Assembly: GCA_964023275.1 (NCBI GenBank)
Contig: OZ029927.1
Coordinates: 24,383,831 to 24,447,830 of the forward strand
Direction: 5' to 3'
Length of the DNA: 64,000 nt
Origin: Norana najaformis
Taxonomy: Eukaryota; Annelida; Clitellata; Crassiclitellata; Hormogastridae
This document shows positions 1 to 64,000 of the stretch, piece after piece (within the stretch, counting starts at the first letter, position 1; each line of letters starts with the position of its first letter). Position numbers and translations under genes: made by a program. The notes beneath the pieces were generated by a model that was not told where the DNA came from, ran no database searches, and saw nothing but the letters and a program-made list of their open reading frames with translations.

Positions 1-1
1 C

Positions 2-1171
2 TCACTCATTAACCCACACCAGTCTGGTTTTACTAAACGCCACTCAACCGAAACTCTGCTGACATCTCTCTACAACAAGCTTGTTTCTGCCATTTCTCAT
101 CAACAGGTTTCTTGCCTCTGTCTCCTCGATATCTCTGCAGCCTTCGACACCATAGATCACAATATCTTACTCCACCGACTTTCAACCTGGTTTGGTTTTG
201 CTGACACTGCTCTCCTATGGATACAGTCTTATCTCTCCTCCCGCTCTTTCTCTGTTAAAACTTCGGAAGCCTCTTCTAAGTCATGCCCTCTTACTTGCGG
301 AGTTCCACAAGGCTCCGTTCTTGGACCTCTTCTGTTTATCCTCTACACTACCCCACTCAGTTCACTCATTAAAGCATCCTCCGTTGACCATCACCTCTAT
401 GCTGATGACACCCAACTATTCATCTCTTTCTCTCCAAATTGTTTCAATGAATCTACAGATCATCTTCTTTGTGTGGTTAAACAAATCTCCTCTTGGATGA
501 CATCTAATCTCTTATGCCTGAACCCATCTAAAACTGAATTCATACTTATAGGCCTACGTGACCAGCTGAAGAAAATTCCTGACCCCTCTATCTCCCTCAG
601 CCTGGACTCTGCCTCCACCCACACCTTTAATACTAACTCCTCTGTCCGTAATTTAGGTGTTATTTTCGACCAGAACCTTACTTTTTCTGATCATATCAGC
701 CATCTTTCCCGCTCTTGCTTTATGCATATCCGCGACCTTCGCAGAATCCGTCCTATGCTTGACTTCAAAACCGCATCTATCATTGCCACATCCATAGCCC
801 ATGCAAAACTTGACTACTGCAATTCACTTTTCCTCAATATTGACACAACCCAGATAAATCGCCTACAAGCTATCCAGAATGCTCTCGCACGTGCTGTCAC
901 CAAAACCCCCAAATACCATCACATCACCCCTGTTCTCAAATCACTGCACTGGCTTAAAATACCAGAACGAATAGAGTACAAAGTCTTATCCCTCACCTAC
1001 AACACACTTCAATCCTCCCAACCCTCCTATCTTCGTCAATTATTTACTATCCAACCACTCCGTTCAACCCGCTCCTCATCTGTCCTAACACTTCTTCGCC
1101 CTCCCGTCACCTCATCCTTAAAATTTGGAAATCGCTCCATAGCCATAGCTGCCCCACCCCTTTGGCTATAG
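2..1171 (+). mobile_element. LINE reverse-transcriptase fragment, truncated at both ends
   Basis: An open frame runs from base 2 to a stop at 1169-1171. It encodes the RT core and C-terminus of a CR1/L2-like non-LTR retrotransposon: GVPQGSVLGP, then the catalytic YADD at 398-409, then the thumb and C-terminal region. The same protein is read from the intact LINE at 57.3-61.2 kb, with one visible change (SIAHAK here, SIVHAK there). The shadow translation of 192-500 is also identical to its counterpart, so the DNA is nearly identical. After PPLW (about base 1166) the homology stops and unrelated sequence begins, so the C-terminus and 3' UTR are missing. The 5' part lies outside the window. It cannot make a functional element as seen here. 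Confidence 0.95.
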
Positions 1172-1790
1172 GGTGGTTTTAACACAGATTATGTGTCTCT
1201 TCGGATCCATTTGAACCCTAGGTATGTTGTGTATGACGGGCATATAGGGGGAAGATGCATTTCTCATTCGTCGAGTTGCCATTGAACATTTTGACCAACA
1301 CGAAACCGACGACAAAGATGTTGGTATCCCAGTTTTCGTGTTTTGGCTCTCCTATAGGTCATCGAGAGCAGAAGATAGATAGCCTTTGTGAAGTTCTCAA
1401 AAGCCGCTATATAAATTTCAATTTACATGCACGCGGTACATTATTATACCTACGTAAAGCATTCATGCAAATTTTTAGGCCGGATCAGTAGGAAACTGGG
1501 TCACCAAGGCCGCGCTGTGGAGCGTGATTGGGTGGCGTGATCAACGGTAGCATTCCCTGATTGGCTGGCTTTAACTGTAGGGATTGTTTGCTATGGTTTG
1601 CAGTCTCTTTTTGGACCAGGGTGCATTGCGCAAGCCCTGGGGAACCTTTCTGCTCGATGATTGAGTGGGCAATCTTTTCCCGCTAATTGCGTTCGCACGA
1701 GTTTCAGTGGACGCCCGTTGTTACATAAATCTGCTGTCCATACGCAGCTCGATTGCGGTCGCCATTAAACACTGATTTAGTGGTCCTTGT
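1172..1790. other. No recognised feature
   Basis: The sequence between the LINE fragment and the first SINE has mixed base composition. A 78-codon ORF at 1255-1491 has no recognisable motif. I see no splice-framed homology, tRNA or obvious repeat here. Confidence 0.5.
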
Positions 1791-2056
1791 GCAGCACGGT
1801 GGTCTATCGGTAACGCGTTTGGTCAGTGATCATGCGGTTGCGGGTTCGACTCCGTGTAACGACCCTGGGCTAGTTGTTCGCGCACACCGTGCCTCTGTCA
1901 CCAAGCAGGAGAATTTGGTACTGGCGTAAGCTGGGAAGTAAATGGCAAATCCTGCGTTGCACTGGCCCCGTGACCTGGACGTTGGGATTCGTCTATTGCC
2001 GGCTCAAGGGCCTAGCAAAGGAGATGAACACCTTGCAAACGTTCCTCATGGGACAT
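1791..2056 (+). mobile_element. tRNA-derived SINE (family S1)
   Basis: The head resembles a tRNA gene: an A-box-like TGGTCTATCGGT near 1800 and a B-box GGTTCGACTCC near 1846. A conserved body follows (CACCAAGCAG, AAGCTGGGAAGTAAA, GCACTGGCCCCGTG, GCCGGCTCAAG). The same head-body arrangement recurs near 4593, 27137, 37135, 37500 and 42015 (+) and near 28400 and 45655 (-). This identifies a dispersed SINE and not a tRNA gene. The tail runs into a 40-bp tandem array. Confidence 0.85.
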
Positions 2057-2059
2057 GGG

Positions 2060-2340
2060 AGATTTACTTTAGTAGTACTTGGTACTACATTTTCATTGAT
2101 GTAGTGTGCTGTATCAGGTACTACATTTCAGACACTGTTGTAGTTTGTAGTGCATGTTACTTCATTTTCAAACAAGATACAGTGTGTAGTACATGGAGCT
2201 ACATTTTCAAACACTGATGTAGTTTGTAGTGCATAGTGCTACATTTTCAAACACTGGTGTAGTTTGTAGTGCATAGTACTACATTTTCAGCCAGTGATGT
2301 AGTGTGTAGTACGTGGTTCTATATTTTCAAACTGTCTCAG
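2060..2340. repeat. Minisatellite of about 40 bp
   Basis: Units of the form CTACATTTTCAAACACTG followed by ATGTAGTTTGTAGTGCATAGTG repeat about six or seven times with point changes. A related, shorter array followed by similar flanking sequence lies at 5785-5990. The repeat is AT-rich and has no coding signal. Confidence 0.85.
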
Positions 2341-2764
2341 ATGCCCTTATTTACATCAGTTGTCGTATGTGCAGTGTTTTTGCAAGGTACTTAAAAGATG
2401 CAGTATGAAGTATCTTGATACATTGTCAAGTACCTGTGTTTGTACTTGCTACCAGAGTACCTCTACTTGTACTTGAGTAGGCCTAGTTGTAGAGAGGCAA
2501 TTGTGATATTTATGATGCTGTATAAATCAATATTGAGGTCGCATGTGTTTGATCCGGCTAGATATGGTCTGCAGGAAGCAGGTGCCGTGAAGTTATTGTT
2601 CCATATGTCTATAGATTTTCCTGCAGTGTAATCAAATGTGCTTGCTTTGCTATTGCTTGTATTTTAGTGCATGCACTTCTGGCTGTAATTGTCATTGGCA
2701 TCAGAGTACTTGTACTAGTACTTGCTACTCAAGTACTTGCATTCGTACTTGCTACTCAAATGCT
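2341..2764. other. Intergenic, internally repetitive; no gene
   Basis: Irregular repeats of the words TACTTG, CTTGCTAC and AGTACTTG occur around 2420-2475 and 2700-2760. The 63- and 72-codon ORFs here have no recognisable content. Confidence 0.45.
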
Positions 2765-2975
2765 TCCCGTTTCTGTCAGCTTAAACACAACCCACGCTAT
2801 AGCCTCCTTTCCCCTCCTCTCTCTGGTCTCCTGGCAACCGGACTTGGTTCTTGACTTGGCATTTTTGGGCAACCCCACGGACTTGACGCAGCGCTCGTGA
2901 ATAAGCTGGTGTCCTGCGCTTAGCATTTAAGTGGCGCTTGAGAAATTTCGAGTTTACGATTACGATTGCGCTTGT
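2765..2975 (+). mobile_element. Non-LTR element 3' tail, family B
   Basis: The segment holds GGTCTCCTGGCAACCGGACT, then GCGCTCGTGAATAAGCTGG and a terminal TTTACGATTACGATT. A close copy is at 52215-52460 (+) and a degenerate inverted one at 61200-61310. The end resembles the family A LINE tail (GAATAAGCTGGT, TTACGATTACGA), so it is probably a related LINE or a SINE using its 3' end. Confidence 0.7.
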
Positions 2976-3054
2976 GTTTATCTGCTACTGGTTAGTAAGC
3001 TGATCTCTCTGATGCACTTTTGTATGGTGATGAGGATTTCAGGATATTTGCTAC

Positions 3055-3190
3055 TAATTGTAATCATAATCGTGTTCTTGAGATTTCTAGGACCCAACGA
3101 AAGCTAAGTCGCGGGAACCAGCTTATTCACATACGCTCAGTCAAAACAAAATCGATAGGCAAGAAGGGTTCGGCTCCAGGTCGAGATCCA

Positions 3191-3239
<49 letters not shown>

Positions 3240-3255
3240 CGGCTACGGTGGGTGT
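3055..3255 (-). mobile_element. LINE family A 3' tail with expanded GGCA repeat
   Basis: Read on the minus strand this matches the 3' UTR of the intact LINE at 57.3 kb: CCCAACGAAAGCTAAGTCGC, GGAACCAGCTTATTCAC and AAAACAAAATCGATAGGCA are all present. A GGCA microsatellite of about 12 units (3191-3240) has grown at the site that is only (GGCA)2-3 in other copies. Confidence 0.85.
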
Positions 3256-3509
3256 TGTTCGGAATTGGAATGCGTTTACATTGCTTGCACTTGCAGTCTG
3301 TACTTGAAACAGACCTGCCATTAAATGTCGCCGAGTTTTCCAAATCCTGAATTCGGGACCTGACGTTTCGGCAGAAAAGACCTACGGAGGACCAACGAAT
3401 GTTGCACGAAGTCTTGTTGCCATCAACTTTTACGATATTTCTGTTTGCCTACCGATTTTGTCGCCGTCGCCTTTTCAAAGGTTAACCGTACAATGGGGAA
3501 TCAAGATAC

Positions 3510-3865
3510 TAGGTCCGTCCGTCCTTCTGTCCGTCCTTCTGTCCGTCCTTCTGTCCGTCCTTCTGTCCGTCCTTCTGTCTGTCCGTCCATCCAGCCATTC
3601 TTCTGTCCATCGACCGTCCGTCCGTCCTTCTGTCGGTTCATCCGTCCGTCCTTCTGTCGGTTCATCCGTCCGTCCTTCTGTCGGTTCATCCGTCCGTCCT
3701 TCTGTCGGTTCATCCGTCCGTCCTTGTGTCGGTTCATCCGTCAGTCCTTCTGTCGGTTCATCCGTCCGTCCTTCTGTCTGTCCGTCGGTCTTTTTGACCG
3801 TCCTGCTGTCCGGCCGTCCGGCCGTCCATCCTTCTGTTCATCGACGGTCCGTCCGTCCATGTGGA
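3510..3865. repeat. Pyrimidine-rich minisatellite (CCGTCCTTCTGT / GGTTCATCCGTC)
   Basis: A 12-bp unit (CCGTCCTTCTGT) is repeated about six times, then a 24-bp unit GGTTCATCCGTC plus CGTCCTTCTGTC about seven times. The units are multiples of three, so several frames stay open (216-codon ORF on +, 78-90 codon ORFs on -). These are Ser/Val/Arg/Pro repeat translations and not genes. Confidence 0.9.
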
Positions 3866-4539
3866 AGGTGTTGCTGTTAGTTCCCAGTTTCCCAGACGGG
3901 ATGTGCGGTGGACAGGGCGGAAATGACCCCCCGGAAGTTGCATCGATCGAGGAGCCTCGGCCGGGTGACCGACCGCCCTGGGACCCCGCGGGGCTCGATA
4001 GACGTTCCGACAATGCGTCAAATGGATGCTACACGGCGCGCTATCGATTGGCGAGGAACGGACAACGTATCGCAGTAGTACACCCGCGGCTATGACGGGG
4101 CGAATGTGTCTCTGGCGACCACATCCTGTGTCCGTCTGCGTCTCTCTCGTTCTCTCCGTGCGTCTGCATCTCTCGTTCTCTCCGTGCGTCTGCGTGCCAC
4201 CCAGTTTGATACATCAGCTGCGGAATGTTCCGGGAAAGAATTCCGTGGTTGCCATGGCGACTGGACTGTTGGCGGTATACCGCTGTTCAGATAGAGGGAG
4301 CGAACAGTTGCGGACTGCTTTGGCCGGTCGTGCGCAGTATGTCTGCGTTTTATTGAATACGACACCTGCTTATCTTTTTATTTTGTGTTTATATTCTATT
4401 TTGAGCCGCTATCTGGTTTCAGAGCTGCGCTCGATGGCGCTGGTTATAATTAGCAGTTGTGCGTTAGGTGTTGGACGCGCTCTCAAGGTGCTGACAGTGC
4501 AGGAAGGATCTGAGGGAGACTGAATGCGGAACAGAACTC
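3866..4539. other. GC-rich intergenic sequence, no recognised gene
   Basis: Contains a short imperfect repeat of CGTCTGCGTCTCTCTCG and CTCTCCGTG (4130-4200). The 165-codon ORF at 4026-4523 has no family resemblance and overlaps the repeat. I see nothing else. Confidence 0.45.
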
Positions 4540-4870
4540 TGCAGTTCGGCTTAAAACTTACCTGTTTCAGATTGCTTATCCACCGCAGCTGCGACACGGT
4601 GGTCTATCAGTAACCGGTTTGGTCATTGATCAAGCGATTGCGGGTTCGACTCAGTGTGACGACCCTGGCAAGTTGTTTGCGCACACCGTGCTTCTGTCAC
4701 GAAGCAGCGCAATTGTGTACCTGCGTAAGCTGGGAGATAAACAAGCCCTGATGCACTGGTCCCGTGTCCAGGACCCGCATCCATTGCCGGCTCAAGGGTC
4801 AGAAGAGAAGGAAATGAGCGCCTCCCCTACGTCTCACTTGTGGGATCATATGGGATACTTTATCCACCAT
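4540..4870 (+). mobile_element. LINE C-terminal scrap followed by SINE S1
   Basis: 4545-4590 reads RLKTYLFQIAYPPQ, the typical C-terminal end of a non-LTR element ORF. It is followed at 4593 by an S1 SINE: GGTGGTCTATCAGTAAC, B-box GGTTCGACTCAG, body GCGTAAGCTGGGAGATAAAC, end near 4870. The join suggests the SINE head adjoins or has captured a LINE end; a similar LINE scrap recurs at 40.1 kb. Confidence 0.7.
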
Positions 4871-5037
4871 AGGCTGCCTGTCTGTCTTGTTGACTGACCT
4901 TCTGGATACTGACATGATTGCGGCTGGGCTTTGGTGTTTGATGCGCCATCGGTTGATGCCTTGTGCATTAGACACCGACGCGTTAGAAACTACTAATTGC
5001 AGTTACAGTTACAGTTCAGAATGTAGATGAGAAACAG

Positions 5038-5096
5038 TGTGAACAAAAATCCTCGATTCATTTTGTTATCATTAAGTCCTTGTATTTGAACATTCA
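5038..5096 (+). repeat. Direct repeat, left copy
   Basis: GTGTGAACAAAAATCCTCG and then TCATT..AGTCCTTGTATTTGAACATTC. A second copy with a small insertion begins at 5991, about 950 bp downstream. The flanked interval carries family A and C LINE tails. Confidence 0.75.
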
Positions 5097-5284
5097 TCAA
5101 GAAAAAGGCAAGGTAAAACAAGGTTAGGTAAAAACGTGCAAAAGAGTTTCAATATTCACTGTTGTGGCTGAAAAGTTAGCGGTAAGTTCGATAAAGGTCA
5201 GAATCAAATGATAAGCCATGTTCACTGCGCCCCTTTGAACCCTTTAAAGACTCTTTAAATGTTCGAATACAAGAGCCTAAGGAT

Positions 5285-5375
5285 AAACAACAGGTTTCGG
5301 TTCCAGATTCAGGATCCAAGAGTCAGGTAGGCAGACGGCTATGGTGGGTAATGTTTGGAATCGGATATCGTAATC
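5285..5375 (-). mobile_element. LINE family A 3' tail, partial
   Basis: Contains GGTTTCGGTTCCAGATTCAG, then AAGAGTCAGGTAGGCAGACGGCTATGGTG in pieces, as in the minus-strand LINE 3' UTR. The distal tail is missing and family C sequence follows directly. Confidence 0.6.
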
Positions 5376-5590
5376 GTAAATTTGTAATGCGCCGCTTCAA
5401 GGTAGCCACATCAGTGGCGCTGCCGGCCCATGATCCCAGAACTGGGGAATAATACGGTCTTCAAGCGCTTACGGAAGAGGGTGGGGTAGAGGGAGAGAAG
5501 CTCCCGTCGAAGGTCGGCAGGTAAGTCATTCCATTGCGGGAGAGATAAGGGAAAAGAAGAGGAATCGGGACGGGTACTGTATTGATAATC
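5376..5590 (-). mobile_element. LINE family C: ORF C-terminus and tail
   Basis: On the minus strand it translates as PQWNDLPADLRRELLS, then [15 protein letters not shown] and a stop, which is the classic C-terminal end of a CR1/L2-type ORF2. A TTACAAATTTACGATTACGA-type tail follows. A second copy of the end of this family is at 48735-48880. The 5' part is missing. Confidence 0.75.
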
Positions 5591-5784
5591 TCGCTTACAG
5601 AGGTCGTAGAACTGTTGATCAGTTGCAGGTTGTTCGTACTTTCAAATCTTGCTTCGAGGTCAAACTTTTGTGTACGGTTCGTATCGAATTTACGATGCTT
5701 TGTGCAAAAAGATCACTTTGTTTAACATCCCTGAGCGGATTACGTGGGCAACGATTTAACACAACGGAACTAAAGATTTTAGTG

Positions 5785-6052
5785 GTTCATTTTCAAAACC
5801 AATGTGGTGTGTAGTGCATGGTATTTTCAAACAACGATGTAGTGTGTAGTACGTGGAGCTACTTTTTCAAACACTGATGTAGTGTGCTGTACGTGGTACT
5901 ACATTTTCAAACTGTCTCAGATGCATCAGTTTGCATCAGTTAGTCATAGTGTCGTGTTTTTGCTAGGTACTTCAAAATTGCAGGGTGAAGTGTGAACAAA
6001 AATCCTCGATTCATTTTATTGTTTATCATTAGGTCCTTGTATTTGAACATTC
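5785..6052. repeat. Copy of the 2.1-kb minisatellite plus right-hand direct repeat
   Basis: 5785-5930 carries GATGTAGTGTGTAGTACGTG and ACTACATTTTCAAACTG units like those at 2060-2340. The shared flank CTGTCTCAGATGC and TTTTTGC.AGGTACTT follows. From 5991 the GTGTGAACAAAAATCCTCG copy matches 5038. Confidence 0.75.
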
Positions 6053-6470
6053 TCCATTGACGATCTTCTAGATATTCTAAGCTCCAATTTGGTCTCCTCT
6101 GCACCTCTTTCTATCTACTGTTGGTAGCCCACACCTTTTCGACCGGTTGCATTAGCCTGTGAGTGGAAACACATGCACTTTCCGATATTACACACTTTCA
6201 CAGCTCCAGGCCTTGTTGACGTACCATTAAATTTCCCCTCCTGCTTCTCAATGAGGCTGTTTGCTGAAGTACTTCTGCCGACAGCTTAAGCAATCCTCCG
6301 GCACGAGCAACCACCGGATTGTCAAGTGCAGCATTAGTTCGACTCTCGATAAACATAGCCCCCCCCCCCCGTTTGTACCTACGCATGTATTTTCTTGGTT
6401 CGTCTGATTGAGTGGTATGGAAAAGTGGCGCTGACAGGTTGTTTTTCGCCGACATGACTAAGACAGGGTG
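6053..6470. other. No recognised gene
   Basis: Mixed-composition sequence with a 12-base C run at 6359-6370. ORFs of 69-85 codons show no motif. Confidence 0.4.
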
Positions 6471-6474
6471 GAAT

Positions 6475-6590
6475 ACCGTGTGTACACGGTGACTGATTAG
6501 TTAAAGCATCGGCCTGTGACGTGGAGAGTACAGGTTCGAGCCTTCCCGTTGGGCTACTGTGTAGGGGCCTCAAAAGTAAGGGTCTCATGA
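6475..6590 (+). mobile_element. tRNA-like SINE (family S2)
   Basis: An A-box-like TGACTGATTAGTTAAAGC is followed by the B-box GGTTCGAGCCT near 6532, then GGCTACTGTGTAGGGGCCTC. Related heads are at 10815-10940 and 46920-47045 (+) and 25840-25925 (-). The acceptor stem does not pair as in a functional tRNA, so I call it a SINE. Confidence 0.65.
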
Positions 6591-6814
6591 ATCAGATTTA
6601 GAGGACGTCCGCTGAGGACGCGGGCAAACAGGGAAGGAGGGATCTCTCAGATATGGACAAGGGGACGAGGTTATGCCCAATGCGGAAGTCCACGTCTAAA
6701 TTTCGTACATGTTTGGTTCAGAACTGCCTGAGCCTTAAATATCAACTTCAGTCAGAGAATAGACAGTCTGTATGCGTTGGTCTAAATACTCTAGTAGCAG
6801 GTCCAAGTTTAATG

Positions 6815-6900
6815 ACATCTTATGACTTCAAAGGCCGTTGAAGTCGCCCTCCTCCTTTATCCAGGCTTGGGACTGGCACCACCCCTAGTACTTCAGTGGC
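6815..6900. repeat. Dispersed repeat module M1
   Basis: Contains AATGACATCTTATGACTTCA, GGCCGTTGAAGTCGCCCTCC and TTTATCCAGGCTTGGGACTG. Related words recur at 16530-16650 (inverted) and 57115-57225, and the first half recurs in the family D arrays at 13.5 and 38.9-39.5 kb. Confidence 0.6.
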
Positions 6901-7839
6901 AGAGTTTAATCAGCAGGACGCGGCAGTATCAAAAGTACCCCACCCCATAGTACAGTTACCCCTGACTGCCACATTCGTGGGGCCTACATCAGGCCTGTTG
7001 CGTGCCATTAGTTAACACCATTGGCACAATGCGTGCCAGTAATGGCCCAGTGAACTTGTAGACCTACACATTCGATGTACAGTCCTTTAGTAAATAAATT
7101 GGGACTCCTAAAATAGGTTTCTGTCTTTGACGTAGTATACGCCCCAGGCCATTATAGACGAGCAGGCGTTAAATAAACAGCGTTGCGTCTGATAAACAAG
7201 TTTACCACTGACCATTCTCGGACATAACGGAGTCCATCTTATCTCGGCCCTAATCACTGAACGACTACTAAACTACCCACAAATGCCAGAATTCTGCTCT
7301 GGCGTCTCGTTTCGTCTTCCTGTTTTGCCTCGCGACACCAGCTATTGATCAGGATTTCGCATACGCACTCGTTCCGCAGCCCACTCTCTGCGCCCTAATT
7401 TTATACCCATGGCGCTAAATAAATTCCTGGAGACGCATATTTCCTGAGAGCCAAGCGTCGCGGAAATAATGGACCGTCGGGAGAGAGTAAATCTGGTCCG
7501 CCATTCGCTTCTTGTGGGCGATAATTATCAGCGTTATAACAGGCGTTGTGGTTAAACAACTGGTCCACTTGTGTATTGGCGAACGTTGACTTTAGACGAA
7601 TTTGCTGTCAAGGGCCGTCCGCTTTGAGACATGATTTTTGTCAGTGGAAATACTCTGATTTTAACTAGAACATGCAGCTAAACAACTGTATATGTTCTAG
7701 TTTAAAAATATTCGCTGGGAAATAAGGAATTCCATCAACTTAGTTTGGCTTAGTTTTTATGGTGTAAGAGAACTGTGGAATTTGTGATGTTTTCCCTGTT
7801 AAAGACAAGAGTGTTTGTCGAACACTATGCACAAAAAAT
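6901..7839. other. No recognised feature
   Basis: About 0.9 kb without repeats I can match elsewhere in the window and without an ORF over 60 codons. It could hold an undetected 5' exon or promoter of the NDRG gene, but nothing in it shows this. Confidence 0.4.
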
Positions 7840-8095
7840 CGTAATCGTAAACTCGAGACTTTTACAGCGCCCAACGAAAGCTAAGTCGCGGGAACCAGCT
7901 TAATTACAGGCGCTCAGTCAAAACAAAAGCGATTGGTAAGGAGGAGGGTTCGGTTCCAGGTCAAGATCCAAGAGTCAGGCAGGCAGGCAGTCAGACGGCT
8001 ATGATTGGTTCTGTTTAGAATTGCATCTTCAGGATAAATAATGGGAAGAAAAGGAATCAGGATAGGATAGGGTAAGAGAGGATAGAGTAGCAAGT
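7840..8095 (-). mobile_element. LINE family A 3' tail
   Basis: Starts with AATCGTAATCGTAAACTCGAG and continues through GCCCAACGAAAGCTAAGTCG, the GCGCTCAGTCAAAACAAAAG block and GGCAGGCAGGCAG. It then reaches the short ORF-end region GGATAGGATAGGG. A 5'-truncated insertion of the LINE seen intact at 57.3 kb. Confidence 0.85.
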
Positions 8096-8099
8096 TCGA

Positions 8100-9352
8100 C
8101 ATGGCTACAAAAGTGGTTAGTTATACACCACTGGCTAACATTTTCGCCTCTCTAATTTCCAACTCTTTCACAGAAGCGAACTTGAAACAATCTTCACCTT
8201 AACGATTCAGATGCAAAACTACAGCAATTAGCTGGCTGTTGAAGAAAATTCAGAGTTCTCAACCTTGGCTCATAAATAAAACGAAGAAGACAAAGAAAGG
8301 TGATTTTCTACTGAGAGTTTATTTTGTACATTGCAGTAACACGCCGCTAACAGTAACGACTGTTTAGAGCTGGCACTAACATGACCAAAGTGTGGTAATC
8401 ATATTGTATATAGCAAGAACTAGCTAGTACTGTGACTGTGTGGGGGCTAGAGCCTGCTAGCATTATTGAAGTTTACACCAGTGTAGATTTATTGTTATGA
8501 TCGGACAAATAAGCGTTTTAGCTTCCACACATGTGGTGTGCAAAACAAGTCACGACCCAAGAGATGAATTATTGCATTATTTATCCGCAATACAGTTAAA
8601 CGACTTAGAGGAGCAGTATAAATATCGAGCCTTTAAGCTGACGTCTGCCAAAAATTGTTGTAAACAGTCACCCTTGTTTTTATTTACTCGGCTGTTCGTG
8701 TCTTCGGTTTTTATTTTTCTGCATATCTGTCCAGCTGCCCACACTCCCAACACAGCGAAATTATGAAATATTGCCATGCTAGTTGGCGGTGTGGTTGACA
8801 CTGGCATTTATTTGCAATCGAGTGTACGTGTTTGTGCTTTCATATGTTAGATACATGAATGCATGGACAAATATTGCAGTTTGATGTTCTTGCCCTGATG
8901 AAATGAAAGATTTGATATCTGAGTGGCTTTTGGTGTTTTTGGCGTGATGAAATGAAAGACTTGATTGGTTGTTCGATCCATTTCGTTGCTTACAAATTTT
9001 AACCAATCTGATTGGTTCTTTAATCCAAACTCCATTAAAAGCTTGGAATATGATTGGCTGAATTATGATAGTGAAACACAATTTGATGTGTTAACCTCAA
9101 GAAATAGGAGACGCAATATCACATCTGATTATTTGTTCAACCAAAATTCATTTTAAAAACTTGGAGTGATGGAATCACATTGACTGAAATAGTTATTGAA
9201 AAACATTTTGACATTTTAACTTTACAGTGATGAGACTTGCAATTCGTTGTTCATTTGGTAATAACTTGGAATCAAATGGTTTTTAAGAGGTGTTCTAAGC
9301 AATATACTGAAATGTGACAAAGAAGCTGAGTTGCCTGGTTTGTCTGTTGTAG
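8100..9352. other. Sequence upstream of the first recognised NDRG exon; weak degenerate repeats
   Basis: AT-rich. 8880-9290 carries degenerate repeats of GATGAAATGAAAGA.TTGAT and GATTGG..GAATTATG-like words. The 89-codon ORF at 8497-8766 has no recognisable motif. A translation start exon for NDRG was looked for and not found. Confidence 0.4.
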
Positions 9353-9445
9353 GTTCTGCCAACAAAGACCCATTTGCTGACCTCAAGGATTGAACATCAC
9401 GAAATTACTTGTCCACAAATTGGAAATGTTAACGTTTATATACAG
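9353..9445 (+). CDS. NDRG: NDRG exon 1 of those visible (residues 1-31)
   Basis: Acceptor TGTCTGTTGTAG before 9353, donor CAG|GTATGT after 9445. It encodes SRIEHHEITCPQIGNVNVYIQ-type sequence, the strand before the THDxG region of NDRGs. It joins in phase 0 to the exon at 17562 to give VYIQ-GVRTAK. It contains no ATG in frame, so a start exon must lie upstream. Confidence 0.88.
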
Positions 9446-12400
9446 GTATGTTGCACTGCACACTTAAAAATATAGGTAAGAGTGCAAAAACCTTCAAGGC
9501 AAAGGGCTGAAGTATAGAAAAAGGCTAACTCGGCCTTAGGTATGATCAAAAGGCCAATAGCAAGACAACAGATACAACACTGAGGTTGTATGAATCACTG
9601 ATGCGGTCATAGTGGGAATATTGCATCCAGGTGTGAAATCCACATCTGAAATATGATATAAAACAACTGGAGAAAGTGCAGAGAACAAGATCTGAGCTGC
9701 AAAGAAAGATTAAAAAGGTGTGGGCTGACAACGCAGAAGAAAGGAGCAGAGGAAACCTAACCGAAGCTTATAAGATTATCACTGGAAAGGAGGCAGTGCA
9801 GTGGGATAGATTCTTTGAATTGAATTAGCACCAAACAAGGTGCCTGGACACAGGTATAAATTATTTAGTAAACCCAAAAGGCAGAGTTCTTTAATGCAAG
9901 AGTCTTAGACTTGTGGACTGGTTTGATGGCTACTGTCACAGCCTTTAAGAAGCTATGAAGGATTGGCAATTAAGCATTCCCCATTAATTTGCCGTGGTTC
10001 TAACACAGATCATGTCTTCTGAACCAATTAAAACCTAAGAAATTAATATATGCGAGTCTTAAAAGGCAATTAAGTCTGCAGGATGTCAACTGTGGCTTTA
10101 AGGGAACAGCTCTGCATAGGCTAAAGATTTCGACGCAAGCATAAAATTAGCAGTACAACTGGATAAACTGTACTTGTAGTGTAATTTAAACAGAAATGGA
10201 AGTTGCGCAATGAATTGAACTCACAAGACGTGCTATGATTTAGACAGTACAGGTCTATGTAGTGGTGGAAGGCCTATTTTTCCTTGGTTTACAATTATTA
10301 CGAATCTTGTGACTGATGATATCAACAAAGTGTACATTTGATCTCACGAGACTGCAGTATGTTTTTCTGATTAAATTAAATCTGTTTTCGTCTGCTTTTG
10401 GTTGACGCAATGTCGAGCTCTTGTCGGAAAGGTTATTTAGAACTGGAATTATTACTCCGGAGAACTTGCGTGCAAAGAAACTCATCTCCAGTTTTAATTT
10501 CGTTTAATTAGCGATTTCAAAGGAGGGCTCCAACTGTAAAATTATGGCGCAGACGGTCGACCGCTTATTTATTTCGTTCTGATCGGAAAGGCATATTGAC
10601 GGACAAAAACACGCCGCCATTTTCCTTCTGTCGTCTTATACTGACCCAGGATGCGGCATCACCCACGCGTCTAGAGTCAGCGTCGATCGTGGCGCCGCCA
10701 CTCTGCCGCTGATCTATCGAAATCGTAATCGTAATCGTAATCTCGAGATTTCTACGGCGCTCAACGAAAGCTAAGTCTATCAATTGGTACACTATCAGGG
10801 TTGTTCCGCGCCCGATGACCGAGCAGTGGGCCACGGTAGCCTAATCAATTACAGCGTTCGGCTTGTAACGCGGAGTTAACGGGTTCAAGCCTCCCCTGAG
10901 ACGGTTACTATGTAGGTCCTCTGGCAAGTCCATCACTCACAATTGCTCAGAGCCATCGATAGATAGAAAGTGGCGCGCAGTAAATGCAGAAATATTAATA
11001 ACAATGATATAGGTGAAGTTGAAATGTAGCAATGGATCGATGTAACCAATGGTACAAATGGACCACGCAATCTGGATCCATTTTGCACGACCAGATAAAT
11101 TCCAGTGTTCTCTGTCCATGTTTGTTTGGCAATAATCGGCCTACTTTTCGAACAGATCTCCGATCACGACACAAAAACGGCAGTCATGACGAGAAAGTCA
11201 GACACGATGCGACAGAAAACCACTTTCACACAAACACGGGATCACGTTCCAGGTTACTGGGATGGCCTACTTCTTAGAGAGGAATCTGAAAATAGCAGAA
11301 CGAATCGCTAATGGATCAGTTTCAACAGAAAAGAGAAATGAAAAGGTTTCACAAGACAGACAACAGTCATAAGACGCAGCTTAGTGCCGAGTTGGCAGGA
11401 GGTTATTTAGCGGACGAAAAATCGCCGGCCAAATGATCATTTTGTTTACTGCTCGACTTTCTGTATATCTCAGCCATTTGAAGACTCTTCTTCACAAATC
11501 ATCGTCAGGTTTTCTGTTAATCTCTGTCAGTCAGTCAGTCAGTCAGTCAGTCAGTCAGTCAGTCAGTCAGTCAGTCTGTCTGTCTGTCTGTCTGTCTGTC
11601 TGTATGTATGTCTGTCTGTCTGTCTTTATGTCTTTATGTCTGTCTGTCTGTCTGTCTGCCTGTCTGTCTGTCTGTCTGTTTCGCTCAGCCGCTCAGTCTG
11701 TCACTTACACAGATCCTATCCTGATTCTTTCTCTTCCCCTTTTCTCACTTTCTGGTTCAACTCCAAACACCATTCACAATAGCCGTTTGCCTGTCCGCCT
11801 ACCTGATTCTTGGATCTTGATATGGAACCGAACCCTTCCTGCCTATCGATTTTGATTTGACTGTGAATAAGCTGGTTCCTGCGACTTAGCTTTCGAATTT
11901 TTCTAGAGCTGTCTTCTTCTGTCTGCTTGGATCTTGTGCTCACTGTCTGTGAATATTAGTGAAATTTGGCAGAACGTTGGCCAGAGAACATTTGTAGAAT
12001 AATGCAAAAAGAACCTTGGAATGACTTTGTCCAGAAAGCAGTTTCGGAACATTTAGGGGGGAAACATTGGCAGAACATTGTTCAGAGAACACTAGCAAAA
12101 CATATTGTACATTGTCCAAGGAACATTAGCGGGACATTGTTAAGAGAACATTGGCAAACATATTGTGCATTGTTCAGGGAACATTGGCAGGACATTGTGA
12201 AGAGAACACTGGCAAAACATATTGTACAATGTTCAGGGAACATTTGCAGGACATTGTGCAGAGAACACTGGCAAAACATATTGTACATTGTCCAGAGAAC
12301 GTTGTCAAACACTGTCAAGAAAAGAGCCTTGGCTAGAGAAGCCGAGAGTGACAAAGGGCCTTGGCGTGACCGCATCAAGTAATAAATACTCTTTGCTAAT

Positions 12401-15400
12401 GCACCGACGACGTGATACGAAAGAGACTGTCAACGATGGATACAGCAGGAGAGGCATATTCGGAAATATGTACGGTCAATATTTGCAACCTTGGACGTGG
12501 CTGCCGCCGAACTAGCGGAATCCTGGACCTCCTGAGCGAAGAGAGACGTGCGTCACGATGGCTGCACTGGCTTCCTGTTATGTTACAGTTTGGCGAGGCG
12601 TAAATAAGGTTGTTTTTATGTGCATAAGGAATCGCAGTTGAGTGAATTCAGTTGTATTATTCATGAGTCAGCATTCTCTTAAATAAGCCACGACCGGGAC
12701 GCGAACCGGCGTCGTATTCTATGAAACTGGATATGTAGTTGATAATTTAGTGTAGAGAATTTTGTCTGTATGTTCTTTGCATCGGAACATTTATATAGCG
12801 CCTTTTATGAGCATGTCAAAGGCACTGATAAGTTCCTACCTGTAATGTCCTACAAGAGGAGTCACTGCTGTGTCCAGAGCAATTGTAACTTCAACTGTCT
12901 GGTGATGAGTACACTGTGGCCTACACTGTCAAAAGTTTAACGTCGGTTTCGTCAGCAGACACTACTTTGGTTAAATGGCTAATAATTAGTGATAAACTGT
13001 CGAGCAGCAAGCGACAGTTAGTGTGTTTGTGTGACCCTCAGCCATCTTGACCTTTCATGAAAATTTGTACAGAACAAGGTGAGTGACGGAAATGAAGCCA
13101 CCTCAAAAACACACATAATATAATCTAAATTGGCAAAATTTCTCTGCGCTCACTGCACAAAAGCTGCCGTAAGAAAGACCAGCGTACTAAGCCGTGGACC
13201 AACAATCGAGAACACTCGAGTACCCAACACTGTTCTGATATGAGGGACGACAGGAGTCATAACTGGCCGTTCAAACGGGCAGCGGTGGTGAAGGATCTCA
13301 CCCGATTAATTCAATGAAAAATGAGCACGGTCGAGGCCGTACGATCGCTGTAGAAAAACCTGTACATTTGCATTTATATTTTACAAATATTAGGTTGTGC
13401 TTAGACACCTTTAAATCGTTTTTCTCCCACGCTATATATTCATTTTGTTCAATAGCTAGCTACTTTTCCCGTCATCATCCTAGGAGAAAATGTCGACGTC
13501 AACGGCCGTGGCAGCCACAAGATGTCGTTAAACTCTGAATACTAATACAAAAGGCGTGGCGCCCATTCAAAGAGGCAGTGGTGGTGAAGGATCTCACCCG
13601 ATTAATTCAATGAAAAATGAGCAGGGTCGAGATCATACAGTCGCTATAAAAAAGTTTACATTTTACAATTTACAAATGTTAGGTTGCGATTAGACACCTT
13701 TAAATCGCTTTCTCCAGAAACTATATATTTGTCAATTTCGTTGAGTCGCCGTTTTCGTTTGGCAATCCTGGTAAGCTCGACGTCAACGGCCGTGGCAGCC
13801 ACAAGAAGTCGTTAACAACTCAATACTAATACAAAAGGCGTGGTCCCCATTCAAAGGGGCCGCGGTGGTGAAGGATCACACCCGATTAATTCACAGAAAA
13901 ATGAGCAAGGTCGATGCCGTACAGTCGCTATAGAAAAAATGTGTGCACTTACATTTATTGTCCATTGATCGAGTGCAATATTTGTTGGTATGACGGTTGA
14001 GCATGAAGCAGAGATAGGTCGGCTGTTTATTCTGAATAATACATTGAAATTTATACCGAATAATCCATTGATACACCGCTGCGGCTTTTTATGCATCCTC
14101 TTAGCGATGTCTTTTCTATATGGAAAGCATAATACGATGGGACATTAATGTTCCTCAAGAGGGCAGATTCCGAGAGCTTGTATTTCTGGGATCAAGTCAT
14201 GAAACCGTTCGGTCGAACTCTTAAGTTTTCCGTCCGTCCGTCGCTTTTAATTTTTCACCGGCTTCCGAACGGAGGAAGACCTCGCGTGAAGAGAGCGTTT
14301 TCGGGGCCGCATTAATAACATTTTACTTGCTTTGCACTGAGTTGTATTGTCTGTGCGACCAACGCGGTAATTGAATATATGGTTTTGTGGCTTTGGCTAA
14401 ATAAGGGATAATGATGCAAAAATGACTGTTTTATTGAGTGCAGTGTCGGGGTAATGTCTGAATATATCAGACAGTTTTGTGACTTTGACCATCGTAGACT
14501 TCTTTATTTATTACTTATGTAGCGCCGCGTCTCAGCGTGAGGGTGCCGCTTCGCGTCCCGGTCGTAACTTATTTCAGAGCATTGAATCTTGGGCTAGCAC
14601 GGTCCGTACCTGGGGACCTTAAATGGCGTGGCTTCCATTCAAACTGGCAGCGGTGGTAAAGGATCTCACCCGATTAATTCTTTGAAAAATGAGTAGGGTC
14701 AAGGCCATACGGTCGCTATAGAAAAATATGTACATTTACATTTACATTTTACAAATATAAGGTTGTGCTTAGACACCTTTAAATCGTATTTATCCTATGC
14801 TATACAGGCGTCTATATAGTTTCGCTTAATTGCAATCACCAGGTTGAAAGCTTCACTAAGGAAAAGTCGTGGTTAGCTGTCAGTAGACGGGGTACAATAA
14901 ATGGCGTGGCGCCCATTCAAAAGGGCAGCGGTGGTGAAGGATCTCACCCGAGTAATTAATTGAAAAGCGAGCAGGGTCAACGAGGACATACGGTCGCTGT
15001 ATAAAACCTATACATATACATGAACTTCCCAACAACAACTTCAGTGTCGTGTCAACAAACTCTGCGTTCGGCGGTCCGTGGAGATTTTATGGTCCCTCGC
15101 TGCCGTACAACGGCTCTGGCAAACAGAGCTTTCTTGTTTATTGGACCGTCCTTGTGGAACAATTGGCGTCTGAAAATTGGAACTTTTCCTTCTCAAACAG
15201 CGCAAGGAACATTCTAGGTTTCTCTTAAGAAATACCCTTTTAGAACTGTTAAATAGTCATGTTGCAGTGTCCTACATGTGCGGTTTTTAATATGCGCTAT
15301 ATAACTGCTTTGCTACTTACATACATACATACATTCATACATACCTACGTACATACACACATGCATACATACATAGATACATACGTACATACATAGATAC

Positions 15401-18400
15401 ATACACATACATACATACATGCATACACGTACATACATACATACATACACACATACATGCATATGTCGAGTATGTGGTGTTCCATATGGCAATACTGAAT
15501 ACCACATATTCTCACAGTACCATATTGTCATATGGGAATATTGCCATATGGAATTCATATTGCCCTATGAATCCCATGTGGCAATATTCCCATATGGAAT
15601 ACGTGTGCCCTACATATGGGCCCATGCGCTCAGCCAGCTAGCCACCGAGTCGCAGATGTTTCACCTATGCGTGTATTTATTTGATCACTTATATAGAGCC
15701 TTTTGAAAGCCTCTTTAAGGCACTGGAGCCTAGTCCTGTTATTGTTAATTATCTGGTATGTATCTGTTTGTGTGAGCGTGTACGTGTATTCAAGAAAAAG
15801 GTAGAAAATACAGTAATAAAAACTTAAATACATACAGTTGCAAAATTGGTAAAGTGATCACTTCAGTAACACAACAAACCCATCTAATCTAACCGAATGA
15901 GTACAGCGTCGTTATCATAATGTCCAAGATATCAATCGATGGTCGCTTCAAGACAAGATCACAATAAAAATCACAACCCGTTTGTTGAATTCCAATAGGT
16001 CAGAGAAACCAGAAGCCAGGCTACGGTGGTTAAGCAAGTTGAAACAGACGAGTCTTAAGTTTAGACAATAACATATCAAGAATCGTAATCGTAATCTCAA
16101 GATTTCTACAGGGCCCAACGAAAGCTAGATCGCATGAACTAGCTTTTTCGGAGGCGTTCAGACAAAACAAAATCGATAGGCAGGAAGGGTTCGGTTCCAG
16201 ACCAAGATCCAAGTACTACAAAGCCAGCATTATAACAGAGTCTTTTGCAAAAATCAATAAGACACTGTTATTAAAACTTCCATACAGTGGACAACGAAAA
16301 CATGTTTAATTTACACAGGTGATGTTTATAAAAGAGGTATCTACACGGCCGGAGTGGTATTGAATGTCTTAAACAGACAGAGGCGCATTTAACATCGGTG
16401 TACTCGGTGTAAACACCGAGGGATCCCGAGGGCGCAAAGTACAATGGACCCTTTAACACCTTGGTTACATCACGTGAGGCCAAAATCTGAGCGGGCCCCT
16501 AGGAGAGCTTACGCAGAGAAATTGAACTCCGGCCTTGCCGTACTAAGGTGGTGCTAGTCCCAAGCCAGGATAAAGGAGGAGGGCGACGTCAACGGCCTGT
16601 GATGCCATAGGATGTCGTTAAACACGAACTAATAATCCCGAGATATTAGAAACTATAAAAGCGCCTCTGTTAACAGATTCCAATTTATGCGTGTTAAATA
16701 TCTATTGATAGCCTATATATCATTCCAGCACACATTCAGTTTGACGCATTTAGTCAGTTTATAATCTCTAGGGAGCACGTTAACCAAAGCAAGACAAAAG
16801 ATTCTATTAAAGTCAGTTCCACATAATCGGAAACACGTTTAGATTCAGCAGTTCTGCTCCAGACGTCTGGAATTGTCTTCCTGTTTACGTTACTCACAAC
16901 AATATCTCGCTAGACATATTCGTAAAGCGGCTTAAGACCTATTTGTATCGTCTTGCTTTTGTTGTCTGACCGCTTTGTCCCACCCACCCCCTACGATATT
17001 CTGCGTTGGAAGAGAGGTTTCGAAGAATGTACCCAAGGAGGTTTTTCTTGTCTTTGATTGTTTATACCTGTTTGCACCTGATCGAGTAATTGGAGTGCGA
17101 TTATTTTATATCATTACTTTATAGAGGTAAGGTAACGCCAGGTAAAGCAGGTTTAGGTAAGGTTAAAGTTAAGATAATATATTGCAAGACACGTTTTGCA
17201 ATGCTTCTCGCTGGATCTCAAGGCAAGATAACTCAGTTAATTTATTCATTTAGCATTTACCTTACATTACTATAGTTACCTCTTTTAGAAAGGCATGTAC
17301 CTTGCCATCTACCATCTACATAAACTGCCGTCGTTTACTGTTTATAGAAAATTACCATTTACCTCGTCTAACCTTGCTACAATTGCTTTGATTTAATTCG
17401 TTGTTTACAGACGATCAAGTACATTACATAAATTTACCACCAGTTTCCTTTTTGCGCACGAGCATTTACCTTACAAGGCTGCCATTCGTGACAATTTGAT
17501 TACTAGTAATTAAGCTGTTATCTTGCATAATTCTACCTTAATTTACCTTTTTTGTTTACAGGGAGTTCGTACTGCGAAGGAGGTTATCATCATGACAGTA
17601 CATGACTTGGGATGCGATCGTGAGTTTCATCCGTTGGTCTTTTTGAATTCGCGTCGGTTTTCGTTTCTCATTACGAACGCAAGATTAAAAAGTTCGGTTT
17701 CTTCAAGATTATTTTGTTCTTTCCACGTGGGGTTTCGTTGTTGCTGTGTCTCCCTGTAAGAAAATAGTCGACCCCTAAATATTTGATGTTCTGCGAGGCT
17801 CTATAGAAATCTAGTCCGAAAACTACTATTGCAACGAGGGTAAATGAGGGTAAATGTAAATGTACAGGTTCTTCTATAGCGATCGTGTGGCATCGACCGT
17901 GCTCATTTTTCAATGAATAGAGAAACTTGTACTTTTACATTTACATTTACCCAATAAGGGTTAATGTAAATGTACACTTTCTTCTATAGCGACCGTATGG
18001 CATCAACCCTGCTCATTTTTCAATGAATTTTTTTGGGTAAATGTAAATATACAGGTTTTTCTATTAGCGACACTTAATTTAGGACCCCCGTGTGCGAACC
18101 GTACTAGCCCGATATGTTGAATGAATGAATACTGCCTGACAGATCGAAAGTGTGATGCTGGGAATCAGGCAGAGCACAACAAGGAGGTGAAGTTTGCCTC
18201 AGCAGAGGACGATGATGCTAGCTACTATTCTTGATGATGTTCCTCATCCACGATGCTAGCTACGACGTGCTTGAGGAACTCTGATCGTGCTGTCATCCTT
18301 CAACTCTAGCTGGGATTCTGATGATGACGATGAAGGCGAAGGTGACGATGGCGATGATGATGACTGAGCAGGGCAGAACAAAGTGCACCGAAACTTCACA

Positions 18401-18852
18401 TGTGATGTGGGTTGTTTTATCCTATATCGCATGTGACGAGGTCATGCGTATGGCTTGGATCTGCTGCTTCGTTAGGGAAATTGGCTTTCGACTGAATTTA
18501 TAAAAACTAGGAAAATGCTGAAGGTCAGAAGGCCGTGACCTCTATCAGACCCTCTCAGGTATTCAGTAGAGAATAACAAGCGACGACGTTGTTGTTAGAG
18601 TGCTTATTGGATTAGACCTGATTGCGCTGAGTTGAGGGTCTGACATCAGAAGCAGACTAATTATGGTCGTAAATACACCCACCGTAGACGAAAGGAAATT
18701 CAGGCAGGGTATTGTCGTAATTACATCAGCCGTAGCCGTCTGACTTGATTTCTACCTAATCGATGTCTGGATTTCGACCTGGAACCGAACCTGACCTTGC
18801 AGATGAACTCTGAAGAACGTTGCCATCTTTCAATTCGGGATGGAAACTTGTT

Positions 18853-18936
<84 letters not shown>

Positions 18937-19342
18937 TGAACATTGCTTCCTTAATGAAGGCATAAAGATAATAAATACATGGTTTGTATGGATACGATCT
19001 TTTTCAGTATTTGAAAGGTTCTCAAAATTAGCCGAGTATGTATGTATGTATGTCTGTATATATGTGTGTGTATATATATTTATATTTGTGCTGCTACAAC
19101 GACTGATCTTTATAAGCGTAGAAGTGTTTTGTCCGCCAAAGTGTCTCCTGTATTCAGACATTTCTCTTTGAACCTCACGTGTGTTCTCAAGTGCCTTCGG
19201 AGTCTGGACACTCGTGTCTAGAAGATGATGAACGAAAAAACTACGACTGTTTTTGATGGATTTTACAACAAGACGATTGATAGACAGGCAGACAGACGGA
19301 CAGACAGACAGAGAAGAAGAAGAAGAAGAAGAAGAAGGAGGG

Positions 19343-19374
<32 letters not shown>

Positions 19375-22125
19375 AGGAGAAGAGGAAGAGGAGGAGGAGG
19401 AACAGGAAGAGGAAGAGGGAGGAGGAGAGAGAAGACAGAGACATAAAGAGACAGAGAGGAACAGAAAGACAGAGAGCGAGACAGAGACAGACAGACAGAC
19501 ATACATACAGACAGACGTGCATACAGACAGACATGCATACATACAGACAGACAGACATACATACAGACAGACAGACAGACAGACAGAAAGACAAACATAC
19601 AGACATACAAACAGACAGACAGAGATAGCTGCAAAAATCGATGAATGGGAAATCTGGTGATAAACAATACGATAAATTGAACGTATAGTTCTGCTCGAAA
19701 GACGTTGAACCGCGGATGGAAGGAATGTTAGGCTGCTCGACTCCGAACTCTTTGTCTTCGTTCTCTCTGCTCCATCATCCGTTTGCTTCTCTGAGCAATG
19801 TTTGATGATGCTTCAAATGAAAGAATCCTGTCTTTGTATGTAGATTGTGTGTGTGTGTGTGTTTGAGTGTGTATGCGTGTGTGTGCGTGTGTGTGAGTAT
19901 GTATGTTGGTTGGTGTGTGTGTGTATGCGTGTGTGTGTGTATGAGTATGTATGTTGGTCTGTGTGCATGTGTGTGTGATCTATGTATGCATATAGCTGAG
20001 TATGAATGAACATAAGCATCCACGTATTTTATGTATAGTAAGTTAGTCTCGGGCTAACACGGTCCGGATACGGGGACCTTAAATGGCGTGGCGCCCATTC
20101 AAACTGGCAGCGGATTGGATAAATTCATTGAAAAAAGGAGCAGTGTCTAGGCCATATGATCGCTATAGCCAAAATAAAGCAGCTAAACTTCGTAATCGTA
20201 ATCGTAAACTCGAGATTTCTACAGCGCCAAACGGAAGCTAAATCGCATAAAGGAGCTCGTTCACAGGAGCTCAGTCAAAGCAAAAGTGATAGGCAAGAAG
20301 GGTTCGGTTTCCAGGTAAAGGTTCAGGAGCCATAGTGCTGTAGAAAAACGTGTACATTTACATTTTATATTTTGCTGATTGGGTGGAAATGCGTGAATGT
20401 GGTATTGTCGTTGCAGATGCGATGTACAAGGTCTTTGTTGATCATCCGAGGATGACGAGAATACGGGAACGAACGGTTTGGATTCACGTCGATGTTCCTG
20501 GCCAGGGACAGAACATGCCGGATCTGCCGTCAGAGTAAGAACCCCGGTTATCCCACCCCAGAATACAGCAGTACCCTACTCTGATACGACTACGTTTCAA
20601 CGTCCCCCGATTGGTACTTTGGTTTCGGCTGTTTCTAAGTATGTCCCACCCCAGAATACAGCAGTACCCTACTCTGATACGACTACGTTCTCAACGTCCC
20701 CCGATCGTTACTTTGGTTTCGGCTGTTTCTAAGTATATCCCGCCCCAGAATACAGCAGTACCCTACTCTGATACGACTACGTTCTCAACGTCCCCCGTTC
20801 GGTACTTTGGTTTCGGCTGTTTCTAAGTATATCCCACCCCAGAATACAGCAGTACCCTACTCTGATACGACTACGTTCTCAACGTCTCCTGCTCGGCACT
20901 CCAGTTTCAACTGTTCCTCGAGACAGTGCCACTCCTCTTCCAACAAATCCTATTCTGATTCTTCCTCTTCCCCTTATCTCTCTTTCCGCGCCAATTCCAA
21001 ATACCACACACTGACTGTCTGCCTGCCTGACTCTCGAATCTTGACCTGGAACTGAACCCTTCCTGCCTATCGATTTGATTTCTCTCGTCTGTTTTCAACT
21101 TCAAAGTACGCTGTATCTGGGTGATTATGAAGGGCAGCGACAACTGCTGTTCCCGGGTGTGTTTTGTTAGGAGAAGGGGTTCTTCCGTCAGCTCTGGTTC
21201 CGATTATACCACTTGGGATGAATTTCCTGCCCCACCACTCTGGAATAACCCCCCCAGAACTGCGACAGTTTTCTGACCCATCATACAAACTCATCGATGC
21301 TCCACCGCTTGCAATTTCTGCTTCGGCCTTTCATTCAAAACTGAAAACATTCCTCTTTCACATATCCTATCCTGACACCCCTTCTTCCTCTTATCTCTGT
21401 CTCCTCTCCAACCCGAAACACCACCACCCGTAGCTGCCACGCTGTCTCTCCGTCCGAATTTTGGATCTTGACCTGGAATCGAACCCCTTTGCCTATCGAT
21501 TTTGTTTTGACTGAACGCCTCTGAATAAGCTGGTTCCTGTGACGTGGCTTTCGTTGGACGCTGTAGAAATCTCGGAATTACGATTACGATTCCTGATTCA
21601 TTTCATTCTTGGGTATGAGTCTTTCCCCCCAACTGTTTCAACCGCAATCACACCCAAGTGACTACGCAGAGTATCCGCTGCGATGGCATTTCTGCCTCGT
21701 CTTTTAGGGCACTGGGCCCTGGCAATGTCGTTGCCCTTTGGACTTATTTGTTACTCGGTTCTTGATTCATCTGCTAATCCCACGTGGGTGGGTTATTTAT
21801 GACTTCTGAAGTCACGATCTATCGGTCTCTTAATGAACTTTGACGGCTTTCCTCGCACGGAAACTTGTGAATACTAAGAGGTTTTTTGATTGTCAGTCCT
21901 CGCTTGATCATCGGATATGAACGGCACAGTGGGTAGAATTTGATGAATGCCCCCATGAAGGTTTAGGGTTCTGTTTGGGAAGGGCGGAGAAATTAGGTCT
22001 TGGGAAAATGCAGGTTGCTAGTGCGCTGTTTAAGGTTGATTCAATGAAAAGAACGAAAACTGAACTGGTTAATAAGACATGCACATGTAATAAAATTAAT
22101 GAATAATGATTTAGTAGTAGTAGTA

Positions 22126-22196
<71 letters not shown>

Positions 22197-25100
22197 CAGT
22201 TATTAATATAATAATAATAATAAGTATACATAAATACATGCATACATACATATAGCTGCATAGACACATGGTTACAAAGATGCATAGATATAATAATAAT
22301 AATATTAATAATAATAATAAAAATAATAATATTATTAATAATAATAATAAAAATAATAATAATAATAACAATAACAACAATAATAATAATAATGTATATT
22401 TAGCAATTAATAGTAAAAACCATACTAATAATTTCTGGTATTGCCAGTTACCATTTCTGTTATCTCAGTTACCGTTTCAGGTATTACCAGTTGCAATATG
22501 TTATATTATCAGTTACCAGTTGCAGCATTTCCAGTTAGCATATGTGGTATTTCCAGTTACCATTTGTAATGTATGTTTTTCCAGTTACCATTTGCAGTAT
22601 TTCCATTTTCTATTTGTGGTATTTCCAGTTACCATTTGCAGTATTTCCATTTTCTATTTGTGGTATTTCCAGTTACCATTTACAGTATTTCCATTTGCCA
22701 TTTGTGGTATTTCCAGTTACCATTTACAGTATTTCCATTTGCCATTTGTGGTATTTCCAGTTACCGTTTACAGTATTTCCATTTGCCATTTGTGGTATTT
22801 CCAGTTACCATTTACAGTATTTCCATTTGCCATTTGTGGTATTTCCAGTTACCATTTGCAGTATTTCCATTTTCTATTTGTGGTATTTCCAGTTACCATT
22901 TGCAGTATTTCCATTTGCCATTTGTGGTATTTCCAGTTACCATTTACAGTATTTCCATTTGCCATTTGTGGTATTTCCAGTTACCATTTGCAGTATTTCC
23001 ATTTGCCATTTGTGGTATTTCCAGTTACCATTTACAGTATTTCCATTTGCCATTTGTGGTATTTCCAGTTACCATTTGCAGTATTTCCATTTGCCATTTG
23101 TGGTATTTCCAGTTACCATTTACAGTATTTCCATTTGCCATTTGTGGTATTTCCAGTTACCAGTTTCCGACAATGCAGAAGATTGGTGAAGACCTCGTTA
23201 CCATTTTAGATCAGCTGAAGTAAGTCCACCACGACATTCGATCCACTCGAACGTTTTTCTGTCCAATTATCTACATTTTTATAGCGCCGATTCGAATGAA
23301 AAGTATCAGTCGATGGTGCTGTGTACTGGCTGAAAATCCTGCAACGAATCAAGGGCTGATCACTCCGTGTTACAAGGGCTGATCACTCCGTGTTACAAGG
23401 GCTGATCACTCCGTGTTACAAGGGCTGATCACTCCGTGTTAAAAGGTCTGATCACTCCGTGTTACAAGGGCTGATCACTCCGTGGTAAAAGGTCTGATCA
23501 CTCCGTGTACAAGGGCTGATCACTCCCTGTTAAAAGGGCTGATCAATCCGTGTTACAAGCTGCACATGCGACCAGATAGTAACATGTAAATCAGACTTTC
23601 ACTCGAACGTTGGACATTACATTGCAATGCATTGCATGACTTAGGAATTTTAAGCGAAAAAAAAAACTTCGATGATTTACAGTAGGCCTATATTATGCCT
23701 GCATTACATTTTATTACATGGGTTTACATTAAATTGTATCGGTTTACTTCAATTTACATCACATGTGTTGACTATGCTGAGAAATTTCAATGATTTACGT
23801 TACTTAACCCTCCTACCGTACGCAAAACGACAGAAACACTTGAGCATATTCGCCGCAGTATGTGGCTTTTCTCAGGCAGAATATAAAACTCGTTAATAAA
23901 GTCCTTTGTCTCGGTTGGATCCCATCTGTCTCGTTTCCTGGACAATGAGAATGACCGACATCGGAATCGTATGAATCCAGGGTTGACGCCATTTCCATTT
24001 TCTTCCTCTCCTTACATAATAGAAGGCAATGTGTTTCATATAATGGGTACACTTCCTGTGAATCTTATCTTACCTGTGGTGTGCCTCAAGGCTCTGTCTT
24101 AGGCCCACTACTGTTTTTAATTTATGTCAATGATATATCGAACTCTTCCTCATTACTCCATTTTATTCTGTTTGCCGACGACACCAATGTATTCATGTCT
24201 GACAAATCTTTTGAATTGCTGGTTAATAAAATTAATGAAGAGCTAAAAATGGTATCAGCATGGTTCAAAGCAAATAAATTATCACTAAATATTAAGAAAA
24301 CGAATTTCATATTATTTAGCTCACAGAGAAAAATTATACCTAAATGTAATCTCGGTATAAAAATAGATAATATAAATATAAATCAGGTGTCATCCACAAA
24401 ATTTCTAGGAGTTCACATTGACGAACATTTGACTTGGAAAGAACACATAAATACCATATCTAAAAAAATATCAAAAAATATTGGTATTATCTCTCGTATC
24501 CGCCACAAATTACCCCAAAATATATTATTGAACCTATATTACTCCTTAATATATCCATATATCTCGTATTGCAACATTGTTTGGGCTTCCACATATCATA
24601 CTCGCCTGTCTAATCTTAGAACCCTACAGAAACGCATCATCAGAATTATATTTAATCTACCCTTCAGAACCAGCACTCGATTGTCCTTTCATAGTCAAGG
24701 AATATTACCTTTTGATTGTATTAATAAATTGCAAATAGGTTTATTTATGTTTAAACTAAAAAATAATCTATTACCTGTGGACTTCTACCAATACTTTTGT
24801 ATGAATTCAGATGTGCATGGTCACTATACACGATCATCTCATATGTATCATAAACATTCTGTTCACACTACTAATAGGCAGTTTAGTATTATAATATGTG
24901 GACCGTCATTCTGGAATTCTCTGCCAACTGTTATTACTAGCTTGCCAACATTATACCAGTTTAAAACAAATCTAAAATCTCATATACTCAATGCACGTAG
25001 TTAAGTATTTTTTTGGTGCTTAGTTAAGTGTTTTTTGTTTTGTTTAGGTTTATGCAATGACATTGATTATAATAATTACTTATATTTTAGATTATTAATT

Positions 25101-25264
25101 GTTTTACTCAGTATTTTACTGTCACCTTTTTTGTAATCCATGATGTAAATAGGTGACCTTAGTAGCGGAACTGTTTGTTCCTTTTAGGTCAGCCCATTGG
25201 CACCACTGTATGTGACAGACTTTAATTGTGCTTGTTAATTATTTTTTGGTTGTCAATAAAAAAA

Positions 25265-25305
<41 letters not shown>

Positions 25306-25536
25306 GTCTAATGAGTTGGTATCAGTCTTCATGTTGCGATGAGGGACAGCCCTCTGTCTTCGATGGATGACGTGAAACTCTCGTCGTGTGGATTTCGGTC
25401 GTAGAATTGTGATGACGTGCTGTGCGATGTGGTGTCACTTGTTATTTGACTGTTTTTGTGTTAGATTATATTATTTTTAATATTTTACAGCTATTTAATG
25501 ATGAGGTATTATTATTCTTATTGTTATTACTATTAC

Positions 25537-25596
<60 letters not shown>

Positions 25597-28500
25597 CGTC
25601 ATCATCTCATCATCATCATTATCATCATCATCATCATATATCATATTATTATCGTCATCATCATCATAAGTAGTAGTAGTAGTAGTGGTGGCGGTGGTGG
25701 TGGTAGTAGTAGTAGTATATAGTAGTAGTTGTAGGTTAGTATTATGATATTGCAGTAATACGTGCAAGTTCAGTAAATTTGAATCGGATTTGCTAAGCAT
25801 TTGTGAGTGAAGGAATTGCTCGAAACCGCTGCAGTGTAACCGTCTCAGGGGAGGACGATCGAACCCGTAACTCTCCGCATTACACGCCGAGTGCTCGAAC
25901 CAATCGGCTACCATATTGCATGAGTGTCTGAAGACGTTTCCTTATTGTGGCATCTGCCACGTTCATTTTCAGTTACTTCATCGTGCGAAATCCTTTACCC
26001 TCGCTGCCCGTTTTAAGTGTGTACCATGCCTTTTTAGGTCTTGTCTGACTCTTTGATTTTGACCTGGACCGAACCCTTCTTGCCTATCGATTTTGTTTTG
26101 ACTGAGCGCTTCTGAATGAGCTGATTCCCGCCACTTAGCTTTCGTTGGGCGCCGTAGAAATCTCGAGCTAACGTTTACGATTACGATTGTTTTAGTGCTT
26201 GCGAGAAGATCTCGAAGTTACTGAAACGTTACTATTCTTGCATTAATTATTTACAGATGAACATAATGAGCTCTAACATCACAGCGAGGAGTGCCATCGA
26301 AAAATACTTGGAAGGCGTTCTGAAAACATTCACTGATATTATGTTGCATAATATTGCTGAGATACACGCATCAACTGATACTAGTCAAAGATGTGCTTAG
26401 AGACCTGGAGTCTCTGAAGAGGTTTTATTCTGTGTCCATCCCGCGTGCAGACCGCGCATGCTCTGAGTGTACTTTGGTCAGTTCGGGAACGTGGAACCAG
26501 TGTATTTAAGCCGGATGGAGTGGATTCGTAGTGCATTGGTTAGACTACTGTGATGTTATTCAATGTCAGTCGGATATGGGTTGGGACATCCTGTGCATCG
26601 AATCGCGTACTCACCATAGCCTGACTTCCAGTCTCCTGGACCAACTGAATTTTGACTTCTTCCTTCTAGCTGGAATTATTCCCTCCTAGGGGAGGGGTCA
26701 GCCACACGAATCCTTCTTTTCCATTTGTTTCTATCTCCAGTATCTCCTTTCTTCAGTCTGAGGAGCTGACTAACTGAATTTTGACTGGACCTCTCCAAAG
26801 GCTTTCGTCCTGTGGTTTCGTTTTGAAGCGACCGTTGAGTGATTGGTTCCTTGTGAATAAGCTGGTTAGCTTTAGTCGGGCGCTGTAAAAATCTAGAGTT
26901 TACGGTTACGATTAGGTCTTTGTCCGTGCGATCCACACACATGTCCCATTCATTTCAGTGAAGGTAGCAGTGGGGCTTGGATCTCTGGTACAGAGGTTAG
27001 AGTTCAGAGTTCAGGCAGCGCACACCGTGCCACTAGCAAAAACTGATGATATCTATTATCTGTTTCTTGTGTTTGCCTTTGAGTGTTTTCTCTGTTATGT
27101 TATGGCGCCATGATATGTGTGGAGTACCTCTTGCCATAGGTGGTCCATCGGTAACGCTTTTGGTCAAAGATCATGGGGTTGCGGGTTCGATTCCTTGTAA
27201 CGACCTTGGGCAAGTTGTTTGCGCACACCGTGCCTCTGTCACCAAGCAGTAGAATTTGGTAGAGGCGTAAGCTGGGAAGTAAACGACAAATCCTGCGATG
27301 CGCTGGCCCCGTGTCCTGGACCTTGGGATTCGTCCATCGCCGGCTCAAGAGCGATGAGCGCCACCCATACGTTCCTCGTGGAACATAGGAGCTTTATTTA
27401 ATTATCGATGTTATGCTGTTTCAAGTCTGTTAAGTAAGAAAACGGCGATTTTGAAGTTATTGGATTAGTTCACAAATTGTTCAGATTTTTTACTTTATTG
27501 AATGCGATATTTTTACTCGGATGTTTGACGGAGTCTGAAAACTCGCATTTTTACCGGAGTAAAAGTTTTTCAGTGGTAGTTAATGGAGGTTATTCGCGAC
27601 CCGCTGGACAAATGGCCCCCTAGGGAGTGTTTCGTGACACTGGATACATGAAACTCATAATGGAGTTTCGATTAGAATTTGTGTGCGCTTCTGTTCTCTG
27701 TGAATAATTGCGCTTCCCGTTCTGGCAGAAACATTTCGGTTTCTGTGAATGCTCAAATCCATTATTCTTCGTCGTAGCCCTACGACGCTGTAATGGCTTC
27801 TGTTACTACCTTGGGTGATACTTACCGTGGGCGGATATTGCGTTTCGCCAACAAATATACTGATCATCACTGCATTCCTTGCAGTCTCTCAAGACTCAAA
27901 GCTGAAAACACTCCATTTTCGCATATATTATCCTGTCCTGATTCCTCTTCTTCCCTTTGTCTATCCTGCAGATCCAATTCCACACACCGCCCACCGTACC
28001 CGTCTGACTGCCTGACTGATCTTGATCTGGAACCGAACCCAGCTGTCACTTTTGTTTTCACTGAGCGCCTGTGAACAACCTCCTTCACGCTATTTAGCTT
28101 TCGTAAGGCGCTGTAGAAATCTCGAGTTTACGATTACTATTACGAAACTTAGCTGCTTCATTTTGGCTGGTAGTTTTTGGTCAGAAACTTTTGGAACAAC
28201 TTCTAGTCAACGATCTGCTCTGGCGAAAGAAAAATAAATCTCTGATCATAAGACGAAAAAGCATAAACACAAACATTAAGTTTCTGCGTGGTAATTAATC
28301 AGCATATTATTAAATTACAGAAACATTTGTGTACTTTAGATTATTTTTTTCATTTATTTATTTGCATACGCAAGGGCAGTACTTCAAAATTTGAGGCGCG
28401 AGAAAGTGTGAGAACAACTTGTCCAGGGTCATCATACGAGTCGTTATGCAGACTCGAACCAATATTTGCTGGATTACACACCCGGCGTGCTGCCGAATAG

Positions 28501-31500
28501 ACCACTGTTTTGTTAGACATCTTAACGACTATTACTGTTATTCAACAGATGGCAGTAACTGTAAAGAACCTTTTAGTCTGTTCGCTAGAGGGCACAAATG
28601 AAGACTCTTAACTATTTGCTTAGTCTGTATGTAGACATAAGTTGACAAGATCAAACCAGTCAGAACTTTCTTTATTTTCTGATTATTAACAGAAAAGAAA
28701 TGAGATTTACTTTCACAATAAAACATTTAATTTATCATGTGTCGCATGTAGGAAAGTCTCTCGAGAAGAGCAGCGTCTGGTTTCAATAAACCTTTTTATT
28801 ATTTGCCGTCTCACAGCGAAGCCTCGCATGTTCCTGATAAGAACTCGAATTCTGTGTCATCTCTCGCGATCAATCAGCCGAGCAATTGTTCACTTCCCGT
28901 TCTATGCTTTCGTGAAACAAGTAATTGGGGAAATTGAGTTCATCGTTGCGTTTCCAGCTGAGCCGACCGCCGCAGGGCTTTCTGGCTCCACGGCTTCGTA
29001 ATGACTTGCGACGATTTCTGAGAGCGAATATCTTGTTCTTCTGCTTTCTTCCCTTGTCATGAAGTGCCAATCTTAATTTAGATTTTGTTCGTTAATTCCG
29101 TGCACGTATGCCGGAAGTCATATTTGCATCTTGCAGTTTGCTATTTTTGCTGTTGCTAATCTTTATTTGAATTTGTTCGTTAATTTCGAGCACGTATATC
29201 ACTGTTTGTTGAGCACTGTGGAATTTTAATGATAGTCACAGATTTTAAATTGTTCAGCGTCACTCACTGTGTCCAGCATTTGTCCTGACCTTGATTATAA
29301 TTTCGGTGAATCTGACCTAGTTTTAAATTTGACTCAAGTCTGAAATTATAAAAAAACTGCCTATGCACGAAGACACTTAATATAAGCCGCCCATTGAGCA
29401 CCTCTAAAATGCAGCATATATTGCTAACTGGTATAAAAAACGTGACTTAAGGTAGGATGAATGTAAATGTAATAAATTTCACAAGTAGACCACCTTAATC
29501 ACCGGCGCTAGATCAAATCAAGTCCGCAAGAACCAGGCTTGGTCAGATTCAGTTCCGGGTAAGAATATGTATAAGTGCAAACCGATGATACAGCATGGTG
29601 GGAAGTTGTTGGTGAAGTTGTTCATGTGATAATGAAGAAGTTGAAGCAGGAAGGATAGGTACATGTATGCTGAGCTAATGAATATATGACTTCGCGTTTT
29701 GTGATATTGTATTACAATATAATTCTTTAAACCCAATGATATTTTTGTGATAGAGTGTTTATATGATATATACAAATGATATAGTGTTTGTTACCATTTG
29801 TTTTAGTTATGTTTTAGTATTTAGTGTTAGTTTTGATCTAAATGTCTTAAAAGACATATTTTAGTTGATATTATCTTAAGCTGATCATTCGCCATATGCA
29901 CATTGTATTAGGTTATAGGCGGATCTATTATGCGGGACCATGTCCTTTCGGACCTGTCTTTTGACGTCCATGGAGATTTTGTACGCTGTTCGTAAGAACA
30001 TCCTTGTTTATTTGTTTGTTTGAACGGTTTCAATAAATGAACATTGAATTGAATATTTGTAGATATAGCATTTTGTTTGTTTAGAGTTGTTACTATTGTT
30101 ACTACTTTTTTTTACCTGAGATGCATATGAACAGTTGGGTTTGGTATAGGCAAGTACCTCGCAAATCGCTGCAGTTGGCAATATTGTTTCTGGTACATTA
30201 AATTAAGATCTAATCTAATCTAATGACTTCTATAGCGCCGTTATCATAATGCCCAAGTCGTCAAGTCCAAATCGGTCAAAAATCAGAAGCGGGGTCGAAT
30301 TCCGATAGATCGGAGAAACCAGAAGCCAGGCAACGGTGGGTAAGCGAGTTGAACTAGATGCGCCTTTACTTAGGAATGGCATGACTTATGAAATCCTTGT
30401 TAGTATCAGAGGCTGTGTACTGTTTCAGAATCAAAGAGGTCGTGTGCTTTGGAGAAGGTGCCGGTGCCAACATCATGGCAAGGTTTGCCGTGAGTAATGA
30501 AAGAGTAGATAAACCGCCATCTGTCGGGAATATTTTGATTTTATTTTAATACCCGATTTATCTGAAGGTGTTATGCTTCTCGGTCTCGTCTCTCCCTAGC
30601 CGCAGATTTATTGGCTCTGCGTCACGTGACCTGGTTGCCCTTCCGACCCCAACTTCCACGGTTCAACACGGAATAATTGATGTCTCAGAACCCCAGCAAG
30701 GGGGCTGCGTAGGGGACATTTGATGGTATTGTAAGTTTTGATCAGCAACTGATTTTAGCAATTGATTGAAACTTTATTGATTCCAAAAGAAGTTAGATTA
30801 CAGAAATACATTTATGCATTGAAACATACAGGTTATTAAGATACAATTTCCTGTTTATTAATTATTATGATGATAATAATTAAAATAATAATCATACAGT
30901 TTGTCGTGAAATGATTGTTTAGATGTCGCATATTGACCGCGTTCTTGGTATCATCCTGATTCACACAACGGGAACAACGCCCGGCTTCCTTGGTTCACTC
31001 AAAGACAAGGTTCATACATTTTGTCTCTCATCGATATTTTAACTAGTAGATAGTTGTTGCAAAAAATTAGCCATTTTAAATCATTAACCGTGCCAAAAAT
31101 TAGCCATTTTAAAGAATTACTATTTCAAAAAGTAGGTATTCCAAAGAATTGGCCATTTTAAAGAATTACTATTTCAAAGAATTAGCCGTGCCAAAGAATT
31201 AGCTATTTAAAAGAATTAGATATTCCAGAGAATTAATTAGCTGTTTCAAAGAATTAGCCCTTTTAAATAATTAGCCATTTTAAAGAATTAGCTATTTCAA
31301 AGAATTAGTCATTTTAAAGATTTGCTATTTCAAAGAATTAGCCATTTTAAAGAATTAGCTATTTCAAAGAATTCGGTATTCCAAAGAATTAGCTGTTTCA
31401 AAAAATGAGCCATTTCAAAGAATTAGCTATCTCAAAGAATTCGGTTTTCCAAAGAATTAGCTATTTCAAAGAATTGGCCATGCCAAAGAATTAGCTGTTT

Positions 31501-34500
31501 CAAAGAATTCGGTATTCCAAAGAATTATTTCAAAGAATTACCCTTGCCAAAGAATTAGCCTTGCCAAAGAATTGGCCATGGCAAAGAATTAGCTCAATGC
31601 CACCAGGTATACAATAATAGTAGAAAGTTATAATAATGGAACGAAATAAATAATAAGAATGATTGGTGATAATAATAATAATGCTGTGGTGATATACAGT
31701 AGTGGATTGGCGACATGATTGATTAACGAATTGGTGGTGTGATTTATTAGCCGAGCGGTGAGTTGATTGAGTAACGACTTGGTGGTGTGATTGATTATTG
31801 GATTGGTGATGTGCAAAGCTGCGGCGCTGAGCGGTGGCAGTTCGAGCTAGAGGGACGGTGAGATCACCCTGATCAGACGAACGCAATGGTCTGCGGCCAG
31901 AAATGGAAGAAAGGAGGCTGCAAAGCTCCCTTAGATAAAGCGGAGCACAGCCAACAAGACAGTTCCGCAAGAGGGTCAAGATTTTGAAGAGAATACGCTC
32001 CCGTATTGGTAGCCAATGCAACTGGCTCCCATCAGCAACGGTCTGCGCCATGTCTCCACAGACACCGATAGCTTTTGTCTGAATATTCTGTAGAGTCCCT
32101 TTGCGGATACAGTACAGTACAGCTGAAATTTGCTAAATAGTCCGTTGAAGAAGTCCAGTTGAAATTCATTGGGTTAGAACTGTGGTGGATCACTGTGGTC
32201 GTGTTTGTCGCTCAGCCGAAAGATGTGTTTTAGGATATAAAGCAGTGCAAATATACAAATATACTTCTATATCCTTTTATTTTTAGTTTCATTTGTGTAC
32301 GGATTGTACATAACTTATTTAGTTTACTTATGTAACGATACTTGCTTTGTTTACATTTCGATTGCCATCCTACATTACTGATGTTAATAGGTGACCCTAT
32401 TTAAGCGGGACGGTGTCCCTTCTGGGTTTGCCTTTTGCATCCTGGCAAACTGTATGTTTTATGGGTAACCTGATATGTTGAATTTTGGGATCAATAAAGA
32501 GTCAATCAATCAATCAATCAAAGATACCCTCCTTGGAAAGTTCGGAAGTGCACACTGAAGCCGGACAACAGGAAACGTTAAGAACCACAGGCATCTAATC
32601 TCATGTAATCTAAAGACTTCTATAGTGCCGTTATCATAATGCCCAAGGCTTCACTCGATGGTCGCTTCAAGTCAGAATCGCAAAATTCAAAATCATCAAT
32701 TGAAGAAGCCGGGTCAAAGACTGGAAGATGTAAGTTTTTAGTTTAGGGAAATTTGGGGACTAATGCAAATGTACACGTTTTTCTATAGGGACCGTATGGT
32801 CTCGACCCTGCTCAGTTTCAATGAATTTATCGAGTGAGATCCTTCACCACCGCTGGGCATAATAAGGTCACAAAGAGCGTCGCAAACACGAGGAGATAGC
32901 GATTTATGAACCTGTGGTGGTTTTATAATTATGTCTGCTTGTTTTGTCCTTAGAGTAATTAACGGTACATTTATTATTGATACGTGTTGATATTCAGCGA
33001 AATCACGTGTGCACTACCGGATTTTACCGAATTTGTTTACTTCTCCTGATGCATTAATAATATTCAGACCTTAAGAAGGCTCTCAAATGAGAAATGTGCG
33101 AGGAAGAATTATTCTTCAGAAAGCTGATTGGTTGAGCAGATAAGAAACTCTTTCAGAAATCGCCGTTTCCTGGTCGTTGCTTTCATCAGTTCCTGCCATT
33201 TTGTCGCGAAGACAAGTATTATTAGTTATTTTTGATGTTTTGCGCACGTCTTCGGCCATGCTGCCGCATGTTTTGCTGGCTTTGTTATTTGGGAAAATTG
33301 TTCGTCTAGACGTGGAATTTGTTCGATAATTCTTTTATGTTCGGACTGCTACTGTCATCGAGTTGACGTTTCGGATTTGTCGTTTGATTCCGCATGGAAC
33401 TTTATGCGTTTGCCGATGTTATTCGATCACGTGTCATCGAAACCTCGCCGAAATTGGACCAGTTCATTTTCAAGGGGTGAATGGGTTCTCAGCCGGACAG
33501 TGAAGTCTCAGACCTGTAATCCTACTTACTCCGTTTGTGACCGATGTTATTCGATCACTTGTCATCGAAACCTCGCCGAAATTGGACCAGTTCACTTTTT
33601 AAGGGGTGAATGATTTCTCGGCCGAAATTCGACCAGTCCAAATTTCAGAGGGTGATTGGGGTCTTAGCCGGACAGTCGAACCTCGGACCTACTTACGTCG
33701 TTTGTGACCAATGTTATTCAGTCACGTGTCTTTGAAACCTCGCTGAAATTGGACCAGTCTATTTTTCAAGGGGTGAGTGGGTTCTCACCGGACCATCGAG
33801 CTTCAGACTGTAATCCTACTTACTCGAATACATACGTACGTACATACATACATAAATACATACATACATACATATGCAGACAAACAATACATTCATATAT
33901 GTACATACATACATTCATACATACATACATACATACATACATACATACATACATGTATAGACACAAACATTACATAAATACATCCATATGTGTGTGTATG
34001 TGCGCGCATACATACATCCATGTTAATTTATATATATAATATATATATATCATATATATTATATATATATTATATATATACATGTTAATTTGTTAGGTCA
34101 TCAACTGGAAACTCGACCAGATAGGAATGAATCCGTCAGCCGAGGCCTACCTCGTCCTGCACAGATTCGGAGCCGTGAGTGTCTCTCTGTCATTGAAACC
34201 TTAAAGATATCTGTTGGTCTAAGCCACAAACACCACTGCATCAGTTCAACGCTGTTCTAACTCTGAGAGATGGAGCCACAGAAAATGCTTTTAAATCCAC
34301 CCTATGTGATCAGAAATAGTGGGGTAAATAATAATACTGAATTTTATTGGATTATCCAGTTCTAAACCCCATTGATCGTCGTAGTCTGTCTGTTTGCCTG
34401 CTCTGTGACCTTTGGATCTTGACCTCGAACCGAATCTGACCTTACCTGCCTTTCGATTTTGTATTGACTCAGCGCCTGTGAATAAGTTGGTTCCTGTGAC

Positions 34501-34694
34501 TTGGCTTTCGTTGGGCGCTATATAAATCTCGATATGTGACAGACTGTGATTGTATTTGTTTAATTATTTTGGTGATCAATAAAATATATATCTCTCTCTC
34601 TTTCTCTTCCTCTCTCTCTCGCTATCTCTCTCTCTCACTCTCTCTCTCTCTCTATCTATCTATCTCTTTCCATCTCTCTCTCTATCTCTGTCTG

Positions 34695-34763
<69 letters not shown>

Positions 34764-36570
34764 TTCTCTCTTTCTCTCTCTATCTACGATTACGATCGAG
34801 TTGTGTCTACTTTCTTTGAAGATGAATGCTAAGACAGTTTTCTTTCTTTCTCATGCTTTCATTCGTCGTGGATCCGTCGTGAAGACTGAGGTAAGATTTT
34901 CTCTCGTCTCTTTCTCTTCTACAATCGTCTATCGATGCCCAGTGAAGTATGCCACTGGCGCTATAGAAGTTATTGTCAGACCAAGGATCTAGTTAAATCG
35001 ATTATGACTTCTGTAGCGCCGCTAAGTTTCAAGGATGCACTAGGTTTCAATCGATGGTTACTTCAAGAAGCCGAAGTCGAAAATCGTAAGCATTTGGAGA
35101 GGTTCAGTGCGAATCTGATAAGTTACGGGTACAACAAATAATGTCTTGCTGATGATGAACAGTTTCTTAATCGTAATCGTAAACTCACCACGCCGCAGCA
35201 AATAAGGGAATTGTGTTTATGGAAGAAAACTCTTCTCACTTCAACAAACTTTTCTTTGACTTGCCATTTTTTTCTTTTACAAAAATCTTACCATGATTCT
35301 TCCTTTTCCCCTTATCTCTCTTCTCGATTGAATTTCGAACACGATCCACCGTAGCCGTCCGACTTTCTGACTCCTGGATCTTGAACTGGAACCGAACCCT
35401 TTTGCCTATCGATTTTGTGTTGACTGAGCTCCTGTGAGCAAGCTGATTCCCGCAACTTAGCTTTCGTTGGACCCTGTAGAAATTCGAATGCACGATTGCA
35501 ATAAAAGTATGAGATATCGTCGCCTTATCTACGTTCCATTATGAGACATGGTAGACTGTTTGCTTGTCTGGTGAGACTGCCGCTCTGATTGCCACAGTTC
35601 TCGAAAGCCAAAGATACAGAGCAGCTGAAGGCAGCCATCGAGAACTACCAGGACATCCTAAGGACCAAGGCCAATCCCAAAAACCTCAAGAAGTTCGTCG
35701 AAGCATTTCTCAGGTCGGATTCTCGGTTTGAACTATAGTGGCGCGCAGGCGTTGAAACTTTCTAGTAATAGTAGTAGCAGTAGTAGTAGCAATAATAATG
35801 ATGATGATGATGATGATAATAATAATAATAGTAATAGTAGTAGTAGTGTAACGTGACGCCCCTGCTAATGTTGAACTTTTGCACTCCTGTGTTTCAGTTA
35901 AGTGATTTTTTGTGGATTCCTAGTTAAGCGGTCGGATTCCATGGATTCCCTTGGGTTCTGTGGATTCCATGGCTTCCCCTTGAACTCCTTGGATCTCATG
36001 GATTCCCTCGAATTCCATGGATTCCCTTGGGTTCTGTGGATTCCTTGTATTCCATGGATTCCCTCGAATTCCATGGATTCCCCTTTGAATCCATAAATTC
36101 CCTTGGATTCCGTGGATTCCATGGATTCCCTCGGATTCCATGGATTCCCTCGGATTCCATGGATTCCCCTGGATTCCGCCCTGATTACATAAAAGGAGAG
36201 CGGAGCTAAGTAGAGTAGTAGTAGAGAGCCGGGCGAGTGAAAGACAGTGCGGTGTTACCTAGTGTAAGCCTCGTTTCTCGTTGACTGTTGGTTACTGAAA
36301 TAAAAGAGGTGTACTTCGAACGCTGCTGTGTGTGAAATTATTAAATCCTCTGACATACAACGGAGGTCGGACCGCAGGACATCTTCTCTGTTTCCTTGCC
36401 ACAGACACACTAGGAGGCAGAGGGCCGAGTTCGCGACAGTAGTATAGTAGTAGTAGTGGTAGTGGAAGTAGTGGTGGTAGTGGTAGTAGTAGTAGTAGTG
36501 GGAGTAGTAGTAGTAGTAGTAGTAGTGGTAGTGGAAGTAGTGGTGGTAGTGGTAGTAGTAGTAGTAGTGG

Positions 36571-36608
<38 letters not shown>

Positions 36609-37987
36609 ATATTAATCATTGTCACCGTAATCATAATAGTAATAGTAATTATATTTATAATTATGATAATTATAATAATAATTATAATAATTATGTAATA
36701 ATGCTATTGCTTTCTGTGGTACTTTTCTTCTCCCAGATTTCTAGCCATCCCAGCATTTTTTCAATTTCCTGAGAATTTCTTAATTCCTTAGAGATCATAT
36801 ATAGGCCTATCTCGGGTAAACAATAATTAAAAAGTCTGAAGTTAGCATCGATTGGGTTGCGAAGCGACATCCTCACGCACAGAGACGCTTTGACGTACGC
36901 GTTAACCAATGTAGCTAACCAGCTGCCTTTTGAAAACGTTGTCAGAACTGCTTCCCGTGTTTATGAGAAATGGTTTTATTTAGAAATCATTTTCTGAATT
37001 CAGTTGTGAGTTCGTGGCCGGGTCTTCATTTTGACCGATGTTTCACTGCTTGTTTGTTTCAGACGAACTAACATTGCGGATTCTATCAAAAAACTTAAGT
37101 AAGTTTAACTAAGTTTAAATTAACGGAATGTTTGCGGCACGGTGGTCTATTGGTAAGGCGTTTGGTCAGTGATCATGCGGTTGCGGGTTGGACTCCGTGT
37201 ACCCCTCCGGGCAAGTTGTTTGCGCACACCGTGCTTCTGTCACCAAGCAGTGGAATTTGGTAGCGGCGTAAGCTTGGAAGTAAATGGCAAGTCCTGCGAT
37301 GCACTGACCCCGTGTCCAGAACCTTGGGATTCGTCCATGGCCAGCTCAGAGGCCTAAAGAAAAGGAAATGAGCCCCTCCCCTACGTCTCACTTGTGGGAT
37401 ATGAGATACTTTACCTAAGAACTGAATGGTTACTGCAATAATGTCACAGTGATCTATTCCGGGAGTGCACTATGTCTGTTACCTAGCAGTTGTGAGTTTG
37501 AGCTAGCTGAGGGGATACAGTGTAGCAATATTGAGCAAGTTGTTTACACAGTTGTGTCTCTGCGATGAAGGAGTAGAATTTGGTACTGGTGTAAGGTGGG
37601 AAGTAAACGCCATGTCCTCTGTGCACTGGCATCGTATCCAGGACTTTGGGATTCGTCCTTTGGTGGTTCATAGCAGTGGCGGATTTAGCTAAAGGAGCTG
37701 GGGGCGGTTGGCCCTCTGCGCCCCTCAGACCAGACCTGTGCATTGTGGACTCTGGAAATGCCCTTGTCTCCGTCACTGGATCAATGGCGATCAATTTATT
37801 GATTGATTGGATGAATGATTGAATTGGTGATTGATTGGCTGATTGAATGATTGTCTGTAGGTGTCCAATGCTTAATTCGAATATTGGTTGGATGATCGAT
37901 CGAATGGGTGATTGGTCGGCTGAATGAATGTATCATTTGATTGAATGATTGATTAAATGAATGAATGATTGATTGAATTAACGATTG

Positions 37988-38039
<52 letters not shown>

Positions 38040-41000
38040 CGATTGACTATCGGTAGGTGTCCAGTGCTGCTGGTGACAGGACAGAAGTCCGTCTTCAACG
38101 GAACCACGAGGGCTTTGCATCAGGCCATTCTCAAGACCTGCGATGATAAGGCCAAGGTCGAGTTCATCGAGGTCGCTGGCGTGGCGAGCGTTCTCGAAGA
38201 AAAGGTAGCGACATCATCTGACTCATTTGGAATCGTTGTTCATTCATTCATTCATTCATTCATTCATTCATTCAGACCAATTAATACCTTTTTCCAAAAA
38301 TCTGATCCTGATTTTTCTTCTTCCCCTTACTTTCTTCTCGCTTAAATTTCAAACACCATACACCGTAGCCGTCCGACTGTCTGACTGCCTGACTCCTGGA
38401 TCTTGACCTGGAACCGAATCCCTTTTGCCTATCGATTTTATTTTGTCTGAGCGCCTGTGAATAAGCTGGTTCCCGCGACTTGGCTTTCACTGGGCGCTTT
38501 AGAAATCTCGATATTACGATTACGATTCCACCAGAATTACGACAATTATCCGACCCATCGTAAGAACTCACCATCCCTACACCTCCTAGAATTTAAGCGC
38601 TGGTCTTCCACACAAAACTGAAAACACTTCTCTTCCACCGGTTTTCGCAGGTGCCTCAGAGAAAGGTCGGCGATTGTTAAATCACTCAGCCACCTGGTGA
38701 GGTACATGACAACGACGACACACGTCGGGGCCTAATACACATTTTCTCAATGTGAATGTTTCTATTGCGAACGTATGGCCTTGACTATGAGCATTTCTCA
38801 ATGAATTTACTGGGTGTGATCCTTCACCACCGCGGCCCCTTTGAATGGGGGCCACGCCTTTTGTATTAGTATTGAGTTGTTAACGACTTCTTGTGGCTGC
38901 CACGGCCCTTGACGTTGAGCTTACGAGGATTCTACCAAGACAACTGCGACTCAACGAAATTGACAAATATATAGCTTCTGGAGAAAGCGATTTAAAGGTG
39001 TCTAATCGCAACCTAACATTTGTAAATTGTAAAATGTAAACTTTTTATAGCGACTGTATGATCTCGACCCTGCTCTTTTTTCATTGAATTAATCGGGTGA
39101 GATCCTTTACCATCACTGTCCGTTTGAATGGGCGCCACGCCTTTTGTATTAGTATTCAGTGTTTAACGACATCTTGTGGCTCCCACGGCCGTTGACGTCG
39201 ACATTTTCTCATATGGTGATGACGGAAAAAGTAGCTAGCTATTGAACAAAATGAATATATAGCGTGGGAGAAAAACGATTTAAAGGTGTCTAAGCACAAC
39301 CTAATATTTGTAAAATATAAATGGAAATGTACAGGTTTTTCTACAGCGACCGTACGGCCTCGACCGTGCTCATTTTTCAATTAATCCGGTGAGATCCTTC
39401 ACCACCGCTGCCCTTTTGAATGGGCGCCACGCCATTTGTATTAGTATTCAGTGTTTAACGACATCTTGTGGCTGCCAGGGCCGTTAATGTCGACCTTTAT
39501 TAATTTGGAAATCCAATGCAGGGTGCTACTGGTTAAGCGAAACAAGCGACTAAACAGCGTCGGATAATGCAATTTGAAGGTGCTAAGCACAACCTAATAT
39601 TTGTAAAAGTAAATGTAAATCTTCAAGTTTTTTATAGCTACCGTATGGTCTCAACCCTTCTCATTTTTCAACGAATTGCTTGGGTGAGAACCTTCATCTC
39701 CGCTGCCCATATCAATGGGTGCCACGCCATTTATGGTCCCCATTTACGGACTGCTGCTGTGATAATGGGAGACTCGGTGAGCAGTTGCAAAAACTGACAC
39801 AGGGTGTCGCCAGCATAGAAACAAGTGAAACCGTAATGATCATACCATTTTTGTCACTTCCACTGTGTTATGTACTTTGAGGAACAAAAAAAATATAGGA
39901 AATTAATTATTATTCTATTAGATTAAATTTCTTGAGGTCAGACATTGTTCTGCTTTTTCTTTGTGCAGCCTGAAAAGCTGGCGGAAAGCCTTCAGTACTT
40001 CCTTCAAGGACTGGGACTTGGTTGGTATTAAAATAAAACTGATTCTAAAGGACAATATCTTCAAGAAATCCTACTGTTGTTTATCCAATCCACCACCTTT
40101 CCATTTTTATGGTTCATTCAAACTTGCCTTTTTCAAATTGCTTATCCACCGCAGGCTGCCTCTCTGTCCTGTTACAGGAGTGGCCCAGAGGAGGACTCGT
40201 GCTGAAAGAGAAGACGGTCCACGAGGGACTTGTCTGATCTTACGCACTTGTAAATCGAGTGCATCGATACAGGTTCCGTCACCGGTTTATAGATTGCTGT
40301 AGTGCCTTTTCCCTCTGCCCCCGGGGTCGGGGTTTCAGGATTTCACCCTGCACCCAACAGGGCGGCCCTCTCCGAGCCCATGACTTGCTTTACAGGCGGC
40401 CGCTTGTCACTGTCCCGTTACGAACCAGGCTACCGGCACCTGCCCCCTCAGGTGCACTCGTAGTAACCCATCGACAAAGGGGTGTGTGAGAACCCTCCCC
40501 CTGGATTACATTCTCTGTCCCGATGACGGCCAGTGATCAGGGTGCAGGTCACTACTGCATCGATCGGTTGGCACCCGACCCGACAGTAGCAATTCCAGTA
40601 GCAATTAAAAACTATATTCCAGTAGCAATTAAAAACTGTAGTCCAGTAGCAATTAAAAACTATATTCCAGTAGCAATTAAAAACTATATTCCAGTAGCAG
40701 TTAAAAACTATATTCCAGTAGCAATTAAAAACTATATTCCAGTAGCAATTAAAAACTATATTCCAGTAGCAATTAAAAACTAGTCTCTTTTACCTTCTGC
40801 TGTATAACTTACAATGTGTTGCTAACAGCAGAGGGGAATGATCTAATTTTCTTTCACAGTGTCATCGCTCCCTATGCACAACGTTTCACGCACAGTGCCA
40901 CCTCCTCTGCGCGTGCGATCAATGTCGATGGTGGAGTACGATCTGCCCGTCTGCCAGCGCATGGCGGCCGGGGGTACATCCGGCCCTTCCACCCCGATCC

Positions 41001-41047
41001 TGGCCAGCCCCGTCGACAACGGCGAGGAAGTTCCGGCGACGAAGTAA
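9353..41047 (+). CDS. NDRG: NDRG family protein, 12 visible exons, N-terminus incomplete
   Basis: NDRG proteins are alpha/beta-hydrolase-fold proteins linked in animals to stress response, differentiation and vesicle traffic; no enzymatic activity is established. Exons: 9353-9445, 17562-17619, 20417-20534, 23157-23219, 30429-30489, 30923-31009, 34097-34174, 35598-35713, 37063-37098, 38057-38204, 39969-40020, 40860-41047. Every junction is GT..AG with matching phase, and the 1098 coding bases give 365 residues plus TAA. Landmarks: TVHDLGCDH (the THDxG motif), HVDVPGQ, DYQFPTMQ, the elbow GEGAGAN, LIHTTGTTPGFLGSLKDK, GMNPSAEAYLVLHRFG, CPVLLVTGQ, LQYFLQGLGL and a Ser/Pro-rich tail with RSMSMVEYDLP. 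The elbow has Gly where hydrolases have Ser, as is usual in NDRGs. Human paralogs have roughly 370-390 residues, so only a short N-terminal exon is missing. I cannot assign it to a particular vertebrate paralog. Confidence 0.95.
9620..9965 (+). mobile_element. Decayed CR1-like LINE fragment
   Basis: Translations broken by stops and frameshifts still show LQ..RKIKKVWADNAEERSR, NLTEAYKIITGKEAV and INYLVNPKGRVL, the thumb and C-terminal region of LINE reverse transcriptases. Much older than the family A copies. It lies in the first visible NDRG intron. Confidence 0.7.
10000..10710. other. Intron sequence, no further feature seen
   Basis: Mostly unique, AT-rich. ORFs of 76-89 codons on the minus strand have no motif. 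Confidence 0.4.
10718..10790 (-). mobile_element. LINE family A tail, heavily 5'-truncated
   Basis: AATCGTAATCGTAATCGTAA, then TCTCGAGATTTCTACGGCGC and TCAACGAAAGCTAAGTC. Only the last 70 bases of the element are present. Confidence 0.8.
10812..10945 (+). mobile_element. tRNA-like SINE (family S2)
   Basis: Head CACGGTAGCCTAATCAATTA, B-box GGTTCAAGCCTCC near 10883, then GAGACGGTTACTATGTAGG and CTCACAATTGCTCAGAGCC. An inverted relative is at 25840-25925 and another copy at 46920. Confidence 0.7.
11520..11690. repeat. (TCAG)n-(TCTG)n microsatellite
   Basis: About 14 TCAG units then some 25 TCTG units with TATG/TTTA variants. The 4-base unit keeps all frames open and gives the spurious 140-codon ORF at 11433-11855. 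Confidence 0.95.
11700..11925 (+). mobile_element. LINE family A 3' end, missing terminal tail
   Basis: ATCCTATCCTGATTCTTTC, then CTGATTCTTGGATCTTGATA, GAACCCTTCCTGCCTATCG and GAATAAGCTGGTTCCTGCGA. Homology stops inside the CTTTCG block, before the TTACGA tail. Confidence 0.75.
11965..12320. repeat. Minisatellite (GGCAAAACATATTGTACATTG / GAGAACATTGGCAGGACATTG)
   Basis: Composite units GAACA(C/T)TGGCAAAACATAT, TGTACATTGTCCAGGGAACA and TTGGCAGGACATTGTG repeat with changes about six times. The 138-codon ORF (11966-12382) and its shadows are translations of the array and not a gene. Confidence 0.85.
12321..13260. other. Intron sequence, little recognisable
   Basis: 12690-12720 has a CGGGACGCGAACCGG motif like a B-box on the minus strand, with a similar string at 14545. 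12785-12830 resembles a LINE tail (TTTATATAGCGCCTTTTATG). Otherwise I see nothing. Confidence 0.4.
13262..13935 (+). repeat. Family D repeat array, three units of about 290 bp
   Basis: Each unit begins near TGGCGTGGC.CCCATTCAAA, then GGTGAAGGATCTCACCCGAT, AATGAAAAATGAGCACGGTC, TCGCTGTAGAAAAACCTG and a (TTTACA)n-like end. A linker follows: TTAGGTTG.GATTAGACACC, CGTCAACGGCCGTGGCAGCC, ACTAATACAAAAGGCGTGG. Units start near 13262, 13552 and 13838. A close inverted counterpart of the array lies at 38.79-39.74 kb. The 74-codon ORF at 13314-13538 is matched by one at 39156-39380 on the minus strand, but neither looks like a gene. Confidence 0.85.
14100..14615. other. Intron sequence, no recognised feature
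   Basis: Unmatched sequence with a CGTCCGTCCGTCGC string at 14232. No ORF or repeat of note. Confidence 0.4.
14618..15012 (+). repeat. Family D repeat, two further units
   Basis: Units at 14622-14790 and 14898-15012 carry GGCAGCGGTGGTAAAGGATC, CACCCGATTAATTC and CGGTCGCTATAGAAAAA. The first keeps the (TTTACA)n end and the GGTTGTGCTTAGACACC linker. Confidence 0.8.
15020..15470 (+). mobile_element. LINE ORF C-terminus with (CATA)n tail
   Basis: 15035-15215 reads QTLRSAVRGDFMVPRCRT, ANRAFLFIGPSLWNN and then TFPSQTAQGTF stop: the 'RS..GD..VPR..T..Y..RAF...GP.LWN' signature of non-LTR ORF2 C-termini. The 3' UTR is TTAGAACTGTTAAATAGTCATG and ends in TATGCGCTATATAACTGC, then a (CATA)n microsatellite at 15321-15465. 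A tail of the same kind is at 42990-43135. Confidence 0.85.
15471..15625. repeat. Inverted/dyad-rich CATATGG repeats
   Basis: The words CCATATGG, CATATGGGAATATTGCCATA and GGAATA.C occur repeatedly in both orientations. The stretch can fold back on itself over short arms; no coding content. Confidence 0.6.
15860..16075. repeat. Family E dispersed repeat
   Basis: Contains AATCTAACCGAATGAGTACA, CGTTATCATAATGTCCAAG, TCGATGGTCGCTTCAAG, AGAGAAACCAGAAGCCAGGC and GTTAAGCAAGTTGAA. The same blocks occur at 30195-30385, 32590-32755 and, more degenerate, 34995-35135. It looks like another non-LTR 3' end. Confidence 0.7.
16076..16215 (-). mobile_element. LINE family A 3' tail, truncated
   Basis: GAATCGTAATCGTAATCTCA, then AGATTTCTACAGGGCCCAAC, GAACTAGCTTTTTCGGAGGC and GCAGGAAGGGTTCGGTTCC. 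Ends at ATCCAAG near 16215, adjoining family E. Confidence 0.85.
16495..16655. repeat. Repeat module M1, inverted copy
   Basis: CTAGTCCCAAGCCAGGATAA, GGAGGAGGGCGACGTCAACG and ATAGGATGTCGTTAAACACG are the reverse complement of the blocks at 6815-6900 and 57115-57225. Confidence 0.6.
16840..16985 (+). mobile_element. LINE ORF C-terminal scrap
   Basis: In one frame it reads APDVWNCLPVYVTHNN, then LDIFVKRLKTYLYRLAFVV and a stop. This matches the W..LP...R......FK..LKT.L C-terminal pattern of CR1/L2-type ORF2s. No catalytic domain is present. Confidence 0.65.
17562..17619 (+). CDS. NDRG: NDRG exon 2 (residues 32-50)
   Basis: Acceptor TTTGTTTACAG before 17562, donor GATC|GTGAGT after 17619. It encodes GVRTAKEVIIMTVHDLGCD; VHDLG corresponds to the conserved THDxG of NDRGs. 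It ends in phase 1 and makes a His codon with the next exon. The upstream intron is 8.1 kb. Confidence 0.93.
17820..18085 (-). repeat. Family D repeat, inverted truncated units
   Basis: Two to three partial units: GTAAATGTACAGGTTCTTCT, ATAGCGATCGTGTGGCATCG, CCGTGCTCATTTTTCAATGA, then a second from about 17960 and a third scrap at 18040. All are on the minus strand relative to 13.26 kb. Confidence 0.75.
18086..18850. other. Intron sequence, no recognised feature
   Basis: GATGATG-rich stretch at 18315-18365. No repeat copy or coding signal recognised apart from a weak LINE family A-like string at 18770-18800 (TCTGGATTTCGACCTGGAAC). Confidence 0.4.
18857..18935. repeat. (TC)n-(TG)n microsatellite
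   Basis: About 22 TC units followed by about 16 TG units. The only large ORF across it (273 codons, minus) is a repeat translation. Confidence 0.97.
19264..19625 (+). repeat. Purine-only tract: (GAA/GGA)n and (GACA)n
   Basis: About 360 bases with G and A dominating the plus strand: AAGAAGAAGAAG, GAGGAGGAAGAG, then GACAGACAGACA and ACATACATACAG. All frames are open on both strands, giving four overlapping false ORFs of 73-135 codons. Confidence 0.95.
19845..19985. repeat. (TG)n microsatellite, interrupted
   Basis: GTGTGTGT runs with TATG and GTTGG interruptions, arranged as two longer repeats (GTATGTTGGT at 19905 and 19948). Confidence 0.9.
20050..20180 (+). repeat. Family D repeat, single unit
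   Basis: GGGCTAACACGGTCCGGATA, GGCGTGGCGCCCATTCAAAC and GGCAGCGG, with a deletion before GATAAATTCATTG. The lead-in also occurs at 14590 and 53130, so it belongs to the unit. Confidence 0.8.
20185..20345 (-). mobile_element. LINE family A 3' tail
   Basis: CGTAATCGTAATCGTAAACT, CGAGATTTCTACAGCGCC, AACGGAAGCTAAATCGC and GGCAAGAAGGGTTCGGTTTC. Lies 70 bp before an NDRG exon. Confidence 0.85.
20417..20534 (+). CDS. NDRG: NDRG exon 3 (residues 51-89)
   Basis: Acceptor GTCGTTGCAG, donor TCAGA|GTAAGA. It encodes MYKVFVDHPRM, then RERTVWIHVDVPGQGQNMPD; HVDVPGQ is the strand-turn motif shared by NDRGs (HVDAPGQ in vertebrates). Start phase 1, end phase 2. Confidence 0.95.
20548..20890 (+). repeat. Four-unit tandem array of about 93-94 bp
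   Basis: GAATACAGCAGTACCCTACT recurs at 20561, 20654, 20748 and 20842. Each unit ends TTTCGGCTGTTTCTAAGTAT. It appears to be an amplified piece of a LINE family A ORF end, since the last unit runs into that ORF end. It begins 14 bp after the NDRG exon 3 donor. Confidence 0.92.
20891..21090 (+). mobile_element. LINE family A C-terminus and proximal 3' UTR
   Basis: CCTATTCTGATTCTTCCTCT, CCACACACTGACTGTCTGCC, GAATCTTGACCTGGAACTGA and CTTCCTGCCTATCGATTTGA. Cut before the GAATAAGC block. Confidence 0.8.
21160..21605 (+). mobile_element. LINE family A: ORF C-terminus plus complete tail
   Basis: Reads TPPELRQFSDPSYKLIDAPP, AFHSKLKTFLFHISYPDT and a stop at 21431-21433, clearly parallel to PPELRQLSGQSYELTNTSP of the intact element. 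The 3' UTR continues to CTCGGAATTACGATTACGAT at 21600. The divergence shows an older copy. Confidence 0.88.
21610..22105. other. Intron sequence, no recognised feature
   Basis: Unmatched mixed sequence without ORFs. Confidence 0.4.
22110..22395. repeat. (AAT)n/(ATT)n microsatellite
   Basis: AGT then AAT repeats flip to ATT repeats at about 22165, so a strong A/T dyad forms. A second AAT run spans 22290-22395. Confidence 0.95.
22540..23156 (+). repeat. 44-bp minisatellite ending exactly at NDRG exon 4
   Basis: About 14 units of TTTCCAGTTACCATTTACAG followed by TATTTCCATTTGCCATTTGT and GGTA. The period (for example 22621 to 22665) is 44 bp. It is not a multiple of three and the unit has no stop in any frame, so three overlapping false ORFs (215-313 codons) appear. 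The array provides the acceptor of the exon at 23157. Confidence 0.95.
23157..23219 (+). CDS. NDRG: NDRG exon 4 (residues 90-110)
   Basis: Acceptor GGTATTTCCAG lies inside the last minisatellite unit; donor CTGAA|GTAAGT. It encodes YQFPTMQKIGEDLVTILDQL, parallel to YMYPSMDQLAEMLPGVL of vertebrate NDRGs. The split codon GA|T gives Asp before YQFP. Confidence 0.93.
23345..23565 (+). repeat. 23-bp tandem repeat around TGATCA
   Basis: ACAAGGGCTGATCACTCCGT plus GTT repeats about nine times with AAAAGGTCTG variants. Each unit contains the palindrome TGATCA. Confidence 0.95.
24005..25305 (+). mobile_element. CR1-like LINE, 5'-truncated, with 3' UTR and (TC)n tail
   Basis: From about 24011 one frame is open to the stop at 25002-25004. 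It reads [40 protein letters not shown], the catalytic FADD and then GVHIDEHLTWKEHI, YISYCNIVWASTY and GPSFWNSLP. The fingers and endonuclease are missing, and the retained part of the RT frame is intact. The 3' UTR carries GTAAATAGGTGACCTTAGTA and TATGTGACAGACTTTAATTG, then CAATAAAAAAATATCTCTC leading into (TC)n at 25267-25302. It is a different family from the 57-kb LINE. Located in NDRG intron 4. Confidence 0.93.
25505..25735. repeat. (ATT)n-(ATC)n-(AGT)n-(GGT)n microsatellite cluster
   Basis: A run of ATT triplets to about 25595, then ATC/ATT to 25665, then AGT/GGT to 25730. ORFs on both strands here are homopolymer translations. Confidence 0.95.
25838..25930 (-). mobile_element. tRNA-like SINE (family S2), inverted
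   Basis: GTAACCGTCTCAGGGGAGG, CGATCGAACCCGTAACTC and CCAATCGGCTACCATATTGC are the reverse complement of the 10812-10945 head; the B-box is GGTTCGATCG here. Confidence 0.7.
26035..26195 (+). mobile_element. LINE family A 3' tail
   Basis: TCTGACTCTTTGATTTTGAC, GAACCCTTCTTGCCTATCGA, CCACTTAGCTTTCGTTGGGC and ACGTTTACGATTACGATTG. 5'-truncated. Confidence 0.85.
26200..26690. other. Intron sequence, no feature accepted
   Basis: Holds a 47-codon ATG ORF (26257-26400) preceded by TTACAG; it is judged chance (see rejected). Otherwise unmatched. Confidence 0.4.
26735..26920 (+). mobile_element. LINE family A 3' end, diverged
   Basis: GTATCTCCTTTCTTCAGTCT, GACCTCTCCAAAGGCTTTCG, GTGAATAAGCTGGTTAGCTT and CTAGAGTTTACGGTTACGAT. 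The tail is complete and the rest rearranged. Confidence 0.6.
27135..27405 (+). mobile_element. tRNA-derived SINE (family S1)
   Basis: GGTGGTCCATCGGTAACGC, B-box GGTTCGATTCC near 27184, GTTTGCGCACACCGTGCCTC, AAGCTGGGAAGTAAACGAC and CGCCGGCTCAAGAGCGATGA. Complete relative to the 1.8-kb copy. Confidence 0.88.
27410..27885. other. Intron sequence, no recognised feature
   Basis: AT-rich unmatched sequence; small ORFs without motifs. Confidence 0.4.
27886..28145 (+). mobile_element. LINE family A ORF end and 3' tail
   Basis: SRLKAENTPFSHILSCPDSS in one frame corresponds to SRLKTLLFQKSYPDSS of the intact element. GATCTTGATCTGGAACCGAA, GAGCGCCTGTGAACAACCTC and CTCGAGTTTACGATTACTAT complete the tail. 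Confidence 0.83.
28395..28525 (-). mobile_element. tRNA-derived SINE (family S1), degenerate
   Basis: Read on the minus strand: AGTGGTCTATTCGGCAGCAC, GGTTCGAGTCTGCATAACGA, GACCCTGGACAAGTTGTTCT and CACACTTTCTCGCGCC. Only the head is preserved. Confidence 0.65.
28870..29070 (-). CDS. Hypothetical small basic ORF, 66 codons
   Basis: ATG-started ORF with a very basic first half (KGRKQKNK, RNRRKSLRSRGARK) and an acidic/polar second half. It has no match I recognise, lies inside NDRG intron 4 on the opposite strand, and is not in any repeat I can identify in the window. No promoter, polyA signal or splice context supports it. It may be chance. Confidence 0.15.
   Translation of the reverse strand: MALHDKGRKQKNKIFALRNRRKSLRSRGARKPCGGRLSWKRNDELNFPNYLFHESIEREVNNCSAD
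29880..30060 (+). mobile_element. CR1-like LINE 3' UTR tail
   Basis: GGTTATAGGCGGATCTATTA, GCGGGACCATGTCCTTTCGG and GTTTCAATAAATGAACATTG, ending (AATTG)n-like. Comparable with the 3' UTRs at 25135-25265 and 32380-32520. Confidence 0.6.
30195..30385. repeat. Family E dispersed repeat
   Basis: AATCTAATCTAATGACTTCT, ATAGCGCCGTTATCATAATG, CGGAGAAACCAGAAGCCAGG and GGTAAGCGAGTTGAACTAGA. The most complete copy in the window. Confidence 0.75.
30429..30489 (+). CDS. NDRG: NDRG exon 5 (residues 111-131), nucleophile-elbow exon
   Basis: Acceptor CTGTTTCAG, donor TTTGCC|GTGAGT. It encodes KIKEVVCFGEGAGANIMARFA. The GEGAGAN turn occupies the nucleophile elbow of alpha/beta hydrolases, with Gly where the catalytic Ser would be, matching GTGAGAY of vertebrate NDRGs. 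Confidence 0.95.
30923..31009 (+). CDS. NDRG: NDRG exon 6 (residues 132-160)
   Basis: Acceptor ATTGTTTAG, donor GACAAG|GTTCAT. It encodes MSHIDRVLGIILIHTTGTTP and then GFLGSLKDK. Phase 0 at both ends, 29 codons. Confidence 0.95.
31040..31595 (+). repeat. 15-17-bp minisatellite (AAAGAATTAGCTATTTC)
   Basis: About 33 imperfect units of CAAAGAATTAGCCATTTTA and variants (GCTATTTC, GGTATTCC, CCATGCC). The array begins about 30 bp beyond the exon 6 donor. Confidence 0.95.
31815..32060 (-). mobile_element. LINE ORF C-terminal fragment
   Basis: On the minus strand: QLHWLPIRERILFKILTLLR, VGCAPLYLRELCSLLS, RRPLRSSDQGDLTVPLARTA and TAQRRSFAHH, a typical RT thumb to C-terminal segment. It breaks off where GP.LWN would follow, replaced by (GATT)-like repeats. 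Confidence 0.9.
32270..32525 (+). mobile_element. CR1-like LINE 3' UTR with (TCAA)n tail
   Basis: GTTAATAGGTGACCCTATTT, AAGCGGGACGGTGTCCCTTC, TTTTGGGATCAATAAAGAG and then (TCAA)5. The same layout as the 25.1-kb tail but a different microsatellite. Confidence 0.75.
32590..32870. repeat. Family E copy followed by inverted family D copy
   Basis: 32590-32755 has CTAAAGACTTCTATAGTGCC, GTTATCATAATGCCCAAGGC and CTCGATGGTCGCTTCAAGTC. 32758-32865 is family D on the minus strand: ACGTTTTTCTATAGGGACCG, TCGACCCTGCTCAGTTTCAA and GAGATCCTTCACCACCGCTG. Confidence 0.7.
32871..33400. other. Intron sequence, no recognised feature
   Basis: Unmatched, AT-rich; nothing recognised. Confidence 0.4.
33405..33825 (+). 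repeat. Three-unit tandem repeat of about 130-165 bp
   Basis: GATGTTATTCGATCAC (33415, 33543; AATGTTATTCAGTCAC at 33710), GAAACCTCGCCGAAATTGGA, CAAGGGGTGAATGGGTTCTC, GCCGGACAG and GTAATCCTACTTACTC recur in order. Confidence 0.85.
33826..34080 (+). repeat. (CATA)n and (TA)n microsatellite up to NDRG exon 7
   Basis: CATACATACATA runs to about 33995, then TATATATA to 34080. CATGTTAATTT occurs on both sides of the TA block (34019, 34081). The array ends about 15 bp before the exon 7 acceptor. Confidence 0.95.
34097..34174 (+). CDS. NDRG: NDRG exon 7 (residues 161-186)
   Basis: Acceptor AATTTGTTAG, donor GGAGCC|GTGAGT. It encodes VINWKLDQIGMNPSAEAYLV and then LHRFGA. INWKL matches the ISGWT/INWKL cap-region start in NDRGs. 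Phase 0 at both ends. Confidence 0.95.
34375..34535 (+). mobile_element. LINE family A 3' tail
   Basis: CTTTGGATCTTGACCTCGAA, CCTGCCTTTCGATTTTGTA, CTGTGAATAAGTTGGTTCCT and CGTTGGGCGCTATATAAATC. Its TTACGA tail is separated to 34785-34796 (CTACGATTACGATCG) by the next insertion. Confidence 0.85.
34536..34784 (+). mobile_element. CR1-like LINE tail nested in the family A tail, with (TC)n/(TA)n
   Basis: TATGTGACAGACTGTGATTG, TGTTTAATTATTTTGGTGAT and CAATAAAATATATATCTC match the 3' terminal 70 bp of the 24-25 kb LINE. A (TC)n and (TA)n tract follows to about 34780. Confidence 0.8.
34985..35140. repeat. Family E dispersed repeat, diverged
   Basis: ATTATGACTTCTGTAGCGCC, TTCAATCGATGGTTACTTCA and AGAAGCCGAAGTCGAAAATC follow the family E order. 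Confidence 0.6.
35240..35512 (+). mobile_element. LINE family A ORF end and 3' tail
   Basis: AAATCTTACCATGATTCTTC, CTCCTGGATCTTGAACTGGA, TTTTGCCTATCGATTTTGTG, CCCGCAACTTAGCTTTCGTT and a degenerate tail AATGCACGATTGC. About 90 bp upstream of NDRG exon 8. Confidence 0.82.
35598..35713 (+). CDS. NDRG: NDRG exon 8 (residues 187-224)
   Basis: Acceptor GATTGCCACAG, donor CTCAG|GTCGGA. It encodes FSKAKDTEQLKAAIENYQDI and LRTKANPKNLKKFVEAFL, corresponding to the helical cap of NDRGs (YRQHIVNDMNPGNLHLFINAYNSR). Ends in phase 2. Confidence 0.94.
35767..35846 (+). repeat. (AGT)n/(AAT)n/(GAT)n microsatellite, left of LTR
   Basis: AGTAGTAGCAGTAGTAG, AATAATAATGATGATGATG and GTAGTAGTAG. Its AGT continuation resumes at 36439 beyond the LTR-like insertion. 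Confidence 0.93.
35847..36438 (+). mobile_element. Candidate solo LTR (592 bp)
   Basis: The insert starts TGTAACGTGACGCC and ends GTTCGCGACA (TG..CA ends). It is flanked by GTAG on both sides (35843-35846, 36439-36442). Inside are a GGATTCC minisatellite at 35926-36178, a TATA-like CATAAAAGG near 36188 and an AATAAA at 36299-36304, in the order expected for U3-R-U5. No gag/pol or second LTR is present. The flanks are AGT microsatellite, so the duplication alone is weak proof. Alternative: a non-LTR or other insertion. Confidence 0.65.
36439..36700 (+). repeat. (AGT)n/(GGT)n and (AAT)n microsatellite, right of LTR
   Basis: A higher-order unit AGTGGTAGTGGAAGTAGTGG plus TGGTAGTGGTAG(TAG)n occurs twice (36455 and 36525). 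AAT/ATT repeats follow to 36700. Confidence 0.93.
37063..37098 (+). CDS. NDRG: NDRG exon 9 (residues 225-236)
   Basis: Short exon of 36 bases. Acceptor TTGTTTCAG, donor CTTAA|GTAAGT. It encodes RTNIADSIKKL after a split Arg codon. It corresponds to SRRDLEIERP-region sequence in NDRGs. Start phase 2, end phase 2. Confidence 0.9.
37133..37420 (+). mobile_element. tRNA-derived SINE (family S1)
   Basis: GGCACGGTGGTCTATTGGTA, a B-box that has become GGTTGGACTCC, CGCACACCGTGCTTCTGTCA, AAGCTTGGAAGTAAATGGC and CATGGCCAGCTCAGAGGCC. It starts 35 bp beyond the NDRG exon 9 donor. Confidence 0.88.
37450..37685 (+). mobile_element. tRNA-derived SINE (family S1), diverged
   Basis: TGTCTGTTACCTAGCAGTTG, a lost B-box, GAGCAAGTTGTTTACACAGT, AAGGTGGGAAGTAAACGCC and ATCCAGGACTTTGGGATTCG. 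Confidence 0.7.
37795..38052 (+). repeat. (GATT)n microsatellite reaching NDRG exon 10
   Basis: Degenerate GATTGAATGATT units become perfect GATT at 37985-38040. The array ends in CGATTGACTATCGGTAG, which is the acceptor of the next exon. GTCTGTAGGTGTCCAATGC at 37853 resembles the exon 10 acceptor. Confidence 0.93.
38057..38204 (+). CDS. NDRG: NDRG exon 10 (residues 237-286)
   Basis: Acceptor ACTATCGGTAG without a pyrimidine tract; donor GAAAAG|GTAGCG. It encodes CPVLLVTGQKSVFNGTTRAL, then LKTCDDKAKVEFIEVAGVAS. CPVLLVTG is the late beta strand of the hydrolase fold (CPALLVVGD in vertebrates). Confidence 0.94.
38238..38530 (+). mobile_element. (ATTC)n plus LINE family A 3' tail
   Basis: (ATTC)9 at 38238-38275 abuts a family A end: CTGATCCTGATTTTTCTTC, GATCTTGACCTGGAACCGAA, GAATAAGCTGGTTCCCGCGA and CTCGATATTACGATTACGAT. 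ORF-end scraps (ELRQLSDPS-like) continue to about 38640. Confidence 0.85.
38735..39745 (-). repeat. Family D repeat array, inverted, about four units
   Basis: Units with GAGATCCTTCACCACCGC and TGGGCGCCACGCCTTTTGTA near 38815, 39095, 39385 and 39680. Linkers are TTTAACGACATCTTGTGGC and AAAGGTGTCTAAGCACAACC. It is the reverse-complement counterpart of the array at 13262-13935, including the same unit order. Confidence 0.87.
39969..40020 (+). CDS. NDRG: NDRG exon 11 (residues 287-303)
   Basis: Acceptor TTTGTGCAG, donor ACTTG|GTTGGT. It encodes PEKLAESLQYFLQGLGL, matching PAKLAEAFKYFVQGMGY of vertebrate NDRGs. A rival donor 4 bases further (GTATTA) would put the last exon in a frame lacking the conserved SMSM tail. 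Confidence 0.93.
40040..40300 (+). mobile_element. LINE C-terminal scrap
   Basis: TTTTTCAAATTGCTTATCCA and CCGCAGGCTGCCTCTCTGTC match the RLKTYLFQIAYPPQ end at 4545-4590. The following 150 bases keep a LINE-tail appearance but are not decisive. Confidence 0.5.
40300..40590. other. GC-rich intron segment of unknown nature
   Basis: CCCCCGGGGTCGGGGTTTCA, GGCGGCCGCTTGTCACTGTC and CCTCAGGTGCACTCGTAG stand out from the AT-rich surroundings. No Pol III boxes, coding homology or second copy in the window were found. Confidence 0.4.
40590..40785 (+). repeat. 24-bp tandem repeat (ATTCCAGTAGCAATTAAAAA CTAT)
   Basis: Eight nearly perfect units. The 24-base unit is in frame and gives a false ORF of (PVAIKNYI)n. 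It ends 75 bp before the last NDRG exon. Spacing without unique spacers excludes CRISPR. Confidence 0.95.
40860..41047 (+). CDS. NDRG: NDRG exon 12, C-terminal tail (residues 304-365)
   Basis: Acceptor TTTCTTTCACAG, stop TAA at 41045-41047. It encodes VSSLPMHNVSRTVPPPLRVR, SMSMVEYDLPV and a Gly/Ser/Pro-rich end finishing PATK. The R-x-R-S-M-S-M region parallels the phosphorylatable tail of vertebrate NDRGs (SMTRLMRSRTAS). GC content is higher than in the flanks. Confidence 0.9.
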
Positions 41048-41143
41048 CGAGAGCATCGGATCGCTCTTGGGCCAGCGCCGCCGTTCATGGGTTGAGAGAC
41101 ACGCAGATGCATTCCGAGCTACGCCGAAGGTGGTGAGCAGGGC

Positions 41144-41735
41144 GCATTTTCGCCGATCCCACGTACGTTCAGCAAATATGAATATTCATGATGCAGTGTG
41201 CTAGGTTCAGCTAGGCGCGTTGATAACGTGAGAGCTTAACGTCGAGCCGAAATTCGAGCCCAAATTGCAGCTATACCACATGCGGCATTGTGTTGTCAAA
41301 AACGACAATGTTCTTTTCTAAGTAGATTAGTCACACTTTAGCAGATATTGTTTTCCTCTATGTTTGAAGCAGACTGTCAAAAATAAGCTCAAATTTTGAA
41401 GAAAAATATCTTAAAAATTAATGAAAAAAGATTACTTTCCATATTTATGATCATTGAATGTTTTGTTATATGTCACCCAAGCTAACAAGTGAGGAAACAA
41501 CTAACATAAATAGTTGCAGGAAATTGTAAAAGAATTTTTATCTAAATAATGAAAAGGGTGACTTTCTACAATGTTAAATGCATAATATATGACAAAAACT
41601 TAGTAATAAAAATGATATTTAAACTTTTGAACTTTTTTCTATTTTTCTAGCAAATTCAAATATTCATTAACAGCTTGCGTCACTGCGTCATGAATATTCA
41701 TATTTGCTGAACGTAAGTGGGATCGGCGAAAATGC
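41144..41735. mobile_element. MITE-like DNA transposon with about 55-bp terminal inverted repeats
   Basis: The left end GCATTTTCGCCGATCCCAC, continuing through GTTCAGCAAATATGAATATT CATGA and GCAGTG, is mirrored at the right end with about two mismatches over some 55 bp. Flanks are GAGCAGGGC (41135-41143) and GAGCAGGAC (41736-41744), a probable 8-9 bp target duplication with one change. The 592-bp AT-rich interior has no ORF, so it is non-autonomous. It starts 97 bp after the NDRG stop, so it probably lies in the 3' UTR or just beyond. The superfamily is unresolved. Confidence 0.88.
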
Positions 41736-41744
41736 GAGCAGGAC

Positions 41745-42010
41745 ACCAGACTGCGTGTCATGCTTTGCTTTTCATGTCCGTAGTCCTATCCCCCTCGCAG
41801 ATCTAGAAATTTTATAGCGCCGTCGTAAAAAGTGCGTGTGGCGCAAATTCTTTGTTTCTGCGTGTTGACGTTTTTGGATGGCGAAGAAAATACTCGAATG
41901 GTGCGACGTTAAGTTGTCCTTCAGCTCAACGAAGTCTCGATTAGAAATAGCATTTCTAGTGGTTGAGAAAACTGCTATCTAAATTGCTTAAAGTTTATGT
42001 AGAACATGGT
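41745..42010. other. Intergenic, weak LINE-tail resemblance
   Basis: AGAAATTTTATAGCGCCGTC at 41803 resembles the TATAGCGCCG phrase of family E tails. Nothing else recognised. Confidence 0.4.
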
Positions 42011-42014
42011 CAGT

Positions 42015-42285
42015 GCATGATGTTCTGTTTGGTAGCGTGTATGGGCTGTAATCCAACGACTGTGGGTTCGAGACTGCTCAGTAGACTCCGTGTAACAACC
42101 ATGATCAAGTTGTCTGCACGTATTTGTTTATGTCACCAAGCAGTATAATTTGGTATCTGTGTAAGCTGGGAAGTAAACGGCAAGTCCTGCGACGCACTGG
42201 CCCCGTGTCCAGGATTCGTCCACTGCCGGCCGAAAAGAAGGAAATGAGTGCCTCTCCTAAGTTCCACTAGGGCCTGAGAGCTTTA
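42015..42285 (+). mobile_element. tRNA-derived SINE (family S1), diverged
   Basis: TGTTTGGTAGCGTGTATGGG head, GGGTTCGAGACTGCTCAGT B-box region, CACCAAGCAGTATAATTTGG, AAGCTGGGAAGTAAACGGC and GGCCCCGTGTCCAGGATTCG. Confidence 0.8.
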
Positions 42286-42289
42286 CTCG

Positions 42290-42510
42290 TTTCCTGGTTC
42301 CTCATTTTGGTCTTATCTATCCTGCAGATCCAGTTCCAAACACCATCCACCGTATACCCTCTAACAGTCTGCTTGACACCTGGATCTTGACCTGGAACCA
42401 CACCCTTCCTGCCTATAGATTTTGTTTTGACTGAGCGCCTGTGAATAAGCTGGTTCCCGCGACTTAGCTTTCGGCGGGCGCTGTATAAATCTCGAGCCTT
42501 GAATTACAAT
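42290..42510 (+). mobile_element. LINE family A 3' tail
   Basis: CTATCCTGCAGATCCAGTTC, CCTGGATCTTGACCTGGAAC, CTGTGAATAAGCTGGTTCCC, CGACTTAGCTTTCGGCGGGC and CTCGAGCCTTGAATTAC. Joined directly to the preceding SINE. Confidence 0.87.
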
Positions 42511-42985
42511 TACTGCTAACACACGAATATGGACCATTTTATTATTTTTGCTAGGTCAGTATCCAAACTCAACGTAAACTATTTTCATCGTTACAGAGAC
42601 ATTTTAAACTCGGCAGTTTTACAAATATTGGGTTAATTTGGAATAATTAAAACACATCTTTAATAAGACAATCTGTAATATCATACTATGTTTTATATGT
42701 TAAAGGGATTTTGCAATAGTCTTGTTGTTAGCTCATGACAGGAATTTATTTCGAGATTTCAGTTCCACTTGCGTCCCCATCCAACGTTACTGTGATGAGT
42801 ACATTGACCGTACACTGTCAGTGGGAAGATCAGAGGGTGAGGAGTGGACTCGCCACCCGCCCTCATATGCCGAGGCTAAGAAAAATGAAGCCCCTAACAC
42901 TTCATACCCATGGCTGCCTCATGCAGCTAGCTTAATATATTCAGTGTATATTAAACAGTACTTATATATATTTTATAGAAATTAT
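42511..42985. other. Intergenic, no recognised gene
   Basis: A 123-codon ORF (42722-43093) runs through unique sequence into a LINE tail. It has no recognisable domain and is not accepted as a gene. Confidence 0.4.
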
Positions 42986-42989
42986 ATAT

Positions 42990-43140
42990 GTTTTATATTT
43001 ATACATAAACAAGAAACATTTTCAACTCATGTTAAATCATACCTTTGTAGAACTGTTAGACAGTCATGTTACTGCGCGTTTGTGAGTTTCTAAAAGGCGC
43101 TAAATAAACAACCAGATACATACATACATACACAAACATA
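42990..43140 (+). mobile_element. LINE 3' tail with (CATA)n end
   Basis: CTTTGTAGAACTGTTAGACA, GTCATGTTACTGCGCG and GGCGCTAAATAAACAACC, then CATACATACATA. The same 3' UTR as at 15240-15330. Confidence 0.7.
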
Positions 43141-43594
43141 TGTCCTCACAGAAAAACACATTTGTAAGCATTTATGTTCCATTGCAGCGGAACTGCAAAC
43201 AATAATTATGTATGTGTAATTCTACGACATATAAATGTAGTATTCCTAACAGTATCGACACAGTATTTTTATTAGTTCCTTTCGAAAACCCTGTACTGTA
43301 CGTATTTTAGCAGATTGCAACTCAAAAACTGTGCTGAGAAACGAACGAGAAAAACGTGGAAAGTGGACGTCGTAAAGTCTAGCCGTTATTCTTTAGTGTT
43401 TTCATCATCTAGTTGTAGTAATTTGTGTGAAAACTTAACCAGTTGACTGCGTATATAATCTGAGGTTAATAAATGTTGTACCAATTCGTAGAGATCGAAT
43501 TAAACTCTTCTCTTTGTTCTATTTTTGCGAGGAACGCCTTCGAGAGATGCTACAAAGTAACTTGAGAATATTCAGTTGCAATACGCTGCGCTTT

Positions 43595-43745
43595 TAAAAG
43601 GTGTCGCATACATTTAAAAAAGGTGTCGTGTACATTTAGAGAAGTGTCGTATACGCTTAAAAAAGGTGTCGTGTACATTTAGAAAAGTGTCGCATACATT
43701 TAAAAAGGTGTCATGTTCGTTTAGAAAGTGTCTTATACTGGATAT
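43595..43745 (+). repeat. About 21-bp tandem repeat (AAAAAGGTGTCGTGTACATTTAG)
   Basis: Seven imperfect units alternating GTGTACATTTAG and GCATACATTTAA endings. Confidence 0.9.
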
Positions 43746-43749
43746 AACC

Positions 43750-44405
43750 CGACACCACCTTTGAAAGGCAGACCAAGTGCGGTGTCGTCCTTTAACAAAG
43801 CCCGCTGAAAATGACCCTCTTTGCACCCCTCGTCCGCATTTGGCATTACCATCACATCCCTCTGTAGATGTCTGCACCTCAACAGAGTACTAAGGCCTAG
43901 ATTGGGCTATCCTGTTGATCATGCAGGGCAAACTGCGCCCCCCCCCAAGGTGGGGGTACTTCGATACAGCGTCCAGTAAAGGGACTCTAATTAGATCCAA
44001 TGTAGTGCTGACTATCTCCTGTCCTAACCCTAACCCTTGGTGTTTAATTAAGGCACAGGCTGTACTGAAATAACTATGGGCCAAATTTAGATGCAGACGT
44101 CCGCATTTACCGTTAACCCCTACCCCTTGTCCACATTTCGGTGACCCGTCTCTCCCGTTTTTCGGACGTTGTTAATGGACGACCCCCTATGTTTGTATGT
44201 ATCTGAATATTTTCTATAGCACAAGAAGCTTACGAAATATTGCACAAGAGGTCCTGTATGTAGACTGGAAGCTCCTCGTTTTAACAAGGGGTCACGTGTT
44301 CAGCCAAATTACATTCTTGATCCACGTCCCCAACCGCACATTAAAAGGAGGTTCCTTGGTGTGTGTACTGTTAAAAGAAAAATACTGAAAAATATGCTAA
44401 GGTCT
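43750..44405. other. Intergenic between NDRG and NAGK, no recognised feature
   Basis: A C/G run at 43940-43960 and CTAACCCTAACCC at 44026. No ORF of interest. Confidence 0.4.
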
Positions 44406-44419
44406 TTGGAGGTTCCTGA

Positions 44420-44697
44420 AAATGAGCTATAAAAATATTCAGATACGTCATATTCAGAAGACAGTAAATAAAATTACAACATAACAAACTACCCTCCATA
44501 TTTAAAAAAGACAAAGCAAATGAAACTAAAGTAAAGAAATAGTTCACCTAGAAAATGAGCTATAAAATGAGCTATACAAATATTCAGATACATCATATTC
44601 AGAAAAGACAGTAAATGTAATTACATGACAAACTACCCTCCATATTTAAAAAGGCAAAGCAAATGAAACTAAAGTAAAGAAACAGTTCACCTAGAAT
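44420..44697 (+). repeat. Direct tandem duplication, two units of about 133 bp
   Basis: AAAATGAGCTATAAAAATAT, ACAAACTACCCTCCATATTT and AAGTAAAGAAATAGTTCACC recur (44420 and 44554). Ends about 115 bp beyond the NAGK stop, so it may lie in its 3' UTR. Confidence 0.9.
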
Positions 44698-44812
44698 CCC
44701 CTTAACTTTAAACCCCTTGGCTGCACCTCTACCTCACTGAATTGAGCAAAACGTGCAGTGTTTCAAAATAACCATGGAATGTTCTCTAAGTGATTTGGCC
44801 ACATCACTGATC

Positions 44813-44994
44813 CTAAAGTTTCCCTTTGAAGAAAACTCTGGCATTCTTGGAGAAGTCAATTGGAATCGTTGCACCAGCGGCCTTCACAGCCAAATATGCT
44901 GCACCAAACGCAGAGTTCTTCTCTGGAAAGAGCAGAGTGATCTCTGAAAGCTTTACGTCACTGGCAGATCTTGGACGAAGCCCTTCGAGGAAAC
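44813..44994 (-). CDS. NAGK: NAGK exon 10 (residues 289-348), stop codon
   Basis: Acceptor GTTTCATAG, stop TAG at 44815-44813. It encodes [20 protein letters not shown], then [20 protein letters not shown], and ends [16 protein letters not shown] corresponds to SALGGASLGA of human NAGK. Confidence 0.96.
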
Positions 44995-47770
44995 CTATGA
45001 AACACAGAAATTTTTATGCACTGTGAGTGCCTTGAGAAAAGTAAAATATATCCATTGGTCAATATAATCAAATGCTTTGAACAAGTGAAATAAGATGTTG
45101 GTAAATATAATCAAATGCCTTGAACAAATGCAAGAAAACTTTGATCAATATAATCCTCTCCAGAATACCCTGTTTAATATAATAATTTTATTAAAGGCTG
45201 ATGGTAACACTATCGGGTAACACAAATACATTGTTATGCTAAACACTTGCATAAAACATTTGTCAGCTTCTATGAAACTGAACTTAACTGGAACAGCTTC
45301 TTCTAAAGTGCTTCTGCAAAAATATTCTATGTGTAACAGCGACCCACAAACCTTGTTCAAGAAGGTCCCAGCTTTTGAAAACGGATCCAGTGCAGACAAC
45401 GTGAAGCCCTCCTTCACCCTCCAACAACGACTGAAAACACAGACGCACACGATGTAACCCACCATTTCAACACCCAAACACCAAAAGAATTTAACATTAA
45501 TGGACATTTTTAGAATGACTCTCAGATGTGATGTAAAATGTGCTCCATGGTAATGTATATGTAAATGTACATGGTTTCACATAGCAACCATATGGCCTCG
45601 TCCCTGCTCATTTTTCAATGAACTAATCGGGCGAGATCCTTCACCACTGCTGCCCTTCAGCCGGCAATGGACGAATCCCAAGGTCATGGACACGGGGCCA
45701 GTGCATCGCAGGACTTACCGTTTACGTTCTAGCTTATCCCAGTACCAATTGGTATTGCTTGGTGACAGAGGCACGGTGTGTGCAAACAACTTGCCCAGGG
45801 TCGTTACACAGAGTCAAACCCACAACCGCATAAGCACTGACCAAACGCCTTACCAAAGAGCACTAATGCTCTTACAGAAGAGGTCAAGTGGCCAGCTGTG
45901 TTGCCAGACAACAAACTGTTGCTTTCACATAAAGTTCCAAGATTTCAACTGCGGATGCGGGCGAGAAACACAAACACAGCTACCATCCCACCTAGCGGCC
46001 ACTTGAGGCATTAATTATCCAACACTGGTTTGAAGTCCTTTAGACGTAAAACAGATCATTAGACGAACCTTGTCGGCTTTTGGTAGCAGGGCCAAAATGT
46101 GCCAGGCTAACAGTTTTCCAGCTTCTCTAAAGATGTGGCAGCACAGAGGATCACGTCGTTCTCGAGCCGCTGTCAACAGCAGGACTCATAATGTAAAAGC
46201 ATAACTATTTATGCAATTGTAATGTAATTTAATAAACAGCTTTAACTGAATGCAAGCAAAGCGTTTACATTCAAGGATGTACGTTAGTATCTAAACTTTT
46301 ACAGAATCCACAGCTTGCCAGTTTGTAAACAACTACAAAAATAGAGAAAATAGTGAAAACTGATAGTGAAAATCCTACATTTGTACTAACTCTTTTATCA
46401 ACATTAGTTAAACCGTTCAACTTAGGTTTGATCGGTGCATGATTACGAAGCTCTAAGTTACGCCAGTCCAAAAAATTTAAACCTGGCGCAATGTGTAATT
46501 TACCAACAAAAAGGTTTTCTTATTACAAAAATCCTCTGATTTAGCCTTCTAATTGAGTTTTTTCAATATTTGTCGTATTTCTGTCAAAAAGCAAACCTTT
46601 TGCAATGTCTTTGCACATTCCAGCAAGAACAGTCTTCTGGAAATCTGTGTACAAATGTTTCAACATATCCATCTGGTCCTTTACCTAAAATTTCACCCAA
46701 AAGACATCGAGGGCTTGATTCTGACTTTGAAAAGTTTACATCAAATTTATACTAAAGATTTACACTTGACCAAATCAGGGCCTAGAGGAATTAAAATTAC
46801 AGTCATTGTAATCAAGGAAAACAGATATCAAAATCACACAATCATTGTAATCAGGGCATAAAGGAATTCAAAATTACAGTCAACGTTACTTGTGTACTAC
46901 ATGTTTATACATATGTGGGTATGAAAGCCAAGTGTTTAGAGTGCTCAGCTTATAACGTGGAGATTACAGGTTCGAGCCTCCTCCCGTGAGATGGTTACTG
47001 TTTAGAGACCTTGAGCAAGTCTTTCACTCTCAACTGCTTTGGACATTAGATTCAGATTTACTGACCTTGCAATCGTAAATGCAATATAATAATAATATAC
47101 TTGTACAATATGTAATCCATGTAAACATGCAGCATTTTCTGACTCTGTTACATAAAACACACACATCTACATTGTAAACAGCCTCGGCCCAAGAGTACTG
47201 AACATCACAGAACTTCTGTAAATCTTCAATGCTGGACATATAGGCATTAACTGCAAATTTCAAATATTGCTGAAAGCGACAGCAAAGTCATATTGCAACC
47301 TTTTCAAATAGAACCACTGGTAGAAAGCTCACCTTAAAATAATCACACATGATTTGGTTCGCCACTTTAATATCAAAGGCAGATGGGACGAGGTTGTCAA
47401 GAGTGTCAAAAACCGTCTTCAGACAGGTATAGCTGATCCAGTAGGCTGTTGTGCAAAAAACAATCGTCTCTTGCAACAAGGCACAACACATTGGTATTAT
47501 TTTTTGGACACTAGGAAGAAAGGACCCTTCAGGATGTGGAAAAGTTTATTGCACGTTGTTCTGGAATGGCCAATCCTCGCTCTTATCTGACTTTGAATGT
47601 TTCTGTAAAGGTAACTGGTAAGTTGTAAAGGCAAGTAAAGGTAAGTTATAAAGGTAACTGGTAAGTTGTAAAGGCAACTGCATTAAAATGCTGGATGGCC
47701 ATGGAAATGAGATGAAAGAGAAATGAAGTCTCCCTCTTGTCACTAGTTGTTTGGGCCAAACATGTCATGA

Positions 47771-47801
<31 letters not shown>

Positions 47802-50800
47802 TATTATCATTATTAATAAATTTGTAAAGCATATAAAGCTGCCTCCACAGACCTCTTGAAATACGATTGCTGGCCACAGTTCACTTCAAAATGCCTCTTG
47901 TGTTATCCTGGCGCTATAGAAGTGTTCTATGTCAGATTACTGTACTGGTAACTGTAACTATAATAATGCCAATTTTTATAGCACCAGAAGTAGTGAGCTA
48001 CTTCTAGGGTGCTTTAGCTGTAGCACAATTCGATTCAATTACATATAATAGTGCTGTATAATATCTTCTCTGCATTGAATTAGATTAGATAAGATTAGAA
48101 GATAAGATGGCGCCCAGGTCACCTGATCCTTCATCACCCATCAAGTGACCCCATCCACCACATCGGAATCTATCCTCGTTTGGGTTGATCAGTTGGCAGT
48201 TGGATCCCGTTCCCGCAATTAGCACGATCCCACCTGAAATTACAAAACCACAGAATAACGAAGACGTGATTCATCATTTCAGAATAAAGGCAAGAAATTG
48301 AATCGAGTCTGGGTGGATAGCGTGATTGATTTGCCTTAAAAGATTATTAATCTCTTACAAAATAACAGTTTAAGAGCTATTTTAAATGTTTTAAAATAAG
48401 AGATTAATGTGCTAGACGTCAAATTTGATTTACAGGCAATTTGGATAATAGAAGCACAAAAACCAAGTTGTGTCTACCGTGTGGGAAAGCAGTGGCAATT
48501 GATCCAACCGTATCACAGCAGACGTAGTTGTGCTTGCTCAAGTTAGGATACTTTGCCTTAAGTCCGGCTTGAATCTGCCTGCTCGATTCTTCGTTGTCTG
48601 CTCCGCTCAACGACATTCCCTTCAGAAAATAACCATTCAGGTTCATCAACAATGCGATCGTTAGTAAAACAGCGAAAACTTCGTGTATAAATGAACAAAA
48701 TTTTGCCTCAGTCATTGAAATCACTTTGTAACGAATTATTGTAACTGTAATTGTAATTAGAAATTTGTAAAGCACCTCTTCAAGGTAGCCTTATCAGAGG
48801 CGCTCCCAGCCCCTTGTCCCAGAACTGGGGAATAATACGGTCTTCAAGTGCTTACGGAAGAGGGAGAGGAGCTCCCTTCAAATTATTATAATAGTACTAT
48901 TATTCGTTGGGGAGGTGTTTGAATGGTGCTATATAAATGTTCACATACATACATATATACATTTCTGCATTGATGAAGTCCTAAGAAACTGTATATTAAC
49001 GATTTGTTCAAGGACCACATTGAGTTTTAGTGTTAGTGTTGACAATATTTTGGTTGAAGTCTAAAAGTACAATGTTTGAATCAATAGATGCAGTGCATAA
49101 TGTAAACATGAAAATTTATTACAAGGTACACATCAACAACCAAATGATTTGCAAAGTAATAAAGTCTTAAAGTGATCTTAAGCTCCAGCCACTCAGCTGA
49201 TCTGTCAAGATTCGGATGATCTACAGAGCAATTCAGATGCATTTTTTGTGACTCACGCAAAAAATGCTCGTAAAAACAAAAACACCTCAACTCTAACTAG
49301 CCTCTCCAACAGAATACAATCTCTGATTACGATTTCACTCAAAGCGACCATCAGTTGATGCCTTGCGCTTTAAGATAACAGTGCTAAAAAATTCATCAGA
49401 ACAGATCAGAGTATTTGGAATTTGTTCCTGGTATTCTGAATCATCTACCACAAAAGTCCGACTTGTCAAACCACAATCATTTTAAATCACTTGTCATGAC
49501 TCAACATTTAACTCCTGCATGATTACAGAATATTTGGAATTTGTTCCTGGTATCATCCACCATAAAAGGCCAGACTTGCCAAACCACAATCATCATTTTA
49601 AATCATTTGTCATGACTCAACATTTAACTCCTGTCTGATTACAGAATATTTGGAATTTGTTCCTGGTATCATCTACCACAAAAGGCCAGACTTGTCAAAC
49701 CACAATCATTTTAAATCACTTGTCATGACTCAACATTTAACTCTGACTTTGTCCTTACCTCAGATTCAGATTCATTGACTTTGCACGCATAATAACTGCT
49801 TTAAATAAACAAAATAATAATAATGCACTTTAAATTTACCCATATAAAAATCTGGTTACAACACTCTCATATCAATATTCAGTAAGAAAACACACATACT
49901 TCGATTTTACATGAGGGTTACATTTACCAAGATACCAATATTTACCACGATTTAGCTACATTAATGCCGCAGGACTCACCAACGACAGCAGAGGTACGTC
50001 GAGACTAATGCCAGCTTTCTTCTTTGCTTCATTTGTCAAGTCGTTCAGTCTCTTCAGACATTCATCCAGTCCAATTTGCTGAAATTCACAACAACGGATT
50101 CATTTCACTGGCTGCATCTCAAAGACAACGTTTTTGCTGCTGCCATTCTCTGATTTTATTCGCCTTCAATACCAGTAATCGATTAAACTGTTTTACTTAA
50201 TCTCCAGTCTAATCTACAGAATTACATGGTGCTATGGTACTGAGACATCCCACAGTTTACTCAATGAGATACTGAGATTGTTATAGTCCAACCAATGTGG
50301 TACTGAGAATTTCAATAGTTTAACCAATGTCATACTGAACGATCCATAACCAGCCCAATGTCATACTGAGATTTCCCATAGTCTAACCAATTTCACAGCA
50401 AAAGTTCTCATTGTCTCACCAATATTGTACAAACACTTTTCATACCCTAACCAATCTGATACTAAACTTTCCCATATTCTAACCAATTTGGTACTGAAGC
50501 TACCCACGTGACATTGAGACTTTCAATAGTCTACCCAATTTGGTACTGAAATTACCCACAGTCTCACCAATGTGACATTGAGGCTTTCAATAGTCTACCC
50601 AATTTGGTACTGAAGTTACCCAGAGTCTAACCAGTGTCATATTGTGATATTCTTCTTACCCAGTGGTTTGTGCTGAGATCAACGTCTGCTTCTGCAATCA
50701 ACTCTCCAAGGCCGTTCAACAGAACTATCTGCGTGTGGGTACCTCCACTACACACAACAAAACGGAGATAAAGTCTGATCTCACAATTCATATTTTCACT

Positions 50801-51753
50801 ATAAAATTCGCTGTGTCAGATAAAGTCCTTCAAATAGGTCAGAAACAAATTACGACTTATGCCATACTGTCTTTTCAAATTGCATTTGTCATTCATTTGA
50901 ATGTGGTCCGTGTTTCTAAGTTTCCCAGACTGGAACGGGCTCTCCAGCCATCAAATATGATACAAGTCCCTGAAAGAATGCACTATAATATTACTCACTT
51001 ATATGTAAACGTACACAAATTTATATAGTGACCGAATGACCTCGACCCTGCTCATTTCGCAATGAACTGATTGGTCGAGATCCTTCACCACCATAGCCTG
51101 TTTGAATGGGTGCCATGCCATTTAAAGCCCCATGCATGGACCACGCAAGTCCAAGATTTAAATCTCTCAAATATATAGCCACTATCAGGCTGCAAGTCGG
51201 TAACCTCATGCACAGAGGTGCCTTGGTATAGGCTTTATCCAACTGTGCTGGGGTTGGCCATATTGTTCAACCTTGGGCAATTTATTTAACTGGTCAAATC
51301 TTCCATTTTACTGTCTGTTTAACTGAAACCAGAAGAATACGAGGATGCATGCGAAGAAGAAACTGAAAAGGCAATTTGGCAAAGTCATGGCTGGTTACAA
51401 CGCATCTGACGAAGCACATTTCATTGTGCAAACAATTTCTCATGTGCACATGAGATGCATACCAGATTAAATACGTTCTTTCATGCAAAATAGTATATGG
51501 TGTTCGTTACTCATCGATTACTTACTTATTTATTGGAGAAGCGCTGTTCGGGGCTTGCAACGCCCTTTTCTCTCAGTCTGGAGCGGCCATATTCTTTTAC
51601 ACGTGGTCCGCCGCAGTCGGGCCAAAGAAAATATTACCAAGCAAAATAACAGATACTGCTCTCAAACTGGGCAATTCATTACTGGCACATTTTGAAATTA
51701 TTCTCTTACCCCTCGATCCCTCCAAAAACGTCACTTTTGGAAGCTGAACGCAT
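44813..51753 (-). CDS. NAGK: N-acetylglucosamine kinase, complete, 10 exons
   Basis: NAGK phosphorylates N-acetylglucosamine to GlcNAc-6-phosphate with ATP in the cytosol, salvaging amino sugar for UDP-GlcNAc; the mammalian enzyme also acts on muramyl peptides. Exons in gene order: 51710-51753, 50660-50747, 49980-50078, 48478-48619, 48123-48233, 47333-47445, 46597-46684, 46069-46169, 45352-45430, 44813-44994. All are GT..AG and in phase: 1047 bases, 348 residues plus TAG (human NAGK has 344). Landmarks: phosphate loop GGIEGGGT (11-18), STNHW (40-44), GMSLSGAD (78-85), catalytic Asp in [10 protein letters not shown] (D113), GTGSNC (132-137), [13 protein letters not shown] (149-161) and [12 protein letters not shown] near the C-terminus. 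It belongs to the BadF/BadG-type ATPase fold. The ATG at 51753 begins [16 protein letters not shown]. No defects are visible. It is transcribed toward NDRG. Confidence 0.97.
45352..45430 (-). CDS. NAGK: NAGK exon 9 (residues 263-288)
   Basis: Acceptor TGTGTTTTCAG, donor GAACAAG|GTTTGT. It encodes [20 protein letters not shown] and WDLLEQ; the CVGSVWKSW block of human NAGK is conserved. Confidence 0.95.
45545..45865 (-). mobile_element. Family D repeat scrap followed by SINE S1, both inverted
   Basis: 45550-45655: GTAAATGTACATGGTTTCAC, CTGCTCATTTTTCAATGAAC and GAGATCCTTCACCACTGCTG. 45657-45865: AGCCGGCAATGGACGAATCC, GGACACGGGGCCAGTGCATC, GAGGCACGGTGTGTGCAAAC and CAAACCCACAACCGC (minus-strand B-box). 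In NAGK intron 8. Confidence 0.85.
46069..46169 (-). CDS. NAGK: NAGK exon 8 (residues 229-262)
   Basis: Acceptor TGCTGTTGACAG, donor GACAAG|GTTCGT. It encodes [20 protein letters not shown] and [14 protein letters not shown], matching AQQGDPLSRYIFRKAGEMLGRHIVAVLPEID. Confidence 0.95.
46597..46684 (-). CDS. NAGK: NAGK exon 7 (residues 200-228)
   Basis: Acceptor GAAATTTTAG, donor GCAAAAG|GTTTGC. It encodes [20 protein letters not shown] and AGMCKDIAK, matching VPDRLGILTHLYRDF..CRFAGFCRKIAEG. Confidence 0.93.
46915..47100 (+). mobile_element. tRNA-like SINE (family S2)
   Basis: GAAAGCCAAGTGTTTAGAGT, B-box GGTTCGAGCCTCC near 46971, GTGAGATGGTTACTGTTTAG and CTTTCACTCTCAACTGC, then an A/T-rich (AAT)n tail. 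In NAGK intron 6. Confidence 0.75.
47333..47445 (-). CDS. NAGK: NAGK exon 6 (residues 162-199)
   Basis: Acceptor GCACAACAG, donor TTTAAG|GTGAGC. It encodes [20 protein letters not shown], then [13 protein letters not shown], parallel to AYWIAHQAVKIVFDSIDN of human NAGK. Confidence 0.96.
48123..48233 (-). CDS. NAGK: NAGK exon 5 (residues 125-161)
   Basis: Acceptor TAATTTCAG, donor GATCAG|GTGACC. It encodes [19 protein letters not shown], then [13 protein letters not shown], the GTGS nucleotide-binding motif and the GWGH/GDEGS substrate loop. Confidence 0.97.
48478..48619 (-). CDS. NAGK: NAGK exon 4 (residues 78-124), catalytic Asp
   Basis: Acceptor TTTTCTGAAG, donor CCACACG|GTAGAC. It encodes [16 protein letters not shown], then [16 protein letters not shown]. 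The Asp of CDTVGS aligns with the catalytic base Asp107 of human NAGK. Confidence 0.96.
48735..48960 (-). mobile_element. LINE family C tail, adjoining a (CATA)n tail
   Basis: TCTTCAAGGTAGCCTTATCA, GAACTGGGGAATAATACGGT and CTTCAAGTGCTTACGGAAGA match 5395-5500. The short 48925-48960 end GGTGCTATATAAATGTTCAC plus CATACATACA is a separate LINE tail on +. Confidence 0.75.
49430..49750 (+). repeat. Three-unit tandem repeat of about 110 bp in NAGK intron 3
   Basis: GAATATTTGGAATTTGTTCC, TGGTATCATC and CCAGACTTG.CAAACCACAA, then TTGTCATGACTCAACATTTA, recur three times (from about 49410, 49525, 49642). Confidence 0.9.
49980..50078 (-). CDS. NAGK: NAGK exon 3 (residues 45-77)
   Basis: Acceptor GAATTTCAG, donor TCGTTG|GTGAGT. 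It encodes [20 protein letters not shown] and [13 protein letters not shown]. Phase 0 at both ends. Confidence 0.95.
50220..50650. repeat. Degenerate about 30-40-bp tandem repeat in NAGK intron 2
   Basis: Units of CCAATTTGGTACTGA, GATTTCCCATAGTCTAA and variants recur about a dozen times up to ten bases before exon 2's donor side. Strongly diverged. Confidence 0.8.
50660..50747 (-). CDS. NAGK: NAGK exon 2 (residues 15-44)
   Basis: Acceptor TTGTTGTGTGTAG, donor CACTGG|GTAAGA. It completes GGGTHT and encodes [20 protein letters not shown] and NHW. Confidence 0.96.
51010..51125 (-). repeat. Family D repeat, inverted, in NAGK intron 1
   Basis: TATATAGTGACCGAATGACC, TCGACCCTGCTCATTTCGCA and GAGATCCTTCACCACCATAG. 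Confidence 0.75.
51126..51700. other. NAGK intron 1, no further feature
   Basis: Short ORFs without motifs. Nothing recognised. Confidence 0.4.
51710..51753 (-). CDS. NAGK: NAGK exon 1 (residues 1-14), start codon
   Basis: ATG at 51753-51751, donor GAGG|GTAAGA. It encodes [14 protein letters not shown] and the start of the Gly loop. The ATG is the only one that joins the conserved GGVEGGG motif in frame. Confidence 0.92.
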
Positions 51754-52214
51754 TGTCTGGAGCTACGATTACGATTACTGCAGACCAAAAAGAACAGGTA
51801 GCAGGCGACAGTCGCTTTGCGAACAAGTAAGCTGCACCACCGGTTAAGCTCACAGTCTACAATCGACACAGTATATCTTGTACATTAACGTCCTGGGCTT
51901 TCCGAAAGCCCCTTGAAGCGACAATTTATGCTCTCGTTGTAAATTAGTTAAATTCTGATTTTGTTTACACCCCTCAAGGGGTTTAGAACAAACAGCGGCA
52001 AACGTCCGCCAGGCACATGACATTCGCGATAAACCGTTTAACCACGTGAGCTGTAAACAAAGTCCGTTGCCTTGCGAGTCCGGTAACACGGGGCCTGGGC
52101 CCGAGGGATTGTCCTCTACCTGGAAAACGTCATTAACGATTACTGATCCAAATTATTTATTTCTGCTAACATCTAACAAGTATTAGCTGGCTTCATTAGG
52201 CCAGGTAACGTACA
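51754..52214 (-). promoter_or_regulatory. Presumed NAGK 5' UTR/promoter region
   Basis: Placed only by position upstream of the NAGK ATG. The stretch is moderately GC-rich for this window. No TATA box or named factor site stands out. Confidence 0.35.
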
Positions 52215-52462
52215 TATCTCACCTTTTCAACAGATCCCACCCTGATCAGTCTTCCCATTTCCCTCAGCTTAAACACAACTCACCCTAACCTCCCCAACCC
52301 TCCTCTGTCTGGTCTCCTGGCAACCGGACTTCGTTCTTGACATGGCGTCTTTGAATAACCCTACGGACCTGACGTAGCGCTCATGAATAAGCTGGTGCTC
52401 TGCGCTTAGCTTTTAAGTAGCGCTTAAGAAATTTCGACTTTACGATTACTTTTATGTTAACG
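52215..52462 (+). mobile_element. Non-LTR element 3' tail, family B
   Basis: CCCTGATCAGTCTTCCCATT, CTGGTCTCCTGGCAACCGGA, GCTCATGAATAAGCTGGTGC and TTTCGACTTTACGATTAC. Closely follows the copy at 2765-2975. Confidence 0.8.
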
Positions 52463-53125
52463 CTGATCAAGCGGGAACCAGGACAAATAACATAGTTCCA
52501 AATACTTCTCGATGTCCTGCAAATGTTTTTGTTCGTAGTGGATTTTTAAAAGTAACTCGGAGGAAAAATTAGGAAAAATAAATAGGCCGAAACCTTTGAA
52601 AACCTGTAAAGACATGTGGTTAATTTTTTAAACAATAATTGTGTTTTTTGTAAAGGTTGGCCGGAAAAAATAAGAAAACCCGCAAAAGACACCGAAGTTG
52701 GTATTAAAAGAACAAAAATACCGAAAACCGAATAAAAAATACAGAATGCAAAAAATGATTTTCCTTAAAACTTCATTCATTCAGAGCATTTAAAAAGCGC
52801 CCGTTCAAACATTATACAGAGGGGGCTCCCTCCGGCTCCGACGAAAGAAAGCAGTCTTCAACTGATGTTGAGAAGTGTAGGCCTATTATATATCGTTCAT
52901 GGAACATTCGTTAACATTGTTGAAAGTGGAGGGGCAGCTGGGCGCCTTCGTTAACTGATTAGTTTATTAACAGATTGCCTGGTTAGCCCATTGGTTAAAG
53001 CGCCTCTGTGCGTCAGGAGGTAGCTTGGTAGCAGCTCTGGTTACCTGCATTGGTTAAAGCGTAGCCTACGTCAAGGCGCCTCTGTACAAGAGGATGCCGG
53101 TCCATATAACGACACAGCATTTCAG
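52463..53125. other. Intergenic; possible degenerate tRNA-like repeat
   Basis: GGTTAGCCCATTGGTTAAAG and GCGCCTCTGTGCG at 52981, partly repeated at 53053 (TTGGTTAAAGCG), resemble an A-box SINE head without a clear B-box. The rest is AT-rich and unmatched. Confidence 0.35.
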
Positions 53126-53129
53126 CGAT

Positions 53130-53295
53130 TTGAATCTCGGGCTAGAACAGTCCCGTGCACAGGGATCTTGAATGGCGTGGACCCATTTAAAAATGCAGTG
53201 GTGGGGATGGATCTCACCCGATAAGTTCATTGGAAAATGAGCAGGGTCGAGGCCATACGGTTGCTATATAAAACCGTGTACATGTACGTTGTGGC
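53130..53295 (+). repeat. Family D repeat, single unit
   Basis: CTCGGGCTAGAACAGTCCCG, GAATGGCGTGGACCCATTTA, GGATCTCACCCGATAAGTTC and GAGGCCATACGGTTGCTATA, with a GTGTACATGTAC end. Confidence 0.82.
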
Positions 53296-54540
53296 ACGTT
53301 GAACTGCTAAATAATCATCGATATCCTGGTAGATTCATATGGGTCAAGTCTTAACAGTCTGTTGCTGTTGCTGAGACTCAGCCGAAAGAAAGGTGGCTAA
53401 GTATGAAATTATCCTGCTGGCTTACAGCTTCAACAGTAGACATGATCTTATATGTTGGTGTTAGAGGACGGCAAATTTCAAATTGGGAGGCCATGTTCAG
53501 AATGCCATTAAATATACATGTAACATGCACATATAATAACAACAAAACATATAAACAAACTGCATACAAACCAAAAGATATAATCATGAATCTTGAATAA
53601 TGAAGTTTGCTAATATCCACTTCCTCCGATCAACTTCTGTCGCAGTTAAGTCACCAAATTTCCTTTCTTAAAACTACTAGAAACCTTCTTGCCATGACCA
53701 AAATGCTTTTCAGAGTTAGACAATTCGAAGAACAACAAGTATGTTCATAAGCAGGTGATGCCTAGAAAGCCAGAAACATGCCATTGACAGGCTTTTGCAA
53801 ACTCCATCATTTTCTAGTTTCAGACTTTCAGATCATGTAGTTTCAAACTACAACAGGTTATACAATCCCCAAATGATTACTGTAATAAAATAAAAATAAA
53901 AAGAATAGGCTATCTACTTCTATAGCAAAAAGGTTAATGCCAAATGGTGGCTGGCTGAAACTGTAAACAACTCAAAATCTATGACAGACACGAGGAAAAA
54001 CTCTGAAATCCAGATGCACAAACAAGCACCACAAAAAATATTAACTAAAACACCCATATCGAACAACAGATGTAACAGTTTGATGATAGTAACCATCTAG
54101 TATGGGTTCTCATATGGCAAATGTTGATAATAGAACTGGTGTCAAACTAAGAAAAAGCTCGTGAGTTTCCTGTATACTGTGAATGCAAGTAAAAGGCGCA
54201 TTTCAAGTAATTCAAGAAATCTATCTTTTCTCAGGAGCATTGTATTTGTGATGATAACAATGTCCCATGAATTCTTCTTCAACTTCAACACTTCATCACA
54301 CATTCCATAACCATAAGGTTTAATAACATCAGCACCTATTCACGATTCTCCTCTAGAATGCAGTTTCCCATCATAACTTGGCTGTTAACTTGCCTAAATG
54401 AAAAGCCTCGTCTAGTTTCTGTTGTTGAAAAGCGTTTTCTGTCAACACATTTGTCACCTTCAGTAAATATGCTGAGGATCTCTTAAGTGAATTAACTTCC
54501 ATGGCTTCTCTTTGTTAAACTTGACACATCAATTTGACAT
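53296..54540. other. Intergenic, no recognised feature
   Basis: 1.2 kb of AT-rich sequence. Two overlapping ORFs of 65-80 codons at 53378-53620 have no motif. Part may be the 3' UTR of the zinc-finger gene. Confidence 0.4.
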
Positions 54541-54544
54541 TTAC

Positions 54545-55180
54545 GTGTCATGGTTTTTCTACAGTGTGGGCTTTCAAATGCATTTGTGAACACTCATGGT
54601 GAATTCATCATCACAAAATAACATTTTGATGGCTTTTCTACGGCATGGGTTCTCAAGCGCTATTTGAGATCTTCATTTCCTGCAAACAGTCTGTCACGTA
54701 CATCACCCATTGTGTGGTTTTTCACCATCGTGTATTCTTGCATGCACATAAAGGTTATAAAGTCTTGAAAACATTTTGTTGCAACTCTGACACACGTACT
54801 GTTTTCTCCAGTGTGGATTTTTATATGGAATATACCAGAGTATGTTTATATGCAAATGATTTGTGACATAAATTGCACATGTATGGCTTTTCTACATTGT
54901 CGGTTCTTCTATGCACATGAAGTTTACTACACGTTGAAAAGAATTTCTTGCAACAGTGACACATTGTTTTCTTCATTGTGGGTTCTTACATGGCATGCTA
55001 GAATGATCTTCTGTCCAAATGATTTGTGACATAAATCGCACTCATATGGGTTTTCTTCAGTGCAAGTTCTTGTATGGCATTCTAGATGAATGCCATGTGC
55101 AAATCCTTTGCGACATAACTTGCAGATCTATGGATTTTCCCTAGTGTGGGTTCTCGTGTGATATTCTAGATTATATTTCC
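54545..55180 (-). pseudogene. Decayed C2H2 zinc-finger array downstream of the 15-finger ORF
   Basis: The minus strand shows finger remnants in shifting frames: CKLCRKGFAHGIHLECHTRT, ENPYECDLCHKSFGQKIIL, HVRTHNEENN, KPYMCNLCHKSFAYKHTL and weaker pieces to 54545. Stops, lost Cys/His residues and frameshifts separate them. They continue the array order of the intact gene, so they are probably former C-terminal fingers now in its 3' UTR, or a dead neighbour copy. Confidence 0.8.
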
Positions 55181-55182
55181 GT

Positions 55183-56526
55183 TTAAATGACCTGTGACTC
55201 TCTGGAGTGGGTTCTTGCATGTACATGAAGTTTACTACTTGTTAAAAACAATTTGTTGCAAAACTGACACACATATTGTTTTTCTCCAGCGTGGGCTCTT
55301 AAATGGTATGCCAAAGCAGTCTTCTGTGCAAATGCTTTGTGACAGAGTTTGCACTGGTATGGTTTTTCTCCAGTGTGGGTTCTTCTATGGGAGTCCAAGT
55401 AAGTCTTAATTGCAAACACTTTGTCACATAAAGTGCACTTGTATGGTTTTTCTCCAGTGTGGGTTCTTATATGGCAGTGCAAGGAATTCTTAAGTGCAAA
55501 TGCTTTGTGACAGAAAGTGCACTTATATGGCTTCTCTCCAGTATGGGTTCTCATATGGTTTTCCAGAGATTTTTTACAAGCAAATGCTTTTTCACATAAA
55601 TTGCAGTTGTATGGCTTTTCTCCAGTGTGGGTTCTTGTATGCCTTTCCATGTTACCTTTCCGTGAAAATGTTTTGTCACATAAATTGCAGTTGTATGGTT
55701 TTTCTCCAGTGTGGGTTCTTACATGGTTGGCCAGAGTATTCTTCCGTGCAAATGCCTTGTGACAAAGTTTACACTTGTATGGTTTTTCTCCAGCGTGGGC
55801 TCTTAAATGGTATACCAAAGCAGTATTCTGTGCAAATGCTTTGTGACAGAGTTTGCACTTGTATGGTTTTTCTCCAGTGTGGGTTCTTATATGGCAGTGC
55901 AAGGAATCCTTAAGTGCAAATGCTTTGTGACAGAAAGTGCACTTATATGGCTTCTCTCCAGTATGGGTTCTCATATGGTTTTCCAGAGATTTTTTACAAG
56001 CAAATGCTTTTTCACATAAATTGCAGTTGTATGGCTTTTCTCCAGTGTGGGTTCTTGTATGGCTTTCCATGTTACCTTTCCGTGAAAATGTATTGTCACA
56101 TAAATTGCAGTTGAATGGTTTTTCTCCAGTGTGGGCTCTTACATGGTTGGCCAGAGTATTCTTCCGTGCAAATGCCTTGTGACAAAGTTTACACTCGTAT
56201 GGTTTTTCTCCAGTGTGCCTTCTTCTGTGGATTTTCAGGTTACTCTTATGTGAAAATGCTTTGTCATATAAATTGCATTTGTATGGCTTTTCTCCAGTGT
56301 GGATTCTTGTGTGGTATTCCAGGTTAGTCTTCTGTGCAAATGCTTTGTCACATAAAGTGCACATATGTGGCCTTTCTCCAGCGTGGGTTGTTGTATGGTT
56401 TTCCAGAAGAACCTTCTGGGCAAATGCTTTGTGGCATAAATAACAATTGTACGATTTTTCAAGTTTGCATTCTTGCATGGAGTTTGGAATGTTTAATCTT
56501 TGCAAATATTTAGTTACATAATTCAC
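55183..56526 (-). CDS. C2H2 zinc-finger protein with 15 tandem fingers
   Basis: Probable sequence-specific DNA-binding nuclear protein. The open frame is nearly all C2H2 fingers (C-x2-C-x12-H-x3-H) joined by TGEKPY linkers. Finger 1 is YNCYLCHKAFAQKVLLENH and finger 15 ends LHVHARTH, followed by SRESQVI and the stop at 55183-55185. Finger 3 reads CNLY: its second Cys is Tyr, so it cannot bind zinc normally. Fingers 4-8 and 9-12 plus 14 are a duplicated block (ARKNTL, SRKGNM, ACKKSL, ALK(D/N)SL, AQ(N/K)TAL), with finger 13 (AIKTYL) inserted. No KRAB, BTB, SCAN or ZAD domain is visible. The frame's 5' end has no ATG before the GTG at 56526; the first in-frame ATG is 56478-56476 (MQECKLEK). The true start is there or in an upstream exon. 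Confidence 0.93.
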   Translation of the reverse strand: MNYVTKYLQRLNIPNSMQECKLEKSYNCYLCHKAFAQKVLLENHTTTHAGERPHMCTLCDKAFAQKTNLEYHTRIHTGEKPYKCNLYDKAFSHKSNLKIHRRRHTGEKPYECKLCHKAFARKNTLANHVRAHTGEKPFNCNLCDNTFSRKGNMESHTRTHTGEKPYNCNLCEKAFACKKSLENHMRTHTGEKPYKCTFCHKAFALKDSLHCHIRTHTGEKPYKCKLCHKAFAQNTALVYHLRAHAGEKPYKCKLCHKAFARKNTLANHVRTHTGEKPYNCNLCDKTFSRKGNMERHTRTHTGEKPYNCNLCEKAFACKKSLENHMRTHTGEKPYKCTFCHKAFALKNSLHCHIRTHTGEKPYKCTLCDKVFAIKTYLDSHRRTHTGEKPYQCKLCHKAFAQKTALAYHLRAHAGEKQYVCQFCNKLFLTSSKLHVHARTHSRESQVI

Positions 56527-56569
56527 GTTCCTACTGCTCTTCCTGGTTATTGTTTATTGAATGCATCTT

Positions 56570-57074
56570 CAGAAAGTCAGTGATCTTCAGATCGTCTATA
56601 TTCTTCAGATCTTTACGACAGATCGGTGATGAATTGCCAGGTTCGACGGTGATGCATTGACTGGTTCGGATTATGCCTAAGTTAACTAACGACAGCTAAG
56701 CGAGCGAACATCCGCTGCACGAGCTAACGGTCACTGACAGATATGTCAAAGTTACCACATAGGCGCAACGCTTCTAGGAGTCGCAACGCTGCAGTGTCTG
56801 TGTTGGAACGAATTCGTAGAAACCCGACCGACAAGAATCTCCTATCCGAACAATCGTCCAAAAGGGCTTGAATACCGATTACACGTAGCACTTGGGCTGC
56901 CACGGACACAACCGTCCAGTGTATCTGTAGCACGGTCACCGATGTTAACGAAGTTCCGGTAATGCTGACAAACACGTAGAACTCGAAATTTTTTAACAAA
57001 CAATTGAAACAAACAACTTTTGTACTTCGAAAGCTAACTTCCACAAAACTGATATCGATAGATGTAAGCGCCAC
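56570..57074 (-). promoter_or_regulatory. 5' exon/5' UTR of the minus-strand zinc-finger gene
   Basis: 56724-57074 on the minus strand aligns without gaps over about 120 bases with 62290-62420 on plus, upstream of the other zinc-finger gene. Shared words include CAAGTGCTACGTGTA, CAAGCCC, GACGA(C/T)TGTTCGGATA and TTCTTGTCGG. Both copies lie in open frames (116 and 133 codons), but most differences change amino acids, so a transcribed non-coding leader is likelier than a protein. Confidence 0.6.
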
Positions 57075-57122
57075 GCTCTGACGTCATCGACTTTCGGATG
57101 CTGAGCTTAATGACGTCAAACA
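57075..57122 (-). promoter_or_regulatory. Twin CRE-like promoter block of the minus-strand zinc-finger gene
   Basis: Two perfect TGACGTCA palindromes at 57079-57086 and 57111-57118, 32 bp apart. Between them on the minus strand lie CATCCGAAAGTCGA and a TTAA.CTC element. The same block with the same spacing precedes the other zinc-finger gene at 62122-62161. TGACGTCA is the CREB/ATF consensus. Confidence 0.72.
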
Positions 57123-57307
57123 TATAGTGTGTAGTTTCTGTTTAACGACGCTGTGTCATAACAAAGATGGCTAGCAGCGCCCTCTCCTTTATCCAGGCTT
57201 GGGACTGGCAGCACCAGAATACGGCTTGGCGTTGTTAATATAAAACGGTTGAGCCAAAGATTTTAAGAAGGCAACCTTCATAAAATTTTTGGGTTGAGCC
57301 ATCTATA
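57123..57307. repeat. Repeat module M1 copy next to the promoter
   Basis: TTTAACGACGCTGTGTCATA, GCGCCCTCTCCTTTATCCAG and GCTTGGGACTGGCAGCACC match 6815-6900. Confidence 0.6.
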
Positions 57308-60300
57308 TCGTAATCGTAATCGTAATCTCGAAATTTCTACAGCGCTCAACGAAAGCTAAGTCGCGGGAACCAGCTTATTCACAGGCGCTCAGTCAAAACA
57401 AAATCGATAGGCAAAAGGGTCAAGATCCAGGAGTCAGGCACTCAGACAGTCGGACGGCTACGGTGGATGCTGTTTGAAACTGAAGCGAGAAGAGAGACAA
57501 GAGGAAGAGGAAGAATCAGGATAAGATTTTTGGAAAAGAAGTGTTTTCAGTCTTGAGTGAAAGACCTGCGCAGAAACTGAAAGAGGTGAAGTGTTGGTGA
57601 GTTCGTATGATTGACCAGACAACTGTCGCAATTCTGGCGGGAGTTTATTCCAAAGGGGTGGGGCAGCTATGGCTATGGAGCGATTTCCAAATTTTAAGGA
57701 TGAGGTGACGGGAGGGCGAAGAAGTGTTAGGACAGATGAGGAGCGGGTTGAACGGAGTGGTTGGATAGTAAATAATTGACGAAGATAGGAGGGTTGGGAG
57801 GATTGAAGTGTGTTGTAGGTGAGGGATAAGACTTTGTACTCTATTCGTTCTGGTATTTTAAGCCAGTGCAGTGATTTGAGAACAGGGGTGATGTGATGGT
57901 ATTTGGGGGTTTTGGTGACAGCACGTGCGAGAGCATTCTGGATAGCTTGTAGGCGATTTATCTGGGTTGTGTCAATATTGAGGAAAAGTGAATTGCAGTA
58001 GTCAAGTTTTGCATGGACTATGGATGTGGCAATGATAGATGCGGTTTTGAAGTCAAGCATAGGACGGATTCTGCGAAGGTCGCGGATATGCATAAAGCAA
58101 GAGCGGGAAAGATGGCTGATATGATCAGAAAAAGTAAGGTTCTGGTCGAAAATAACACCTAAATTACGGACAGAGGAGTTAGTATTAAAGGTGTGGGTGG
58201 AGGCAGAGTCCAGGCTGAGGGAGATAGAGGGGTCAGGAATTTTCTTCAGCTGGTCACGTAGGCCTATAAGTATGAATTCAGTTTTAGATGGGTTCAGGCA
58301 TAAGAGATTAGATGTCATCCAAGAGGAGATTTGTTTAACCACACAAAGAAGATGATCTGTAGATTCATTGAAACAATTTGGAGAGAAAGAGATGAATAGT
58401 TGGGTGTCATCAGCATAGAGGTGATGGTCAACGGAGGATGCTTTAATGAGTGAACTGAGTGGGGTAGTGTAGAGGATAAACAGAAGAGGTCCAAGAACGG
58501 AGCCTTGTGGAACTCCGCAAGTAAGAGGGCATGACTTAGAAGAGGCTTCCGAAGTTTTAACAGAGAAAGAGCGGGAGGAGAGATAAGACTGTATCCATAG
58601 GAGAGCAGTGTCAGCAAAACCAAACCAGGTTGAAAGTCGGTGGAGTAAGATATTGTGATCTATGGTGTCGAAGGCTGCAGAGATATCGAGGAGACAGAGG
58701 CAAGAAACCTGTTGATGAGAAATGGCAGAAACAAGCTTGTTGTAGAGAGATGTCAGCAGAGTTTCGGTTGAGTGGCGTTTAGTAAAACCAGACTGGTGTG
58801 GGTTAATGAGTGAGTTAGAAGCTAAATAGTTATTGATTCGAGAGAGGACAATCCGTTCAGTTAATTTGGAGATGAAAGTCAGGTTAGAAACAGGCCGGTA
58901 GTTAGAAAGGATTTCCTTGTCGAGAGATGATTTCTTGAGAAGAGGGGTAACAAGAGAGTGTTTAAAAAGAAGGGGAAAATTTCCAGTAGAGAGAGAGAGG
59001 TTAACTATTTTGGTAATAATTGGAACAAGGACAGATGCACAGTCTTTCAATAAGGAGGTAGGTATAGGGTCAAGTTCACATTGTTTGTTTGGGAGAGATT
59101 TTAGCAGATTTAGTATTTCGGTCTCTGATGTAGGTTGAAAAGCAGAAAATGAGGATCGAGGTGGGGAAGGTGGACTGTCATAGGTGGAAGAGGGAGCATC
59201 AGCAGCTGGATTGTTGGAGGTTTTGGAAAGTAGAGATTGAAGAGAGAGACGGAGGGTACTAATTTTGTTCGAAAAGAAAGAACAGAACGAGTCGGCTATT
59301 GAAGAAGACGGAAGAGAATTTGGAAGTGGACTAGATGAGTTCCGATGGAGGAGCTGGTTAATAGTTTTCCAGAGAAGGCGAGGGCTAGAGGATCGAGAAC
59401 GAACTAGTGAGGAGTAAAATCTTTGTTTAGTTGCAGTAAGAAGGCGATGGTATTTATTTGTGGCAGATTTAAGGGCAGAGAGAAGTTGAGGATCCCTGGT
59501 GCGTTTATAGGCACGCTCAAGGCGTCGCCGGAAAGATTTGAAGGCCTGGAGATAGGAATTGAACCAAGGATTGTTAGAGTGAGAACGGGATTTGGTAATA
59601 ATAGGAGCATGCTTGTCAAGGATAGTGGAAAGAGTGGTGTTATATGAAGAGAGAAGGTCATTCAGGGAGGAGGGTGGATTTAACACGAGATCAGAACAGG
59701 AAATATCTTGTGTGAAGGCTTCAATATTTATTGAACTGATGCGACGAAAAGAATGAAAGACAGGATCAGGACGTGGTGTCGGAAGAATGTTAAGATATGT
59801 AAAGATGGGGTAATGATCAGATGGCGAGTCAAAAGAGAAAGATATATCAGGTGATAGAGTGGAGAACGATGACGTGATAATGAGGTCAAGTGTGTGATTG
59901 TGAATGTGGGTGGGGAATTTGACATGTTGAACCAGATTAGTTGAGGACAATAGGGTGAGGAATTCAGAAGCAAATGTGTCAGAGGGGTTATCGACATGTA
60001 TATTGAAGTCACCTGTAATCAGAAATTCATGAGGTGTAGTGGCGGCAGTAGAGAGGAGGGTGGTAAATTCTTTCAGGAAGACCGATGGAGGACTTGAATA
60101 TGAAGAGGAGGATGGAGGGCGATATACATTAAAGATAGTCAGATTTGTGTGAGGAAGTTTAAGCGTAACTGATGCACATTCAAAAGAGTGGAAACAGTAA
60201 CCAGGTGAGTCTAAAACTGTGGCAGGTTCTCGGGTGAGAAAGGCAATACCACCGCCAGTTGGATTTTTATGAGAAGGGCTAGATGGTTTGCAAGGACGAG

Positions 60301-61160
60301 GTGTACTGTAAAGATGGTAGCCAGGAGGAATACAGTCTTCATATTGAGCAAGAGTGGTGTTTAAATTAAACCAGGTTTCAGATAAGGCAAATATGTCAGG
60401 CGGGTGAGAAGAGAGGGCTATATCACTGATTTCTTGTGAATGTGCAGGATGTAGTAATGATCGAATATTTAGCGTGCAAAGTAAGAAGCGGTTGTTGTCA
60501 GTATTTTGAGCATTGTCGAGGATGTTGGAGGAAGAAATTCTGGAAGGAGGAGGACAGGTAGGAGGTGAGGGAGGAGGACATGAATAAAAATCCAGTGGGC
60601 CAGGATTTGGGTGGATGTCCCCGGAAAGCAGGATTAGTATGTTGAAGATGGTATGGCGGGTGAGGTGCTGTGGTGGTCGCCTGAGAGATGAAGTTAGGAA
60701 GAACGATAAAGGAATAAAATACATACGTCCATACTGCATAGTCGCAGTGCCAAATTGGGCGCAGTAAGAATGTTTGGCTGTAGGAACAATGTAGGGCAAG
60801 CGGGTGTGGAAGGGTTGGCAACTAATATGGAAGGCGATCATGAAACGTAGACCGAAAATAAGAAGAATGATTGAACTGTACATTATGTGATCTAAGATGA
60901 CGTGGCAGTTTGATGAAGCTAAAATGGCGGAAGGTAAAGACGCAGGCGAACGAGTGCAAAAAGGACAAAAATTAGGCGAATCTTAAGTTGATTAAATGTT
61001 GAAACAAATAGGAACGAACTCACCAAAGACAGAGCATAAATCCGGTAAGAAAGAAAAATTAAAAAATCAGAAAAGACGTCGAAAAGTTAGAAAATATAGA
61101 ATTGAGAAATAAAGCGCAGACGCCGCGACGCTGGTTCCCTACTCCCGTAGACGTCGTTGG
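57308..61160 (-). mobile_element. Probably full-length APE/RT LINE (family A master copy)
   Basis: The element reads on the minus strand. A 5' leader spans about 61160-60884, then the 1141-codon ORF (60883-57458), a 150-bp 3' UTR and a terminal (ATTACG)n tail at 57308-57330. The 3' UTR contains the GAATAAGCTGGTTCCCGCGA and GACTTAGCTTTCGTTGAGCG blocks found in all family A tails. No clear target-site duplication is visible. The 5' boundary is estimated. Confidence 0.9.
57458..60883 (-). CDS. LINE ORF: endonuclease plus reverse transcriptase, intact
   Basis: 1141 codons, ATG at 60883, TAG at 57458-57460, no internal stop. Residues 1-88 contain hydrophobic stretches (SIILLIFGLRFMIAF; YFIPLSFFL; IFNILILL). 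These are followed at 88-96 by GDIHPNPGP, a 2A-like motif. The APE-type endonuclease spans about 130-370: TLNIRS (Asn139), SETW (Glu169), VYRPPSS, GDFNIH (291-296), TLDLII and SDHYP (355-359). The reverse transcriptase spans about 590-870: NYRPVSNL, FDTIDHN, CGVPQGSVLGP and the catalytic YADD at 823-826. The C-terminal region ends LWNKLPPELRQ and SRLKTLLFQKSYPD. It nicks target DNA and copies its own RNA at the nick. No RNase H or gag-like ORF1 is seen. Most like the CR1/L2 clade. Confidence 0.95.
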   Translation of the reverse strand: MYSSIILLIFGLRFMIAFHISCQPFHTRLPYIVPTAKHSYCAQFGTATMQYGRMYFIPLSFFLTSSLRRPPQHLTRHTIFNILILLSGDIHPNPGPLDFYSCPPPSPPTCPPPSRISSSNILDNAQNTDNNRFLLCTLNIRSLLHPAHSQEISDIALSSHPPDIFALSETWFNLNTTLAQYEDCIPPGYHLYSTPRPCKPSSPSHKNPTGGGIAFLTREPATVLDSPGYCFHSFECASVTLKLPHTNLTIFNVYRPPSSSSYSSPPSVFLKEFTTLLSTAATTPHEFLITGDFNIHVDNPSDTFASEFLTLLSSTNLVQHVKFPTHIHNHTLDLIITSSFSTLSPDISFSFDSPSDHYPIFTYLNILPTPRPDPVFHSFRRISSINIEAFTQDISCSDLVLNPPSSLNDLLSSYNTTLSTILDKHAPIITKSRSHSNNPWFNSYLQAFKSFRRRLERAYKRTRDPQLLSALKSATNKYHRLLTATKQRFYSSLVRSRSSSPRLLWKTINQLLHRNSSSPLPNSLPSSSIADSFCSFFSNKISTLRLSLQSLLSKTSNNPAADAPSSTYDSPPSPPRSSFSAFQPTSETEILNLLKSLPNKQCELDPIPTSLLKDCASVLVPIITKIVNLSLSTGNFPLLFKHSLVTPLLKKSSLDKEILSNYRPVSNLTFISKLTERIVLSRINNYLASNSLINPHQSGFTKRHSTETLLTSLYNKLVSAISHQQVSCLCLLDISAAFDTIDHNILLHRLSTWFGFADTALLWIQSYLSSRSFSVKTSEASSKSCPLTCGVPQGSVLGPLLFILYTTPLSSLIKASSVDHHLYADDTQLFISFSPNCFNESTDHLLCVVKQISSWMTSNLLCLNPSKTEFILIGLRDQLKKIPDPSISLSLDSASTHTFNTNSSVRNLGVIFDQNLTFSDHISHLSRSCFMHIRDLRRIRPMLDFKTASIIATSIVHAKLDYCNSLFLNIDTTQINRLQAIQNALARAVTKTPKYHHITPVLKSLHWLKIPERIEYKVLSLTYNTLQSSQPSYLRQLFTIQPLRSTRSSSVLTLLRPPVTSSLKFGNRSIAIAAPPLWNKLPPELRQLSGQSYELTNTSPLSVSAQVFHSRLKTLLFQKSYPDSSSSSCLSSRFSFKQHPP

Positions 61161-61194
61161 ATTGAATCAAATGTGGTGGTTTAACGGTGGCCCA

Positions 61195-61312
61195 ACCAGA
61201 TTAATCGTAACGTTAAGCTCCAGAATTGCTAAAGCACTACTTAAAAGCTAAGCCCTGAGGACCAGCTTATCACGAGCGTTGCATCAAGTCTGAGTTTTGT
61301 CCAGTGATACCA
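61195..61312 (-). mobile_element. Non-LTR family B tail, inverted and diverged
   Basis: TTAATCGTAACGTTAAGCTC, AAGCACTACTTAAAAGCTAA and GACCAGCTTATCACGAGCG are the reverse complement of the 2765-2975 end. Confidence 0.6.
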
Positions 61313-61790
61313 TATGAAGACCAAATTCTGTTGCCCGAATACTAGAGAGAAATTAAAAGACAAAATAGCTGTTACGACAAGTTGTGTTTAAGTAGAAAGA
61401 AACAGCTATGTCCGCGGCCGATAGGATAGATCAGGTTAACATTTCTTGAAAGGTGAGACTTTAGGTCACTTTATACACTGTAGTTTAAGTTTTGAATGTA
61501 AAACCTGATGAGAAATACTTGACAGACAGACTTTATAGATCATGATACTGGGTGATCGAAACAAGAGTTGGAGATACTGGGAATTTTCAGAATTCAGCTG
61601 GGAGATAGTTCAATGGCGTGGCGCAGTACGGGGGATATAGAACGGTCAGAGAACTTCAGATGAATAGGCCTATGTGACTTGGGACAGGCAAGAGTAAGAT
61701 ACGAGGACAATCTGGTACAGAGGACAATGATTGTGATAAAAAAATCCGAATAGCCGAATTGCACAGCAAGAAAAATTCCTTCTGGACCAC
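61313..61790. other. Intergenic, no recognised feature
   Basis: AT-rich sequence; ORFs without motifs. Confidence 0.4.
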
Positions 61791-61794
61791 TATC

Positions 61795-62078
61795 AGGAAT
61801 TTTACTGAAAACTGAAAATACTCCGCAGATCCTAACCTGATCCCAATCAATCTTCTTCCCGTTATCTATCATGCAGATCCAGTTCCAAACACTATTCACA
61901 GTAGCCGTCTGACTGCCTATCTGCCTACCTGTCTGACTCTTGGATCATAATGTAGAACCGAACCCTTCCTGGCTATCAATTTTGTTTTGACTGAGCACCT
62001 GCGAATATGTCAAATGGTTCCGGCGACTTCGCTTTCGTTGGGCTCTGTAGAAATGTCGAGCTATGGTTATGATTTGTT
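61795..62078 (+). mobile_element. LINE family A ORF end and 3' tail
   Basis: GAAAACTGAAAATACTCCGC, AGATCCTAACCTGATCCCAA, TAGAACCGAACCCTTCCTGG, CGACTTCGCTTTCGTTGGGC and a degenerate tail GAGCTATGGTTATGATT. Ends about 45 bp before the plus-strand zinc-finger promoter block. Confidence 0.82.
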
Positions 62079-62119
62079 TTAATATAGCATCGCTAAGCAG
62101 AAACTACAAATCATCAATC

Positions 62120-62165
62120 TAAGACGTCATTAATCTCGACATCCGAAAGTTGATGACGTCAGATC
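62120..62165 (+). promoter_or_regulatory. Twin CRE-like promoter block of the plus-strand zinc-finger gene
   Basis: AGACGTCA at 62122-62129 and TGACGTCA at 62154-62161, 32 bp apart, with ATTAATCTCGACATCCGAAAG between. This matches the minus-strand block at 57075-57122 in sequence and spacing; the first site has lost one base of the palindrome. Confidence 0.72.
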
Positions 62166-62600
62166 GCTGCGATCCTACCAACCGATAGCCATTTTTCTTG
62201 CGTTTTGATTTTGAGGTACAAAAGCTGTTTATTTTCGGTGTAGCCTCGACTTTTTCATGTTTTCTGCTCTTAGTTAGCATTTCTCGAACTTTGTTGTCAT
62301 CGGCCACCGTGTTACATATATATAGAGGGGTTGTCTTCGTGAGAGCTCAAGTGCTACGTGTAGCCTCTAATCAAGCCCGTTCGGACGACTGTTCGGATAC
62401 GAGAGGTTCTTGTCGGCCATCTTTCGACGAATTCGTTGCAACAGATATGCTGCACCGCAGCGCCATAGAAACTTCTGGAAGCGCTGCGCTGAAGTGGTTA
62501 CTTTGGCGTGATCCGACTGTGATCGTCAGGTCGTGCTGCTTATGTTCACTCGCTTTGGTGTCATTCTTCAACTTACTTATATTACATAATAGCCTTTAAC
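62166..62600 (+). promoter_or_regulatory. 5' exon/5' UTR of the plus-strand zinc-finger gene
   Basis: Homologous to 56724-57074 (minus) as described there; the shared stretch is clearest at 62290-62420. The 133-codon ORF at 62198-62599 lacks a recognisable domain. A splice donor was not fixed. Confidence 0.55.
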
Positions 62601-63114
62601 GACCCAGTGTCAAATGCACCAGGCATCCACCGATGACGCACCAAAGCCAAGCCACAATGATGTAAATATCCAGAAAGTCGGTCCAAAAGAGAGGCCGCCT
62701 AGGGTGGATAAGCAGTTTGAAAAGGTAACTTTTAAGTTGAGAACGAAATGACAGAAGCGACTAAACAGAATAAACAGATACAAGGATGGAGTTCTAAAAA
62801 TTTATGTCCAGCAACCGAAAAATCCCGCTCACAAAGAACTATTATAGTCTTAGGTATGCAAATAATGGTAAATCTCGGGTAATCAGTCTAAGGACTGATT
62901 TTAAGTATTCTGGCCGACCAGAATTCAACGCTTTGTAGACTAAGTCCAAATTTCAAAGCAGACCCTGCCTGAAGAGGAAGGTAATGCATAGGGGTTATAT
63001 TCTGATATTTAGACATATTTGTTATGGCTCTAAAATTGTAGGTGCAATCTGGAACACCACCTCTCTACCGTAAAGATCTCAAGATTATAGAAGATCGGAA
63101 AATCACAGACTCTG
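62601..63114 (+). other. Presumed intron of the plus-strand zinc-finger gene
   Basis: Contains family E-like words (AAAGAGAGGCCGCCTAGGGT and GGATAAGCAGTTTGAAAAG near 62690). No coding homology. Confidence 0.4.
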
Positions 63115-64000
63115 ATGATGAATTCAAGAAAGTATAACAACGAAAAGAAATATAAACGTGAATTTTGTAACAAAACATTTGCAGAGATTAGGCATCTCAA
63201 AGTTGATTCAAAAACACAATCTGTAGAAAAACCATACAACTGCAGTTTATGTCACAAATCATTTGCACATAAGCAGAACCTGGAAAACCATGCAAGAACC
63301 CACACTGAAGAAAAGCCTTATAAGTGCAATTTATGTGACAAAGCCTTTGCAAGGAAACAGACTCTAGAATGCCATACAAGAATCCACACTGGAGAAAAAC
63401 CATACAAATGCAGTTTATGTCACAAATCATTTGCACATAAGCAGACCCTGGAAAACCATGCAAGAACCCACACTGGAGAAAAGCCTTATAAGTGCAATTT
63501 ATGTGACAAAGCCTTTGCAAAGAAACAGACTCTAGAATGCCATACAAGAATCCACACTGGAGAAAAACCATACAAATGCAATTTATGTGACAAAGCATTT
63601 GCACAGACACATTCTCTAGAATACCATACAAGAATCCACACAGGAGAAAAACCATACAAGTGTAAACTCTGTCACAAAGCATTTGCATGGAAGAATACTC
63701 TGGCATGCCACATAAGAACCCACACGGGGGAAAAGCAATACATGTGTAAATTTTGCAACAAATTGTTTTCAACATGTAGAAATCTTCATGTGCATGCAAA
63801 ATCCCACACTGGCGAAAAGCCATATAAGTGCGATTTATGTAACAAAGCATTTGCACATAAGCAATCTCTGGACTACCACACAAGAGCCCACAGTGGAGAA
63901 AAGCCATACATGTGTAATTTATGTGACAAAGGATTTGCACGGAAGCCTAATCTAGTATGCCATGCAAGAACCCACACTGGAGAAAAGCCATACAACTGCA
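63115..64000 (+). CDS. C2H2 zinc-finger protein, cut by window end
   Basis: Open frame from the ATG at 63115 (first ATG after an in-frame TAG at 63091-63093) through the window end, 295 codons. MMNSRKYNNEKKYKREFC is followed by a degenerate first finger lacking its first Cys and both His. Nine complete C2H2 fingers with TGEKPY-type linkers follow, from YNCSLCHKSFAHKQNLENH to YMCNLCDKGFARKPNLVCH, and a tenth starts at the edge (YNC). Two fingers at 63224-63391 are repeated almost exactly at 63392-63559. The YMCKFCNKLFSTCRNLHVH finger parallels YVCQFCNKLFLTSSKLHVH of the other gene, marking them as paralogs. It may be spliced to an upstream exon. Confidence 0.9.
   Translation, partial: MMNSRKYNNEKKYKREFCNKTFAEIRHLKVDSKTQSVEKPYNCSLCHKSFAHKQNLENHARTHTEEKPYKCNLCDKAFARKQTLECHTRIHTGEKPYKCSLCHKSFAHKQTLENHARTHTGEKPYKCNLCDKAFAKKQTLECHTRIHTGEKPYKCNLCDKAFAQTHSLEYHTRIHTGEKPYKCKLCHKAFAWKNTLACHIRTHTGEKQYMCKFCNKLFSTCRNLHVHAKSHTGEKPYKCDLCNKAFAHKQSLDYHTRAHSGEKPYMCNLCDKGFARKPNLVCHARTHTGEKPYNC

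What the first reader, a model, noticed from the sequence alone, without database searches (positions are those of the whole stretch)
57075..62165. Head-to-head zinc-finger paralogs share a promoter with two CRE-like sites at fixed 32-bp spacing
Seen: TGACGTCA pairs at 57079/57111 and at 62122/62154, each 32 bp apart, with the same intervening ATCCGAAAGT core. They are followed outward by a homologous leader and then a C2H2 array. The block is preserved while the leader has drifted. Inference: the pair arose by inverted duplication of a gene with its promoter, and the twin CRE block is under constraint. CREB/ATF binding to TGACGTCA is established knowledge; its use here is inferred. The LINE and other repeats between them came later or were carried along.
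Basis: partly seen in the sequence, partly recalled or inferred. Interest (0 to 1): 0.75.

Follow-up and report, generated by a model that had tools for sequence, protein, structure and literature searches.

The report
One CRE anchors zinc-finger gene family
About forty related zinc-finger genes scattered through this animal's genome each carry their own copy of one promoter, and by far the best kept part of it is a single eight-letter site of the kind that CREB-type proteins recognise, which suggests that the family answers to one shared signal.

Summary
Three sites are exact TGACGTCA; the fourth (62122) is AGACGTCA. The genes do not share a promoter: each has its own, 5 kb apart. In the window's 608-Mb genome the block matches 19 places (0 in a reversed control), 19 of 19 upstream, same strand, of a C2H2 array. 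Recruiting by the leader alone gave 39 usable promoters. The gene-proximal CRE is the most constrained 8-mer: exact in 35 of 39, 5 parsimony steps against a leader mean of 55, 0 of 379 windows as low. The distal site is usually AGACGTCA (TGACGTCA in 2 of 39; 113 of 379 windows as low); the ATCCGAAAG core is at most weakly constrained (17 or 162 of 379, by gap treatment). The 32-bp spacing holds in 16 of 39. Genes A and B lie across a 100/100 split of the family tree, so they are not simple inverted duplicates. Best reading: a C2H2 expansion whose copies each kept one CREB/ATF-type promoter. Binding, start sites and expression are untested. Unexplained: LINE 3' ends lie just upstream in 18 of 43 copies, always sense.

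The parts
57079..57086 (-). Gene-proximal CRE (TGACGTCA) of gene A: the constrained element
   Evidence: its columns are the most conserved 8-mer in 39 leader-recruited copies
57111..57118 (-). Distal CRE-like site of gene A (TGACGTCA; an unusual state, 2 of 39 copies)
57091..57099 (-). ATCCGAAAG core between the two sites of gene A; at most weak constraint in the family
57030..57037 (-). Second conserved leader element (consensus TTAGATTT, here TTAGCTTT), 49 bp downstream of the proximal CRE start
   Evidence: 14 parsimony steps, the best 8-mer that does not overlap the CRE; position read by eye
56678..57078 (-). Leader of gene A downstream of its CRE, homologous to that of gene B and of about 40 other loci
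55183..56553 (-). Gene A: C2H2 array of 14 fingers in one frame. The N-terminus homologous to gene B's carries stop codons and further finger remnants lie beyond the stop: probably a decaying gene
57311..60982 (-). Non-LTR retrotransposon (LINE) with endonuclease and reverse transcriptase in one 1174-codon open frame, sense to gene A, ending upstream of its promoter
61862..62074 (+). LINE 3' end, sense to gene B, with a counterpart in 8 of 9 members of gene B's clade (gene B included)
62122..62129 (+). Distal CRE-like site of gene B (AGACGTCA, the commonest state of the family)
62141..62149 (+). ATCCGAAAG core between the two sites of gene B
62154..62161 (+). Gene-proximal CRE (TGACGTCA) of gene B
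62204..62211 (+). Counterpart of the TTAGATTT element in gene B (TTTGATTT)
   Evidence: Position read by eye; element
62162..62575 (+). Leader of gene B
62576..63054 (+). About 480 bp between leader and finger exon of gene B that gene A lacks; part of it matches a repeat at 4860-4975
63118..64000 (+). Gene B: open frame MNSRKYNNEKKYKREFC... followed by C2H2 fingers, running past the window end

Best explanation
The window holds two members of a family of C2H2 zinc-finger genes (44 loci found here, a lower bound) that spread by duplication, most likely of DNA. Of the 44, 22 sit at 53-59 Mb of contig C1 and 10 at 24.2-24.5 Mb of C15; two more are elsewhere on C1, and one or two each on C2, C5, C6, C8, C12, C13, C14 and C17. 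Each copy took its own promoter and 5' leader with it. The anchor of that promoter is one gene-proximal CRE, TGACGTCA, lying 0.5-0.7 kb before the first finger in 14 of the 19 block-recruited copies. It is kept by purifying selection while the DNA upstream has been replaced again and again by LINE ends and other repeats, and while the leader has drifted (genes A and B 71% identical). Most likely a CREB/ATF-class bZIP protein binds this site as the basal activator, so the family forms one co-regulated set. Shown: the copies, their position and strand relative to the arrays, the constraint on the proximal site, and the looseness of the twin arrangement. Inferred: bZIP binding, the transcription start, co-expression and the signal.
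For: Block genome-wide: 19 matches, 0 in the reversed control. 19 of 19 have a same-strand C2H2 array downstream and no finger on the opposite strand in the 10 kb held (L013 and L016 hold runs of N). A leader-only search found 40 loci: 17 of the 19 plus 23 new. Of the first 21 new ones read, 20 show fingers in the stretch held, and the 21st has an N-terminus match about 1.5 kb downstream; L059 and L060 also hold fingers. In 39 leader-recruited copies the proximal CRE needs 5 parsimony steps, against mean 55.0, sd 12.0, minimum 14 over 379 leader 8-mers (gaps as missing: 4 against 36.9, minimum 14). In the 22 copies that the block pattern had missed, a set biased against the site, it is still first: 5 against mean 29.3, 0 of 378 as low. 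Upstream DNA is a mosaic: in many pairs of copies homology stops between -1 and about -50 bp of the block. A LINE tail or (ATT)n replaces the distal site in L052 and L042, and what reads by eye as LINE coding sequence ends next to an intact CRE in L062. A conserved N-terminus (MHSRNYNQEKQYEREFCNKTFAQ...) precedes the fingers in most copies. Finger positions -1, +2, +3, +5, +6 are the most variable of 388 distinct fingers. The genome holds one pKID match over Pfam's cut-off (29.6 bits, positions 3-23 of 41).
Against: No transcript, CAGE or binding data were available, so the promoter role rests on position and conservation. The proximal site is mutated in 6 of 42 copies, 4 of them in gene B's clade of 9, so it is not indispensable everywhere. 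Copies with broken frames (L004, L005, L062) still carry an intact CRE, so the site does not simply follow coding integrity. Some pairs keep homology well upstream of the block (to -116, -260, -460). A palindromic TGACGTCA is bound by several bZIP classes, and other proteins are possible.
Confidence: 0.7

Rival explanations
1. Twin-CRE module: two CREs three helical turns apart, with the ATCCGAAAG core, form one composite site under constraint.
For: Genes A and B show it (B with one mismatch). 16 of 39 leader-recruited copies have a distal site within one mismatch at exactly 32 bp, and 30 of 39 keep a distal CGTCA half-site. With gaps counted as changes the core has 43 steps, 17 of 379 leader 9-mers as low, distal CGTCA 46 of 379 and CGTCATTA 32 of 379.
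Against: Full TGACGTCA at the distal site in 2 of 39; spacing 29, 31, 33 or 34 in 8 of 39; none within one mismatch at 20-45 bp in 14 of 39; one copy (L044) not measured. Distal 8-mer 48 steps, 113 of 379 windows as low; with gaps as missing 165 of 379, and the core 162 of 379. In the 22 copies missed by the block pattern neither stands out, but that set is biased against the block. Copies with the distal site lost or changed by two or more letters (L039, L040, L041, L042, L046, L052, L056) have N-terminus matches with frames of 285-743 codons and no stop inside.
Confidence: 0.15
2. The conserved promoter is only the trace of recent common descent and gene conversion, with no selection on the CRE.
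For: The copies are paralogs, several are tandem and close (L057/L058, L049/L054), and the leader outside the block is itself fairly conserved (mean 0.78 in the 19 copies).
Against: The test counts changes on the leader's own tree, so common descent is allowed for, and the CRE still has about a tenth of the changes of the rest. Copies on eight contigs keep it (C1, C5, C6, C8, C12, C14, C15, C17). It contains a CpG, which might be expected to mutate faster, though CpG is only mildly depleted here (observed/expected 0.81 in the window).
Confidence: 0.07
3. A protein other than CREB/ATF (for example an AP-1-like bZIP, or a zinc-finger product of the family acting on itself) reads the site.
For: Only the 8-mer is known, and several bZIP classes bind TGACGTCA (established knowledge, recalled). 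A second conserved element (TTAGATTT at +49) has no assigned reader.
Against: Nothing specific; the palindromic CRE is the classical CREB/ATF site (recalled), and a partial pKID match is encoded.
Confidence: 0.2
4. The block and leader are a transposable element that happens to lie near zinc-finger genes.
For: Dispersed copies on ten contigs; LINE ends next to many of them.
Against: 19 of 19 block matches are on the same strand as a C2H2 array, in 17 of 19 with the first finger 0.5-1.3 kb downstream; leader-recruited copies do likewise, and most arrays begin with one conserved N-terminus.
Confidence: 0.03

Closest known systems
Lineage-specific C2H2 zinc-finger expansions (vertebrate KRAB-ZNF clusters, recalled; cephalopod C2H2 expansions, PMC12513265, of which I saw 12 found passages including parts of the summary)
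   Same: Tandem and dispersed copies, long finger arrays with TGEKPY linkers, most variation at DNA-contact positions, surroundings rich in retrotransposons.
   Different: No Pfam effector domain such as KRAB was found in the two window frames. A find in the main text of PMC12513265 gave 0 occurrences each of 'promoter', 'upstream' and 'motif', so a shared promoter module is not described there in those words.
CREB/ATF (CRE) target promoters (recalled)
   Same: One palindromic TGACGTCA close to the 5' leader; the genome holds a partial pKID match over the cut-off.
   Different: Here one site recurs through a whole gene family. Binding, start sites and cAMP response are untested.
Duplicated regulatory elements as a source of co-regulated sets (PMC13333887; only the start of the abstract was seen, in the listing)
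   Same: Related cis elements spread by duplication may form a co-regulated set.
   Different: Here the element is the promoter of the duplicated gene itself, in a genome that looks like an invertebrate's.

Membership tests
Lineage-specific C2H2 zinc-finger expansion | Many paralogs with arrays of C2H2 fingers joined by TGEKP-type linkers | tested here: met
   Pfam zf-C2H2 and zf-H2C2_2 in both window genes; arrays at 19 of 19 block loci; 180 matches to the N-terminus-plus-finger query, 150 of 3822 candidates scored
Lineage-specific C2H2 zinc-finger expansion | Restricted to one lineage | not testable with these tools
   No other animal genomes are held; the tool states that this genome has no relatives here
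KRAB-ZNF (or ZAD, FINZ) family | A recognisable N-terminal effector domain | tested here: not met
   Pfam listed only zinc-finger families and a few weak unrelated ones in the two window frames; gene A's N-terminus is broken and other copies were not scanned
CRE/CREB-ATF target promoter | TGACGTCA kept near the 5' end of the gene | tested here: met
   Exact in 35 of 39 leader-recruited copies and the most conserved 8-mer
CRE/CREB-ATF target promoter | Occupancy by CREB/ATF/CREM and response to cAMP or loss of the factor | not testable with these tools
   No binding or expression data; only a partial pKID match was found
CRE/CREB-ATF target promoter | Transcription start within about 100 bp of the CRE | not testable with these tools
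   No CAGE or RNA-seq
   distal TGACGTCA in 2 of 39; a distal site within one mismatch at 32 bp in 16 of 39; 113 of 379 leader windows as low as the distal 8-mer. Weak constraint on a distal half-site and the core is not excluded

The most novel reading that the evidence does not exclude
A whole duplicating arsenal of C2H2 genes is wired to a single bZIP input through one retained 8-bp site, so that a cAMP/CREB-class (perhaps germline CREM-like) signal turns the family on at once. The same open promoters act as a recurrent landing zone for LINE 3' ends in sense orientation, so that the retrotransposons the family may police keep arriving at its doorstep.
Probability: 0.2. Interest if true: 0.75.

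Novelty: new member of a known kind. Interest (0 to 1): 0.5.

Why it matters
How young, fast-duplicating zinc-finger families are switched on is, as far as I recall, poorly known outside vertebrates. Here the many copies act as a natural mutagenesis of one promoter and single out one CRE as the part that matters most. That gives a sharp, cheap test (one site, one factor class, about 40 genes) of whether a whole family is under common control.

Tried and rejected
Two-copy conservation of the block was rejected as evidence: the permutation gives 81%. The conservation profile of the 19 block-recruited copies was rejected as biased by how they were found, and replaced by leader-only recruitment. 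The 22-copy subset consists of leader hits that the block pattern had missed, so it is biased against the block; it is used only as a hard test of the proximal site. On recheck of this bias, and of the core's 17 of 379, I raised the twin-CRE rival from 0.12 to 0.15 and lowered the best explanation from 0.72 to 0.70. A first parsimony run had two rows (L006, L010) anchored to neighbouring genes; one search replaced it and the result did not change. An idea that LINE 3' transduction spread the genes found no support: in the 10 kb held for the dispersed copies L014 and L018 there is no sense LINE tail after the array, and L013 and L018 share about 460 bp of upstream DNA, which points to DNA duplication. 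Literature: two searches for zinc-finger expansions with such a promoter returned 0 papers; in the listings I saw no paper that describes such a module, but only listings were seen, apart from PMC12513265 (passages). A search by assembly size did not identify the species. ARAGORN found 0 tRNA genes. Random 10-kb control regions and unrelated C2H2 arrays could not be fetched, so the rate of CREs before other C2H2 families is known from one case only (L063: no exact site in 1951 bp).

Full report
Observation. The window has three exact TGACGTCA sites (57079, 57111, 62154). The fourth, at 62122, is AGACGTCA. Spacing (32 bp) and the ATCCGAAAGT core are as described. Gene A runs on the minus strand and gene B on the plus strand. 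The homologous stretch is 57165-56678 against 62073-62575, 356 of 503 columns identical. From these two copies the block is not demonstrably better kept than its surroundings: 81% of 20,000 column permutations hold a 40-column window as good. The two genes each have their own promoter; they do not share one.

Genome-wide test. The window lies in a 608,420,607-base, 17-contig assembly. A 35-place pattern of the block with up to 3 mismatches matched 19 places and its reversed control 0. In all 19, a C2H2 array follows on the same strand, its first finger 489-3121 bp after the block (489-687 in 14 of 19), and no finger lies on the other strand in the 10 kb held (one copy, L008, also has a finger upstream on the same strand; L013 and L016 hold runs of N). 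Most copies share an N-terminus MHSRNYNQEKQYEREFCNKTFAQ... before the fingers; L004 is broken and gene A's N-terminus carries stops.

Correcting for how copies were found. Because those 19 were chosen by the block, I searched again with 355 bases of leader that start about 18 bp after the end of the proximal CRE. It gave 45 matches at 40 loci (40 of 58 candidates scored, so a lower bound): 17 of the 19 and 23 new. One new locus (L060) lacks the 5' half of the leader and was dropped; 39 remained. On a tree built from the leader only, Fitch steps were counted per column (one search is an earlier run with two mis-anchored rows). The proximal CRE has 5 steps; 379 leader 8-mers have mean 55.0, sd 12.0, minimum 14. 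With gaps as missing it has 4 against 36.9, minimum 14. It is exact in 35 of 39. The distal 8-mer has 48 steps (113 of 379 windows as low; gaps as missing 165 of 379) and is AGACGTCA in 19 of 39 and TGACGTCA in 2 of 39. The core has 43 steps (17 of 379 as low; gaps as missing 162 of 379). Distal half-site CGTCA: 46 of 379 as low, present in 30 of 39. So distal site and core show at most weak constraint, and the proximal site is in a class of its own.

The 22 copies missed by the block pattern are biased against the block, so their neutral distal site (31 steps, 242 of 378 as low) and core (41 against a 9-mer mean of 33.0) prove little. The proximal site, against the same bias, is still first: 5 steps against mean 29.3, 0 of 378 as low. 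The best leader 8-mer that does not overlap the CRE is TTAGATTT at +49 (14 steps); its meaning is unknown.

Upstream mosaic. In pairwise comparison of the 19 block copies, homology upstream of the block often ends between -1 and about -50 bp, though some pairs keep it to -116, -260 or -460. In L052 a LINE tail and in L042 an (ATT)n run replace the distal site. In L062 what reads by eye as LINE coding sequence ends next to an intact proximal CRE. These natural replacements suggest that the 5' edge of what is needed lies close to the proximal CRE. A LINE 3' end lies within 250 bp upstream in sense orientation in 18 of 43 copies and antisense in 0 of 43; at random points of the window the figures are 9.0% and 4.9% (gene A's own LINE supplied one of the five query tails). 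Eight of nine members of gene B's clade have one ending 59-80 bp before the CRE, so the 18 are not independent; the orientation bias is left unexplained.

History. A tree of 42 leaders puts gene B with the plus-strand C15 neighbours (L019, L038b, L061, L055) and four others (L014, L053, L056, L059), support 100/100, and gene A with 32 others, 23 of them on C1. Holding A and B together costs 36 log units, AU p 0.041; the bootstrap had not settled and the root is a midpoint. So they are not simple inverted duplicates, though they might descend from the founding duplication. The proximal CRE is mutated in 4 of 9 of gene B's clade against 2 of 33 elsewhere (Fisher p 0.013, post hoc), which suggests relaxed constraint there. 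Two further members came from the N-terminus search: L061, with leader and a mutated proximal site, and L062. That makes 44 loci in all. A related array on C12 (L063) has a similar N-terminus but no significant leader match and no exact CRE in 1951 bp, so the module may be particular to this clade.

Mechanism. Steps shown: copies, position, strand, constraint. Steps inferred: that TGACGTCA is read by a CREB/ATF-class bZIP (one pKID match over the cut-off, 29.6 bits, positions 3-23 of 41), that it sets a nearby start site, and that the family is co-expressed. Finger positions -1, +2, +3, +5 and +6 are the most variable, as in families that diversify their targets (recalled); what they bind is unknown.

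Limits. No other animal genomes, expression or binding data were available. Counts are lower bounds. Controls on unrelated C2H2 arrays and random regions could not be fetched. The species was not identified.

Noticed in passing
Upstream of L005, L006, L007, L008, L009, L010, L011, L014, L016, L019, L039, L050, L052, L053, L056, L038b, L059, L061: LINE 3' ends (GATTAC-type tail) lie within 250 bp upstream of the proximal CRE always in sense orientation: 18 of 43 sense, 0 of 43 antisense.
   Followed up: partly
57311-60982 (-): A LINE with endonuclease and reverse transcriptase in one uninterrupted 1174-codon frame; 21 further stretches like its 3' end lie in the 64-kb window.
   Followed up: partly
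57030-57037 (-) and 62204-62211 (+); consensus TTAGATTT in the family: Most conserved leader element apart from the CRE, 49 bp after the CRE start; no known reader assigned.
   Followed up: no
C12 0.1-3.6 Mb, C2 2.9-6.3 Mb, C11 22-28 Mb of the genome: Further C2H2 arrays that the leader search did not list; L063 on C12 has a similar N-terminus.
   Followed up: partly
L014, L038b, L055, L061: The proximal CRE is mutated in 4 of 9 copies of gene B's clade, against 2 of 33 elsewhere.
   Followed up: partly
L005, L007, L008, L010, L013, L016, L018 upstream of the block: A short hairpin-like repeat (CCAAAGATTTTAA ... TTAAAATCTTTGG, with GGCTCAAC), or part of it, recurs upstream of the block (read by eye).
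   Followed up: no
22256-23209 and 3308-4095: Long open frames that look like products of tandem or simple repeats; probably not genes.
   Followed up: no
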